Positions 1 to 40,416 of a DNA stretch of 40,416 nucleotides are shown here, one piece after another. The number at the start of each line of letters is the position of its first letter. Positions within the stretch are counted from its first letter, which is position 1. The translations under genes and the position numbers were made by a program. Below the pieces are notes generated by a model. The model did not search any database and was not told the origin of the DNA. It was given only the letters and a program-made list of their open reading frames with translations. Location: the IMG/VR virus record IMGVR_UViG_3300042154_002606, positions 1 through 40,416 of that record; one strand, written 5' to 3'. Source of the DNA: a virus.

Positions 1-111
1 GTTCCACCACCCACGTAACGAAATAATTAAACTTTCCTTTTTGTGGTTTTCGTTCATTATCCAATTTTCAGGACATTCTGGACATGATTTTGTTTTGTCT
101 AATACTTGCAT
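1..111 (-). CDS. Partial small protein with CxxC motif, runs off the left edge
   Basis: The leftward reading frame opens with ATG at 111 and is still open at base 1 after 37 codons. The visible part is polar and contains a CPEC motif (residues 10-13) followed by PENW, suggestive of half a zinc knuckle. If the window ends are joined, the frame continues into the right edge, reads MTMKIK and stops, giving a protein of about 43 residues. The next leftward gene would then begin about 11 bases further on at 40387. Function is not recognised. That clean junction is one of the reasons to think the window is a whole circular or circularly permuted genome. Confidence 0.5.
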   Translation of the reverse strand, partial: MQVLDKTKSCPECPENWIMNENHKKESLIISLRGWWN

Positions 112-153
112 AAATTTAAACTGTCTTGTTTTTCTAAATAATTCGTTTTTTTA

Positions 154-357
154 TTATCGCTTTTTTTGTATTGATAAGTAATAATTTGAATAGTGCTTTT
201 TATTTGCTTTTTCTCTTTCGGAACACATGAAGCAAGGCACATATAAGCCATGATTACTATTATTAACTGCATAAATTAAAATTTCTAAGTCTTTTTTTGC
301 CGTAAATGATAAATTATACTTTTCAGTAAATTCGTTTATTAGATCTTGGTTAGTCAT
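154..357 (-). CDS. Hypothetical small protein
   Basis: A 67-residue protein of unknown function. I chose the ATG at 357 rather than the one at 369. The later ATG sits in an ATGACTAA overlap with the stop of the upstream gene and has a purine-rich GAGGTG 5-10 bases before it, whereas the earlier ATG would overlap the upstream gene by 20 bases. The sequence is mostly helical and hydrophilic. A CFMC pair in its C-terminal half could hold a metal together with nearby His residues. It belongs to a chain of leftward genes coupled by short overlaps downstream of thymidylate synthase. Confidence 0.6.
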   Translation of the reverse strand: MTNQDLINEFTEKYNLSFTAKKDLEILIYAVNNSNHGLYVPCFMCSEREKANKKHYSNYYLSIQKKR

Positions 358-634
358 TTTGCACCTCAACTTTCCCTTCCTGAAAAGCTTTTAATAAAAG
401 TAAAAGCATTTTTTGATATATTTCAAACGCCTCAATATCTTGTTTTGAGGCGTTTTTAAATATTGCTGTACCAAATTTCTCTAGTTCTTGCTTACCTGTA
501 TAGATAGCGCCTTTTAACTTTTTTGGAAGTTTTAATTTATAAGATTCTTCCAATTCGTCATAATGCTCGATTAATAGCGATGAGTAAACTATGCCCATCA
601 TAATCTTAAAGTCCATTTGTTTTTTATCTTTCAT
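350..634 (-). CDS. Hypothetical helical protein downstream of thymidylate synthase
   Basis: A 94-residue predicted all-helical protein with many Lys and Glu residues; no domain recognised. Its ATG overlaps the stop of the thymidylate synthase gene in an ATGA arrangement, so it is probably translated by coupling. It then overlaps the next small gene the same way. The position right after thyA could mean a link to nucleotide metabolism, but nothing in the sequence says so. There is no signal peptide and no membrane segment. A stretch of five leucines near residues 76-81 lies in an amphipathic helix. Confidence 0.65.
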   Translation of the reverse strand: MKDKKQMDFKIMMGIVYSSLLIEHYDELEESYKLKLPKKLKGAIYTGKQELEKFGTAIFKNASKQDIEAFEIYQKMLLLLLKAFQEGKVEVQND

Positions 635-1515
635 ATCTTTGTTGGTGATACCATTTCGACTTTTAAATTTTCGAATGAATCGTAATTTACTAATTTAAAA
701 TCGCTAGGCAAAAGATCTTCAAAGTTTTTAAAATCTTTTATTTCAAGTTCGCATTTTTCGAACTTCATACAATTTCTATCCAATAACTCAATAGCTTGGT
801 TTAAAGCGTTACCGTACAAGTGTACGCACTTTAGATCCCCTTGAATAGCTAAAGCCTTATATCCTGTAATCTTTTCTAAGATCAAAGCTAAAGTTGCGTA
901 TGAAGCAATGTTAAATGGTAAACCAAGATACAAATCTACACTTCGCTGATACCAATGCAACTCAAAACCAAACTTACCATCGCCAAGCGGAACACCTATA
1001 ATCTGAAATTGTGAATGGCATGGTGGTAATGCTGTTTTGTCAAGTTCTAAAGGATTCCATGCCTGAACTTTTAATCTACTGCTCATAATATCGGCTTTCA
1101 TATCTCGGATAAGGTTACTTATTTGGTCAACTTTACCCCCAAAATTACGCCATTGTACTGAGTAATTTTGACCGACAGACCCTTGCCCTAAGTCATAAAA
1201 TATATCCTCGCTTAGTGGCGTTTCTTCGTTTTTAACGTGCCAATTATACGCATCCTTATTCCATATTTTACAGTGATTTTCGTTAAGAAATTTAATATTA
1301 TTGTCACCTTTCAAAAACCAAAGCAACTCTGTAACCACGGTTTTAAACGCTAATTTTTTAAGCGTTAAGGCTGGGAATCCGTCTTTAAAATCATTCCTAA
1401 AGGTGTAGCTAGGGATTTGTAAACGCTTTACATTCCTTCTTTCGTTATTGTATTCAATACCTTGTGTTAATACTTTTACAAGTATTTTTCTAAATTCTAT
1501 ATCTATCTTTGCCAT
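631..1515 (-). CDS. thyA: Thymidylate synthase (ThyA family)
   Basis: Converts dUMP to dTMP using methylenetetrahydrofolate, supplying thymidine for phage DNA synthesis in the host cytoplasm. The 294-residue protein has the family's usual length and landmarks: the catalytic Cys in LPPCHSQF (about Cys166), the nucleotide-binding block QRSVDLYLGLPFNIASYA (about 190-207) and a variant of the GDxHxY block (GDLKCVHLYGN). The Asn in PFNIASYA (about 202) favours dUMP; the related dCMP hydroxymethylases usually have Asp there, so I prefer ordinary thymidylate synthase. The N-terminal GxxxxxRN-type region is also present. It lies in a leftward operon between a pentapeptide-repeat gene (5-base gap) and a small unknown gene (ATGA overlap). 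No intron or frameshift is seen. Confidence 0.95.
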   Translation of the reverse strand: MAKIDIEFRKILVKVLTQGIEYNNERRNVKRLQIPSYTFRNDFKDGFPALTLKKLAFKTVVTELLWFLKGDNNIKFLNENHCKIWNKDAYNWHVKNEETPLSEDIFYDLGQGSVGQNYSVQWRNFGGKVDQISNLIRDMKADIMSSRLKVQAWNPLELDKTALPPCHSQFQIIGVPLGDGKFGFELHWYQRSVDLYLGLPFNIASYATLALILEKITGYKALAIQGDLKCVHLYGNALNQAIELLDRNCMKFEKCELEIKDFKNFEDLLPSDFKLVNYDSFENLKVEMVSPTKI

Positions 1516-1520
1516 AATTT

Positions 1521-2180
1521 TTATAAGTTTAAATGTGTTAAGTAAGCTTTGTGCGCTAAATACACAGCTTCGATTTGCTTAAATTCAGGTGTCCCTCTTT
1601 TTGTGGAAAATTCTTCTTTGCTTGCAAACCATAAATCCCATTCGCAAATTGTTTTTTCTTTACATCCTATTTTAATAATTTTATTGGAAATAATAGATAC
1701 ATTCCATTTTGAAAAAATGGGTAACTCAGCGTTTCGTAAGTTAGCGTTTTCTAAGTCAGCGCTTTGTAAGTTAGCGCTTTCTAAGTTAGCGTTTCGTAAG
1801 TTAGCGTTTTGTAAGTCAGCGTTTCGTAAGTTAGCGTTTCGTAAGTTAGCGAATTGTAAGTTAGCGAATTGTAAGTTAGCGCTTTGTAAGTCAGCGCTTT
1901 GTAAGTTAGCGCTTTCTAAGTTAGCGTTTCGTAAGTTAGCGTTTCGTAAGTTAGCGAATTGTAAGTCAGCGTTTCGTAAGTTAGCGTTTCGTAAGTTAGC
2001 GAATTGTAAGTTAGCGAATTGTAAGTTAGCGTTTAGTAAGTTAGCGAATTGTAAGTTAGCGAATTGTAAGTTAGCGCCCGTCTTAATACCTTGAATTAAT
2101 GTTTCTTTAATCGTGTTGTTTTCGCATTCATGTTCAAATAGAATTGAACTATTAAAGCGGTGTTTAATTTGTATTTTCAT
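1521..2180 (-). CDS. Pentapeptide-repeat protein
   Basis: A 219-residue protein whose middle (about residues 37-152) is an almost uninterrupted run of A(N/D)LxxANLxx pentapeptide pairs. Such runs fold into a right-handed quadrilateral beta helix that can mimic DNA; family members such as Qnr and MfpA protect gyrase. The flanks are not repetitive: an N-terminal beta hairpin-like stretch and a C-terminal domain with Trp and Cys (CEWDLWFASKEEF, then a helix). A gyrase- or host-protein-mimicking role is only an inference. The start ATG overlaps the stop of the small membrane protein upstream. At DNA level the repeats are exact 15-base units, so copy number is likely to vary between isolates. Confidence 0.85.
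   Translation of the reverse strand: MKIQIKHRFNSSILFEHECENNTIKETLIQGIKTGANLQFANLQFANLLNANLQFANLQFANLRNANLRNADLQFANLRNANLRNANLESANLQSADLQSANLQFANLQFANLRNANLRNADLQNANLRNANLESANLQSADLENANLRNAELPIFSKWNVSIISNKIIKIGCKEKTICEWDLWFASKEEFSTKRGTPEFKQIEAVYLAHKAYLTHLNL
1726..2070. repeat. 23 tandem 15-bp units encoding pentapeptides
   Basis: Twenty-three consecutive 15-bp units with consensus TTAGCGTTTCGTAAG and variation confined to a few positions (TTTCG, TTTTC, CTTTG, AATTG, TTTAG; TTAGCG or TCAGCG). Read on the minus strand they give the A(N/D)L-x-x core of the pentapeptide-repeat protein. The plus strand of the same stretch is also free of stops across 1549-2094, a by-product of the 15-bp period. 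The low unit divergence suggests recent expansion by slippage or recombination. Confidence 0.95.
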
Positions 2181-2326
2181 AAATAATAATCATTTTCATC
2201 GTAAAATTTTTTATTAGCCTTTTCTGCTTCGTTATAATCGCGAATAAATCGAACTAGAAACAACACAGAATATACAACTGCAAGACTTCCTGCAATGCCT
2301 GCCATGATAATTGTTAATTTTGTCAT
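2177..2326 (-). CDS. Small single-pass membrane protein
   Basis: A 49-residue protein starting MTKLTIIMAGIAGSLAVVYS. Residues 4-27 form one hydrophobic membrane segment, followed by RFIRDYNEAEKANKKF and an acidic, tyrosine-rich tail. The ATG overlaps the stop of the upstream 76-residue gene (ATGA), and its own stop overlaps the ATG of the pentapeptide gene. That double coupling is the main reason to call such a short frame. Positive residues right after the membrane segment suggest the C-terminus faces the cytoplasm. Function unknown. Confidence 0.65.
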   Translation of the reverse strand: MTKLTIIMAGIAGSLAVVYSVLFLVRFIRDYNEAEKANKKFYDENDYYL

Positions 2327-2553
2327 ATTTTAATAACTTTAGATTTGAAGATTGATTTTGCAACTGCGTTAACTTCTTTAGAATTTAGCTTAGTCGCATT
2401 TTCGGCTAATGTAACGCGCCCGGCATCTTTATGATAGTAAACTTTTCCGATAAGAATAATAAATTTGCTTTCTTTTTTTTCGTAGTTAGATTTAACTATA
2501 TCGCACAGGCGTTTTCGTTCATCCTGTGCGCTTTTTGGTTCGCCGTGTATCAT
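2323..2553 (-). CDS. Hypothetical small protein
   Basis: A 76-residue soluble protein of unknown function. It begins MIHGEPKSAQDERKRLCDIV, then has a short beta-rich centre (KFIILIGKVYYHKDAGRVT) and a C-terminal helix. It overlaps both neighbours by ATGA-type junctions, so it belongs to the same leftward translationally coupled operon as ERF and thymidylate synthase. It is rich in Lys and has no membrane segment. A nucleic-acid role would fit the operon but is not shown by any motif. Confidence 0.65.
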   Translation of the reverse strand: MIHGEPKSAQDERKRLCDIVKSNYEKKESKFIILIGKVYYHKDAGRVTLAENATKLNSKEVNAVAKSIFKSKVIKI

Positions 2554-2993
2554 TTCTTAAATGTATAGCTTATTGAATCGCTGGTATATGACTTTACAGG
2601 TAGTTTTGGTACAATTTCACCTTGTTCGGTTACTACATTGTGAACTGTCTTAAAGCTTTGGCTTAACAACGCTTTACGTTCGTCTAATTGCTTTTTTAAC
2701 ATCGCATATTCTGCGTCTTGTTCAAAATCTAGGATTGCATATCCGTTACGTTTTGAAACCTTGCACCCGAAAAGTTCGTGAATAGATCCTATTTCTTTTT
2801 TCATCACGTACGGCTTGATTTTCTCCCGTGATGCCTTTATGCTTTCCTCTGCAAATTTTAGCTTACAATCCATTTCTAAAGCATCTAATTCGCCATTTTT
2901 AAAAGCTTCGATTAGATTTTCAGAAACCTCTTCAATCCCTACCCTATCCAAACTTACATGGATAGGGTTGATGTTTTTTAGATTAGTATTCAT
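2550..2993 (-). CDS. Hypothetical protein, ERF-linked, central helical region
   Basis: A 147-residue protein. Residues 15-70 and 85-112 are long charged helices that may form a coiled coil, and the C-terminus is beta-prone (KSYTSDSISYTFKK). The start overlaps the end of the ERF gene by 11 bases. In many phages a helical gene of this size sits next to the recombinase and is annotated as a Gp157-like or nuclease-inhibitor-like protein. I cannot confirm either from sequence. Position suggests work with the single-strand annealing protein in recombination. Confidence 0.7.
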   Translation of the reverse strand: MNTNLKNINPIHVSLDRVGIEEVSENLIEAFKNGELDALEMDCKLKFAEESIKASREKIKPYVMKKEIGSIHELFGCKVSKRNGYAILDFEQDAEYAMLKKQLDERKALLSQSFKTVHNVVTEQGEIVPKLPVKSYTSDSISYTFKK

Positions 2994-3474
2994 TTTTTTG
3001 TTTTTCTGTAAGTGTATAATATTTTTCTACCTCGGTAATAGTAGCGCCTTTTAATTTAGCTTTAGTCAAATTTTCATCTGTGGCAAGCGGTTTAATACTT
3101 ACTGCGCTTGCTTTATTACCATCGTCGTCGTCTGCCCCGACACAAAGAAACGATTGCAGTCCGTAACGTCTAGCATAAGAAATCCCGCTACCTTGAGCCT
3201 GCGCATCGTTAAGCTTGTTAAAAATTATTTCTGTATTACTTTCAAGTGTTTCACCGCTTTCATGAAGCAATAAAGTTTTAACGTAGTTTTTCCCGTCAAT
3301 TTGACAAATAGGCTGTAACACGCTTATTTTATGCTTATTAAGGATTGGGAGGATTGCTTCCCTTACTGCGTTCAAATCACTGTATTTTGATTTAAAAAAA
3401 GGATTTGAAGCCTGTTTTACGGGATTGCTCATTTCTGATTGAGCGAGTACCAATGCTGTTGCGATGTTTTTCAT
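2983..3474 (-). CDS. erf: ERF-family single-strand annealing protein
   Basis: A 163-residue ERF superfamily recombinase that anneals complementary single strands, used by phages for recombination-dependent replication and genome circularisation. The family hallmark is clear: a helical N-terminus with NPFFKSKYSDLNAVREAI (residues 24-41), a beta-rich centre, and AQGSGISYARRYGLQSFLCV followed by GADDDDGN (about 93-120). The C-terminus is short and Lys-rich. It lies downstream of the DUF3127/SSB-like gene in the same leftward arm, a usual pairing because annealing proteins act on SSB-coated DNA. The ATG overlaps the stop of the preceding 49-residue gene. Confidence 0.93.
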   Translation of the reverse strand: MKNIATALVLAQSEMSNPVKQASNPFFKSKYSDLNAVREAILPILNKHKISVLQPICQIDGKNYVKTLLLHESGETLESNTEIIFNKLNDAQAQGSGISYARRYGLQSFLCVGADDDDGNKASAVSIKPLATDENLTKAKLKGATITEVEKYYTLTEKQKNEY

Positions 3475-3620
3475 TTTTTTGTGCGTTTATCGGTGAATGT
3501 GTCTACTATTACGGTCGGGTAACCTAGCCATAAATCTACTAATTCTTTTTTCTTGTCACTTTTTGCAAGTGGGGGGAGAACCTCAAACCCGTTTTGCAAC
3601 TCTCTCAATTCGTATCTCAT
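3471..3620 (-). CDS. Small hypothetical protein upstream of ERF
   Basis: A 49-residue frame starting MRYELRELQNGFEVLPPLAK. It is supported by ATGA overlaps at both ends, with the gene before it and with the ERF ATG, and by phage-like codon use. The sequence ends in a Lys-rich tail (DTFTDKRTKK). No domain is recognised. It is below the length most gene finders report, but the unbroken chain of overlapping stops and starts from 3863 to 2177 makes it likely to be translated. Confidence 0.6.
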   Translation of the reverse strand: MRYELRELQNGFEVLPPLAKSDKKKELVDLWLGYPTVIVDTFTDKRTKK

Positions 3621-3727
3621 TGTTTTAATTTTTTAGCTAGTTTACGACATCTAATGAATTTCAAATCCCTTGCCACTCCCGAAGGGGTGTTTAATGCATC
3701 TAGTATCATTTTATTTAACTTGTTCAT
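3617..3727 (-). CDS. Very small basic protein
   Basis: A 36-residue frame starting MNKLNKMILDALNTPSGVAR and ending in a strongly basic segment (KFIRCRKLAKKLKQ). Its stop overlaps the ATG of the following gene (ATGA) and its start lies inside the end of the preceding 50-residue gene. The charge pattern would suit nucleic-acid binding. Only length and context support it, so it could instead be a translational bridge between its neighbours. Confidence 0.45.
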   Translation of the reverse strand: MNKLNKMILDALNTPSGVARDLKFIRCRKLAKKLKQ

Positions 3728-3863
3728 CTCGTACTTGGTTTATGCCTGCAATTTGTGACCAGTGGATGTTAAATTCGCGCATAAAATCGTGTTGCGCTTG
3801 TTGGTGATCTCTCGATAAACGAATGTACGTAACATCGTTGTATAAAATTTTGAAAGTTTTCAT
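3711..3863 (-). CDS. Small hypothetical protein
   Basis: A 50-residue frame starting MKTFKILYNDVTYIRLSRDH, with a beta-hairpin-like N-terminus and a helical, His- and Gln-rich middle (HQQAQHDFMREFNIHW). It overlaps the next small gene by 17 bases. No family is recognised. It heads the run of tiny genes leading to ERF and is probably transcribed from the consensus promoter at about 4156-4186 together with the RHH gene. Confidence 0.55.
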   Translation of the reverse strand: MKTFKILYNDVTYIRLSRDHQQAQHDFMREFNIHWSQIAGINQVRDEQVK

Positions 3864-3916
3864 GGTTTAGTTATTTATCTTATTGACATTAATTTTCTTG
3901 AATTTTCTTTGTTTTT

Positions 3917-4132
3917 TTAGCTGTTTAAAACAGCTGTGCAGTATGTTTTTTTCATTATTGTTTTAAAAGCAATTTTGCTTCTTTCTGTTTTTTGTTCCAT
4001 CATTTCATTTAAAAATATTTCTTCTTGCTTAACTGCTAAAGCTATTATTTCATTTGCGTCTGTTAAATCAGTTGTATTAACTATAGATTTAATTCTTGCC
4101 ATTATGCTTGATGATATTTGTAAGCCTTTCAT
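3917..4132 (-). CDS. Ribbon-helix-helix-like small regulator
   Basis: A 71-residue protein whose first 42 residues fit the ribbon-helix-helix plan: a short strand (KGLQIS), helix (SSIMARIKSIVNTT) and second helix (TDANEIIALAVKQEEIF). The rest is a charged helix and a Cys-containing tail. RHH proteins act as dimers on short palindromic operators and often repress their own promoter. The gene is the first one after a near-perfect Bacteroidota promoter (TTTG-N19-TATCTTTG) and a terminator that closes the preceding operon. It is one of three RHH-like proteins in the window. Assignment is by pattern only. Confidence 0.6.
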   Translation of the reverse strand: MKGLQISSSIMARIKSIVNTTDLTDANEIIALAVKQEEIFLNEMMEQKTERSKIAFKTIMKKTYCTAVLNS

Positions 4133-4155
4133 TTTCTTAACCGTTTATGGTGATA

Positions 4156-4186
4156 CAAAGATACAAATTGTTTTAATATAAACAAA
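4156..4186 (-). promoter_or_regulatory. Consensus Bacteroidota promoter for the ERF-thyA arm
   Basis: On the minus strand TTTG (4186-4183), a 19-base spacer and TATCTTTG (4163-4156) match the TTTG/TAnnTTTG consensus exactly. The start codon of the RHH-like gene lies 24 bases downstream of the -7 box. It sits just after the inverted repeat at 4196-4231, giving a terminator-then-promoter arrangement that separates the SSB-like operon from the ERF-thyA operon. Confidence 0.75.
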
Positions 4187-4195
4187 CAAATAGAT

Positions 4196-4231
4196 AAAAA
4201 TAAGTGAAAAAATTTTTAATCACTTATTTTT
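4196..4231. terminator. Bidirectional-type terminator
   Basis: Perfect 12-bp inverted repeat: AAAAATAAGTGA at 4196-4207 and its complement at 4220-4231, with a 12-base A/T loop. Read on the minus strand the stem ends in a U run. It lies 7 bases beyond the stop of the DUF3127 gene, so it should end the transcript coming from 4961. Confidence 0.7.
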
Positions 4232-4238
4232 AAGGGTT

Positions 4239-4577
4239 TTAAAACGGTAAATCGTCAGCCCCTAGATCTGGTTGGGATTCCTTATTGGTGATGCCTTCGC
4301 TGTTTTTGTCGATTCTCCAAGCGTTAATGTTAGTAAACCATTTTCCGTTATACTCGCGTGCATCTAGGTTGTAGTGTACCTCAACCAGCTGGCCAACTGC
4401 AAGCGTTTTCACAACTGGTAGTATTTTTTCGCCCATTGCTGTAAAACTTACTTTTTTCGGGTATTGCCCTTCAACCTCTTCAATCACAAAATCAATCTTT
4501 GCCCAGTCTTTACCAGATTGACTTACTCCTTTTTGTTCCGCCAAAATAGCGTGCACTTTTCCTTTAATTTGTCCCAT
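4239..4577 (-). CDS. DUF3127 OB-fold-like, SSB-type protein
   Basis: A 112-residue protein matching the DUF3127 pattern of Bacteroidota: GKVHAILAEQ near the N-terminus, QYPKKVSFTAMG in the middle and EYNGKWFTNINAWRI near residue 85. The fold is probably an OB barrel. The C-terminus ends in an acidic tip with a final DDLPF, closely resembling the partner-recruiting tail of bacterial SSB. I infer that it is the phage single-stranded-DNA-binding protein working with ERF and the primase-helicase; DUF3127 itself has no assigned activity that I can rely on. It is followed by a terminator and preceded by a small HTH gene. Confidence 0.8.
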   Translation of the reverse strand: MGQIKGKVHAILAEQKGVSQSGKDWAKIDFVIEEVEGQYPKKVSFTAMGEKILPVVKTLAVGQLVEVHYNLDAREYNGKWFTNINAWRIDKNSEGITNKESQPDLGADDLPF

Positions 4578-4581
4578 GATT

Positions 4582-4752
4582 TTAATAGTTGTTTTTAATG
4601 TAATTTTTGATTGATTCCTGATATTTTAAAGGTATATCCCTTTGTTTTTTTAACGCCTGATAAAGCGTATTTTTTGGAATATTTAAATCCTTTTCAATTT
4701 TTGAAAGGTTATACTTTCGTTTTCCAAGTTCCTCAATTAATTCGTCATTCAT
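4582..4752 (-). CDS. Small helix-turn-helix protein
   Basis: A 56-residue protein with a compact helix-turn-helix: LSKIEKDLNIPKNTLYQAL (residues 16-34) has the spacing of an HTH core, with basic flanks (GKRKY before, KKQRDI after). It probably binds DNA as a small regulator. It starts 2 bases after the stop of the upstream 68-residue gene and ends 4 bases before the DUF3127 ATG. It is the only clear HTH protein in the early leftward operon, so it is a candidate ligand for the palindromic operators described at 4971, 11926 and 38540. The RHH proteins are equally plausible. Confidence 0.65.
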   Translation of the reverse strand: MNDELIEELGKRKYNLSKIEKDLNIPKNTLYQALKKQRDIPLKYQESIKNYIKNNY

Positions 4753-4754
4753 AA

Positions 4755-4961
4755 TTATAAGTATCTAGATTTTAAATAGTGGTCAGTATTGAAATCCCAT
4801 TCAGTATCTGTTATTAACTCATTTAATAACCCATTCAGGCCTCCTAAAGCTTGTATAACGTCAAAAAATTTAACGCATAGGTAATCTACATCCTCATTAA
4901 TGTTGTCCTCGAATACATCAATAAAATGTTTTCTTAATATTTGTATTTCTTGTAATTCCAT
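4755..4961 (-). CDS. First gene of the leftward early operon, unknown
   Basis: A 68-residue acidic, helical protein with no family recognised. It is the first gene of the leftward arm. Its ATG (4961) lies only 3 bases after a -7 box (TATATTTG, minus strand 4972-4965), so its mRNA should be leaderless. It shares this start context, TTTATATTTGTGAATG, with an operator-promoter near 11939. Genes at this position in phages are often early host-modulating or regulatory proteins, but nothing specific can be read from the sequence. Confidence 0.7.
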   Translation of the reverse strand: MELQEIQILRKHFIDVFEDNINEDVDYLCVKFFDVIQALGGLNGLLNELITDTEWDFNTDHYLKSRYL

Positions 4962-4964
4962 TCA

Positions 4965-4987
4965 CAAATATAAACAAATTTTGTTTA
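4965..4987 (-). promoter_or_regulatory. Operator palindrome plus -7 box, copy 1
   Basis: Palindrome TAAACAAATTTTGTTTA (4971-4987, 8-bp arms around one base) overlaps a minus-strand -7 box TATATTTG (4972-4965). The first codon of the leftward operon follows 3 bases later. Two closely related copies occur at 11926-11946 and 38534-38555. No good -33 box is seen, so the promoter may need an activator. Confidence 0.7.
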
Positions 4988-5021
4988 AATAAAAATAAAT
5001 TGAAATTATTTTTTTATTGTG

Positions 5022-5051
5022 TTGTATTGTAATATATTTTGTTTACATTTG
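5022..5051 (+). promoter_or_regulatory. Divergent rightward promoter
   Basis: Partial -33 (TTG at 5022-5024), a 19-base spacer and -7 box TACATTTG (5044-5051). The ATG of the RHH gene starts 4 bases later at 5056, predicting a leaderless transcript. It faces away from the leftward promoter, about 80 bases apart, forming the early control switch of the genome. Confidence 0.65.
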
Positions 5052-5055
5052 TGGC

Positions 5056-5199
5056 ATGGAAACAAAAAAGGCAACAGTATCTTTGTCGATTGAAGCAATT
5101 GACAGGATCAAAATTCACTTAATAAAAAAAGGCCAAAAAGCAGGTGTGCAGAACTGCATTGATTTTGCATTAAAATTCACATTTGAATTATTAAAATAA
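5056..5199 (+). CDS. Ribbon-helix-helix-like regulator at the divergent promoter
   Basis: A 47-residue protein: strand TKKATVSLS, helix IEAIDRIKIHLIKKG, turn and helix GVQNCIDFALKFTFELL, which fits a minimal RHH domain. I take ATG 5056 as the start. An in-frame TTG further upstream (5017) lies within the promoter and cannot be translated from this transcript. The stop overlaps the next ATG (TAATG), coupling it to the helicase-methyltransferase. As the first rightward gene beside a palindromic operator it is a natural autoregulator. It shares one GGCC site with the GGCC-rich gene that follows. Confidence 0.7.
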   Translation: METKKATVSLSIEAIDRIKIHLIKKGQKAGVQNCIDFALKFTFELLK

Positions 5200-7394
5200 T
5201 GGAATATAAAGAGTTTTTAGAAACAAAAAAGAAATCATTTATAGAAAGTGGTTTTGATGTTGAAAAATTAAATGAAAAATTATTTGATTTTCAAAAGTTT
5301 TGTGTAAAACGTGCTTTAAAAGCTGGCAAGTATGCACTTTTTGAAGATTGCGGATTAGGAAAAACATTTCAACAAATTGAATGGGCTTATCAAGTTTCAT
5401 TACATACAAATAAGCCTGTACTTATTTTAGCACCTTTGGCCGTAGTTGGCCAAACTATAAATGAAGGTATTAAATTTGGTGTTGAAGTAGAAGAATATAC
5501 TAATAATAACTTGTTACCAAAGATTTATATTTCAAATTATGAACAACTTGAAAATATAGACTGCAGTCTTTTTAGTGGAATTGTATTAGATGAAAGCTCA
5601 ATACTTAAAAACTATTCAGGTGCTACAAAGCAATTAATTATTGAGAAGTTTATTAATACTCCTTATAAATTAGCTTGCACAGCCACACCTTCACCAAATG
5701 ACCATTTAGAATTAGGTAATCATTCTGAATTTTTAGGGGTGATGAAATCAAAAGATATGGTTTCAACATTTTTCATAAATGATGCTTTCAATAAAGACCA
5801 TACTATTTCAAAATGGAGACTTAAAAAACACGCTGAAAAAGATTTCTGGAATTGGGTTTCATCATGGGCTTTAATGCTTTCAAAACCCAGTGATATTGGC
5901 TTTAATGATGATGGTTATATTTTACCACCACTTAATGTTTCAGAACTTGAAATTAAAGTGCCTAAACAAGATAATGGAAAATTATTTAATGATGTATCAG
6001 TTTCGGCTACTGACTTTTATAAAGAATTAAAAGTTACTCAAGCTGAAAGATGTATTAAAGTTGCTGAAATTGTTAATAATTCAACTGAAAATTATATTAT
6101 TTGGGTTAAGTCAAATGAAGAAGAAGAAGAATTATTAAAATTAATACCTGATTCTTTAAGTGTAAATGGTGGCCATAAAAATGAAATTAAAAAAGCAAGG
6201 TTAATTGGTTTTGCTAAAAATGAGTTTAGGGTTTTAATTACAAAAACTAAGATTGCTCAATATGGCCTAAATTATCAGAACTGCAGAAATCAAATATTTT
6301 TAAGTTTTGATTTTAGTTTTGAAGGTTTATACCAAGCAATGAGAAGAAGCTGGAGGTTTGGCCAAACACAACAAGTTAATATTTTACTTGTAATAGTTGA
6401 AACAATGGGCAACGTAATACAATCAATTAAGCAAAAACAATCAAAATTTGAAAATATGCAAAAGCAAATGCAAGATTCAATGAATAATTCATTTGAAAGT
6501 AAAATTGAAAACAATGGCCAATTTATTACTGAAAAAGGCGAACGTTGGGAGCAAACATTAGGTGATAGTACAGAATATACAAAAACTATTCCAACAGAAT
6601 CAATTGATTACTCAATTTTCTCACCTCCATTTAGTGATTTATTTATGTACTCTGATGATCCAAGAGATTTAAGTAATAATAAAACTTATGAGGAGTTTTT
6701 TAAACATTTTGACTTTGTTATTCCTGAATTATTGAGAATAACTAAGACTGGCCGATTACTTACAATGCATTGTACTCAATTATCAAAAAGTATTGGCCGT
6801 GATGGGTATTTAGAAATTATTGATTTTAGAGGTGACCTTATTAAGTCCATGCAAAAACATGGATGGAGATTTCATGCTGAAGTTGTGATTTATAAAGACC
6901 CTAAAATAGTAGCCCAAAGAACTAAAAACATTCAACTACTTCATGCTACTACAAAAAAAGATAGTTGTGTTAATAGGCCTGTTTATAATGATTATATGCT
7001 TTCATTTAGAAAAGCTGGGATAAATGAAAATCCTGTTAATCATGAAAAAAATGGATTACCTTTTGATTATTGGTGTAAAATAGCTGAAGGTGTATGGCCA
7101 CTTGGTGACATTGATGCAAGCGATGTAATAAATGTTAAAGATGCAAAAGCCACTAATGATGAAAAACATTTAACACCTACTCAAAAAGAACCATTAAAAA
7201 GACATTTAGAACTTTATACAAATCCTAATGATTTAGTTTATTCACCTTATTCAGGTGCTGGAACTGATGGAGTTGTTTGTCTTGAAAATGGCCGTAGGTT
7301 TAAAGGTTGTGAATTAAAAGAATCTTACAATAATTTAAGTATAAAACATTATAAAGCTGTTGATTTAAAAAAACAACAAACAACTTTATTCTAA
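5199..7394 (+). CDS. SNF2-type helicase fused to DNA methyltransferase
   Basis: A 731-residue fusion. The N-terminal half is an SF2/SNF2-like translocase: Walker A in EDCGLGKT (about 49-56), motif II LDESS (about 130), motif III CTATPSPND (about 165) and C-terminal motif MRRSWRFGQTQQ (about 380-391). A coiled linker rich in Lys and Gln follows (about 400-440). The C-terminal third is a beta-class amino-methyltransferase of the N6_N4_Mtase family: catalytic motif IV SPPF at 475-478 and, later, the AdoMet-binding motif SPYSGAGT at 682-689. SPPY/F is more usual for N4-cytosine enzymes, but N6-adenine is possible. It may modify phage DNA against restriction while tracking along it. The gene holds at least 11 GGCC sites, far above the rest of the window, suggesting separate origin. 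Confidence 0.88.
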   Translation: MEYKEFLETKKKSFIESGFDVEKLNEKLFDFQKFCVKRALKAGKYALFEDCGLGKTFQQIEWAYQVSLHTNKPVLILAPLAVVGQTINEGIKFGVEVEEYTNNNLLPKIYISNYEQLENIDCSLFSGIVLDESSILKNYSGATKQLIIEKFINTPYKLACTATPSPNDHLELGNHSEFLGVMKSKDMVSTFFINDAFNKDHTISKWRLKKHAEKDFWNWVSSWALMLSKPSDIGFNDDGYILPPLNVSELEIKVPKQDNGKLFNDVSVSATDFYKELKVTQAERCIKVAEIVNNSTENYIIWVKSNEEEEELLKLIPDSLSVNGGHKNEIKKARLIGFAKNEFRVLITKTKIAQYGLNYQNCRNQIFLSFDFSFEGLYQAMRRSWRFGQTQQVNILLVIVETMGNVIQSIKQKQSKFENMQKQMQDSMNNSFESKIENNGQFITEKGERWEQTLGDSTEYTKTIPTESIDYSIFSPPFSDLFMYSDDPRDLSNNKTYEEFFKHFDFVIPELLRITKTGRLLTMHCTQLSKSIGRDGYLEIIDFRGDLIKSMQKHGWRFHAEVVIYKDPKIVAQRTKNIQLLHATTKKDSCVNRPVYNDYMLSFRKAGINENPVNHEKNGLPFDYWCKIAEGVWPLGDIDASDVINVKDAKATNDEKHLTPTQKEPLKRHLELYTNPNDLVYSPYSGAGTDGVVCLENGRRFKGCELKESYNNLSIKHYKAVDLKKQQTTLF

Positions 7395-7402
7395 ACCTTA
7401 AT

Positions 7403-7422
7403 AGCCCCTTTAATTAGGGGCT
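7403..7422 (+). terminator. Hairpin terminator after the methyltransferase fusion
   Basis: AGCCCCT and AGGGGCT form a perfect 7-bp stem with a TTAATT loop, followed by TTTACT. The U tract is short, so it may be a weak terminator or an mRNA-end stabiliser. It lies 8 bases after the stop codon. Confidence 0.6.
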
Positions 7423-7473
7423 TTACTAAAATGAAAAGCCAAAACAAAGAGATTAAAAATATGGGTGTTTTTT

Positions 7474-7505
7474 TTTGGTAATGTAAAAGTAATTTTGTAG
7501 TATTG
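7474..7505 (+). promoter_or_regulatory. Candidate promoter for the 7505-7606 RNA
   Basis: TTTG at 7474-7477, a 20-base spacer and TAGTATTG at 7498-7505 (one mismatch to TAnnTTTG). A second candidate -7 box, TAATTTTG at 7490-7497, matches the consensus but has no -33 at the right distance. Either would start a transcript just before the first hairpin. Confidence 0.45.
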
Positions 7506-7606
7506 CAGTATCAGAGTCGAAGCTGATATAAAGAAATTGGTTAATAACCAAAAAAAGAACCCATTATTAGTAGCCTTCGACCTACTTTTAATGGGTTTCT
7601 TGTTTT
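7505..7606 (+). ncRNA. Putative structured RNA with kissing loops, or attenuator leader
   Basis: Three hairpins lie in a row. H1: TATCAG (7509-7514) with CTGATA (7523-7528), loop AGTCGAAG. H2: TTGGTTA-A-TAACCAA (7537-7551). H3: about 17 bp between 7555-7573 and 7582-7601, loop CCTTCGAC, ending in a U-rich tail (TTTCTTGTTTT). The H1 loop GTCGAAG (7516-7522) is exactly complementary to CTTCGAC in the H3 loop (7575-7581), so the loops can kiss over 7 bp. H3 with its U tail has terminator form and stops 8 bases before the next gene's ATG. It may be a free small RNA or a leader controlling that helicase. No known family recognised. Confidence 0.6.
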
Positions 7607-7614
7607 ATAAAATT

Positions 7615-9231
7615 ATGGAAATAAAACTTTATGAACATCAAAAAAAATCAATTTATGAAATTAAAAATGCTTTTTTAACTCACAGAAAAGTACTTTATCA
7701 ACTTTCAACTGGAGGAGGTAAGACTGTAGTAATGTCAGAATTTGTCAAACAATATGAAGGCGTTATATTAGTACTTGTACATCGTTCTGAACTTGTAGAA
7801 CAAACCATAAAAACATTTTTAAATTTTGGCATAGATGCAACCGCAATAACCGCAAAAGTCAAAAAAATACATGAAGCAAAAATATATGTTGCTATGGTTG
7901 AAACTTTTTACAATAGGTTGAAAAAACAAGATTTTAAACCTGATTTAATTATTGCAGACGAAGCACATCGAATGGATTTTAATAAAGTAATTGATTTATT
8001 CGATTGCAAAGTATTAGGGTTAACGGCAACGCCTGTATTATTGCAAAAGAAAAAGTTTTTCAAATGTAGGTCATGCGGTGAAGTTAATAATGATGTTTTT
8101 GATTGTCACAATGAAGAAGCTGAAGAATGGAATAGAGATGTTACAATGTCTGAATTTTATGAAACTATTGTAGTAGGTCGTTCAATTTCTGAATTAATAC
8201 AAGATAGTAAATTAGTTCAAAATATTGATTTTGTAGAGCAGTATATTAATTTAAATAATTTAAAAACTGATAACACAGGCGAATATTCAACTGCCTCACA
8301 AAATAGTGAATACAATAAACATGAAGCAGTCTTTAATGTTTTATTGAATTATAAAAAATATTGTTTAGGTAAAAAAACAATGGTTTTTAATTCAAGTTGT
8401 GAAAATAATTTAAAACTTTATGAATCATTTTCAAATGAAGGATTAAATGTAAAAATGTTCGATTCAGTAAACGAATCTGAATATACAAGACATCAAGTAG
8501 TAGAATGGTTTAAAAATGAACGTGATGCCATTTTGCTAAATGTTGGTGTCTTTACAACAGGTTTTGACGTTACCGATGTTGAATGTATAATTGTTAATAA
8601 AGCAACTACTTCATTAAGTTTATGGCTTCAAATCGTAGGTCGTGGGGCAAGAATTACAGACCATCAATACAAAGATTCATTTATTTGTATTGATGGTGGC
8701 GGTAATATTGAAAGACATAGAAGCTGGTCGTCTGAGCGAGACTGGAGCCATATATTTTATAATGGATTAAAAAAGCCAAGACGAAAAAAAGATGATGCTG
8801 TAAACATACAAGAATGTTCAGCGTGTGGACTATTGTACGATAAAAAATCTACTATTTGCCCAGAATGTGGACATGAAGAACTTCCAAAAGAAAAAAGAGA
8901 AAAGGATGAATCAAATGATATTGTTCAAATTTTGAACTCTAATCAGGTACCTGTTCCTAATGCTGAAAAAATAATAAATTATACTTTACGAAATAATGGC
9001 GATTTACATTTTGCAATTCAAATATTAATTGACCAAATTGTAAACCTATTTATTCGTCACGGGGTAAGCTATGAACTGTACCAAAAAAATAACGGAAAAA
9101 GAATTAACCAATTAATTAACGGCTGTTATTTTAAATTTTACGACAAGTTGCCAAGAACTTGCAATAGAAAAAAATCACAAATTGAAACTAAAGTAAACGA
9201 AAAACTTCAAAAATATTATGGTAAAAACTAG
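7615..9231 (+). CDS. SF2 DEAD/DEAH-box helicase with zinc motifs
   Basis: A 538-residue SF2 helicase. I place the start at ATG 7615 (MEIKLYEHQ), because an upstream in-frame TTG (7537) would translate through the RNA hairpins. Motifs: Q-type YEHQ, Walker A STGGGKT (31-37), DEAH (115-118), TATP (137-140) and VGRGAR in the second RecA domain. Two features stand out: a Cys-rich insert just after TATP (CRSC...CH, about 151-165), and a C-terminal zinc ribbon CSACGLLY...CPECGHEE. A likely role is opening DNA at the origin or during replication restart with the primase-helicase downstream, which its last 14 bases overlap. It contains no GGCC, unlike the preceding gene. Confidence 0.9.
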   Translation: MEIKLYEHQKKSIYEIKNAFLTHRKVLYQLSTGGGKTVVMSEFVKQYEGVILVLVHRSELVEQTIKTFLNFGIDATAITAKVKKIHEAKIYVAMVETFYNRLKKQDFKPDLIIADEAHRMDFNKVIDLFDCKVLGLTATPVLLQKKKFFKCRSCGEVNNDVFDCHNEEAEEWNRDVTMSEFYETIVVGRSISELIQDSKLVQNIDFVEQYINLNNLKTDNTGEYSTASQNSEYNKHEAVFNVLLNYKKYCLGKKTMVFNSSCENNLKLYESFSNEGLNVKMFDSVNESEYTRHQVVEWFKNERDAILLNVGVFTTGFDVTDVECIIVNKATTSLSLWLQIVGRGARITDHQYKDSFICIDGGGNIERHRSWSSERDWSHIFYNGLKKPRRKKDDAVNIQECSACGLLYDKKSTICPECGHEELPKEKREKDESNDIVQILNSNQVPVPNAEKIINYTLRNNGDLHFAIQILIDQIVNLFIRHGVSYELYQKNNGKRINQLINGCYFKFYDKLPRTCNRKKSQIETKVNEKLQKYYGKN

Positions 9232-11410
9232 CTTATACAACAACGTACAAAGCACAACGCCTACTCAAATATTATTAACAGATTACGTTTCTGATATTAG
9301 GCGCGGAACATGGCAAGACTTTGTAATAAATGCAAGGGTGTTTAAACAAAAAGGGGATATTGCAGGATATAAAGCAATGAAAATACAAGCGCCTTGTATT
9401 ACTGGATCTACTGTTATGAACTCAGGTAAAAAGGAATCATCAAATGTACTCGAAATGAACGGATATATTTTGATAGATATTGATTGCGATATTGATAATA
9501 CATCATTGGAACGACTTAAAAATGACAAATACACTTCTATTTTACACCGTAGCTTTGGTGGTGATGGTGTTGTTATTTTTGTGAAAATTGATAGCACAAA
9601 ATTTATAGAATCATTTGAAGGTTTGGCGCAGCACTTTTATAAAAATTATGACATAGTAATAGATGCAAGTTGTAAGAATATAAACCGATTGCGTTTTATT
9701 TCTTATGACCCTGATATTTTTACAAATGACAAAGCAAGTAGGTTTGTAGCAAAGGCAAAACCAAAAAAAGAAATTAAGGTAAAAGAATATATTTATGTTC
9801 CTTCGGACTTTAATAATATTTTGTGGCAAATTGCAAACAGACATATTGACATTTGTCAAGAAGAATATAAAAGGTACATGAGTATTGGATTTGCAATAGC
9901 GGATAAATTTGGCCATAATGGCGAAGATGTATTTCATCAAATTTGCCAGTATGGAGGCAAATACGATTATAAAAAAGCTTCAAAAGACTATTCTAACTTT
10001 CTAAAATCAGGAAATCAAGGTATAAGAATAAACACGTTTTATTATTATTGTAAGGAAGCTGGAATTGAACTTTATTCGCTCGAAACTCAACAAATAATAA
10101 GTTCGGTTAAAATAGCAAAAAGCCAGGGAAAGCCAAGTTTAGATGACCAAAAAAAGCACCTAAAGACAGTACATGACATTGATATAAATGAAGAACAAGA
10201 AGTTTTAATAAATGAACTTATTGCCTCAAATTATGACTTTAGTGATGGCGTTAATGAATCAAAAACACAACTTGACAAACTTAAAGACTTTATACTTCAA
10301 GCATACGACCCTACATTTAACACATTAACGCATGATGTATGTTTAAAAAATATAAAGATAGAAGATAAGCATGAAAACGATATGCTATTAGAATCACATA
10401 GAATAATCAACGAAAAAATAAAAATATCCGATATTAGATCCGTTTTAAATTCTTCTTGTATACCTATTGTTGACCCTATTAAAAACTTTTTTTTAAGCAA
10501 TGAATCGAATGATGAAGATATAATTGATAGGTATGCTTCATGCTTACTACCTTATTCAACTTATAATGTTTGGGCGTTTAAAAAATGGCTAGTTGGGGCA
10601 GTTCATAATTGGTGCGCAAGTGAATTTGACCCTATTGTATGTCCTTTGACTTTAGTATTAAGTGGCAGTAATCAAGGAATAGGAAAAACTTCATTTATAA
10701 GAAACCTTATGCCTAATGAATTGAAAGAATATTACGCAGAATCAAGGATTGACGGAGCCGATAAGGATTCATTAATATTGATGGCCAAAAAATTAATTAT
10801 TTTAGATGATGAATTTGGAGGAAAAGCTTTTAAAGATTCTAAAGATTACAAAGCGTTATCAGATAAAAACTTTATTGATTGTCGCCAAGCATATACCAAA
10901 AATTCAAAATCGTTTAAAAGGCGTGCAATATTAGCAGGTACGACAAATGAAAAAGACATTTTAAAAGACGTTACAGGTAATAGACGTATATTAGCTATAA
11001 ATGTAGATTATATTGATTACGACAATATGATAAGCATTGACAAAACGCAACTATGGGCGCAAGCCTATAAACTTTATAAAGAAGGTTTTGACTGGAGCGT
11101 AAGAAAAAAAGAAGACATTGAATTTTTAAAGAACTCAACTTTAGAAAATGAAATGGTTTTACCATTCGAAGATTTGTTTTTAAACTGGTTTTCTTTTGAA
11201 GAAACTACTTATTTTAATGCTAAAGTAGTGTACAATCAAGGCGAATTATTAGAAATGTTCAATAAAGAGCATAAAACACAATTTACAAAATATGAGTTAA
11301 AAGAGGTTTTAATAAAGAATAAAGCAGAATTAAAACTTTACCGAGTAAATGAAATATTGAAAAAAGGATATTTATTATACATGAAACCTTTAGATTCATT
11401 AAGTTATTGA
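9218..11410 (+). CDS. Primase-helicase (BT4734-like/PriCT-2/VirE)
   Basis: A 730-residue replication protein with three parts. The N-terminus (about 1-190) is a BT4734/VirE_N-type primase region with the acidic ILIDIDCDID motif (about 84-93) and RLRFISYDPDIF. The middle (about 200-290) looks like PriCT-2. The C-terminus is a VirE-type SF3-like ATPase: Walker A GSNQGIGKTSF (about 485-495), LIILDDEFGG as Walker B, then AGTTNEKDILKDVTGNRR with the sensor Asn and arginine finger. It should prime and unwind phage DNA. It overlaps the helicase before it and is followed at once by the iteron-rich region at 11420-11616, the usual place for the origin it would act on. Confidence 0.9.
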   Translation: MVKTSLYNNVQSTTPTQILLTDYVSDIRRGTWQDFVINARVFKQKGDIAGYKAMKIQAPCITGSTVMNSGKKESSNVLEMNGYILIDIDCDIDNTSLERLKNDKYTSILHRSFGGDGVVIFVKIDSTKFIESFEGLAQHFYKNYDIVIDASCKNINRLRFISYDPDIFTNDKASRFVAKAKPKKEIKVKEYIYVPSDFNNILWQIANRHIDICQEEYKRYMSIGFAIADKFGHNGEDVFHQICQYGGKYDYKKASKDYSNFLKSGNQGIRINTFYYYCKEAGIELYSLETQQIISSVKIAKSQGKPSLDDQKKHLKTVHDIDINEEQEVLINELIASNYDFSDGVNESKTQLDKLKDFILQAYDPTFNTLTHDVCLKNIKIEDKHENDMLLESHRIINEKIKISDIRSVLNSSCIPIVDPIKNFFLSNESNDEDIIDRYASCLLPYSTYNVWAFKKWLVGAVHNWCASEFDPIVCPLTLVLSGSNQGIGKTSFIRNLMPNELKEYYAESRIDGADKDSLILMAKKLIILDDEFGGKAFKDSKDYKALSDKNFIDCRQAYTKNSKSFKRRAILAGTTNEKDILKDVTGNRRILAINVDYIDYDNMISIDKTQLWAQAYKLYKEGFDWSVRKKEDIEFLKNSTLENEMVLPFEDLFLNWFSFEETTYFNAKVVYNQGELLEMFNKEHKTQFTKYELKEVLIKNKAELKLYRVNEILKKGYLLYMKPLDSLSY

Positions 11411-11419
11411 CAATCAACA

Positions 11420-11616
11420 TTGTAACTTGTAACCTAAAAAAAAAAATAATTGGAATCCTATATTTAAAAAAAAATATAAATGATGATGATGATTATATAT
11501 ATATATACATAGTTTATATATATTTTTAGGTTACAAGGTTACAAAACTAAAATTCAACAAGTTAGCAGGTTACAAACAGGTTACAAACAGGTTACAAATT
11601 ATGAAACAGGTTACAG
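11420..11616. repeat. Iteron-rich AT region, candidate replication origin
   Basis: GGTTACAA occurs at 11529-11536, 11537-11544, 11568-11575, 11579-11586 and 11590-11597, with a variant GGTTACAG at 11609-11616. Three of these form an exact 11-bp tandem repeat. Two inverted copies lie on the left (TTGTAACT at 11420-11427 and TTGTAACC at 11427-11434). Between the two arms is an A-tract, GATGATGATGAT and a run of alternating TA, a good unwinding element. This inverted iteron layout next to the primase-helicase gene is typical of an origin. The repeats also precede the nuclease gene, so a regulatory role is possible. Confidence 0.65.
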
Positions 11617-11927
11617 AAAGTAAAATTCAGCAAGATTGTTTTATTTGGTACTCGAATAATTACGCAAGACATAATATAGGTATAATGTTTAGCGTTCCAA
11701 ATGAAAGCAATGGAAGCCAACAAAGAAAGGTCAATACAGGGCTTTTAAGAGGTGTTAGCGACACGATAATAATTCACAAAGGCGTTTGTATGTTTGTAGA
11801 ATTCAAAACGCTTACAGGCGTTATTTCTCCTTATCAAAAACAGTTTAAAGAAAAGGTCGAAAACCAAGGTTTGAAATATTATTTAATCAGATCATTGGAA
11901 GAATTTAAACAATTGTTTGAAATTTAA
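11601..11927 (+). CDS. VRR-NUC domain endonuclease
   Basis: A 108-residue stand-alone VRR-NUC (PD-(D/E)XK superfamily) nuclease. The family pattern is present: Glu/Gln at the start (ESKIQQDCFIWY), FSVPNESNGS, GLLRGVSDTII with the catalytic Asp (about 54), FVEFKT with the E-x-K pair (about 67-69) and SPYQKQF (about 77-83). Such small phage nucleases act on branched or flapped DNA during replication and packaging. The ATG lies right after the iterons, and the last GGTTACA copy is inside the coding region. The gene ends within the third block of promoter palindromes. Confidence 0.85.
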   Translation: MKQVTESKIQQDCFIWYSNNYARHNIGIMFSVPNESNGSQQRKVNTGLLRGVSDTIIIHKGVCMFVEFKTLTGVISPYQKQFKEKVENQGLKYYLIRSLEEFKQLFEI

Positions 11928-11946
11928 ACAAAGTTGTTTATATTTG
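11916..11946 (+). promoter_or_regulatory. Promoter with operator palindrome, copy 2
   Basis: TTTG (11916-11919), 19-base spacer, TATATTTG (11939-11946) is a full consensus promoter. Between the boxes lies TAAACAA-AG-TTGTTTA, a palindrome with 7-bp arms, overlapping the -7 box exactly as at 4971-4987. The 16 bases TTTATATTTGTGAATG running into the start codon are identical at both sites. A second palindrome, AAACAATTGTTT, lies just upstream at about 11908-11918. Confidence 0.78.
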
Positions 11947-11949
11947 TGA

Positions 11950-11976
11950 ATGAAAACCAACAAAGATGCGCGATAA
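11950..11976 (+). CDS. Possible leaderless 8-residue leader peptide
   Basis: ATG at 11950, 3 bases after the -7 box, opens a tiny frame encoding MKTNKDAR and a stop. The real gene starts 12 bases further on. It may be a leader peptide, or simply the conserved start context of the operator-promoter copied from the early operon. Only its position supports it. Confidence 0.25.
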   Translation: MKTNKDAR

Positions 11977-11988
11977 ATTATTTAAATT

Positions 11989-12717
11989 ATGGAAACAATA
12001 ACAAGAGATCAATTCGACAATTTACAAATAGGTAATAAATTAAAAAGCGAATGCTATTCTTTGACTGTAGAAGCGAAGTTTAAGAATACAATTATAGCAG
12101 TAGACGATAACGATGGTATTGCTGGAGTGTATTCATTCGATGGTTTAGTAAGAGGTGAATACTCAATAATATCTAATTCAGAACTAGAAAAAGCAATACG
12201 TGAATACGCAATAGGTACTAATATTAAAAGTATATATGATGGAAATATATATATATGTAATACTAAGCCTTTCTTTTACAGTTCTATCGGGCATATTTAT
12301 GTAAAAGATGAGAACAGATCACCTAGATGTATTTACGATAAAACCCAAAACAAATGGGCAGAAATTATAAACCAAAATATTATGACAAACGAAGAATTTA
12401 AAGACCTAAAAGTAGGGGATTTTATAAGCAATTACGAAATTATCCACAAATACAAGGAGTTTCTTATTGTAAAGTGCGATGATGGCCATGATTTGTTTGA
12501 TTTAGCCAAAATCAATAAGTATGGGTTGAAACTTGTTAAACCTGAAATTATTGATTGGGATAAACCGCAGTTAGTGTATTATGACACTAGAATAGTCGCA
12601 ACAACTGGAATAAATAAAGGCGATTGTTTTGAAGGTGTACAAATTAATAGTGATTTTGAGTATTCAAAAAATTGGTTTAAATCATTATTCAAACCGTATA
12701 AAAAACCATTTTTATAA
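11989..12717 (+). CDS. Hypothetical protein with internal duplication
   Basis: A 242-residue acidic protein of unknown function. Two segments resemble each other: TRDQFDNLQIGNKLKS near residue 4 and TNEEFKDLKVGDFISN near residue 133, each starting a beta-rich half. This points to a tandem domain duplication. It is the only gene between a consensus, operator-controlled promoter and a strong terminator, so it forms its own transcription unit. That places it in the same putative regulon as the leftward early operon and the 38-kb RNA. There is no signal peptide or membrane segment. Confidence 0.75.
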   Translation: METITRDQFDNLQIGNKLKSECYSLTVEAKFKNTIIAVDDNDGIAGVYSFDGLVRGEYSIISNSELEKAIREYAIGTNIKSIYDGNIYICNTKPFFYSSIGHIYVKDENRSPRCIYDKTQNKWAEIINQNIMTNEEFKDLKVGDFISNYEIIHKYKEFLIVKCDDGHDLFDLAKINKYGLKLVKPEIIDWDKPQLVYYDTRIVATTGINKGDCFEGVQINSDFEYSKNWFKSLFKPYKKPFL

Positions 12718-12738
12718 ACCGAATATTATGAAAAAGTA

Positions 12739-12769
12739 AAACTACTAATTGATTTTAGTAGTTTTTTTT
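12739..12769 (+). terminator. Rho-independent terminator
   Basis: AAACTACTAA (12739-12748) pairs with TTAGTAGTTT (12755-12764) around a 6-base loop and runs into a T tract. It ends the operator-controlled unit and overlaps the promoter of the terminase operon. Confidence 0.8.
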
Positions 12770-12778
12770 ATATATTTG
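12749..12778 (+). promoter_or_regulatory. Candidate late promoter before terminase
   Basis: TTG (12749-12751), 19-base spacer, TATATTTG (12771-12778), starting inside the preceding terminator. The first ATG lies 15 bases beyond the -7 box, so the leader is very short. It lacks the palindrome of the three operator sites, consistent with different timing. Confidence 0.6.
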
Positions 12779-12793
12779 TGAAAAATCATAGGT

Positions 12794-13150
12794 ATGATGT
12801 CATACGACCGAAAAGCAATATTAGAGCAAGCTAAAAGGCTTATTAAAGAAAAAGAATTGATATTTCTTGAAGAAGTTGTATCATTTTTACCGATAGCTAA
12901 AAAAACTTTTTATGAATGGTTTCCAATAGATAGTCACGAATGTAACGAAATAAAAGCAATGTTAGACTTTAACAAAGTTGATGCCAAGTCTTTTATGCGC
13001 AAAAAATGGAAGGAAGCAGAAGCTCCAGCTTTGCAAATTGCCCTTTATAAACTTTGTGGAACAGACGAAGAGAACCATAAGTTAAATGGATCTAAGCAAG
13101 AAGTTAAGACAGAGAACAAAAACGAAGATGGAGCGATTTTAAACTGGTAA
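12794..13150 (+). CDS. Terminase small subunit-like protein
   Basis: A 118-residue protein directly before the large terminase gene (1-base gap). The N-terminal part has a helix-turn-helix look (FLEEVVSFLPIAKKTFYEWF, about 25-44) as expected for the DNA-recognition domain. The middle (KKWKEAEAPALQIALYKLCGTDEE) is a helical oligomerisation-like stretch, and the C-terminus is charged and ends GAILNW. It should choose the packaging site and load the large subunit. Two adjacent ATG codons (12794 and 12797) are both possible starts. Identification rests on order plus HTH rather than on a strong family match. Confidence 0.7.
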   Translation: MMSYDRKAILEQAKRLIKEKELIFLEEVVSFLPIAKKTFYEWFPIDSHECNEIKAMLDFNKVDAKSFMRKKWKEAEAPALQIALYKLCGTDEENHKLNGSKQEVKTENKNEDGAILNW

Positions 13151-13151
13151 T

Positions 13152-14438
13152 ATGGTAATCAACCCAACGCCTAAGCAAATCGAAGCTAAGCAAATAGCAA
13201 CACAGCAGGATAAGAATATTATTCTGTATGGTGGGGCGATTAGGGGTGGTAAAAGTTTCTGGTTATGCTTAATGATGCACAGCCTCGCGATGAAACACGA
13301 AGGTAGTAAGTGGGTAATGATTCGTAAGTCATTACCTACACTAAAAAAAACGCTAATACCCTCATTTTTTAAGCTTTACCACATGGGTATTAATCACTAC
13401 ATTGAAAAGTTTAATAATCAAGATTATATTGTCTATTATAAAAATGGTTCTCAAATAATGTTTATGGCTGAAAGCTATGACACCGATAAGGAACTAAACA
13501 GATTCAGAGGTTTAGAGATTAACGGGGCAGGATTTGATGAAATAAACGAATGTAATCAAGATACGTTTAACGTAGTCAATAGCCGTGTGTTTTCTTATTC
13601 TCATTTGATACCAAACCAACCTAAGCCGTTAATTTTAGCGACGTGTAACCCTTCGACAGGTTGGGTAAAAGAACTTTTTTATGATAGGTGGAAAGATAAC
13701 ACTTTGCCCTCAAACTGGGCTTATATACCTTCAAAGATTACTGATAACCCTTACATTCCTGAAAGTGCTATTGAAGAATTAAGAGCAACTACGACTTCAT
13801 TAATATTTGAAAGAATGGTTAATGGTGACTGGGAGGTAAGGGAAAACGAAAACCTATTTGCTTATGCTTTTGAGCCTACAAGAAACGTAAGCAATGAGGC
13901 TGTTTATCAAGAGGGTTTGCCCGTTTACCTATCATTTGACTTTAATGTTAACCCAGCTACGTGTGCCGTATTTCAGCATACGCATGATTTCATTTATCAA
14001 ATAGATGAGATCAGGTTAAAAGATAGTTCTATATATTCCGTAACGGATCTAATCAAAACTAAAGACTATTTCAAAAGCCAAATATACGTAACAGGAGATG
14101 CGAGTGGATGGGCAAGGGAAAAGAGTACAAGCGCTTTGGATTCAATGTATTCAATTATTAAACGTGAATTGAATATACCTATTACGGCTATTAAGACACC
14201 TAGAGCAAATCCAAGCCATAAGAAGTCTAGGGAGTTGTATAATAGTATTTTCGAAAAGCATAAGAAATGCCTAATTCACCCTAAATGTATTTATTCAATC
14301 AAGGATAATTTGAACGTGAAGGTATTAGAGGACAATAGTATTGATAAGTCAGACAGTAAACTAACTCACAATTTGGACTGTCAGCGGTACTACTATTCAA
14401 CATTCCACTACAACTTCACTAAGTCATTGCATTTGTAG
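13152..14438 (+). CDS. terL: Terminase large subunit
   Basis: The 428-residue packaging motor and nuclease. ATPase domain: Walker A GGAIRGGKS (27-35), Walker B with GFDEINE (about 126-132), and motif III ATCNPSTGW. Nuclease domain of RNase H fold: SFDFNVNP (about 260-267), VTGDASGW (about 315-322), and a final Asp-containing segment near HNLDCQRYY. Length and motif order are normal for phage TerL. It should cut concatemers and pump DNA into the prohead through the portal, which lies 10 kb away at 24704. The apparent circular permutation of the window would fit headful packaging, but no cos or pac site was identified. Confidence 0.93.
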   Translation: MVINPTPKQIEAKQIATQQDKNIILYGGAIRGGKSFWLCLMMHSLAMKHEGSKWVMIRKSLPTLKKTLIPSFFKLYHMGINHYIEKFNNQDYIVYYKNGSQIMFMAESYDTDKELNRFRGLEINGAGFDEINECNQDTFNVVNSRVFSYSHLIPNQPKPLILATCNPSTGWVKELFYDRWKDNTLPSNWAYIPSKITDNPYIPESAIEELRATTTSLIFERMVNGDWEVRENENLFAYAFEPTRNVSNEAVYQEGLPVYLSFDFNVNPATCAVFQHTHDFIYQIDEIRLKDSSIYSVTDLIKTKDYFKSQIYVTGDASGWAREKSTSALDSMYSIIKRELNIPITAIKTPRANPSHKKSRELYNSIFEKHKKCLIHPKCIYSIKDNLNVKVLEDNSIDKSDSKLTHNLDCQRYYYSTFHYNFTKSLHL

Positions 14439-14470
14439 CACAATAGACAATAAAGTAATTCAATTAAAGA

Positions 14471-14478
14471 TAATTTTG
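14471..14478 (+). promoter_or_regulatory. -7 box giving a leaderless start
   Basis: TAATTTTG matches TAnnTTTG and ends 4 bases before ATG 14483. No -33 box is seen at the usual distance. It repeats the spacing found at other promoters in this genome. Confidence 0.45.
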
Positions 14479-14482
14479 CTTT

Positions 14483-14848
14483 ATGAGTTACTTACTACAA
14501 CAGGACAATTGCAACTGCTATAATGCTGTTCCAATGTCGCAATGCTTACAAGAAATCAAAATAAAAGGACTTGAAACAGGAACGAATTACATTTTTGAAA
14601 TATGGGACAAATTCGATTCTTTAGAGGTTATCTTGGATACGGCTATTTCAAATGAATGCGCTTTGGATTTATCGGTATTAACGCCTAACTTATTTAACTG
14701 CAATGCTGGAGAGTTTACACTTAAAATTTACGAAACCTCAGATTATGAAACGCCTATTGAGTTAACGTTTAATAGCGTAGCTTACAATTGCTTTATTTTA
14801 ACGTTTATTAACTCTAATTCAACAGCTACTTATGAGTATCTACGATAG
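14483..14848 (+). CDS. Hypothetical Cys-rich beta protein
   Basis: A 121-residue protein predicted to be mostly beta strands, with eight Cys residues (a cluster NCNCYN at the start, then CLQ, CALD, CNAG, YNCF). No membrane segment or signal peptide. It lies between terminase and the tail-chaperone genes, so it may be a minor virion component, but I recognise no family. The start is 4 bases after a -7 box. Its end overlaps the next gene by 17 bases. Confidence 0.7.
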   Translation: MSYLLQQDNCNCYNAVPMSQCLQEIKIKGLETGTNYIFEIWDKFDSLEVILDTAISNECALDLSVLTPNLFNCNAGEFTLKIYETSDYETPIELTFNSVAYNCFILTFINSNSTATYEYLR

Positions 14849-15107
14849 CGTATTACTTGCAACGGCTATTGTAATAACCGTTTATCAAAGTACAGAGGAT
14901 GGAATGATATTTGAATTTTTACATAAATATAAATCAATATGGTTATTAAAACCAGTTATAGGTTGTCCAACGTGTATGGGTTGGTGGTACGGAATTGCGG
15001 TATCATTGGCAAACGGTGTTACATTGCAAGCTATCCTGTGTGGATTTCTAACACTCGCATTGTGCGAGGTTTATAGTTGTTTATTATCAATATCTTACAA
15101 AGAATGA
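14832..15107 (+). CDS. Small membrane protein with CPTCMGWW motif
   Basis: A 91-residue membrane protein with an N-terminal hydrophobic helix (about 5-18) and two more in the second half (about 45-82). Between them lies IGCPTCMGWWYG. This CPxCxGxW pattern is seen in small phage and DUF1360-like membrane proteins, where the Cys pair may bind metal or form a disulfide. The role here is unknown. It could be an accessory holin-like or exclusion protein, but the lysis cassette is elsewhere (36.5-37.9 kb), so I do not name it so. Confidence 0.7.
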   Translation: MSIYDSVLLATAIVITVYQSTEDGMIFEFLHKYKSIWLLKPVIGCPTCMGWWYGIAVSLANGVTLQAILCGFLTLALCEVYSCLLSISYKE

Positions 15108-15111
15108 AACT

Positions 15112-15369
15112 ATGTTTAAAATAAAAATACCGTGTTATTTCTGTAATGAAGAAACTATTCAACATGAAAAAATATTAGGTGATTGTCCTATAGATTTATA
15201 TGAAATAAGAGAAGTGATCATCTATGACAAACCATTATTTATAAATCCATATTTTGAGAAAAGTATTGAAAAAGGGACAAGAATAATATTAAAATCAAAT
15301 GAATCTTTATTATCAAAATTAATGGTAAATGAAATTGAATCTATTATTGATAACCAATTGAATAAATGA
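15112..15369 (+). CDS. Hypothetical small protein with CxxC
   Basis: An 85-residue protein with a CYFC pair near the N-terminus (about 6-9) and a third Cys at about 21, suggesting metal binding. The rest is beta then helical. It overlaps the start of the tail-chaperone gene by 4 bases (ATGA). No family recognised. Confidence 0.65.
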   Translation: MFKIKIPCYFCNEETIQHEKILGDCPIDLYEIREVIIYDKPLFINPYFEKSIEKGTRIILKSNESLLSKLMVNEIESIIDNQLNK

Positions 15370-16028
15370 AACTAAAAGAAAAACTAACAAAATTCTTTAG
15401 TTCGAAGTCTCCTAAATGGAGTAAAGAAACGAACTATGTAATTGAATTTGCCTTTAAACATAACGGCAAAAATTACTATCAAATGTCGGATTATATCAAT
15501 ATCCCATGTGAGCGTGCATTTACTGCTGTAAGCTATTACGATGAACTTACAATGAAATGCGATAGGGCGTTCTTATTAGCCCACAATGAAGCAATAGAAA
15601 ACGCTTGTAACAATGGTAAATTAACCGAGGTAGTAAAATTAAACCATGATTTAAAATTAAGATTAAGCCTAGTTAGTGACCCTGACTTACTTCTTAAATT
15701 AGCAAGTGTAGTTTTCTTTGATGACAATGAAAGTCCTTTAGTTTATGACTTTGCATATAATGAAAAAAAGTTAAAAGAATGGAAAAAAGATAAATTGATG
15801 GATTTTTTCCAAGTCTTGCCTTTACAAAACTTAATACCCTCTTTAGATTTCTCAAAAATAGATTTAAAGACCTTTACCAAAATGAACCACGAGGTAAGAC
15901 AATTAACGGTTCTACAAATAGACAACATCTTGCTCAATCTTTCACCAGAGGTATTGAAAGGAGATTTAGCGAGCGAGTTAATCTTGCAAAAGGAAGCATT
16001 ACAGAACTCAATAGCATTAGAGGGCTAA
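15366..16028 (+). CDS. Probable tail assembly chaperone (frame 0 product)
   Basis: A 220-residue, mostly helical protein directly upstream of the tape measure gene, the standard place of the tail assembly chaperone (lambda gpG type) in long-tailed phages. No sequence family is recognised, so the call rests on position and on the second frame. A -1 frame overlapping its 3' end stays open from 15794 to 16087 and stops 2 bases before the tape-measure ATG. The N-terminal part (KWSKETNYVIEFAFKHNGKNYYQ) looks like a folded domain. The chaperone would coat the tape measure while tail-tube subunits polymerise. Confidence 0.6.
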   Translation: MKLKEKLTKFFSSKSPKWSKETNYVIEFAFKHNGKNYYQMSDYINIPCERAFTAVSYYDELTMKCDRAFLLAHNEAIENACNNGKLTEVVKLNHDLKLRLSLVSDPDLLLKLASVVFFDDNESPLVYDFAYNEKKLKEWKKDKLMDFFQVLPLQNLIPSLDFSKIDLKTFTKMNHEVRQLTVLQIDNILLNLSPEVLKGDLASELILQKEALQNSIALEG

Positions 16029-16087
16029 CAATATACGAATACCATTTGTTTATTGAAGAAATGGAAAAACAAGCTAATAAAAAATAA
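15803..16087 (+). CDS. Putative -1 frameshift extension of the tail chaperone
   Basis: In the -1 frame relative to the chaperone gene there is no stop from 15794 to the TAA at 16085-16087. There is no good start codon in it, so it would be reached by frameshifting. The only perfect slippery heptamer after the -1 stop at 15791 is T-TTT-TTC at 15803-15809. The extension ends with SITELNSIRGLTIYEYHLF, a plausible helical sequence, and it fills the otherwise unexplained 61 bases between 16028 and the tape measure gene. The exact slip point is uncertain. A later, non-canonical site near the SD-like AAAGGAG at 15958-15964 is also possible. Confidence 0.5.
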   Translation, partial: FFPSLAFTKLNTLFRFLKNRFKDLYQNEPRGKTINGSTNRQHLAQSFTRGIERRFSERVNLAKGSITELNSIRGLTIYEYHLFIEEMEKQANKK

Positions 16088-16089
16088 TT

Positions 16090-18984
16090 ATGGCAACCGA
16101 TATTAAAGTAGTAAAGACCGTTTTTTCAGTTGATTCAACTGATATAGATGAAGCAAAAGTAAAATATAATGGGCTTACAACTTCGATTGAAAAGGCTACA
16201 ACAGCTTTAAAAAATCAATCGACAGATGCTAAAACTTCGGTTGCCGACTTAAATAAATCTATTAACTCGGTAATTAATAGAACTAACCAACTGCAAGCAG
16301 AATATCAAAAAATAAGCAATCAGGCTAGTAAAACATTTGATGGTAAAACACTTGATATTTATAAGCAAAAAATGCACGCTTTGCAAAGTGAAGCGAAGGA
16401 GTTAGGGGTAAAATTAACAGATACAAACAAACAAACAGAAAAGCTAAAGTCAGGATTTAGCGGAATAGGTTCAACCATCGCAGGAGCCTTTGCTATTGGT
16501 TCGGTTGTCGCTTTTGGGAAGTCTGTTTTAGATGCTACGGTAAAGAATGAGCAATTAACTAAGTCATTTGAGGTTATGCTTAAAAGTAAAGCACAAGCTG
16601 ATATATTAATGTCTCAATTAGTTCAGTTTGCTAAAACTACTCCATTTGAATTAACTGAAGTAGCTGAAGCAACAAAGAAATTATTAGCTTTTGGAGTTGA
16701 ATCAAGCGACATTGAAAAAACATTAAGAAAGCTTGGTGATGTTAGTGCTGGTATTGGTGCTCCATTGTCAGAAATTGCATATCTTTTTGGTACTATCAAA
16801 ACGCAAGGTAGAGCAATGACACAAGATATAAATCAATTTACTAACAGAGGTATTCCAATGTGGGACGAACTCGCAAAGGTAACAGGGATAAGTGGATTGG
16901 CTTTAAAGAAGTATGTTGAAGAAGGTAAAATTGGATACAAAGAAATAGACCAAGCATTTACAAATTTAACTACAAATGGAGGTAAGTTTACTGGTTTAAT
17001 GGATGCTCAATCTAAAACTTTAGGGGGTACTATTTCAAACTTAGGTGATTCGTGGGATCAATTCATGGTAAAACTTGGGAACGGTAATAGTGGAATATTA
17101 AAGTCAATAGTTAGTACATTAGGTGAAGTTGTAGATAAGTTAAATGAATGGGCGGAAACTGAAGAAGATGCTGTTAAGTCTTTAGCTGAAAAGAAATCAA
17201 GAGTAGTGCAAAAGTATGTCGAAGATGACTATAAAAAATTTATTGAATTAGCTAAAAAGAACGGCATTGATGAAAGAACTTCAATTGAACAAAGATATAA
17301 TGACCAAACGTCTTTAAAAGCGAATTTATTAAAAACGCAGCAAGAAAAATTAAAGGAATTAGAAGAAAAAAGAAGAAAATATATTGAACATGAAGAAGGT
17401 AGTATTTTACTTGATAGACTTCATTCAGTAGCGACATTAAGCGACAAAACAGAGTTTGATAAAAATACAAGACTTGTTATTGCTCAAAAAGCAGAGATAG
17501 AAAAAACAAAATTACATCAAAAAATATTAGAAGATGTAAGAAAAAAATATTTTGATGAAGTAGCAAAGGAAGAGGAAAAAGAAACTGAAAAACAACGCAA
17601 GGCTCGTGAATCAGCGCAAAAAAAACTTGTAGATGATGCCTTAAATTTGCTCAAACATGAAGAGGAAATAGCTAAGCAAAAAGCCCTAAACGCAGGAGGC
17701 ACCGCCTTAGATGTATTAAAAATTGAAGATAAATTCAATAGCAAAAGAATTGATATTTATAAGAAATACAGCGACATTTTAAACACTAAACAAAAGCAAG
17801 ATGAAGAAAGTACACTAGTCAATGTCGTAACTATTGGTAAAAAAATAGAGAAACAAACAAAAGACGATTTAGATGCTAGACTTAAAGCAAACGAAGAATG
17901 GAGCAAGAAAGTTAATGACCAACATTTAAAAGAAGAAGATAATTTAAAGAAAACACTAGATAGACAAAATTCAATTGAACAAGATAAAATAGGAATTGAA
18001 CGCGCAGAAACATTAATAAAATTATACGAAAGCAACAATTTAACAATAGAAGAAAAACTAAAAGAACGTGAAAAAATAGAAGCTGAATTTGCAAAGCAAT
18101 CACTTGAAGAAACAATAAAAGCAGACGAAGAAAAACTATTATTATTAACATTAAATAGTGAAGATTATATTGCATTAGAGCGTAAAATAGCAGATGAAAA
18201 AGTAAAATTAAATGATGAGGCTAATAATAAAATAATTGAAAGCGATAAGAAAAAAGAAGCAACACGAAAAGAGATAGCGCAACAAACTGTTGATGTTTTA
18301 AAACAAGGATTAAACGCTATATTCCAATATCAATCAAATGTAAATTCAGCTACATTAATAGATTTGCAAGATAAAGAAGAAAGGGAATTAAAACTAGCCG
18401 AAGGTAACCAAGCTAAAAAAGATGCTATTGCTAAGAAGTATGCATCGGAAGAAGCTAAGATAAAAAGAAAGCAGTTTGAACAAGACAAAGCTATTGCTTT
18501 AATAAATATTGCTATAAGCACAGCCGAAGGAGTAGCAAAAGCATTCGCTAAAACTGGCCCCGGGGGATTTGCATTAGGCGCCTTAATTATTGCGAGTGGT
18601 GCAATACAAGCTGGATTAGTAGCTTCACAACCTACACCAAAATTTGCAAAAGGGGTAATTGATTTACAAGGAAAAGGTACAGGAACAAGCGATGAAATAC
18701 ACGCTATGCTATCAAAAGGTGAATCAGTAATGACAGCAGAGGAAACAAGCAAGTTTAAGCCTCTGTTACAAAGCATAAGACGTAAAGAACTAAGTCCTGA
18801 ACTAGCTAACATGATGTTATCAGGGCAAAGAATTTCAAACGTAAACTTAAATACCGATTCATTAGCAAAAGAATTGCGAGGTATGCCAAAGAATCACATT
18901 TCATTAGATAAAGAAGGGTTTAAGACTTATCTTTATTCAGAGAATTTAAAACAAGAAAGTTTGAACAATAGATACCTATCATAA
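16090..18984 (+). CDS. Tail tape measure protein
   Basis: A 964-residue protein that sets tail length and is ejected ahead of DNA. The N-terminal third has the tape-measure domain signature: KSFEVMLKSKAQADILM, FAKTTPFELTEVAEATKKLLAFG, QGRAMTQDINQFTNRGIPMWDEL and TLGGTISNLGDSWDQF (about 150-325). A hydrophobic segment near 125-145 (GSTIAGAFAIGSVVAFG) and another near 810-845 could become membrane-inserting. Between about 370 and 780 is a very long, Lys/Glu-rich coiled coil, which fits an extended ruler. Coiled-coil composition makes the opposite strand look open in several places; those frames are shadows. The start is 2 bases after the chaperone -1 frame stop. Confidence 0.92.
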   Translation: MATDIKVVKTVFSVDSTDIDEAKVKYNGLTTSIEKATTALKNQSTDAKTSVADLNKSINSVINRTNQLQAEYQKISNQASKTFDGKTLDIYKQKMHALQSEAKELGVKLTDTNKQTEKLKSGFSGIGSTIAGAFAIGSVVAFGKSVLDATVKNEQLTKSFEVMLKSKAQADILMSQLVQFAKTTPFELTEVAEATKKLLAFGVESSDIEKTLRKLGDVSAGIGAPLSEIAYLFGTIKTQGRAMTQDINQFTNRGIPMWDELAKVTGISGLALKKYVEEGKIGYKEIDQAFTNLTTNGGKFTGLMDAQSKTLGGTISNLGDSWDQFMVKLGNGNSGILKSIVSTLGEVVDKLNEWAETEEDAVKSLAEKKSRVVQKYVEDDYKKFIELAKKNGIDERTSIEQRYNDQTSLKANLLKTQQEKLKELEEKRRKYIEHEEGSILLDRLHSVATLSDKTEFDKNTRLVIAQKAEIEKTKLHQKILEDVRKKYFDEVAKEEEKETEKQRKARESAQKKLVDDALNLLKHEEEIAKQKALNAGGTALDVLKIEDKFNSKRIDIYKKYSDILNTKQKQDEESTLVNVVTIGKKIEKQTKDDLDARLKANEEWSKKVNDQHLKEEDNLKKTLDRQNSIEQDKIGIERAETLIKLYESNNLTIEEKLKEREKIEAEFAKQSLEETIKADEEKLLLLTLNSEDYIALERKIADEKVKLNDEANNKIIESDKKKEATRKEIAQQTVDVLKQGLNAIFQYQSNVNSATLIDLQDKEERELKLAEGNQAKKDAIAKKYASEEAKIKRKQFEQDKAIALINIAISTAEGVAKAFAKTGPGGFALGALIIASGAIQAGLVASQPTPKFAKGVIDLQGKGTGTSDEIHAMLSKGESVMTAEETSKFKPLLQSIRRKELSPELANMMLSGQRISNVNLNTDSLAKELRGMPKNHISLDKEGFKTYLYSENLKQESLNNRYLS

Positions 18985-21218
18985 TGGAGTTTAGATTTAC
19001 AATTATAAATGATACAGTTGAAACTGTAATTGACGAACCGATAGGCTGGGATAAATGTAAGTTTACATTAGCACGTGATGAAAATTATCATGGCATATTC
19101 GTTACCTTTTCTACTGACTTAGAGTTTGTGGGGACTGGTTATACTATTATTTCAAATGCGTTTTATGATTATGGTATTGAAAAGATTTTATTATTACGTA
19201 TTGAGGAAAGATGCAATGCTTCGTATGAATATGAAACGATGTTTACAGGTCGCGTAAACCTATCAAGATTTCAAGACTTATTTAACGGTTATTGTTCTTG
19301 TAAGGTAAATTTAGAAGACAGTAACAACTCAATGTTAATTAAAAATAATGCTGACAAGATTATTAACTTTTCTGAAACTATTGAAATAGAAGGCGAAACA
19401 TTAGCGCCACTCGAAGAAAATGTAATGACGATGCACAGTAAAGCTATTGTACTGACAAGTGTACTTGAAACAATAGGATTATCAGTGCCAACTATATCAG
19501 CAATATATCAAGCAGTAAATTCAAAAACATATTATTTAGCTTTACCACTATTATTAAAAACAAATGATTTAAGCATAGGAGGCGCAACAGGAGCATTTGC
19601 TCAAATCATGTCAGACCCTGCAGGAACAGTTGGAGATGTAGACAGTAATTTCATTGCTCCTTATGATGGTATTTACAATTTTAATATTGATATATTAGGT
19701 GATTTTAACGATATATCAGCAGACAATAGACGTTTTAATTTTGCTTTAATATTAAACGTAAATGGTACATTAACTACGCTTTATGATTGGGGTACATTTG
19801 AAACAGTAACAAGTCAAAATATATACATTCCAATTAGTTATACCAATACATCAATTAATATTAATCTATTGGCAGGAGAGTATGTAAAATTGTATTTTGT
19901 AATTGCTAATTATGGACAACTTGTTGCACCTCCTATAAATTCAAATTGGTTTTTAAACTTAACCGTAGCTAACGTTACTTTCAAATCTAACACCTTAGCC
20001 CCTGAAACAACGGCAAAGACTTATTTAATACATGAATGTTTTGAACGTGTTGCACAGGCTACAATTAATAAACAAGTAGCATTTGAAAGTAATTTTTTAG
20101 GGAGAAAAGACATAGGTTATGGCGCGAACGGTTGCGCTTCATTTACAGCCTTAACAAATGGATTTAACATACGCGACTTTGACAAACCTATATTGACATC
20201 ACTTAATGATATATTTAGTTCACTATCTGCGGTTCATTGCTTAGGCTTAGGACTTATTCAGAAAGGAGATAACGAGGTTATAAAAGTTGAGCCTATTGAC
20301 TATTTTTATGATGGAGATAATCAAATAGCTGAAATGCTTAATATTAAGCAAATAACAGTGGCCAGCAATGAATCAATGATTTATAACACCGCTTTGATAG
20401 GGTTCGAGAAATACGGTACAGAGGAAGGCACTGACAAAAACAATACATTAGATGGATTTGCAACACAACATAATTACAACCTACCAATAACGACCGTTAA
20501 AAAAGCATTCATAAAGGTATGCAAATATATTACAGATCACTACGCAATTGAGTTCACACGTAGACAACAGTTAATGACTACATCAACTCAATCATGGAAG
20601 TTTGATGATGACAACTTTATGATTTGCACTAATAGAAATGAAGATGAAAACGGCTTTGCAACTTCATTAAACATTGCTGAAAAAAATGAAAACTTTACCG
20701 TAACCAATAACATTTTAAGTGCTGAAACAGGGTATAATCTAAGGCTTACACCTAAAAGGATGTTATTAAAATGGAATCAATTAATAAGTGGTGCTTATGC
20801 CAAAATGGCAGGAGTATCAGCAAAGTTTGCAAATGGGGTATCTAATTACCTTTATCAATCGCAATTAGAAGGTAATTGCGCAGACAGATACAATAATCAA
20901 CTACTTTCAGAGAATCAAAATTTATCTTGGGATGATGCGAATAATGCTATTAACAACCCAATCATTGAGCCTATAGGTATTAAATATAGTTACCCTATGA
21001 CAAGTCAGGTATTTAATAACATACTAGCAAATCCTCAAGGTTATATTAGTTGTTCCAAAAGTAGCACAATAGAACATCGAGGATTTATAAAAATGTTGAC
21101 CTTTACCCCAACAGAGGGTATGGCTGAAATGGAGTTAATAAGAATGTTTGGTAATGAATCAGCTTGTGACCTTATTTATGTTGAATGTCCTTATGTTGAA
21201 TCTGAATACGTTGAATAA
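18984..21218 (+). CDS. Tail tip / distal tail structural protein
   Basis: A 744-residue protein right after the tape measure, overlapping it at the stop/start (ATAATG). It begins with a beta-rich domain (MEFRFTIINDTVETVIDEPI) and includes a long beta-sandwich-like middle (about 200-345). Its position matches distal-tail or tail-tip (Tal-like) proteins that bind the end of the tube and the receptor-binding parts. I recognise similarity in style to large Bacteroidota siphophage tail proteins, but no named domain. No catalytic motif or signal peptide is seen. Confidence 0.6.
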   Translation: MEFRFTIINDTVETVIDEPIGWDKCKFTLARDENYHGIFVTFSTDLEFVGTGYTIISNAFYDYGIEKILLLRIEERCNASYEYETMFTGRVNLSRFQDLFNGYCSCKVNLEDSNNSMLIKNNADKIINFSETIEIEGETLAPLEENVMTMHSKAIVLTSVLETIGLSVPTISAIYQAVNSKTYYLALPLLLKTNDLSIGGATGAFAQIMSDPAGTVGDVDSNFIAPYDGIYNFNIDILGDFNDISADNRRFNFALILNVNGTLTTLYDWGTFETVTSQNIYIPISYTNTSININLLAGEYVKLYFVIANYGQLVAPPINSNWFLNLTVANVTFKSNTLAPETTAKTYLIHECFERVAQATINKQVAFESNFLGRKDIGYGANGCASFTALTNGFNIRDFDKPILTSLNDIFSSLSAVHCLGLGLIQKGDNEVIKVEPIDYFYDGDNQIAEMLNIKQITVASNESMIYNTALIGFEKYGTEEGTDKNNTLDGFATQHNYNLPITTVKKAFIKVCKYITDHYAIEFTRRQQLMTTSTQSWKFDDDNFMICTNRNEDENGFATSLNIAEKNENFTVTNNILSAETGYNLRLTPKRMLLKWNQLISGAYAKMAGVSAKFANGVSNYLYQSQLEGNCADRYNNQLLSENQNLSWDDANNAINNPIIEPIGIKYSYPMTSQVFNNILANPQGYISCSKSSTIEHRGFIKMLTFTPTEGMAEMELIRMFGNESACDLIYVECPYVESEYVE

Positions 21219-21586
21219 TGTATATAAGCAAAGCAAACAGTTGTAAATTCATAGTACAGTCTTTATCTGTTACTTCCATAAATGTCAATCCTACGTCAGG
21301 GGTTGATAATGGAACTATTACAGTAGTTGTAAGTGGTGGAACTGCGCCATATCTTTATTCAATTAACAGGGGAGTACAACAAGCGAGTAATCAATTTACA
21401 GGGTTAGCAATAGGAAAATATTTAATACAAGTATTAGATAGGTTTGGTAAAATTGGTTATGTAGGGATTGAATTATTTGAAAATGTAGATTGTGGCGATT
21501 ATTCAGGCAGTACCGTTCAGGATATAATTGATACAGGATTAAAAGTAGCGAATTTTTATAATTGCACAGTAAATAGTTTCTATTAA
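21218..21586 (+). CDS. Tail protein with SprB-type repeat
   Basis: A 122-residue protein containing one SprB-repeat-like unit: PTSGVDNGTITVVVSGGTAPYLYSINRG followed by QFTGLAIGKYLIQVLDRFG (about 27-86; written here in two parts). SprB repeats are short Ig-like units typical of the giant gliding adhesin SprB of flavobacteria. In a phage tail cluster the domain most likely decorates the tail tip and contacts the cell surface. The remaining C-terminal 30 residues hold two Cys and no known domain. It overlaps the tail-tip gene by one base and precedes two further putative tail proteins. The domain strengthens the assignment to a flavobacterial host. Confidence 0.7.
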   Translation: MYISKANSCKFIVQSLSVTSINVNPTSGVDNGTITVVVSGGTAPYLYSINRGVQQASNQFTGLAIGKYLIQVLDRFGKIGYVGIELFENVDCGDYSGSTVQDIIDTGLKVANFYNCTVNSFY

Positions 21587-21599
21587 TAAATAAATATAT

Positions 21600-22475
21600 A
21601 TGGCAATTTGGACTCAAATATACGGTACTGACTTATGGTCTGTAGCAGTAACTAAAATAAATAATGTTATTGGTTCTTACAACAACTGGTCAGGAGGTAC
21701 AGAAAATCAAAGAAAAGTAAAAGCAAGTGCAACAGATTTTGATACTGCATGGTGTGACCCCGAAAATAAGATAAACTCATCTACTTCATTTAATTTAGGA
21801 ACTTTATTAGTAGGTGATTCAAAATCAATTGCTTTACCTTATCATTCGTATTCAGCAGAGGGGAATATAGCAATCAAAGCTTATTCAGTTGCAAATCCTT
21901 TGAACTATATTATTGGTAATATTACAGCTATTCCCGACAATCAAAATATTACTGTTACAATATTTGAAAAAGGAGGAAGTGGAACACAAACAGATATGGT
22001 GGTTATTCCTTATGGAATGTTAGATAATGAACATATTAGTATAGATACAACTACATTTCCAAATGCTATATTTTCAACTGCTCCTGTTATATCTAACGGT
22101 ACACTTACAAGTATGCAAGTTAGTTTGATAAGAAACGGTGAAAACATAACATTAAGCGGTTATTGTAAATTAACAGCTACTAATTCTTCATTTGATAGAA
22201 GGTTTATTTTAGGAACTTTACAGAATGATTTTTTAATAAAAAACGGAGATACAAAAGTAATAATTGGGGCATCAAATATTGGATTTACAAAACTTATAAG
22301 TAGCGTTTATTATCCTTTTAGTATTGTAGGTTATATTCAAAATAAATCTTCTTTAGTAGCATCTCCAAGTGATAATATATTAAAATTTGAAGATATAATC
22401 GAAACTTTCCCAGTGGTATTAAATACAGGAGAAGTATATTACTATAATTTTAGTATAACTTACATTAGAGCGTAA
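21600..22475 (+). CDS. Putative tail/host-recognition protein
   Basis: A 291-residue, beta-rich protein poor in charged residues and rich in Asn, Thr and Ser, as is common in receptor-binding and baseplate proteins. It begins MAIWTQIYGTDLWSVAVTKI. No family is recognised. It lies 13 bases after the SprB-like gene and overlaps the next gene by one base. Its composition and place between tail-tip and putative tail-tube genes suggest a tail-surface component. Function is not certain. Confidence 0.55.
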   Translation: MAIWTQIYGTDLWSVAVTKINNVIGSYNNWSGGTENQRKVKASATDFDTAWCDPENKINSSTSFNLGTLLVGDSKSIALPYHSYSAEGNIAIKAYSVANPLNYIIGNITAIPDNQNITVTIFEKGGSGTQTDMVVIPYGMLDNEHISIDTTTFPNAIFSTAPVISNGTLTSMQVSLIRNGENITLSGYCKLTATNSSFDRRFILGTLQNDFLIKNGDTKVIIGASNIGFTKLISSVYYPFSIVGYIQNKSSLVASPSDNILKFEDIIETFPVVLNTGEVYYYNFSITYIRA

Positions 22476-23209
22476 TGGCAGATACTCTATATCCATATCA
22501 AAAGATAGTAGGGGTAAATATTGCCCCTTATGAACAGAAATACCCTACATGGGGGGTATTTGTCACGCAGATAGAATATGAAGGAGATGCTCCTTATTTG
22601 GGCTTCTTTGATGAAACAAATACTGTAATATATGAAGCATTAGGAACGGCAACAGGTACTGGCTATAAATGGAGTTTTGACTTATCAATTTATACTAACT
22701 TATACAATAAGTGCCTACACGCTTATATTTATACTAACCAACAAAACATTGCAACTCCTTTCGAGATTGATATATTAGCAGAAAGTGAAATATTATATGT
22801 TAGTTCTAAATACAATGATGAAGTGGTACAAATCGAGTATGTTAACAATGAAATATTTGACACAGTCGATTATACCAATTATACAAACTATGCTTATGTG
22901 AGCACTCAATTTGGGCATGAATATAATTTTGAAGAAACAAGTACAACGTATGAAAAGTCAAATGGTTCTATATTAAAACTAAGCTCTACACTTAAAGATA
23001 ATAGGCAGTTCTTGACAGATTATATACCAAGATTTGAGCATGAAAAATTGAACCTTGCATTTATGCACGATTCAGTAATTATCAACGGTGAATCATTTGT
23101 CAAGAAGTCCGAATATACTATTAATCCAATAGAAAGATATTCGCTTTCTCAAGGTAGCACAATATTAAGTACATCAAATTACAACTTTGTAAATTCGAAC
23201 TGTTTATAA
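22475..23209 (+). CDS. Putative tail/baseplate protein
   Basis: A 244-residue, tyrosine- and asparagine-rich beta protein (many Y-x-N and T-N-Y stretches, for example YTNYTNYAYVSTQFGHEYNF). It starts in a TAATG overlap with the preceding gene, so the two are probably co-translated. No domain is recognised. Aromatic-rich surfaces would suit carbohydrate binding at the tail tip, which is an inference from composition and position only. Confidence 0.55.
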   Translation: MADTLYPYQKIVGVNIAPYEQKYPTWGVFVTQIEYEGDAPYLGFFDETNTVIYEALGTATGTGYKWSFDLSIYTNLYNKCLHAYIYTNQQNIATPFEIDILAESEILYVSSKYNDEVVQIEYVNNEIFDTVDYTNYTNYAYVSTQFGHEYNFEETSTTYEKSNGSILKLSSTLKDNRQFLTDYIPRFEHEKLNLAFMHDSVIINGESFVKKSEYTINPIERYSLSQGSTILSTSNYNFVNSNCL

Positions 23210-23231
23210 ACACTTAAAAAAATAATTAATT

Positions 23232-23756
23232 ATGAGTATTTACACCGATTGCCAAGCAATACCTGACTATGTAGCAGATGATTGCGGAAATATTGAAAAT
23301 GGAAGGGTTAGACACCTTATTCTAAAAAAGAAAACAGCAACCATCACTGACCCTTCAAACGATTCAGAATGGACTGCTTTAATTGCTTCAGGTGATGCAC
23401 TTGTTATTAAGAATGTAAGAGGTTCTTATGATGGAGGTGTAGTTGTTGAATCAACTGGATTTGGTGACAATAGCGCACAGCTAACAGGTAGAAATCATGT
23501 ATTGACTTACATGGATTACACTGTTAAAAACAACGTTTCTTTTTATAATGAATTTGCAATGGCAAGTAATAATTATAATGTTTATTTTGCGACTGAATCA
23601 TTAATTTGGGGGCAAACTAAAGGGATTCAATTAGCTTCTACTTTGCCAATTACTGACAACTTACAAGAGGGTATCAACTTCAATGTAACTGTTAAGTGGG
23701 CAGAAATGGAAATGCCTACACCTTATACAAGTCCATCAACTTTGTTTATTGTCTAA
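23232..23756 (+). CDS. Candidate major tail (tube) protein
   Basis: A 174-residue beta-rich protein with its own intergenic spacer, starting MSIYTDCQAIPDYVADDCGN. Size, predicted beta content and the loss of translational coupling would suit a highly expressed tube subunit, and no other gene in the tail module is a better candidate. The evidence is weak: no tail-tube family motif is visible. It could be another minor tail protein. It is followed by the glycosyltransferase gene after 24 bases. Confidence 0.4.
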   Translation: MSIYTDCQAIPDYVADDCGNIENGRVRHLILKKKTATITDPSNDSEWTALIASGDALVIKNVRGSYDGGVVVESTGFGDNSAQLTGRNHVLTYMDYTVKNNVSFYNEFAMASNNYNVYFATESLIWGQTKGIQLASTLPITDNLQEGINFNVTVKWAEMEMPTPYTSPSTLFIV

Positions 23757-23780
23757 TTTTCCTTAAAAACTAACAATTAA

Positions 23781-24701
23781 ATGGAAAATAAAGGAATTAT
23801 TATAGTGGCTTTAGGTCATGATAATTACCGAAGAATGGCGTTTAATCTTGCAATGAGCATTAGGGTTTCAAATCCTGATGCTCAAATTGCATTAGTAAGC
23901 AACGCAGGGGTAAAAGATAAATTTAATATCTTTGAAAAACAATATTTTAGTCATTTTATTGAAGTAGATGAAAAAGACTATACTATAAATGGCAAGCGTG
24001 AAATACCTCTAGCAAAAACAATGATATACGAATTAAGTCCATTTGATGAAACTGTATATATTGACAGCGATTCAATTTGGATTAAGAACAAAAAAGTAAG
24101 CGATTTATTTAATGCTTACAAAGATGTGAATTTCGGGTTTACTTTATATCATCCAAACGCACACTACCCAGTTGATAGTGATAATAGCAATTTTTGGTTT
24201 AAAGAGGGTGAAACAGTAAGGGATTTGCGTAAGTATTTTAAGTTAAAAAAAGAAGCTTACTACTATCATTTACAAAGTTCATTTCTTTACTTTAAGAAAT
24301 CAAAACAAGCTGAAACGATATTTACAAAAGCAAAAGACTTATTTATTAAACGTGATTTTGAATTTAGGGATTGGGCTGATAGTATGCCCGATGAATTAGC
24401 TTTTAGTTTAAGCTTATTAAATTTGGATTTTAAGATTGATAATCCATACAAAGACATATTTTTTTATCCTATGTCTGAGATAGTTGACAACGGAATAAAA
24501 AGAGGTGTAAAACCTACCGAAAGGTCATTAATTGAAAAAAATTATTTTTTTATTAGCATGGCAGGACATATAATGTCCAAAGGATTAAAAGACTTGTATA
24601 ATGATCATGTTAAATGGAATTATGCACAACATCAAAACGTAAAGAATCCATTTTTATGGATTGACAAAAGAGATTATCTTAAAGAACGTGTAAAATATTA
24701 A
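23781..24701 (+). CDS. Glycosyltransferase-like protein (GT-A fold)
   Basis: A 306-residue protein with a nucleotide-sugar transferase outline. An N-terminal Rossmann-like start (KGIIIVALGHDNYRRMAFNLAMSI) is followed by a VYIDSDSIW segment (about 92-100) carrying the DxD metal site, then HLQSSFLYFKK and later acidic segments, as in GT8-like enzymes. It probably transfers a sugar, either to virion proteins or to host or phage surface glycans. It sits between the tail module and the portal gene, 2 bases before the portal start, so virion glycosylation is an attractive guess. The acceptor cannot be told from sequence. Confidence 0.7.
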   Translation: MENKGIIIVALGHDNYRRMAFNLAMSIRVSNPDAQIALVSNAGVKDKFNIFEKQYFSHFIEVDEKDYTINGKREIPLAKTMIYELSPFDETVYIDSDSIWIKNKKVSDLFNAYKDVNFGFTLYHPNAHYPVDSDNSNFWFKEGETVRDLRKYFKLKKEAYYYHLQSSFLYFKKSKQAETIFTKAKDLFIKRDFEFRDWADSMPDELAFSLSLLNLDFKIDNPYKDIFFYPMSEIVDNGIKRGVKPTERSLIEKNYFFISMAGHIMSKGLKDLYNDHVKWNYAQHQNVKNPFLWIDKRDYLKERVKY

Positions 24702-24703
24702 TC

Positions 24704-26461
24704 ATGGAAGTTGGAACAAAATCCTTTATTGAAAAGTACATTGAAAAAGACCACGACAAAGAATTAAAAGACATTAAGGTTAATGAATTTAGAAGCCTTA
24801 AAAGACATTCAGATGGGAAAGTAGATGATGCTTTAGATATGATGGTTACCTACCAACCTTCAGAGCCTGAATGGGCAATTAAGTATAAAAAAGACAATTA
24901 CAGAGCAATCACAAAAGCTCCATTTAAAAAAGTTCAAAACTCAATTGCAAAGATTCAAAAAGCAAGGGATTTAATAATTACACCAAGCGAAAAAAACAGT
25001 CCTAAAATAAAGGAATCAGAAACGCTTTATACTTATCTTTTCGAAAAGTTTCCTAAGTATAATAATTTACTTCAATGGTTCTTTAATTATCAGATTAAGA
25101 ACTATTTAACCGATGCAAATGGTTTAGTTGTTATTGCTCCTAAGTATGTCTTAGATGATGATTATATTGAAGAATATAAAGACAAACCTACTAATGAGTT
25201 CATACAACCAATCCCTTATAGTTTTTCAATTACTAAAGTAAAGTACTTTGGTGATGACTTGTTAATTATTGAGCAAGATAAGCATGAATGGTTAGTTGTT
25301 GATACGGTTAATTATTACCTATTAAAGCGTGACCACGTAAAAGAAAAATATACAACGACATTATTATATTCTCACAATTTAGGGTACGTTCCTGTTATCG
25401 AAAACGGGGGTGTACTAACAAGTGAGGACGATGACATTTATTATGAATCTTGGGTAGCTGGAATTATACCTGACTTTGACCAAGCTTTATTAGAAAACAT
25501 TGATAAGAACGTTACTATTAAACAACATTTATATCCTGAAAGAGTAGAGTTCACTCAAAACGAATGTACTACTTGTAACGGTACAGGTTCAATAAGTAGA
25601 ACTAATAGTTTTGGTAGAAATACAACAAGCTCATGCCTTTCGTGTGGTGGTGGTGGTTTTAGCAGTGGTTCGCCTTTTGGTATTACTAAAGTAAGACCTG
25701 CAATGGGTGGAGAGGATACTGCGATTCCTGCATGGGCACCAGTTAAGTATGTTGAAAAAGACTTAAAGCCTGTTGAATTTCTAACTAAAGACATTGACAA
25801 TTTAATTAAAAAAGGGTTAGGCGCTGTAAATATGGAGTTCTTAGCAGAAAGTCCAACGGATCAAAGTGGAGTTTCAAAAGCATACGATTACGACCAAACA
25901 CATAACTTTCTTTCAAATATTTCAAGTGATGTATTTGGCAGATTGTTGCCTTTTATTATTGATACTACTAATAGACTAAGGTACAGTGAGCTGTTAGAGT
26001 TTAATGATATATTATTAAGGGAACAACTACCAAGCATTAATATACCTAACGATTTCGACATTATAACGGCTTCGGTAATTGAAGAACAAATTGGTAAAGC
26101 TACTCAAAACAATGTTAGTAGTTCAATAGTTGAATCAATGGAAATGGACTATATCGCAAAAAAATACGAAGGTAGTCCTAAAGAATTAGCATACCAACAA
26201 AATATTATCTTGTTAGATGCTTTAAGGGGAATGACAAGTGATGATATTATGACAATGAACGCATTAACTCCATTTAATCCTTTGACATTAATAACACATT
26301 TATTTATTAATAGTTTTGTTGAACGTGCTTTCATTGAGAATAAAGACTTTGCAAGCTTTGATTTAAGCCGTAAAAAGGATATAATCAATAAGTATGCGCA
26401 AGAGTATAAAGATAGTAATAAGGTAGTCACGCAACCAACAAATCCATTAAATGCCATCTAA
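24704..26461 (+). CDS. Portal protein with embedded zinc-finger insert
   Basis: A 585-residue portal candidate. It is followed at once by the MuF-type gene, the usual portal-MuF pairing, and its second half (KYVEKDLKPVEFLTKDIDNLIK, then long helices) fits the portal stem and wing. Residues about 287-317 form a DnaJ-like zinc motif: CTTCNGTG, a Ser/Asn-rich loop, then CLSCGGGG. This is an unusual insert that may be a metal-stabilised loop or a docking site. The dodecameric portal forms the DNA channel and binds terminase, then connector proteins. Assignment is by position and architecture rather than a clear family motif. Confidence 0.75.
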   Translation: MEVGTKSFIEKYIEKDHDKELKDIKVNEFRSLKRHSDGKVDDALDMMVTYQPSEPEWAIKYKKDNYRAITKAPFKKVQNSIAKIQKARDLIITPSEKNSPKIKESETLYTYLFEKFPKYNNLLQWFFNYQIKNYLTDANGLVVIAPKYVLDDDYIEEYKDKPTNEFIQPIPYSFSITKVKYFGDDLLIIEQDKHEWLVVDTVNYYLLKRDHVKEKYTTTLLYSHNLGYVPVIENGGVLTSEDDDIYYESWVAGIIPDFDQALLENIDKNVTIKQHLYPERVEFTQNECTTCNGTGSISRTNSFGRNTTSSCLSCGGGGFSSGSPFGITKVRPAMGGEDTAIPAWAPVKYVEKDLKPVEFLTKDIDNLIKKGLGAVNMEFLAESPTDQSGVSKAYDYDQTHNFLSNISSDVFGRLLPFIIDTTNRLRYSELLEFNDILLREQLPSINIPNDFDIITASVIEEQIGKATQNNVSSSIVESMEMDYIAKKYEGSPKELAYQQNIILLDALRGMTSDDIMTMNALTPFNPLTLITHLFINSFVERAFIENKDFASFDLSRKKDIINKYAQEYKDSNKVVTQPTNPLNAI

Positions 26462-27809
26462 TCAAGACGAATTAATAAGTCAGATTTTCGACAGTATGCA
26501 AAACTCAATTGATGAATTAGAGAAATCTATACCATCAATTGAGAAAGCTATGTTTAACGAATTGACTATTGAAATGTCAAAACTTGAAACTGTTAACGGA
26601 AACATTAAAACAAGCGTAAACAACCTTAAACAAATTCAAAAAGTTAAGAATAAATTAAACACTATTATTTTAAGTGATGACTATAAGCAAGATGTTAATA
26701 CTTATTTAAGTAGTTTTGAACAAACAAAAGGACTTTTAGATGACTATTTCAGTACTATTGTTTCAGATTTTAACGGTAAAGGTGAACTATTTAAAGCAAT
26801 ATTAAACAATTCGGTAAATATTACAACTGAATCTTTATTAGGTGCTGGCGTATCAAATGACATTATAAATCCTATTAGTGACTATCTTAGTAAGTCTGTT
26901 ACAAGTGGTTCAAATTTAACTGAGTTAATACAAGATTTAAAAGTTAAGATAATTGGTGATAAAGAAAATTTAGGATATTTATTAAAGAATGTAAAGCAGA
27001 TTGCTACTGATTCATTGAATCAATATTCAGCGAACTATATAAAGACCGTAAGCGATGATTTAGGTTTAAAATGGTATAAGTACCAAGGTGGAAGAAAAAC
27101 AAGCTCTAGGTGCTTTTGTTTGGAACGTGTAGACAAATATTTTCACGTTACAGAGGTTGAATATTGGGGAGAAACACCTTCATTATGGAATACTTGTAAA
27201 ACGAAGTTACATAAAGGCGGTGGCATGATTGCAGGAACTAATAAGACTACTATATTCACTTACAGGGGTGGATGGCAATGTAACCATCAAATTATACCTG
27301 TAAGTGAAAAGATAGTGCCTAAGAAAGATTTAGATAGGGTTAGTATAAATAAAAAAGTAAAAGAAGAAAAAGTAAATATTGGTAAATCTGTTATTATTGT
27401 AGATAAATTAAAAAAATACGAACAACTTACAAATAATGCAATTAAAGAATTAGGAATAATTGGAGATATAAGTTTATCAGAAACTAAGCAATCATTTTCT
27501 TATACAGTTCAGAATATTTCTAATTATGACAATGGGGGGAATCCTTTTAAAAATGAAATTAGAATAAATACTAATTCTAAAGATATTTTAAAAGATATAA
27601 GACATGAATTAAGACATATTAGTCAAGGACAAAAAAGTAGATATTACCTAAAAAAAGATGAAAAAGGTGTAAGATTCCATTATTGGGATGATAAAAAAAT
27701 TATTAGTAGTGATGATTTTAGAAAAATAAATAATAACCTTAATAAAGGTAATAATTTTCAAAAATATCAATCATTACCATGGGAAAAAGATGCAAGAAGT
27801 TTTGAATAA
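26451..27809 (+). CDS. MuF-like head protein with C-terminal HExxH metalloprotease domain
   Basis: A 452-residue two-part protein overlapping the portal gene by 11 bases. Residues 1-285 are helical and end in a MuF-type region with Cys/His landmarks (RKTSSRCFCLERVD, WNTCKTK, GGWQCNHQIIP). Residues about 300-452 are a separate domain with a zincin motif HELRHISQ (385-392) and a later SLPWEKDARSFE whose Glu could be the third zinc ligand, as in other small zincins. MuF proteins with C-terminal enzymes are known as polymorphic toxin-like proteins ejected with phage DNA. The protease may cut a host or capsid protein. The extra domain is flanked by a 22-bp direct repeat, suggesting acquisition. 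Confidence 0.75.
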   Translation: MPSNQDELISQIFDSMQNSIDELEKSIPSIEKAMFNELTIEMSKLETVNGNIKTSVNNLKQIQKVKNKLNTIILSDDYKQDVNTYLSSFEQTKGLLDDYFSTIVSDFNGKGELFKAILNNSVNITTESLLGAGVSNDIINPISDYLSKSVTSGSNLTELIQDLKVKIIGDKENLGYLLKNVKQIATDSLNQYSANYIKTVSDDLGLKWYKYQGGRKTSSRCFCLERVDKYFHVTEVEYWGETPSLWNTCKTKLHKGGGMIAGTNKTTIFTYRGGWQCNHQIIPVSEKIVPKKDLDRVSINKKVKEEKVNIGKSVIIVDKLKKYEQLTNNAIKELGIIGDISLSETKQSFSYTVQNISNYDNGGNPFKNEIRINTNSKDILKDIRHELRHISQGQKSRYYLKKDEKGVRFHYWDDKKIISSDDFRKINNNLNKGNNFQKYQSLPWEKDARSFE

Positions 27810-27852
27810 TAAAAGGCTACTTAATTATAAGCCTAAGAAAGATTTAGATAGG
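27317..27852. repeat. 22-bp direct repeat bracketing the zincin domain
   Basis: An identical 22-base sequence starting GCCTAAGAAAGATTT occurs at 27317-27338, within the MuF gene and encoding PKKDLDR, and again at 27831-27852, just past its stop. The downstream copy, read as KPKKDLDRFN then stop, looks like the original C-terminus of the MuF protein. The 514-base spacing spans the protease domain almost exactly, as expected of an inserted cassette. Confidence 0.8.
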
Positions 27853-27853
27853 T

Positions 27854-28069
27854 TTAATTAAATGATTCTTCTATAATTTCATTAAGTGTTTGAATTGAGT
27901 ATTTAAAATCTCCAATTGAAATATATTTTACATCATTACATATTTCATCGTCAGCACCATACTCACACATTTTTTTAATTGATATGTTATACTTTAATAT
28001 TAGATTTTTTAATTCATCTTTAAATAAATTTATTTTATCAACATTTTTATAAAAATCAGATTCGCTCAT
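27854..28069 (-). CDS. Small acidic protein, possible partner of the MuF-zincin
   Basis: A 71-residue acidic, helical protein starting MSESDFYKNVDKINLFKDEL. It converges on the MuF-zincin gene, and its stop falls 2 bases from the downstream copy of the direct repeat. Small acidic genes next to polymorphic toxin domains are often immunity proteins, so a protective role is a reasonable guess; nothing in the sequence proves it. It is the last gene of the reversed cassette. It has two Cys and no membrane segment. Confidence 0.6.
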   Translation of the reverse strand: MSESDFYKNVDKINLFKDELKNLILKYNISIKKMCEYGADDEICNDVKYISIGDFKYSIQTLNEIIEESFN

Positions 28070-28086
28070 ATTTTTTGGATTATTTA

Positions 28087-28170
28087 TTAAGGTTTAATTA
28101 GTTTTAATATTGTATCTTTTAAGAACTTATTTTCATGGATTAATATTTCATGTGACATTAATTCTATCAT
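28087..28170 (-). CDS. Possible 27-residue peptide
   Basis: A short frame starting MIELMSHEILIHENKFLKD and ending in KLIKP. It lies between the FkbM-like gene and the 71-residue gene, in the direction of both. The amphipathic helix and spacing (11 bases after the FkbM stop) are plausible, but there is no overlap or motif to support it. The remaining bases of the 28070-28180 gap hold nothing else I can identify. Confidence 0.3.
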   Translation of the reverse strand: MIELMSHEILIHENKFLKDTILKLIKP

Positions 28171-28180
28171 ACTTTTGTAG

Positions 28181-28816
28181 TTAAATCGTATAAACGTAGT
28201 TTAGATTGTCTTCTTTAATTATTGTTTCAAGATTGTATCCAAATTGCTTTAAGTAATCCAATACTTCAATATGTTCCTCATTTGTATGGTGTTCAGCAAT
28301 AATGCAAGGTAAATGTTTACTTATTGTTTCAAAAGCCCCTTTCAAAGCTTGCAACTCGTGACCTTCAATATCAATTTTAATCAATCCGACTTTTTGAGAA
28401 AAAAGAATTGAATCAATAGTAATATTTTTACACGATTGCCCTGTGTCGCTTAATCCTGTATAACCTAAGTTATCTTTACCCCAAAACGAAGTTATAAAGT
28501 TTTCAGTTTCTAAATTATCGGTAACAAATAAATTTATTGGAGATTTTACATTAGCTTTTAAAACCGTATAGTTCGCTTCTAATGGCTCAAATGAATATAT
28601 GGTGCAATCAGTTGAATAGTGCTCTATTGCGTGGCTATGATTGCCAATATTGGCGCCTATGTCAAGAATGTTGCAGTCTTTAAGATTCATATTCTTAATA
28701 TAGTCTATTGTCTTAGGCTCATAGTACCAACCTGTTTGTTCAATTACATCACTTATATACTCGCCTTTGTCGTGAGTGTAAATAAACGTGCCATCTTTAA
28801 GTATTTGTTTTCTCAT
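28181..28816 (-). CDS. FkbM-family methyltransferase
   Basis: A 211-residue SAM-dependent methyltransferase of the FkbM type. AdoMet-binding motif NILDIGANIGNHSHAIE, then YSFEPLEANYTVLKANV, and the family-typical GLIKIDIEGHELQALKGA near the C-terminal third. FkbM enzymes methylate hydroxyls, often on sugars or lipids. I choose ATG 28816, one base past the stop of the upstream membrane protein gene, over an upstream GTG (28843). In a phage moron island with a superinfection-immunity gene it may alter a surface glycan used as receptor, an inference from context. Confidence 0.85.
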   Translation of the reverse strand: MRKQILKDGTFIYTHDKGEYISDVIEQTGWYYEPKTIDYIKNMNLKDCNILDIGANIGNHSHAIEHYSTDCTIYSFEPLEANYTVLKANVKSPINLFVTDNLETENFITSFWGKDNLGYTGLSDTGQSCKNITIDSILFSQKVGLIKIDIEGHELQALKGAFETISKHLPCIIAEHHTNEEHIEVLDYLKQFGYNLETIIKEDNLNYVYTI

Positions 28817-28817
28817 G

Positions 28818-29018
28818 TTATCTATATCTTTTAGGTAATTCACTATTAAAAACCGTTTTACTTAAAGTGTTTCTTAAAAATAAGTAAGCAAAACAAAAAA
28901 TTCCAATTAATAAATAAGAACTAAAGTATATTTTATATTCTATAAACAACACCAATAACAGTATAGTTATAAGAAATGAAAATGTTAGCGAGATAAACTC
29001 ATAAAGATAATCAATCAT
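28818..29018 (-). CDS. Two-pass membrane protein in the moron island
   Basis: A 66-residue protein starting MIDYLYEFISLTFSFLITIL with two hydrophobic segments (about 7-27 and 33-51) and a basic tail (SELPKRYR). An in-frame GTG at 29036 would overlap the stop of the immunity gene, but the ATG is the simpler start. It lies between the superinfection-immunity gene and the FkbM gene. It may work with either, for example as a membrane partner of the immunity protein. No family recognised. Confidence 0.6.
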   Translation of the reverse strand: MIDYLYEFISLTFSFLITILLLVLFIEYKIYFSSYLLIGIFCFAYLFLRNTLSKTVFNSELPKRYR

Positions 29019-29032
29019 GATTTTTATTATTA

Positions 29033-29194
29033 TCACACCTTTGGTTCATTTAACGCCCACAATAAACTAACTACCCAACCGATACCAGTCCACCCGAAAA
29101 AGATATTTAACACGACAATTTGATTAAATTGAGGTTTACCATGCGCCACCATTGATGGCACAAAGTACAAGAATATTAATAGTAAATAGAACAT
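29033..29194 (-). CDS. Superinfection immunity protein (T4 Imm-like family)
   Basis: A 53-residue membrane protein too short for default gene calls. It has an N-terminal hydrophobic helix (MFYLLLIFLYFVPSMVAHGK) and a second segment containing VLNIFFGWTGIGWVVSLLWA. The LN-x(3)-GWTxxGWxxxLxWA pattern is the hallmark of the superinfection immunity family (PF14373) that includes the T4-type Imm protein, which blocks DNA injection by related phages at the inner membrane. It starts 3 bases after the O-methyltransferase-like gene ends. It makes the reversed cassette look like a phage-exclusion island. Confidence 0.85.
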   Translation of the reverse strand: MFYLLLIFLYFVPSMVAHGKPQFNQIVVLNIFFGWTGIGWVVSLLWALNEPKV

Positions 29195-29196
29195 AA

Positions 29197-29718
29197 TTAC
29201 GGATATAAGCATTTAATAATAGTCAAACCACTTGGTGTACGGTCGCCCTCTTCGGGAGTTTCTAAAGTCAAGATTTCAAATCCTTTATTAGATTTCAACT
29301 CTTTAACAAATTGAGCAACGCCAGGAAATAAAATTGAATCATGCAAGACAATCAATCCATTTTGTTTAATAGCATTCTCGCAAATTTTGAACTCTTTGCT
29401 CAAATGCGCATACTCATGAACAGAATCAATAAAGATTAAGTCTACGCTTCTATTAGGCAATTCATGCAATAACTCCAAACTATTACCTATTAAAGAAGTG
29501 TGCTTTTTAAGGGCCTTCTTAAATTCGGGGGTATAATTATCCTCTGTAATGTCTAAAGCGGTGTAAGTACCATCTTTAGGCAGTGCATTAATCATTGCTA
29601 AGCCTGTTTGACCTTGGAACACTCCAACCTCAACAACGTTTGTACAAGATTTAATTCTAATCAATTCCGCAATTAAACTACTAACTGCATACTCACTATT
29701 CCATGGATGTTTATTCAT
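29197..29718 (-). CDS. Class I SAM methyltransferase (Methyltransf_24-like)
   Basis: A 173-residue SAM-dependent methyltransferase. Motif I VVEVGVFQGQTGLAM (about 28-42), acidic motif II TALDITEDNY, LIGNSLELL, then SVDLIFIDSVHEYAHLSKE (metal/acidic motif IV) and GLIVLHDSI. The pattern matches small O-methyltransferases, often found in glycan or surface-polymer loci. It overlaps the 75-residue upstream gene by 8 bases. Together with the FkbM enzyme it suggests modification of small molecules or glycans rather than DNA. Confidence 0.85.
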   Translation of the reverse strand: MNKHPWNSEYAVSSLIAELIRIKSCTNVVEVGVFQGQTGLAMINALPKDGTYTALDITEDNYTPEFKKALKKHTSLIGNSLELLHELPNRSVDLIFIDSVHEYAHLSKEFKICENAIKQNGLIVLHDSILFPGVAQFVKELKSNKGFEILTLETPEEGDRTPSGLTIIKCLYP

Positions 29719-29938
29719 ATCTTTTTAATTTAGCAATTTCTTTTCTAAGTTCAATATTATCTTTAATCACCTGCCAAACTGTTTTACCAGTAAGTTCTTC
29801 ACAAAGTTTATGCTCATTTATCATGCGTTTAATATTTTTACTGCGCTGATAACAAAGCCCTTTGTTTTTTTCATCTAACCAATTTAAGGCAGGTGTTGTT
29901 ATATATGCCACTACCCTATTATTTTTAAATTCATCCAT
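29711..29938 (-). CDS. First gene of the reversed cassette, unknown
   Basis: A 75-residue basic protein (MDEFKNNRVVAYITTPALNW, then Lys/Arg-rich helices) with an IELRKEIAKLK coiled-coil end. It has no catalytic motif and no membrane segment. The RSKNIKRMINEHK stretch resembles a DNA-binding helix. It is the first gene of the reversed cassette, but no convincing promoter is visible. A weak TAAATTG lies about 20-30 bases upstream, in the 85-base stretch facing the scaffold gene. Confidence 0.6.
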   Translation of the reverse strand: MDEFKNNRVVAYITTPALNWLDEKNKGLCYQRSKNIKRMINEHKLCEELTGKTVWQVIKDNIELRKEIAKLKRYE

Positions 29939-30022
29939 AATTTTACAATGTGTGCCAATTTAATAATTTTTTTTTACTTATACTATAAATTGCAAAAAAA
30001 AACTAAACAAAATCTAGTCCTT

Positions 30023-30871
30023 ATGTTATTAGGAGAACTTATCACAACCTTAGCCACGAAAGTGGGAACTGATTCAGCAAATGAATCTTTAAAAACGATT
30101 ATAGGCTTAACCGCAACTATTGAAATAGATGAGGATTTAGCAAAGACTTTTGAAAGTGGTTTACTAACTGCCAATGAAGCAAAAAACAATCCTGACATCA
30201 AAGCTAAATTCTTTTCTGAATTTGCTGATGCGACTGATAAAGAACTGACTTTAGCATTCAAAGGGCTTGGATTGAGCGATGAACAGATTAACGAACTAAA
30301 GGCTTCAGAACCTAAAACATTCAAAAGAATATCAAAATTAACGGATGAAGCTAACAAGCTTATCGAAGCAAAAACAAAAGCAGGAGGTAATGATGAAAAA
30401 TTAAAAGCATTGGATTTAGAATATAAATCTAAGATTTCAGAATTATCGAATCAAGTTGAAAGCTTTAAATCAGCAAACATTGACTTAGTTAATCAATCAA
30501 TTAATAAAGAAATTGATTGGAATATGTCAAGTTTTATTAACCAACATAAAATAACTGAAAGCATACCTTCAGAATATCGCGGATCACTTGCAAAGCAAGC
30601 TGTATCGGATTTCTTCAAATCTAAAGATGCTAAAGTTGTTTTACAGAATGGGGAATTAAAACTAAAAAGACTATCAGACGAAACTTTAGATGTTACAGAT
30701 TTAGATATTAAAACAGGTATTCAAAAAGCCCTTGCCGAAAAAAATCTACTACACATTGCAACCGTTACGCCTCCAGTTGTTACACAACAATCGCAAGCGC
30801 AAGCAACAAAACCGATTAACAACACTTTTGCACAAAACTTGGCAAAAGCTAAACAATCTAACAACTTATAG
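30023..30871 (+). CDS. Probable scaffolding protein
   Basis: A 282-residue, highly helical, acidic protein immediately before the major capsid gene, the normal place of the scaffold. Central coiled coil (about 115-165, KALDLEYKSKISELSNQVE) and a Gln/Ala-rich, flexible C-terminus (QQSQAQATKP). I start it at ATG 30023. The open frame extends 25 codons upstream (MCANLIIFFYLYY...), but that part is hydrophobic and lies in the promoter-like region. Scaffold proteins guide capsid assembly and then leave. No sequence family was matched directly. Confidence 0.7.
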   Translation: MLLGELITTLATKVGTDSANESLKTIIGLTATIEIDEDLAKTFESGLLTANEAKNNPDIKAKFFSEFADATDKELTLAFKGLGLSDEQINELKASEPKTFKRISKLTDEANKLIEAKTKAGGNDEKLKALDLEYKSKISELSNQVESFKSANIDLVNQSINKEIDWNMSSFINQHKITESIPSEYRGSLAKQAVSDFFKSKDAKVVLQNGELKLKRLSDETLDVTDLDIKTGIQKALAEKNLLHIATVTPPVVTQQSQAQATKPINNTFAQNLAKAKQSNNL

Positions 30872-30873
30872 TT

Positions 30874-31950
30874 ATGGCTATTGATTTCAATGTAGCTGGC
30901 GTATGTCCAGCAATTCTTACAGGCTTAGAAATGGTTGCAGGTCTTAATGATCCACAAACTAAGCAAACTCCAGTTGGTGCAACTCTTGCACTTTCTCAAC
31001 CTGAAAACCAATCTGCTGAAATCCTTTCAGTATATGGTGGTAACAAAACAGGTACGATTAAAGAAGTAAGAGTAAAATATTTACCACGTGTTACCGCTGA
31101 CCTTATCAAAGACACTGCGGACTGCGTAGCTGGTGACCCACAGACGTACGTGGAGGACACTACTTTACTTGACATTTATAAGCAATATGATATTGCTCTA
31201 GGAATGGACGAGATACGTGTATTCTGTGAAGAGGCTTCTACTGCCGTTGCTGGATTGCCTGTACCTTACAACTTGAAAGAAGTTAGTAAACGTATTTTAT
31301 CAGCAATGAACGCAATGAGAACGTCTATCAATAATGATGTTGTTACTAAGCTTTCTACTTCTTTCGGCATTAATGTAGCTTCACAGGTTAACACAACTAG
31401 AGAGATTCCTGTAATTTCAAACGGTGCTACGGGTATAGTTGCAGGTGCGCCAGTGCTGGCAGGTTTTCAAACTTTACTTTCTGACTTTACAGAAAATGAA
31501 CTTTACGGTACTCCAATAATTATCGGTAAAGGTAACTTTGAGAAATTCGATTTGGCTACAAATAAATACGGCTTGCAAAATAGCGGTGTTGATTTCTCTA
31601 GTATTTCTCAAGATTACAAATTTTTTGTTGACAAAGCCGTTAATACTATTGTTGGTGTAAATCAATTGGTCGTTATGGGCGAAGGTTCAGCACAGTTCAT
31701 GTCTTGGAATAAATATGTAGGCAAATATGCAGGTACTTTTGGAGGTGCTACTTTGTTTACTATTCCTGACCCAATGATTCCTAACTTAATGTACGATGCT
31801 AAATTTGAATTTGATACTTGTACTGATACTTTCTTATTGAGATTGTCTGTGAATGCAGGTGTTTATGTAGTTCCAACAGATGCTTACGGTACTTATGACG
31901 ACCTAGCTGGTTCTAATGGCTTACTTCGTTATACAGCAACTGCAGTTTAA
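30874..31950 (+). CDS. Major capsid protein
   Basis: A 358-residue protein right after the scaffold gene (2-base gap), followed by a strong terminator, as expected of the most highly expressed virion gene. The sequence has the alternating helical and strand look of a capsid subunit (long spine-helix-like stretch KEVSKRILSAMNAMRTSINN, and beta-rich C-terminal half). No canonical family motif is obvious. The gene is unusually rich in GCT/GGT-type codons and mildly richer in G and C than its neighbours, consistent with high expression. No frameshift or decoration domain is seen. Confidence 0.75.
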   Translation: MAIDFNVAGVCPAILTGLEMVAGLNDPQTKQTPVGATLALSQPENQSAEILSVYGGNKTGTIKEVRVKYLPRVTADLIKDTADCVAGDPQTYVEDTTLLDIYKQYDIALGMDEIRVFCEEASTAVAGLPVPYNLKEVSKRILSAMNAMRTSINNDVVTKLSTSFGINVASQVNTTREIPVISNGATGIVAGAPVLAGFQTLLSDFTENELYGTPIIIGKGNFEKFDLATNKYGLQNSGVDFSSISQDYKFFVDKAVNTIVGVNQLVVMGEGSAQFMSWNKYVGKYAGTFGGATLFTIPDPMIPNLMYDAKFEFDTCTDTFLLRLSVNAGVYVVPTDAYGTYDDLAGSNGLLRYTATAV

Positions 31951-31984
31951 TTTGTTTGTTAGTTCAAATTAAATAAAGTGGCAC

Positions 31985-32015
31985 AAAGCCCCTACTTAAT
32001 GTGGGGGCTTTTGTT
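31985..32015 (+). terminator. Terminator after the major capsid gene
   Basis: AAAGCCCC (31985-31992) pairs with GGGGCTTT (32004-32011), followed by TTGTT. It lies 35 bases past the capsid stop and directly before a -7 box, separating the capsid transcript from the connector operon. Confidence 0.8.
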
Positions 32016-32022
32016 ATTTTTG
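32015..32022 (+). promoter_or_regulatory. -7 box for the connector operon, leaderless
   Basis: TATTTTTG matches TAnnTTTG and ends 3 bases before ATG 32026. No -33 box is seen because the terminator hairpin occupies that space. Spacing to the ATG is the same as at 11946 and 4965. Confidence 0.5.
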
Positions 32023-32025
32023 GGT

Positions 32026-33030
32026 ATGAGAATTTTTAAAGACTATATAGGGCTTAAATCATGCACTTCAGGAACTCCAAGAAGTAACTTTTGGATAAAT
32101 CAAATGGCAGGTGTAAGTTTAAAATCTTTGGATAAAATAAGCAATTCCGAGGATAAGACATTTTCAGCAACTTGGGATAACATTCAAGAACGGTGTACTT
32201 TATTAATTAATGAAGGCATACTTGATAGACTGAATAGACGTGCATTAATGCCTATTGTAAAAGACCAATTACAGTTTGGGTTACAGCCTCAAACGCTTAT
32301 AATGAATAGCGCAAGCAATGACTATGTAGGTATTAAGATTTACGGCATACAAGATAGATACGAGCGTGTGCAATTAACGCAATTTACCTGTTATTCAGAT
32401 AGTACGGTAACAGGCGCAGAGTTCTTAATATACGACTTAAATAAAGGCTTATTGATTAAGACTGTTACAGTTGATCTAACCGAAGGATTCAATGATGTAT
32501 ATTTAGATTTAGAAATTGAAAATAACGGTAACTTATACCCTAATTATTTTTTATGCTATGATAATAATGACTTTCAATTAAACCAAACACAGGCAAGCTA
32601 TCAAGATGATTGTGCGATGCAAAGCACTGGTTTTGTAAATGGCTATTCAATTAGTTGTGTAGGTGCTATTAATACAGGAAAGCAACTAAACGTAAAGTCT
32701 AATGTTACAAGCGTTGCAAATACTTGGGGAATTATACTAGATTTTAATCAAAAGTGCTCACTTGAAGAATTTATATCACCAATTATTGACCGATTTAAAC
32801 TTGCATGGGCTTACTTGTTATTATCTGAAATAGTACAAGAAACAAAGCTATCCGAGAGGTTTAATATATTTACTACTCAATATACCAATGATGAATTAAA
32901 CGGCATGTATGACCATTATATTAACGAATATAATAAGTATATGGATATATCATTTAAAAATATGGTATTACCTACAAACGGGTGCTTTAAAAATAATGAA
33001 AGATTTCAACAAACATATTTAAAACCATGA
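32026..33030 (+). CDS. Putative head/connector protein
   Basis: A 334-residue protein of unknown family. I start it at ATG 32026, right behind the -7 box. An in-frame GTG at 31978 would place the first codons inside the terminator. The centre is beta-rich (about 90-200), and the C-terminal 90 residues are helical and resemble head-completion proteins in placement (RFKLAWAYLLLSEIVQE). Following the capsid gene, it is a good candidate for a head-tail adaptor or capsid-associated protein. It ends in an ATGA overlap with a tiny Cys-rich gene. Confidence 0.55.
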   Translation: MRIFKDYIGLKSCTSGTPRSNFWINQMAGVSLKSLDKISNSEDKTFSATWDNIQERCTLLINEGILDRLNRRALMPIVKDQLQFGLQPQTLIMNSASNDYVGIKIYGIQDRYERVQLTQFTCYSDSTVTGAEFLIYDLNKGLLIKTVTVDLTEGFNDVYLDLEIENNGNLYPNYFLCYDNNDFQLNQTQASYQDDCAMQSTGFVNGYSISCVGAINTGKQLNVKSNVTSVANTWGIILDFNQKCSLEEFISPIIDRFKLAWAYLLLSEIVQETKLSERFNIFTTQYTNDELNGMYDHYINEYNKYMDISFKNMVLPTNGCFKNNERFQQTYLKP

Positions 33031-33167
33031 AAATATTAAATAGTTGTGGTGCAAGAAAAAGAGGATGTAAAACTACTAATTTACCAATTTGTAAAATAGT
33101 AGCTTTGCCAAAAGAGATTGTTTGCGATGAAATTGAATCATACGAACGCCTTAAAAAAGTAGCGTAA
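33027..33167 (+). CDS. Small four-cysteine protein
   Basis: A 46-residue protein starting MKILNSCGARKRGCKTTN with four Cys residues (about 7, 14, 22 and 33) and basic patches. Its start overlaps the stop of the preceding gene (ATGA) and its stop overlaps the next ATG (TAATG), so it is tightly coupled within the connector operon. Four Cys suggest a zinc-bound mini-fold. The function is unknown. It is too short for default gene callers. Confidence 0.6.
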   Translation: MKILNSCGARKRGCKTTNLPICKIVALPKEIVCDEIESYERLKKVA

Positions 33168-33703
33168 TGAAAGTAACATCCAAGACAGACAAGCAACTAG
33201 ATAACACGCTAATGGGCGAAATGTTAGGTAGTTCAATCTTGGGTACTTACATAGACAAGGCGCAACGTAGCGCAGGGCTATCAATGTTAGTAAAAGTAAA
33301 AGAAAGAGTGTTCAATGATGCAGGAGGTAAAAACTCAAACGGTGATGAATTTGGATTGTATGACCCTCAATATTTAAGAGCAAGACTAGGCCTAGTAAAG
33401 CATAGAATAGGGCCTAGAAAACTTACAAGCATGATGGGTAACGAAGGTAAGCGGACTAATAAAAATATTAATCTAATGCTTACAGGCGACTTGGAGGCTC
33501 AATTTAAATTCGGTGTTAGTAATGGAGAATACTGTTTAGGGTTTGAAGCAGAGGCAAATGGTGCAAAATCAAAGATACCTAACGCTGCGCAAAAAGCTGA
33601 ATTTATGGAAAAATTATTTGATGACATATTTCAAATGACAAGTGATGAAGCAGACGAGTTTAACGAAATCTTTTTATACGAATTAGATAAACAATTGAAA
33701 TGA
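33167..33703 (+). CDS. Putative head-tail connector protein
   Basis: A 178-residue helical protein in the head-completion region. Its middle (RLGLVKHRIGPRKLTSMMGNEGKR) is basic, and GEYCLGFEAEANGAKSKIPNAAQKAEFMEK resembles the region of HK97-gp10-like and virion-morphogenesis proteins that tells about closure onto the tail. I recognise it by position and style rather than a sure family match. It overlaps the next gene by 4 bases. Confidence 0.5.
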   Translation: MKVTSKTDKQLDNTLMGEMLGSSILGTYIDKAQRSAGLSMLVKVKERVFNDAGGKNSNGDEFGLYDPQYLRARLGLVKHRIGPRKLTSMMGNEGKRTNKNINLMLTGDLEAQFKFGVSNGEYCLGFEAEANGAKSKIPNAAQKAEFMEKLFDDIFQMTSDEADEFNEIFLYELDKQLK

Positions 33704-34254
33704 GTATTGTAAATAAGATAGTAAACATTATTAACGACAACATTAAAGCTAATAGCTGTATAAATATACGTGCAATTGGACTTAGTGAGGTGTTAATTAA
33801 AGAGGGTAAAACATTCCCCGTAATTTATGAAATGGGAGATATTGAGCATATTTTTTTTGATGATTCATCCGCTTGCGAACTTTATCATTACAATAATTCT
33901 GAAAGCAATAATAACGACAATTCCAAAGGTTTTGGAGCCGACAAGCTTATTGAAAAGCAATTTGATAACTCAATAATTCTTTACGCCCGAAATACCTCAA
34001 CGGAATTTGTAAACGAGATTATTGATAAAGGATTAATGACTATTATAACACAATCGCAAAGAAATGTTTTAGGCGTTAATTATGTTGACGTAAACATCAA
34101 GTCAATCAAAGGTGATAAACAATCAATATACAAAGCCGAATTTGGTGAATTAAGATATAAGATAAACGCAAATGATGTGCTTATTAAAGTCGATTACTCT
34201 ATTAATTACGCTTTACAAAACAAGTGCATTATACCAACACTAAACAACTGTTAA
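33700..34254 (+). CDS. Putative tail terminator/completion protein
   Basis: A 184-residue protein with alternating helices and strands starting MSIVNKIVNIINDNIKANSC. Its size and place, after the connector-like gene, fit tail-completion (gpU-like) proteins that cap the tail tube before joining the head. No motif confirms it. A Asn/Ser/Asp-rich stretch near residues 65-78 (NNSESNNNDNSKG) marks a flexible loop. It starts in an ATGA overlap and is followed one base later by the tail-fibre gene. Confidence 0.45.
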   Translation: MSIVNKIVNIINDNIKANSCINIRAIGLSEVLIKEGKTFPVIYEMGDIEHIFFDDSSACELYHYNNSESNNNDNSKGFGADKLIEKQFDNSIILYARNTSTEFVNEIIDKGLMTIITQSQRNVLGVNYVDVNIKSIKGDKQSIYKAEFGELRYKINANDVLIKVDYSINYALQNKCIIPTLNNC

Positions 34255-34255
34255 A

Positions 34256-35716
34256 ATGGCCATTACCTTTTGGAGAAACGTACAAAGAAAATTAACAACT
34301 ACTGAAATGGATGCCAACTTTGACACGTTGGTTTCTGAAATTGCAAATGCAGGACTAAGCGCAGAAATGCCTGAAGGTCAAATATACATAGGAGATAATA
34401 CAAATACTGCAACACTAGATACACTTGATACTTCTATTGTACCTGAAACAACTGATAAAAGGTATCAAAGTGATTTACAAGATACTTATAACGATGCTAC
34501 ATCAAGCATTCAAACGCAATTAAACAATAAACTAGACCTTGATGGTGGTAACGCTAATCAAGACATAGACATAGATGGGTTTGGGGTTAACGCTAAACAC
34601 TTTAAAGTAAATGGTACTGCAGGTGCTGGTCATATAGGATTAAAACATCAATCTGCTAACATTTCAGCAAGTGCGAGCGAATCTAGTATTGGTGCTGATT
34701 CTGTGGGTGACCCTGTTTGGAAAAATGATGGCGGTGCTATTGATAAACTTGAATTACAATCTAACAAGACAGGTACAGTAACAGGTAATGAAGCAAGTAC
34801 AAGTAAATATTTAACTGTAAAAGGAGTATATGATTGGGCAATAGGTTTATTTGCACCTAAAGCTAGCCCTACATTTACAGGTACGGTAACAACTCCTGAC
34901 ATTGTTGTGAGTGGTGCAACTATTAACACTATTGCACACTTTGATGGAACTAAAAATATTGAGAGTTTACCGTTAGCAACATATCCTAGTTTAACAGAAC
35001 TAAGCTATGTAAAAGGAGTAACAAGTGCTTTGCAAACGCAGATAAACGCTAAATTGTCAGGTAGTGGATTAACTAATAACTATTTGAGTAAATACAATGG
35101 AACTGTAATAGTTAATTCTACAATAACGGAAAACGGAACAACTACAAGATTTACAGGTACTAATAGCTCATTAGGAACTACACTAATAGAGTATTACAAT
35201 TCACTTGGTGCTATTGGTTATGTTAACAATGATGGGTCATATCAGAATTTAAAACAGATAACAGTAGAAAATGCAGGGGTTGCAGCTGTTACACTTAAAA
35301 ATACTGGAAATATTGCGACATTTAAAGGTAGTACTAGTGGTAGCGGAACAAGTGCAGTAAGTATAGCCAACACTACTGGTGCATGGGCATATTTCAACGA
35401 TAATAGGTGGGTACAGTTTTTTACAGCAAATTCAAGTTCTGCATCAATTGCTTTATCACTCCAAGAAGTTGGTACTGGTAATTTTTTATGGCGCTTTTTA
35501 AATGATGGGTCATTCTATATGGGCAACGGAACTAAAGATGCAAGTGCTATACTTCAAGCAGATAGTACTACAAAAGGTAGTTTACCAGCTCCACGAATGA
35601 CAAATGTACAACGTACTAATATAGTATCTCCTGCAATTGGATTAATGGTATATTGCACAGATACAATAGAGGGACTATATATATATAAATCAACAGGTTG
35701 GACTTTCATAATTTAA
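34256..35716 (+). CDS. Tail fibre / host-recognition protein
   Basis: A 486-residue fibre-like protein. The N-terminus (MAITFWRNVQRKLTTTEMDANFDTLV) is a short attachment domain. The middle is a Gly/Ser/Thr/Asn-rich shaft with SPTFTGTVTTPDIVVSG, a repeat seen in phage fibres. The C-terminus holds KGSLPAPRMTNVQRTNIVSPA then GLMVYCTDTIEGLYIY, a signature shared by many flavobacterial surface and phage fibre proteins. It is the most probable receptor-binding protein, alongside the SprB-like tail protein at 21218. It lies after the connectors rather than in the tail module, as if added separately. Confidence 0.75.
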   Translation: MAITFWRNVQRKLTTTEMDANFDTLVSEIANAGLSAEMPEGQIYIGDNTNTATLDTLDTSIVPETTDKRYQSDLQDTYNDATSSIQTQLNNKLDLDGGNANQDIDIDGFGVNAKHFKVNGTAGAGHIGLKHQSANISASASESSIGADSVGDPVWKNDGGAIDKLELQSNKTGTVTGNEASTSKYLTVKGVYDWAIGLFAPKASPTFTGTVTTPDIVVSGATINTIAHFDGTKNIESLPLATYPSLTELSYVKGVTSALQTQINAKLSGSGLTNNYLSKYNGTVIVNSTITENGTTTRFTGTNSSLGTTLIEYYNSLGAIGYVNNDGSYQNLKQITVENAGVAAVTLKNTGNIATFKGSTSGSGTSAVSIANTTGAWAYFNDNRWVQFFTANSSSASIALSLQEVGTGNFLWRFLNDGSFYMGNGTKDASAILQADSTTKGSLPAPRMTNVQRTNIVSPAIGLMVYCTDTIEGLYIYKSTGWTFII

Positions 35717-35728
35717 AAAAATAAAATC

Positions 35729-36127
35729 ATGGCTCAAATATTAAATGAAATCAATTTAGGTGCAGTTGCAAAATACAACGGCATGACAATGTTTAGAAAA
35801 ATAGCTTTATCAGAGGCTTTTATTCCTCAATTCGTAGTAAGCGAAGATGGTGAAAGCTTGTTATCTACTTCTAAGATTATGGTAACGTACAACGAATACA
35901 TTAAAAATTCAAATGATGAAATCATACCAGCTTTATCAGAAAATTTAAAGCGTTACATTCTGCAAGATGAAGAAGTTTGGAAGCCTGTAACTAACCTATT
36001 TAATCAACTTTCACGCACTCCTACAAGCTTAAGTGTTGGATTGTTAGACAGAATAGAAAATGCATTACTTCACATTCCACAAGATGCTCCTGATTGCTAC
36101 CTTGTTAAAAGTACCGACTTTGTATGA
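35729..36127 (+). CDS. Hypothetical protein after tail fibre
   Basis: A 132-residue helical protein with no recognised family. It begins MAQILNEINLGAVAKYNGMT and is hydrophilic throughout. It overlaps the NlpC/P60-like gene by 4 bases (ATGA). The position between fibre and lysis genes could mean a fibre chaperone or a virion component. There is no signal peptide. Confidence 0.55.
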   Translation: MAQILNEINLGAVAKYNGMTMFRKIALSEAFIPQFVVSEDGESLLSTSKIMVTYNEYIKNSNDEIIPALSENLKRYILQDEEVWKPVTNLFNQLSRTPTSLSVGLLDRIENALLHIPQDAPDCYLVKSTDFV

Positions 36128-36555
36128 GAGTTCGCGACATAATTTTAAAAGCTGACAAACACAAGATTGGAAGCAAGGCAATAGCTGAAATTACTAAATC
36201 AGAGTACAGCCATACTGCCGTACTGACAGAAAATAATGAAGTGATTGAAGCTGAAATTCCGCGCGTAATTTGTACCGACTTCGAGAAATGGAAGGCAAAA
36301 AATAAACATCGCGAGTATTATTTCAGCGATTGGTACGATTGTAATATTAATTTGAAATTGCTGATTGGTAAAAATTACGAATTAGGGCGTTTTGTGAACT
36401 ATCTACTTTATAAGCTTACAGGCTCAAAATGGTTTATAAATCGCGATAATGCTAAAAATTACGTATGCAGTGAAATCAATGGACTTTGTAGAGGGTTACC
36501 AAATCCTCATTTATTAGTTCCTCAAGATTTTGTGAAATTCATTAAAAAATCCTAA
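36124..36555 (+). CDS. Permuted NlpC/P60-like hydrolase (YiiX/YaeF type)
   Basis: A 143-residue protein with the permuted papain-like layout: a His in SEYSHTAVL (His30) and, near the end, the nucleophile in NYVCSEINGLC (Cys115), resembling the YCSELV motif of YiiX/YaeF proteins. These enzymes cut amide bonds in peptidoglycan or act on lipid-linked substrates. It stands between fibre and lysis genes, so it may open the cell wall during entry or help release. There is no signal peptide, which favours a virion-borne or holin-dependent role. Confidence 0.75.
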   Translation: MRVRDIILKADKHKIGSKAIAEITKSEYSHTAVLTENNEVIEAEIPRVICTDFEKWKAKNKHREYYFSDWYDCNINLKLLIGKNYELGRFVNYLLYKLTGSKWFINRDNAKNYVCSEINGLCRGLPNPHLLVPQDFVKFIKKS

Positions 36556-36564
36556 TTTAACAAA

Positions 36565-36852
36565 ATGGAAATCACAGAAAAAACAAGGTTTAATTTCAAC
36601 GGCGAAAAAATGTTAGGTGCTTTTGTAGCCGTTTTTTTAGTAGCTTGGGCATTACATTTATATATTACGAAACAAACCGAAAGGGATGACAGGCAAGACA
36701 ATAAGATTGACCTTGTAACCGCTAAAGTAGTATCTTTAGAGCAAGAATTTAAAGCAAGTTCTATTGAAATAAACAATAAGCTAGACCGAATAATTGAAAA
36801 ACAAGAACTTGACCACGACATTGTAATAAGGCACGAATATAGCAAGAAATGA
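36565..36852 (+). CDS. Membrane-anchored coiled-coil lysis protein
   Basis: A 95-residue protein with one transmembrane segment (about 16-34, MLGAFVAVFLVAWALHLYI) and then a charged coiled coil (about 38-86). The shape resembles an accessory holin or spanin-like inner-membrane protein. It overlaps the lysozyme start by 4 bases, so it belongs to the lysis cassette. The opposite strand is also largely open across this stretch, but its frame is a shadow. Confidence 0.65.
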   Translation: MEITEKTRFNFNGEKMLGAFVAVFLVAWALHLYITKQTERDDRQDNKIDLVTAKVVSLEQEFKASSIEINNKLDRIIEKQELDHDIVIRHEYSKK

Positions 36853-37298
36853 AAACAAGTAACAGAGGAATAGAACTTATTAAACGCTTTGAAGGATTAA
36901 GACTAAAAGCTTATGTATGTAGTGGCGGTGTTGACACAATAGGCTACGGTACTACTATTTTGCCAAACGGTATCAAAGTGCCTAAGGGTAGCACTTGCAC
37001 AAAAGAGCAAGCTGAAATGTTTTTAAAAAACGACTTAGAAAAGTTTGAAGCTGGAGTGCGAAAATTAGTAACCGTACCGATTAAGCAGACCCAATTTGAT
37101 GCTTTAGTTTGTTTTTCTTACAATGTTGGCCTAGGCGCTTTGGGGAAATCAACTTTATTAAAAAAGATAAACATAAACCCAAATAGCGAAGAAATCGAAG
37201 CTGAATTTATGAAGTGGTCTTTTGCAAAACATATACAACTTGAAGGGTTAAGATTAAGACGTAAAGCAGAAAGCGAATTGTATGAAAAAATTAATTGA
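36849..37298 (+). CDS. Endolysin, GH24 lysozyme (T4/P22 type)
   Basis: A 149-residue phage lysozyme that cuts the MurNAc-GlcNAc bond. Catalytic Glu15 sits in IKRFEGLRLKAY and Thr30 in DTIGYGTT. The position of the usual catalytic Asp is Cys24 (in YVCSGG), a natural Glu-Cys-Thr variant seen in many GH24 endolysins, and the Asp-to-Cys form of T4 lysozyme is known to be active. There is no signal peptide, so export depends on a holin. The stop lies inside the next gene, which starts 17 bases earlier. Confidence 0.93.
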   Translation: MKTSNRGIELIKRFEGLRLKAYVCSGGVDTIGYGTTILPNGIKVPKGSTCTKEQAEMFLKNDLEKFEAGVRKLVTVPIKQTQFDALVCFSYNVGLGALGKSTLLKKININPNSEEIEAEFMKWSFAKHIQLEGLRLRRKAESELYEKIN

Positions 37299-37506
37299 TA
37301 GGATAAAGGCGGAAGAAACACGTATTGGTAAGCTATTAGTTTACTACGTGCCCTTTGTTGTTGGTATTGTTGCTAGTGTGGTGGAAGTATTGCAAGCTTT
37401 AGAAAGCATGCCTGTAAGCGTGCCTTTTGACACTAAACAAGCTATCGCAATTTGTACTTTGATAGGTATTATTGGGGGAAAACTAACTAAGAAAAAAGAT
37501 GTTTAA
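37282..37506 (+). CDS. Holin candidate
   Basis: A 74-residue protein with two hydrophobic segments (about 19-38 and 52-68), a charged N-terminus (MKKLIDRIKAEETRIGK) and a Lys-rich end (GGKLTKKKDV). This is the class II holin outline. It overlaps the end of the lysozyme gene by 17 bases and the spanin gene by 8. Holins time lysis by making membrane holes for the endolysin. The call is by size, topology and position. Confidence 0.7.
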   Translation: MKKLIDRIKAEETRIGKLLVYYVPFVVGIVASVVEVLQALESMPVSVPFDTKQAIAICTLIGIIGGKLTKKKDV

Positions 37507-37948
37507 ATATATTCTTATTGCTATATTGTGCTTCGTTTTAGGGGCATTTGCAATGTATTCATGCAAATATAATAAACCTGAAATTAAGTACGTAAACCAT
37601 ACTATTACAGACACTTTAATTCAAAAAGTTACAGTTATGCAAAAAGCAAAAGAAGTTATTAAATTGGTGCCTTATACCAAGTTAAAACGTGAAGTTGATA
37701 CATTGCACACAATAGATACGACTGCAAGCGAACTAGTTTTTAAGTTGCTCAGCGAAATAAACAAACGTGATTCAATAATAGCGATTGATTCTATGCAGGT
37801 AGATGCATTAATTAAAATAAGTGACATTCAAACTGCACAAATTGACACTTTAGAAATTAAGTTAAGCGAAGCCAGTAAGCCAAAAAAAGCTTTGAAATAT
37901 AGTTTAATAGCTAATTTTGTTTTATTGCTAGGGTTTATAATGAAATAA
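37499..37948 (+). CDS. Rz/spanin-like protein
   Basis: A 149-residue protein with an N-terminal transmembrane helix (MFKYILIAILCFVLGAFAMY), a long periplasmic coiled-coil region and a second hydrophobic stretch at the C-terminus (SLIANFVLLLGFIMK). The last gene of a lysis cassette with this shape is usually an inner-membrane spanin. The C-terminal hydrophobic end could let a single protein span both membranes, like a u-spanin. It is the final late gene before the noncoding zone. Confidence 0.6.
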   Translation: MFKYILIAILCFVLGAFAMYSCKYNKPEIKYVNHTITDTLIQKVTVMQKAKEVIKLVPYTKLKREVDTLHTIDTTASELVFKLLSEINKRDSIIAIDSMQVDALIKISDIQTAQIDTLEIKLSEASKPKKALKYSLIANFVLLLGFIMK

Positions 37949-37954
37949 TCAGTT

Positions 37955-37996
37955 CGGAGTTCTAGTGTCACGTCTCCGCGAAATTCAAAAGTGACA
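37955..37996 (+). other. Predicted H-type RNA pseudoknot after the late operon
   Basis: Stem 1 CGGAG (37955-37959) pairs with CTCCG (37974-37978). Stem 2 TGTCAC (37966-37971), in the loop of stem 1, pairs with GTGACA (37991-37996). Loop 3 is 12 bases and A-rich (CGAAATTCAAAA). This is a textbook H-type layout. It is followed by a small hairpin AAAGGT/ACCTTT (37997-38015) and the terminator. It begins only 7 bases beyond the spanin stop, so it is the 3' end of the late transcript or part of a small RNA. Confidence 0.5.
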
Positions 37997-38018
37997 AAAG
38001 GTAGCTGAAACCTTTACT

Positions 38019-38050
38019 AAGCCTGTTAATTAATTTTAACAGGCTTTTTT
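38019..38050 (+). terminator. Strong terminator of the late operon
   Basis: AAGCCTGTTAA (38019-38029) pairs perfectly with TTAACAGGCTT (38036-38046) around TTAATT, followed by TTTT. An 11-bp stem with a U run is a clear Rho-independent terminator. Confidence 0.88.
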
Positions 38051-38067
38051 ATTTAAAAATAAATTAC

Positions 38068-38075
38068 TATTTTTG
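38068..38075 (+). promoter_or_regulatory. -7 box before a noncoding unit
   Basis: TATTTTTG matches TAnnTTTG on the plus strand. No coding frame follows until the next terminator at 38200-38230. A proper -33 box is not visible, so the call is tentative. Confidence 0.4.
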
Positions 38076-38081
38076 TTTATC

Positions 38082-38230
38082 CCTTGATAGTAATGTTTCA
38101 TTGTCTTTATTGAACTATTAAAATAACTTGTCACAGACGTGTGAATCGTAGCCCACCAAGTCGAAAGCCACTAAGGTGTTAGTATCGTATTACTAAAAAA
38201 GCCTAGATAATTAAATATCTAGGCTTTTGT
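38082..38230 (+). ncRNA. Putative small RNA between two terminators
   Basis: About 150 bases follow a -7 box and end in a terminator, with no coding frame on this strand. Stems: TTGATAGT (38084-38091) with ACTATTAA (38114-38121, one G-U); ACTTG (38126-38130) with CAAGT (38157-38161) enclosing TCACA/TGTGA (38131-38144); TTAGTA/TACTAA (38179-38196). The loop CAAGTCGAAAGC is similar to AGTCGAAGC of the 7505 RNA, perhaps by chance. No known RNA family recognised. Confidence 0.45.
38200..38230. terminator. Bidirectional terminator at the convergence point
   Basis: AGCCTAGATA (38200-38209) pairs with TATCTAGGCT (38216-38225), with an A run before and a T run after, so it works for both strands. 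The stop codon of the leftward 60-residue gene lies in its loop. It closes both the leftward arm and the RNA unit at 38082. Confidence 0.82.
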
Positions 38231-38393
38231 TTTTATTATATTCATCAACATCAAGATACCAACAAAATTTGCCTTTTCGATTTTCTACTAAAGATAATAA
38301 GTAATCAACTTTTTCATCAAATGTTTTGCCTTGGACTTTAGCCAGCCTGTGGTAAGTACCTAATTTTAAGTTTATTGTAGGTTTGTGATACAT
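38211..38393 (-). CDS. Ribbon-helix-helix-like small protein behind a structured leader
   Basis: A 60-residue protein: strand PTINLKLG, helix TYHRLAKVQG, helix KTFDEKVDYLLSLVE, then a basic, aromatic tail. This is the RHH pattern of CopG/VapB-like repressors. It is the last leftward gene before the terminator at 38200-38230. Upstream lies a 135-base untranslated leader with strong secondary structure and operator copy 3, so its expression may be controlled at both levels. It is a good candidate regulator of the shared operators, perhaps its own. Confidence 0.6.
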   Translation of the reverse strand: MYHKPTINLKLGTYHRLAKVQGKTFDEKVDYLLSLVENRKGKFCWYLDVDEYNKNKSLDI

Positions 38394-38404
38394 TTGTTAA
38401 AAGT

Positions 38405-38530
38405 TATATACCATGTTCCTGACGTCAGGGAGATGGTAGGCATATTAAACCCTCCTAACTACGTGCTAGGAGGGTGGAAGGTCGGAGTAACTTCCTTTGC
38501 TCAAAAACTGACGTTTTAAGGATTTCCGAC
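38405..38530 (-). ncRNA. Structured leader RNA or small RNA under operator control
   Basis: Read on the minus strand from just behind the -7 box at 38541-38534, the RNA starts GTCGGA, which pairs with TCCGAC (plus 38525-38530 with 38481-38486). Nested inside are TCCTT/AAGGA and AAAAC/GTTTT (38504-38517). Next is CCCTCCTA/TAGGAGGG (38450-38457 and 38467-38474), an 8-bp GC-rich hairpin. Then comes a 30-base near-perfect palindrome at 38409-38438 centred on CCTGACGTCAGG. The last stem is followed by TATAACTTTT, a weak U-rich end. It may be a stand-alone RNA or a cis leader for the gene at 38393. No known family recognised. Confidence 0.55.
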
Positions 38531-38533
38531 TGA

Positions 38534-38555
38534 CAAATATAAACAAATTTGTTTA
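38534..38555 (-). promoter_or_regulatory. Operator palindrome plus -7 box, copy 3
   Basis: Perfect palindrome TAAACAAATTTGTTTA (38540-38555) overlaps a minus-strand -7 box TATATTTG (38541-38534). It is the same arrangement as copies at 4965-4987 and 11926-11946. Here no ATG follows, and the transcript enters the structured leader. A -33 box is not obvious. The stop of the upstream gene overlaps the palindrome. Confidence 0.68.
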
Positions 38556-38780
38556 AATATTAATACTTTCTTTCAAAAGATTTATAGCTTCTATTAATTC
38601 AGGTACTTCTTTAAAATCAATTTTCACATGATTTCCTCGATGATCTGTGATTGAAAAGTAATACCCTGAGGCATCATCTCCTAAATTAACCTCTAAGTTA
38701 TCGCCAAAAACGACATTTTCACCTTTTTTGTGAATTACGTACTTACTTGCCGTTATCATATCTTTTTTTATTATTTTCAT
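38553..38780 (-). CDS. Hypothetical protein
   Basis: A 75-residue protein from ATG 38780 (MKIIKKDMITASKYVIHKKG). An upstream ATG at 38819 would add 13 residues but lies deep within the preceding gene. The sequence is a beta-rich small domain (LGDDASGYYFSITDHRGNHVKIDF) ending in a helix. Its stop overlaps the operator palindrome. Function unknown. It overlaps the end of the preceding gene by 38 bases. Confidence 0.6.
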   Translation of the reverse strand: MKIIKKDMITASKYVIHKKGENVVFGDNLEVNLGDDASGYYFSITDHRGNHVKIDFKEVPELIEAINLLKESINI

Positions 38781-39000
38781 TGTTATACATTTTATTACAT
38801 GCGTGATTCCTTGCTTCATCGCTCTTTACATCAATAAATCCAAGCTTTTCACGGCAATGATAGCAGTAAGCTTGGTTTCTATTAAGTAGACTTGCGGACT
38901 TACTTAGCCCTCCATAATCTTGATATTGAGAAGTTGCGCAATTACCGCCCTCTACTGGGATAAGTTCCCGAATTTTGCCATCATTTCCCTTAACTTTCAT
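38743..39000 (-). CDS. Hypothetical zinc-knuckle-like protein
   Basis: An 85-residue protein from ATG 39000, one base after the stop of the membrane protein upstream. An in-frame ATG at 39108 would overlap that gene by about 100 bases, so the later start is preferred. CYHCREKLGF (about 46-55) and HACNKM (about 68-73) give a C-x2-C ... H-x-C metal site. The last 15 residues are Asn/Lys-rich. No family recognised. The overlap with the next gene is 38 bases. Confidence 0.6.
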   Translation of the reverse strand: MKVKGNDGKIRELIPVEGGNCATSQYQDYGGLSKSASLLNRNQAYCYHCREKLGFIDVKSDEARNHACNKMYNNENNKKRYDNGK

Positions 39001-39001
39001 G

Positions 39002-39301
39002 TTACTTATCTTTAATATCAATATAACCAATAATACACCATAACCCTGTAAATGTACCAACAGTATAAATAATTTCAGATTTACCAATTGGTTCCCAATT
39101 ACAATCAATCATTTTAATAATACATTTAACTTCTCCTATAATTAAAGTTAAAGTAAATAAAATGGCTATAATAGATATTGGTGATGATCTATTGTTTTTA
39201 GGTTTATTTGTACTCATTCGTATTGATTTTCTTACTTCTGATTCTCTTTGTAATCTTTCTTGTGTTGTCATTGCTTCGTTTAATTTGTTTATAATGCTCA
39301 T
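39002..39301 (-). CDS. Two-pass membrane protein
   Basis: A 99-residue protein with a basic, hydrophilic N-terminus (about 1-40) and two hydrophobic segments (about 42-61 and 80-95). Between them lie three Cys residues (KCIIKMIDCNWEP). The N-terminus probably faces the cytoplasm. Small membrane proteins in early phage arms often affect host membrane or exclusion, but nothing specific identifies this one. It starts one base past the stop of the upstream gene. Confidence 0.6.
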   Translation of the reverse strand: MSIINKLNEAMTTQERLQRESEVRKSIRMSTNKPKNNRSSPISIIAILFTLTLIIGEVKCIIKMIDCNWEPIGKSEIIYTVGTFTGLWCIIGYIDIKDK

Positions 39302-39302
39302 A

Positions 39303-39698
39303 TTATAGTTTAATTTGTAAGTGTTTTTTTGTTAAAATGTAAAACAAGTTTTGAAATTCGTGAAGATATTTAAAATAAACTCGTTTACCTGTAACTAATA
39401 TAAACCATTCACTTGATTTATAATTATGTAATGTCCCAAAACCTTCAAGATAACAATCCTTTAATAAGGTTATAGGGAATACTGCACCACACTTCAAAAG
39501 TATTTCTTCAGTTAATGGGATTGCTGATAAAGCTTCAATGGATAAGGTACATTCACCTAAAGCTACCCAATCTCTATCTTCCCATTGAAAATAAATATTA
39601 CCTAAGTCGACATTATCATTATTTCTATAACTCCATTCTGAGGGGTCATGTTTAACCCAATTACCAATCATTAAATCATTTACATCTAGTACCTTCAT
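39303..39698 (-). CDS. Conserved hypothetical protein of Bacteroidota phages
   Basis: A 131-residue protein with features recurring in Bacteroidota phage and mobile-element proteins of unknown function: an N-terminal DLMIGNWV, then LSIEALSAIPLTEEILLKCGAVF and a C-terminal YLHEFQNLFYILTKKHLQIKL. I recognise the pattern (the IGN.V start and the HELQNLYF-like end) but no activity is known to me. It overlaps the preceding gene by one base. Confidence 0.7.
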   Translation of the reverse strand: MKVLDVNDLMIGNWVKHDPSEWSYRNNDNVDLGNIYFQWEDRDWVALGECTLSIEALSAIPLTEEILLKCGAVFPITLLKDCYLEGFGTLHNYKSSEWFILVTGKRVYFKYLHEFQNLFYILTKKHLQIKL

Positions 39699-39922
39699 TA
39701 TTCAAATATTTGGTTAAAATACATTAAGCCTAATTTGTCACCATCAAGACTTGCATCATCAAAAGACTCAATCAAATCCTCTCTTTCTTTTTGGAGTAGT
39801 GATTCAATATGAGATATTACAACTACTTTAGACGTTATATGTAATTCGTTAGATTTTAAAATACTATTTTTTAACTCCTGTAATGCTGTTTTCTTTTTAG
39901 TTTCCATGTCATTATTATTCAT
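39698..39922 (-). CDS. Hypothetical protein
   Basis: A 74-residue helical protein. The central IESLLQKEREDLIESFDDASLDG resembles small accessory proteins common in Bacteroidota phages, which have no known function. A second start at the sixth residue (MET) is possible. It overlaps the upstream gene by 8 bases and the downstream gene by one base, so it is part of the coupled leftward set. Confidence 0.6.
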   Translation of the reverse strand: MNNNDMETKKKTALQELKNSILKSNELHITSKVVVISHIESLLQKEREDLIESFDDASLDGDKLGLMYFNQIFE

Positions 39923-40253
39923 AATTACTACAAAAAAAGTGAGATTTAGTTTGTTTTAATAAATATTCTTGAAAACTTTCGGTTATTAAATAACCGCATT
40001 CGTAATCATCTTCTGATAACCCTAGTTCTTCCATTTCTTCTTCATCAGGTTCTGGTTCATTATAATCAATTATTTTATATTTTAATAATTCATTATTACT
40101 TAATTCTTTAATAAGTAATATGTCATTATTACCAGTATGATTTTTATATATTTTATCGGCATCATGAATATTTTTAGCAACGATATAAGAACATTCATTA
40201 TTATCAGATAATGATTTTCCTTGGTATTCTAATATTTCGTATATTTTTAACAT
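39915..40253 (-). CDS. Hypothetical acidic protein
   Basis: A 112-residue acidic protein with no family recognised. It begins MLKIYEILEYQGKSLSDNNE, and its second half has a strongly acidic segment (NEPEPDEEEMEELGLSEDD) that could mimic DNA or bind a basic partner. Three Cys residues are scattered. It starts 38 bases downstream of the small zinc-type gene at 40292. In this low-GC arm such DNA-mimic-like acidity is notable but proves nothing. Confidence 0.6.
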   Translation of the reverse strand: MLKIYEILEYQGKSLSDNNECSYIVAKNIHDADKIYKNHTGNNDILLIKELSNNELLKYKIIDYNEPEPDEEEMEELGLSEDDYECGYLITESFQEYLLKQTKSHFFCSNYE

Positions 40254-40291
40254 ATATGTTTTAATTTATTTGCCATTTTAATATTGGTCCA

Positions 40292-40387
40292 TCATATCTT
40301 ACTTAATTCTATATCCCTGATTTCAGTACCGCAACTAAAGCAATGGTTCACCCTATATTTTACGCCATCTTTATAAATGTAAGGCAT
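40292..40387 (-). CDS. Very small zinc-finger-like protein
   Basis: A 31-residue protein starting MPYIYKDGVKYRVNHCFSCG with an HCFSCG motif that could hold one zinc with a partner or dimer. It is the first complete leftward gene at the right edge. If the genome is circular it follows the gene cut by the left edge. Length and context are the only support. Confidence 0.45.
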   Translation of the reverse strand: MPYIYKDGVKYRVNHCFSCGTEIRDIELSKI

Positions 40388-40416
40388 AATGTATTTTATT
40401 TTATCTTCATTGTCAT

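Follow-up and report, generated by a model that had tools for sequence, protein, structure and literature searches.

A covarying kissing-loop RNA upstream of replication, DNA-modification and homing-endonuclease genes: a candidate cis-acting leader of Flavobacterium-type phages

Upstream of a helicase gene in a viral genome (IMG/VR record IMGVR_UViG_3300042154_002606, analysed here over its whole 40,416 nucleotides, termed the window) and of many other genes in related phages we have identified a small RNA element of roughly 100 bases whose two main hairpins pair through their loops, and comparison of the sequences makes us highly confident that this kissing structure is real. RNA strand, stems, kissing pairing, promoter and position are all well supported by this comparison, and as the best explanation we lean towards a promoter-fused, cis-acting structured leader of Flavobacterium-type phages in which the 5' hairpin would dock on the tip of an attenuator.

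Architecture of the window element

The element is located on the plus strand and is preceded by a Bacteroidetes-type -7 box (7498-7505, TAGTATTG; TATATTTG in most relatives), with a possible, weak -33 element TTG (7475-7477) 20 nt further upstream. Hairpin 1 (7508-7529), with which the RNA is predicted to begin, consists of a 7 bp stem and an 8-nt loop (7515-7522, AGTCGAAG) carrying the kissing heptamer GUCGAAG (7516-7522). The terminator-like hairpin 3 (7555-7601) also has an 8-nt loop (7574-7581, CCTTCGAC), here with the heptamer CUUCGAC (7575-7581), and its U-rich tail (7597-7607, TTTCTTGTTTT) stops 7 nt upstream of the ATG at 7615, the start of a gene for a 538 aa SF2 helicase with ResIII and Helicase_C domains (7615-9231, plus strand). 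A simple terminator scan of the window called no site at hairpin 3. On the DNA level the loops AGUCGAAG and CCUUCGAC contain GTCGAAG and CTTCGAC, an exact 7-nt reverse complement just as an earlier sequence-only reading had claimed, and this loop-loop pairing, the core of that reading, is on sequence comparison also its most robust part. The same reading had placed hairpin 1 at 7509-7528, which is the correct hairpin lacking its outermost pair, and had described an architecture of three hairpins. The latter applies to the window copy, where the optional middle hairpin (7537-7551, plus strand) in the linker position is clear, and is confined to a small subgroup otherwise, as most members carry an A/U-rich single-stranded linker of about 15-20 nt which is alike among them.

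The window element folds with a minimum free energy of -30.6 kcal/mol compared to a mean of -18.1 for shuffled sequences (z -3.8), and none of 200 dinucleotide shuffles was as stable. In the predicted fold the ATG possibly pairs weakly within a separate small stem. Another hairpin on the plus strand (7404-7424, GCCCC-N8-GGGGC), located 3' of the upstream helicase-methyltransferase gene, resembles an intrinsic terminator as read from the sequence and probably separates the upstream and downstream transcription units.

Relatives and covariation of the kissing helix

Among 50,697 phage records BLASTN found no match to the window element, and relatives were reached solely by protein and pattern searches. 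Using the helicase protein instead of the RNA as query, we found seven homologues in viral contigs, five of them (L002 to L006) with the same upstream layout. The loops of L003 are identical to those of the window, L002, L005 and L006 show GTGGAAG/CTTCCAC and L004 shows GTGGTCG/CGACCAC. L008 has a shorter variant of the element upstream of its helicase gene, no element is found upstream of the homologue in L007 and none is visible upstream of the helicase of Cellulophaga phage phiSM. Dozens more members were gathered with a structure scanner and gapped patterns, and the additional loops GTGGTAG, GTGGACG, GTAGTCG, GTCGTCG, GGACTAG, GGTCAG, GTGCAT and CGGGCAGG each have their exact complement in the terminator-like hairpin, although the scanner requires complementarity and cannot itself prove the kissing pairing. 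Evidence free of this selection comes from the protein-derived homologues, the cultured phages, a pattern with free loop positions and a covariance model lacking the kissing pairs. That the loop pairing is unlikely to arise by chance had also been proposed from the window alone, and it agrees with a scan for a promoter, a hairpin and a loop-complementary terminator-like hairpin, which gave 33 matches in 13 phage records where shuffles let expect 2.2.

A particularly instructive case is one locus shared by cultured Flavobacterium phages of the genera Muminvirus and Lillamyvirus, in which mumin and snusmum carry the loops GUGGAACG/CGUUCCAC, filifjonk and snork GUGAGACG/CGUCUCAC and morran GUGAGAAG/CUUCUCAC. 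Between mumin/snusmum and filifjonk/snork the rest of the element is mostly identical despite the changed and compensated loops, and judged from these sequences the three loop pairs are a natural compensatory series. A covariance comparison with related phages, which the sequence-only reading had suggested, reveals compensatory changes in both loops across the relatives, with the kissing pairing being kept even among closely related cultured phages.

In alignment A1 (31 sequences, chosen for at least 6 complementary bases) pairing in the kissing helix reaches 99.5% and five of its seven pairs are changed on both sides; together with the stems it comprises 23 pairs with 92% of the cells paired. 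Sliding the kissing partners by 1-3 columns reduces the pairing to 35-54%, and the observed covariation was reached in none of 500 shuffles. Changes on both sides were also found in four of the five counted pairs of the hairpin 1 stem, and in hairpin 3 in all seven pairs of the outer and three of the four pairs of the inner stem. With a pattern that fixed the outer loop positions and left two per side free, AT-rich contigs gave 51 matches, 40 of them complementary, whereas GC-rich contigs, in which matches are mostly chance, gave 71 with 6 complementary. A covariance model from which the kissing pairs had been left out recovered the full 7-nt complement in 54 of 60 distinct matches compared to 0.6% when loops were swapped between members with unlike loops; some of these matches are training members and the model holds the loop consensus, so that it is the variable loop positions that are informative. 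The window itself, a member of the training set, matches the model with 68.8 bits (E 1e-10).

Hairpins 1 and 3 are both present in the minimum free energy structure of 37 of 44 members, and breaking hairpin 3 costs a median of 9.9 kcal/mol in the members folded. In nearly all members the complementarity does not continue into the bases that border the loops, so two intact hairpins dock without opening into a longer duplex. Among the stem cells G-U (37) exceeds A-C (13), which points to an RNA of this strand and disfavours a function as single-stranded DNA. Chance hairpins, or an ordinary terminator that lacks a functional loop pairing, hardly seem a credible explanation: hairpins are abundant in AT-rich phage genomes, but the compensated loops of the cultured phages, the covariation missing from all 500 shuffles and the 33 matches where 2.2 were expected all speak against it.

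Up to three copies are present per phage, as in snusmum6-1, and their loops differ. Loop sharing was seen in 0 of 32 within-genome pairs where 1.9 were expected (P 0.12), a set that contains a few likely spurious scan matches such as two on the window minus strand, so orthogonality of the loops within a genome is only suggested. In snusmum6-1 (L216, 9722-9808) a variant with an unusually large hairpin 1 loop and 8 complementary bases, GCTTCGAC/GTCGAAGC, precedes another helicase gene. The copy at 1768-1856 of L165 shows one loop mismatch (GTGGCAG/CTTCCAC), possibly a decaying or intermediate state, and its downstream gene resembles a NUMOD4-type endonuclease by appearance. L003 has a leader near-identical to that of the window, with extra sequence inserted between the leader and the end of the upstream gene (83-246 of L003 compared with 7460-7490 of the window), which suggests local gene exchange at this site.

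The sequence-only reading knew of no matching family, and Rfam 15 contains none: of its 4227 models, families of small covarying bacterial or phage RNAs to that extent comparable, not one reached the gathering threshold with the element of the window or of the relatives tested. The best match to the element scored 19.7 bits where 60 are required, the best sub-threshold matches were unrelated sRNAs and the only matches above threshold in the sequences of the relatives were two tRNAs. No described equivalent turned up in a search of the literature, and a paper on Baltic phages says nothing of terminators, promoters or non-coding RNA. A study of 224 motifs reportedly names a helicase-associated motif, ssNA-helicase, from which our element would differ, the one argument being the Rfam scan without a match. 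In a genome scan the strict pattern GGAGTGGNAGCC was found at 11 loci; almost all of them belong to unrelated organisms and are apparently chance matches, and the sole locus from Bacteroidota (Prevotellaceae) gave no model score. Searching 395 Bacteroidota genomes with the model, under strict filters and with no positive control, found none, which only suggests that the kissing-loop leader is restricted to phages.

Promoter, tail and downstream genes

A -7 box of the type TAnnNTTG is located 1-14 nt (mode 4-5) upstream of hairpin 1 in all 45 non-redundant model matches compared to 4.8% of random 26-nt windows from the same contigs; the box falls outside the covariance model, and one of the collecting patterns demanded TTTG. 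A TTG in the -33 zone is present in merely 18 of the 45. Because the box directly precedes hairpin 1 in every case, the RNA most likely begins there, and the predicted promoter of the window fits a transcript start near 7505. At the other end, of the 8 nt that directly follow the hairpin 3 stem a mean of 6 are T in the relatives, which had been chosen for a T-rich tail. The distance from hairpin 3 to the ATG is 0-29 nt, mostly 8-24 with a mode of 10-11 (8-17 nt for 38 of the 54 distinct genes), and amounts to 16 nt in the window if measured from 7598, the stem end given by the scan. Such a gap leaves no space for a second promoter, so the gene would be read only by polymerase that has passed hairpin 3, whether it started at this promoter or further upstream. 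In filifjonk tens of bases separate hairpin 3 and the ATG, and one copy in L154 has no gene nearby.

The association with a helicase gene, as previously noted, is true of the window copy, the family as a whole preceding many other genes. According to domain scans these encode SF2 helicases, helicase-methyltransferase fusions, N6 and MT-A70 methyltransferases, Prim-Pol/DUF3987, BT4734-type, Lin1244_N, DUF7833 and HTH proteins as well as many HNH/NUMOD4 and GIY-YIG endonucleases, and by these domain assignments the downstream classes are replication, DNA-modification and homing-endonuclease genes. The gene upstream of the window element (5199-7394) encodes an SNF2-type helicase fused to an N6/N4 DNA methyltransferase; its homologues in L013, L014 and L015 each have their own kissing-loop leader, and none is visible upstream of the window gene.

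Possible modes of action

Because the element lies immediately at the start codon, a leader acting in cis is favoured. In the mechanism that we infer, transcription would start at hairpin 1, and the emerging hairpin 3 would form 6-8 bp between its own loop and that of hairpin 1. The resulting compact kissing complex would clamp the tip of the terminator-like hairpin, which is placed directly against the start codon. With its long, interrupted stem hairpin 3 should be slow to fold, and docking on the pre-formed hairpin 1 might help it to form in time for RNA polymerase to stop. The downstream gene would then be expressed solely via read-through, and occupying or melting the docked 5' hairpin, or competing for its loop, would raise expression. 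Termination, the effect of docking, a trigger of whatever nature and any change in expression are thus predictions of this model. Neither alignment A1 nor the predicted folds of the members contain a conserved antiterminator or other alternative pairing, so the switch, if any, would probably be docking, a protein or timing and not a rival hairpin. Against an attenuator stand the missing switch partner of classical two-state attenuation and a U tail that is interrupted in many members, and no candidate for a trans factor acting on the leader was identified.

Intrinsic-terminator attenuators and riboswitch-like leaders share with our element a promoter, a structured 5' leader and a terminator-like hairpin right before the coding sequence, but the phage element has neither an aptamer-like conserved core nor a conserved antiterminator, its fixed feature being the covarying 6-8 bp helix between the 5' hairpin loop and the terminator tip. 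In pT181-type antisense attenuators and in RNAI/RNAII of ColE1 loop-loop pairing controls either a terminator or the folding of an RNA; their loops are located on two RNAs, whereas both are present on one RNA here. Promoter-proximal structured RNAs before terminators are also familiar from phages, namely put of HK022 and nut of lambda, whose recognition lets polymerase pass. Their pairing architecture seems to differ from that of the element, in which we noticed no boxA/boxB signature.

A comparable role here, with RNA polymerase or a phage protein recognising the kissing complex and passing hairpin 3 to give a gene set its delayed-early timing, would explain why one structure is common to several early-type genes of a single genome, why the structure is conserved rather than the loop sequence and why the A/U-rich linker is alike between members; yet we found neither a phage regulator nor any evident conserved protein-binding sequence, and we regard such antitermination as improbable. 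It is also quite unlikely that the element acts in trans as a free small RNA, about 100 nt long, with the downstream gene as a bystander. The exact framing by its own promoter and a terminator-like hairpin, which would end it, and the compact fold would suit such an RNA, but nearly all copies adjoin a start codon before many unrelated genes, and the loops as the natural surface for trans-pairing are occupied by each other and variable between copies.

We give somewhat more weight, while still considering it unlikely, to a leader that governs translation or mRNA stability rather than termination, where a sealed 5'-terminal kissing structure would protect the message and/or keep the short A/U-rich start region open or closed. 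The narrow distance between hairpin 3 and the ATG with its mode of 10-11 nt and the hairpin right at the predicted RNA start are consistent with this, and so is the precedent of T4 and its relatives, where mRNA structures keep homing-endonuclease genes silent and a hairpin over the ribosome-binding site of I-TevI, mobE and segB lowers translation initiation (PMC3014915), many of the genes found here being HNH or GIY-YIG endonucleases. Although in both cases an mRNA structure is found where a phage endonuclease gene begins, the element leaves the start codon outside, 8-24 nt past the stem in most members, and also precedes helicases, primases and methyltransferases. Moreover, the start region is not strongly sequestered in the predicted folds, and a G-C-rich stem followed by a T-rich tail is how an intrinsic terminator is built, the tail having been a selection criterion in the scans.

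Returning to the docked cis leader, the device would probably control the switch-on timing of phage genes. More tentatively, each copy might be a private loop-loop lock within a modular, phage-specific gene-control RNA, with different 6-8 bp keys preventing cross-pairing and a common factor, acting on the structure that all copies share, timing several early genes of one phage. Covariation alone seldom reveals tertiary loop-loop pairing. In the present small RNA no other part is as well conserved, and single phage genomes carry it repeatedly, ahead of replication, methylase and homing-endonuclease genes. With Muminvirus and Lillamyvirus growing on Flavobacterium sp. LMO6 and LMO9 there are culturable carriers in which gene regulation of Bacteroidetes phages is directly testable, and the apparently distinct natural kissing pairs on terminator-like hairpins are potential parts for RNA circuits.

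Apart from the leader, repeated units of the type GGTTACAAA were observed in the window (11530-11615) 3' of a gene ending at 11410, and GGTTACC repeats in Muminvirus L214 (17440-17740) in the gap 3' of a VirE-like gene. Judged from their sequence, both are likely iterons of replication origins.
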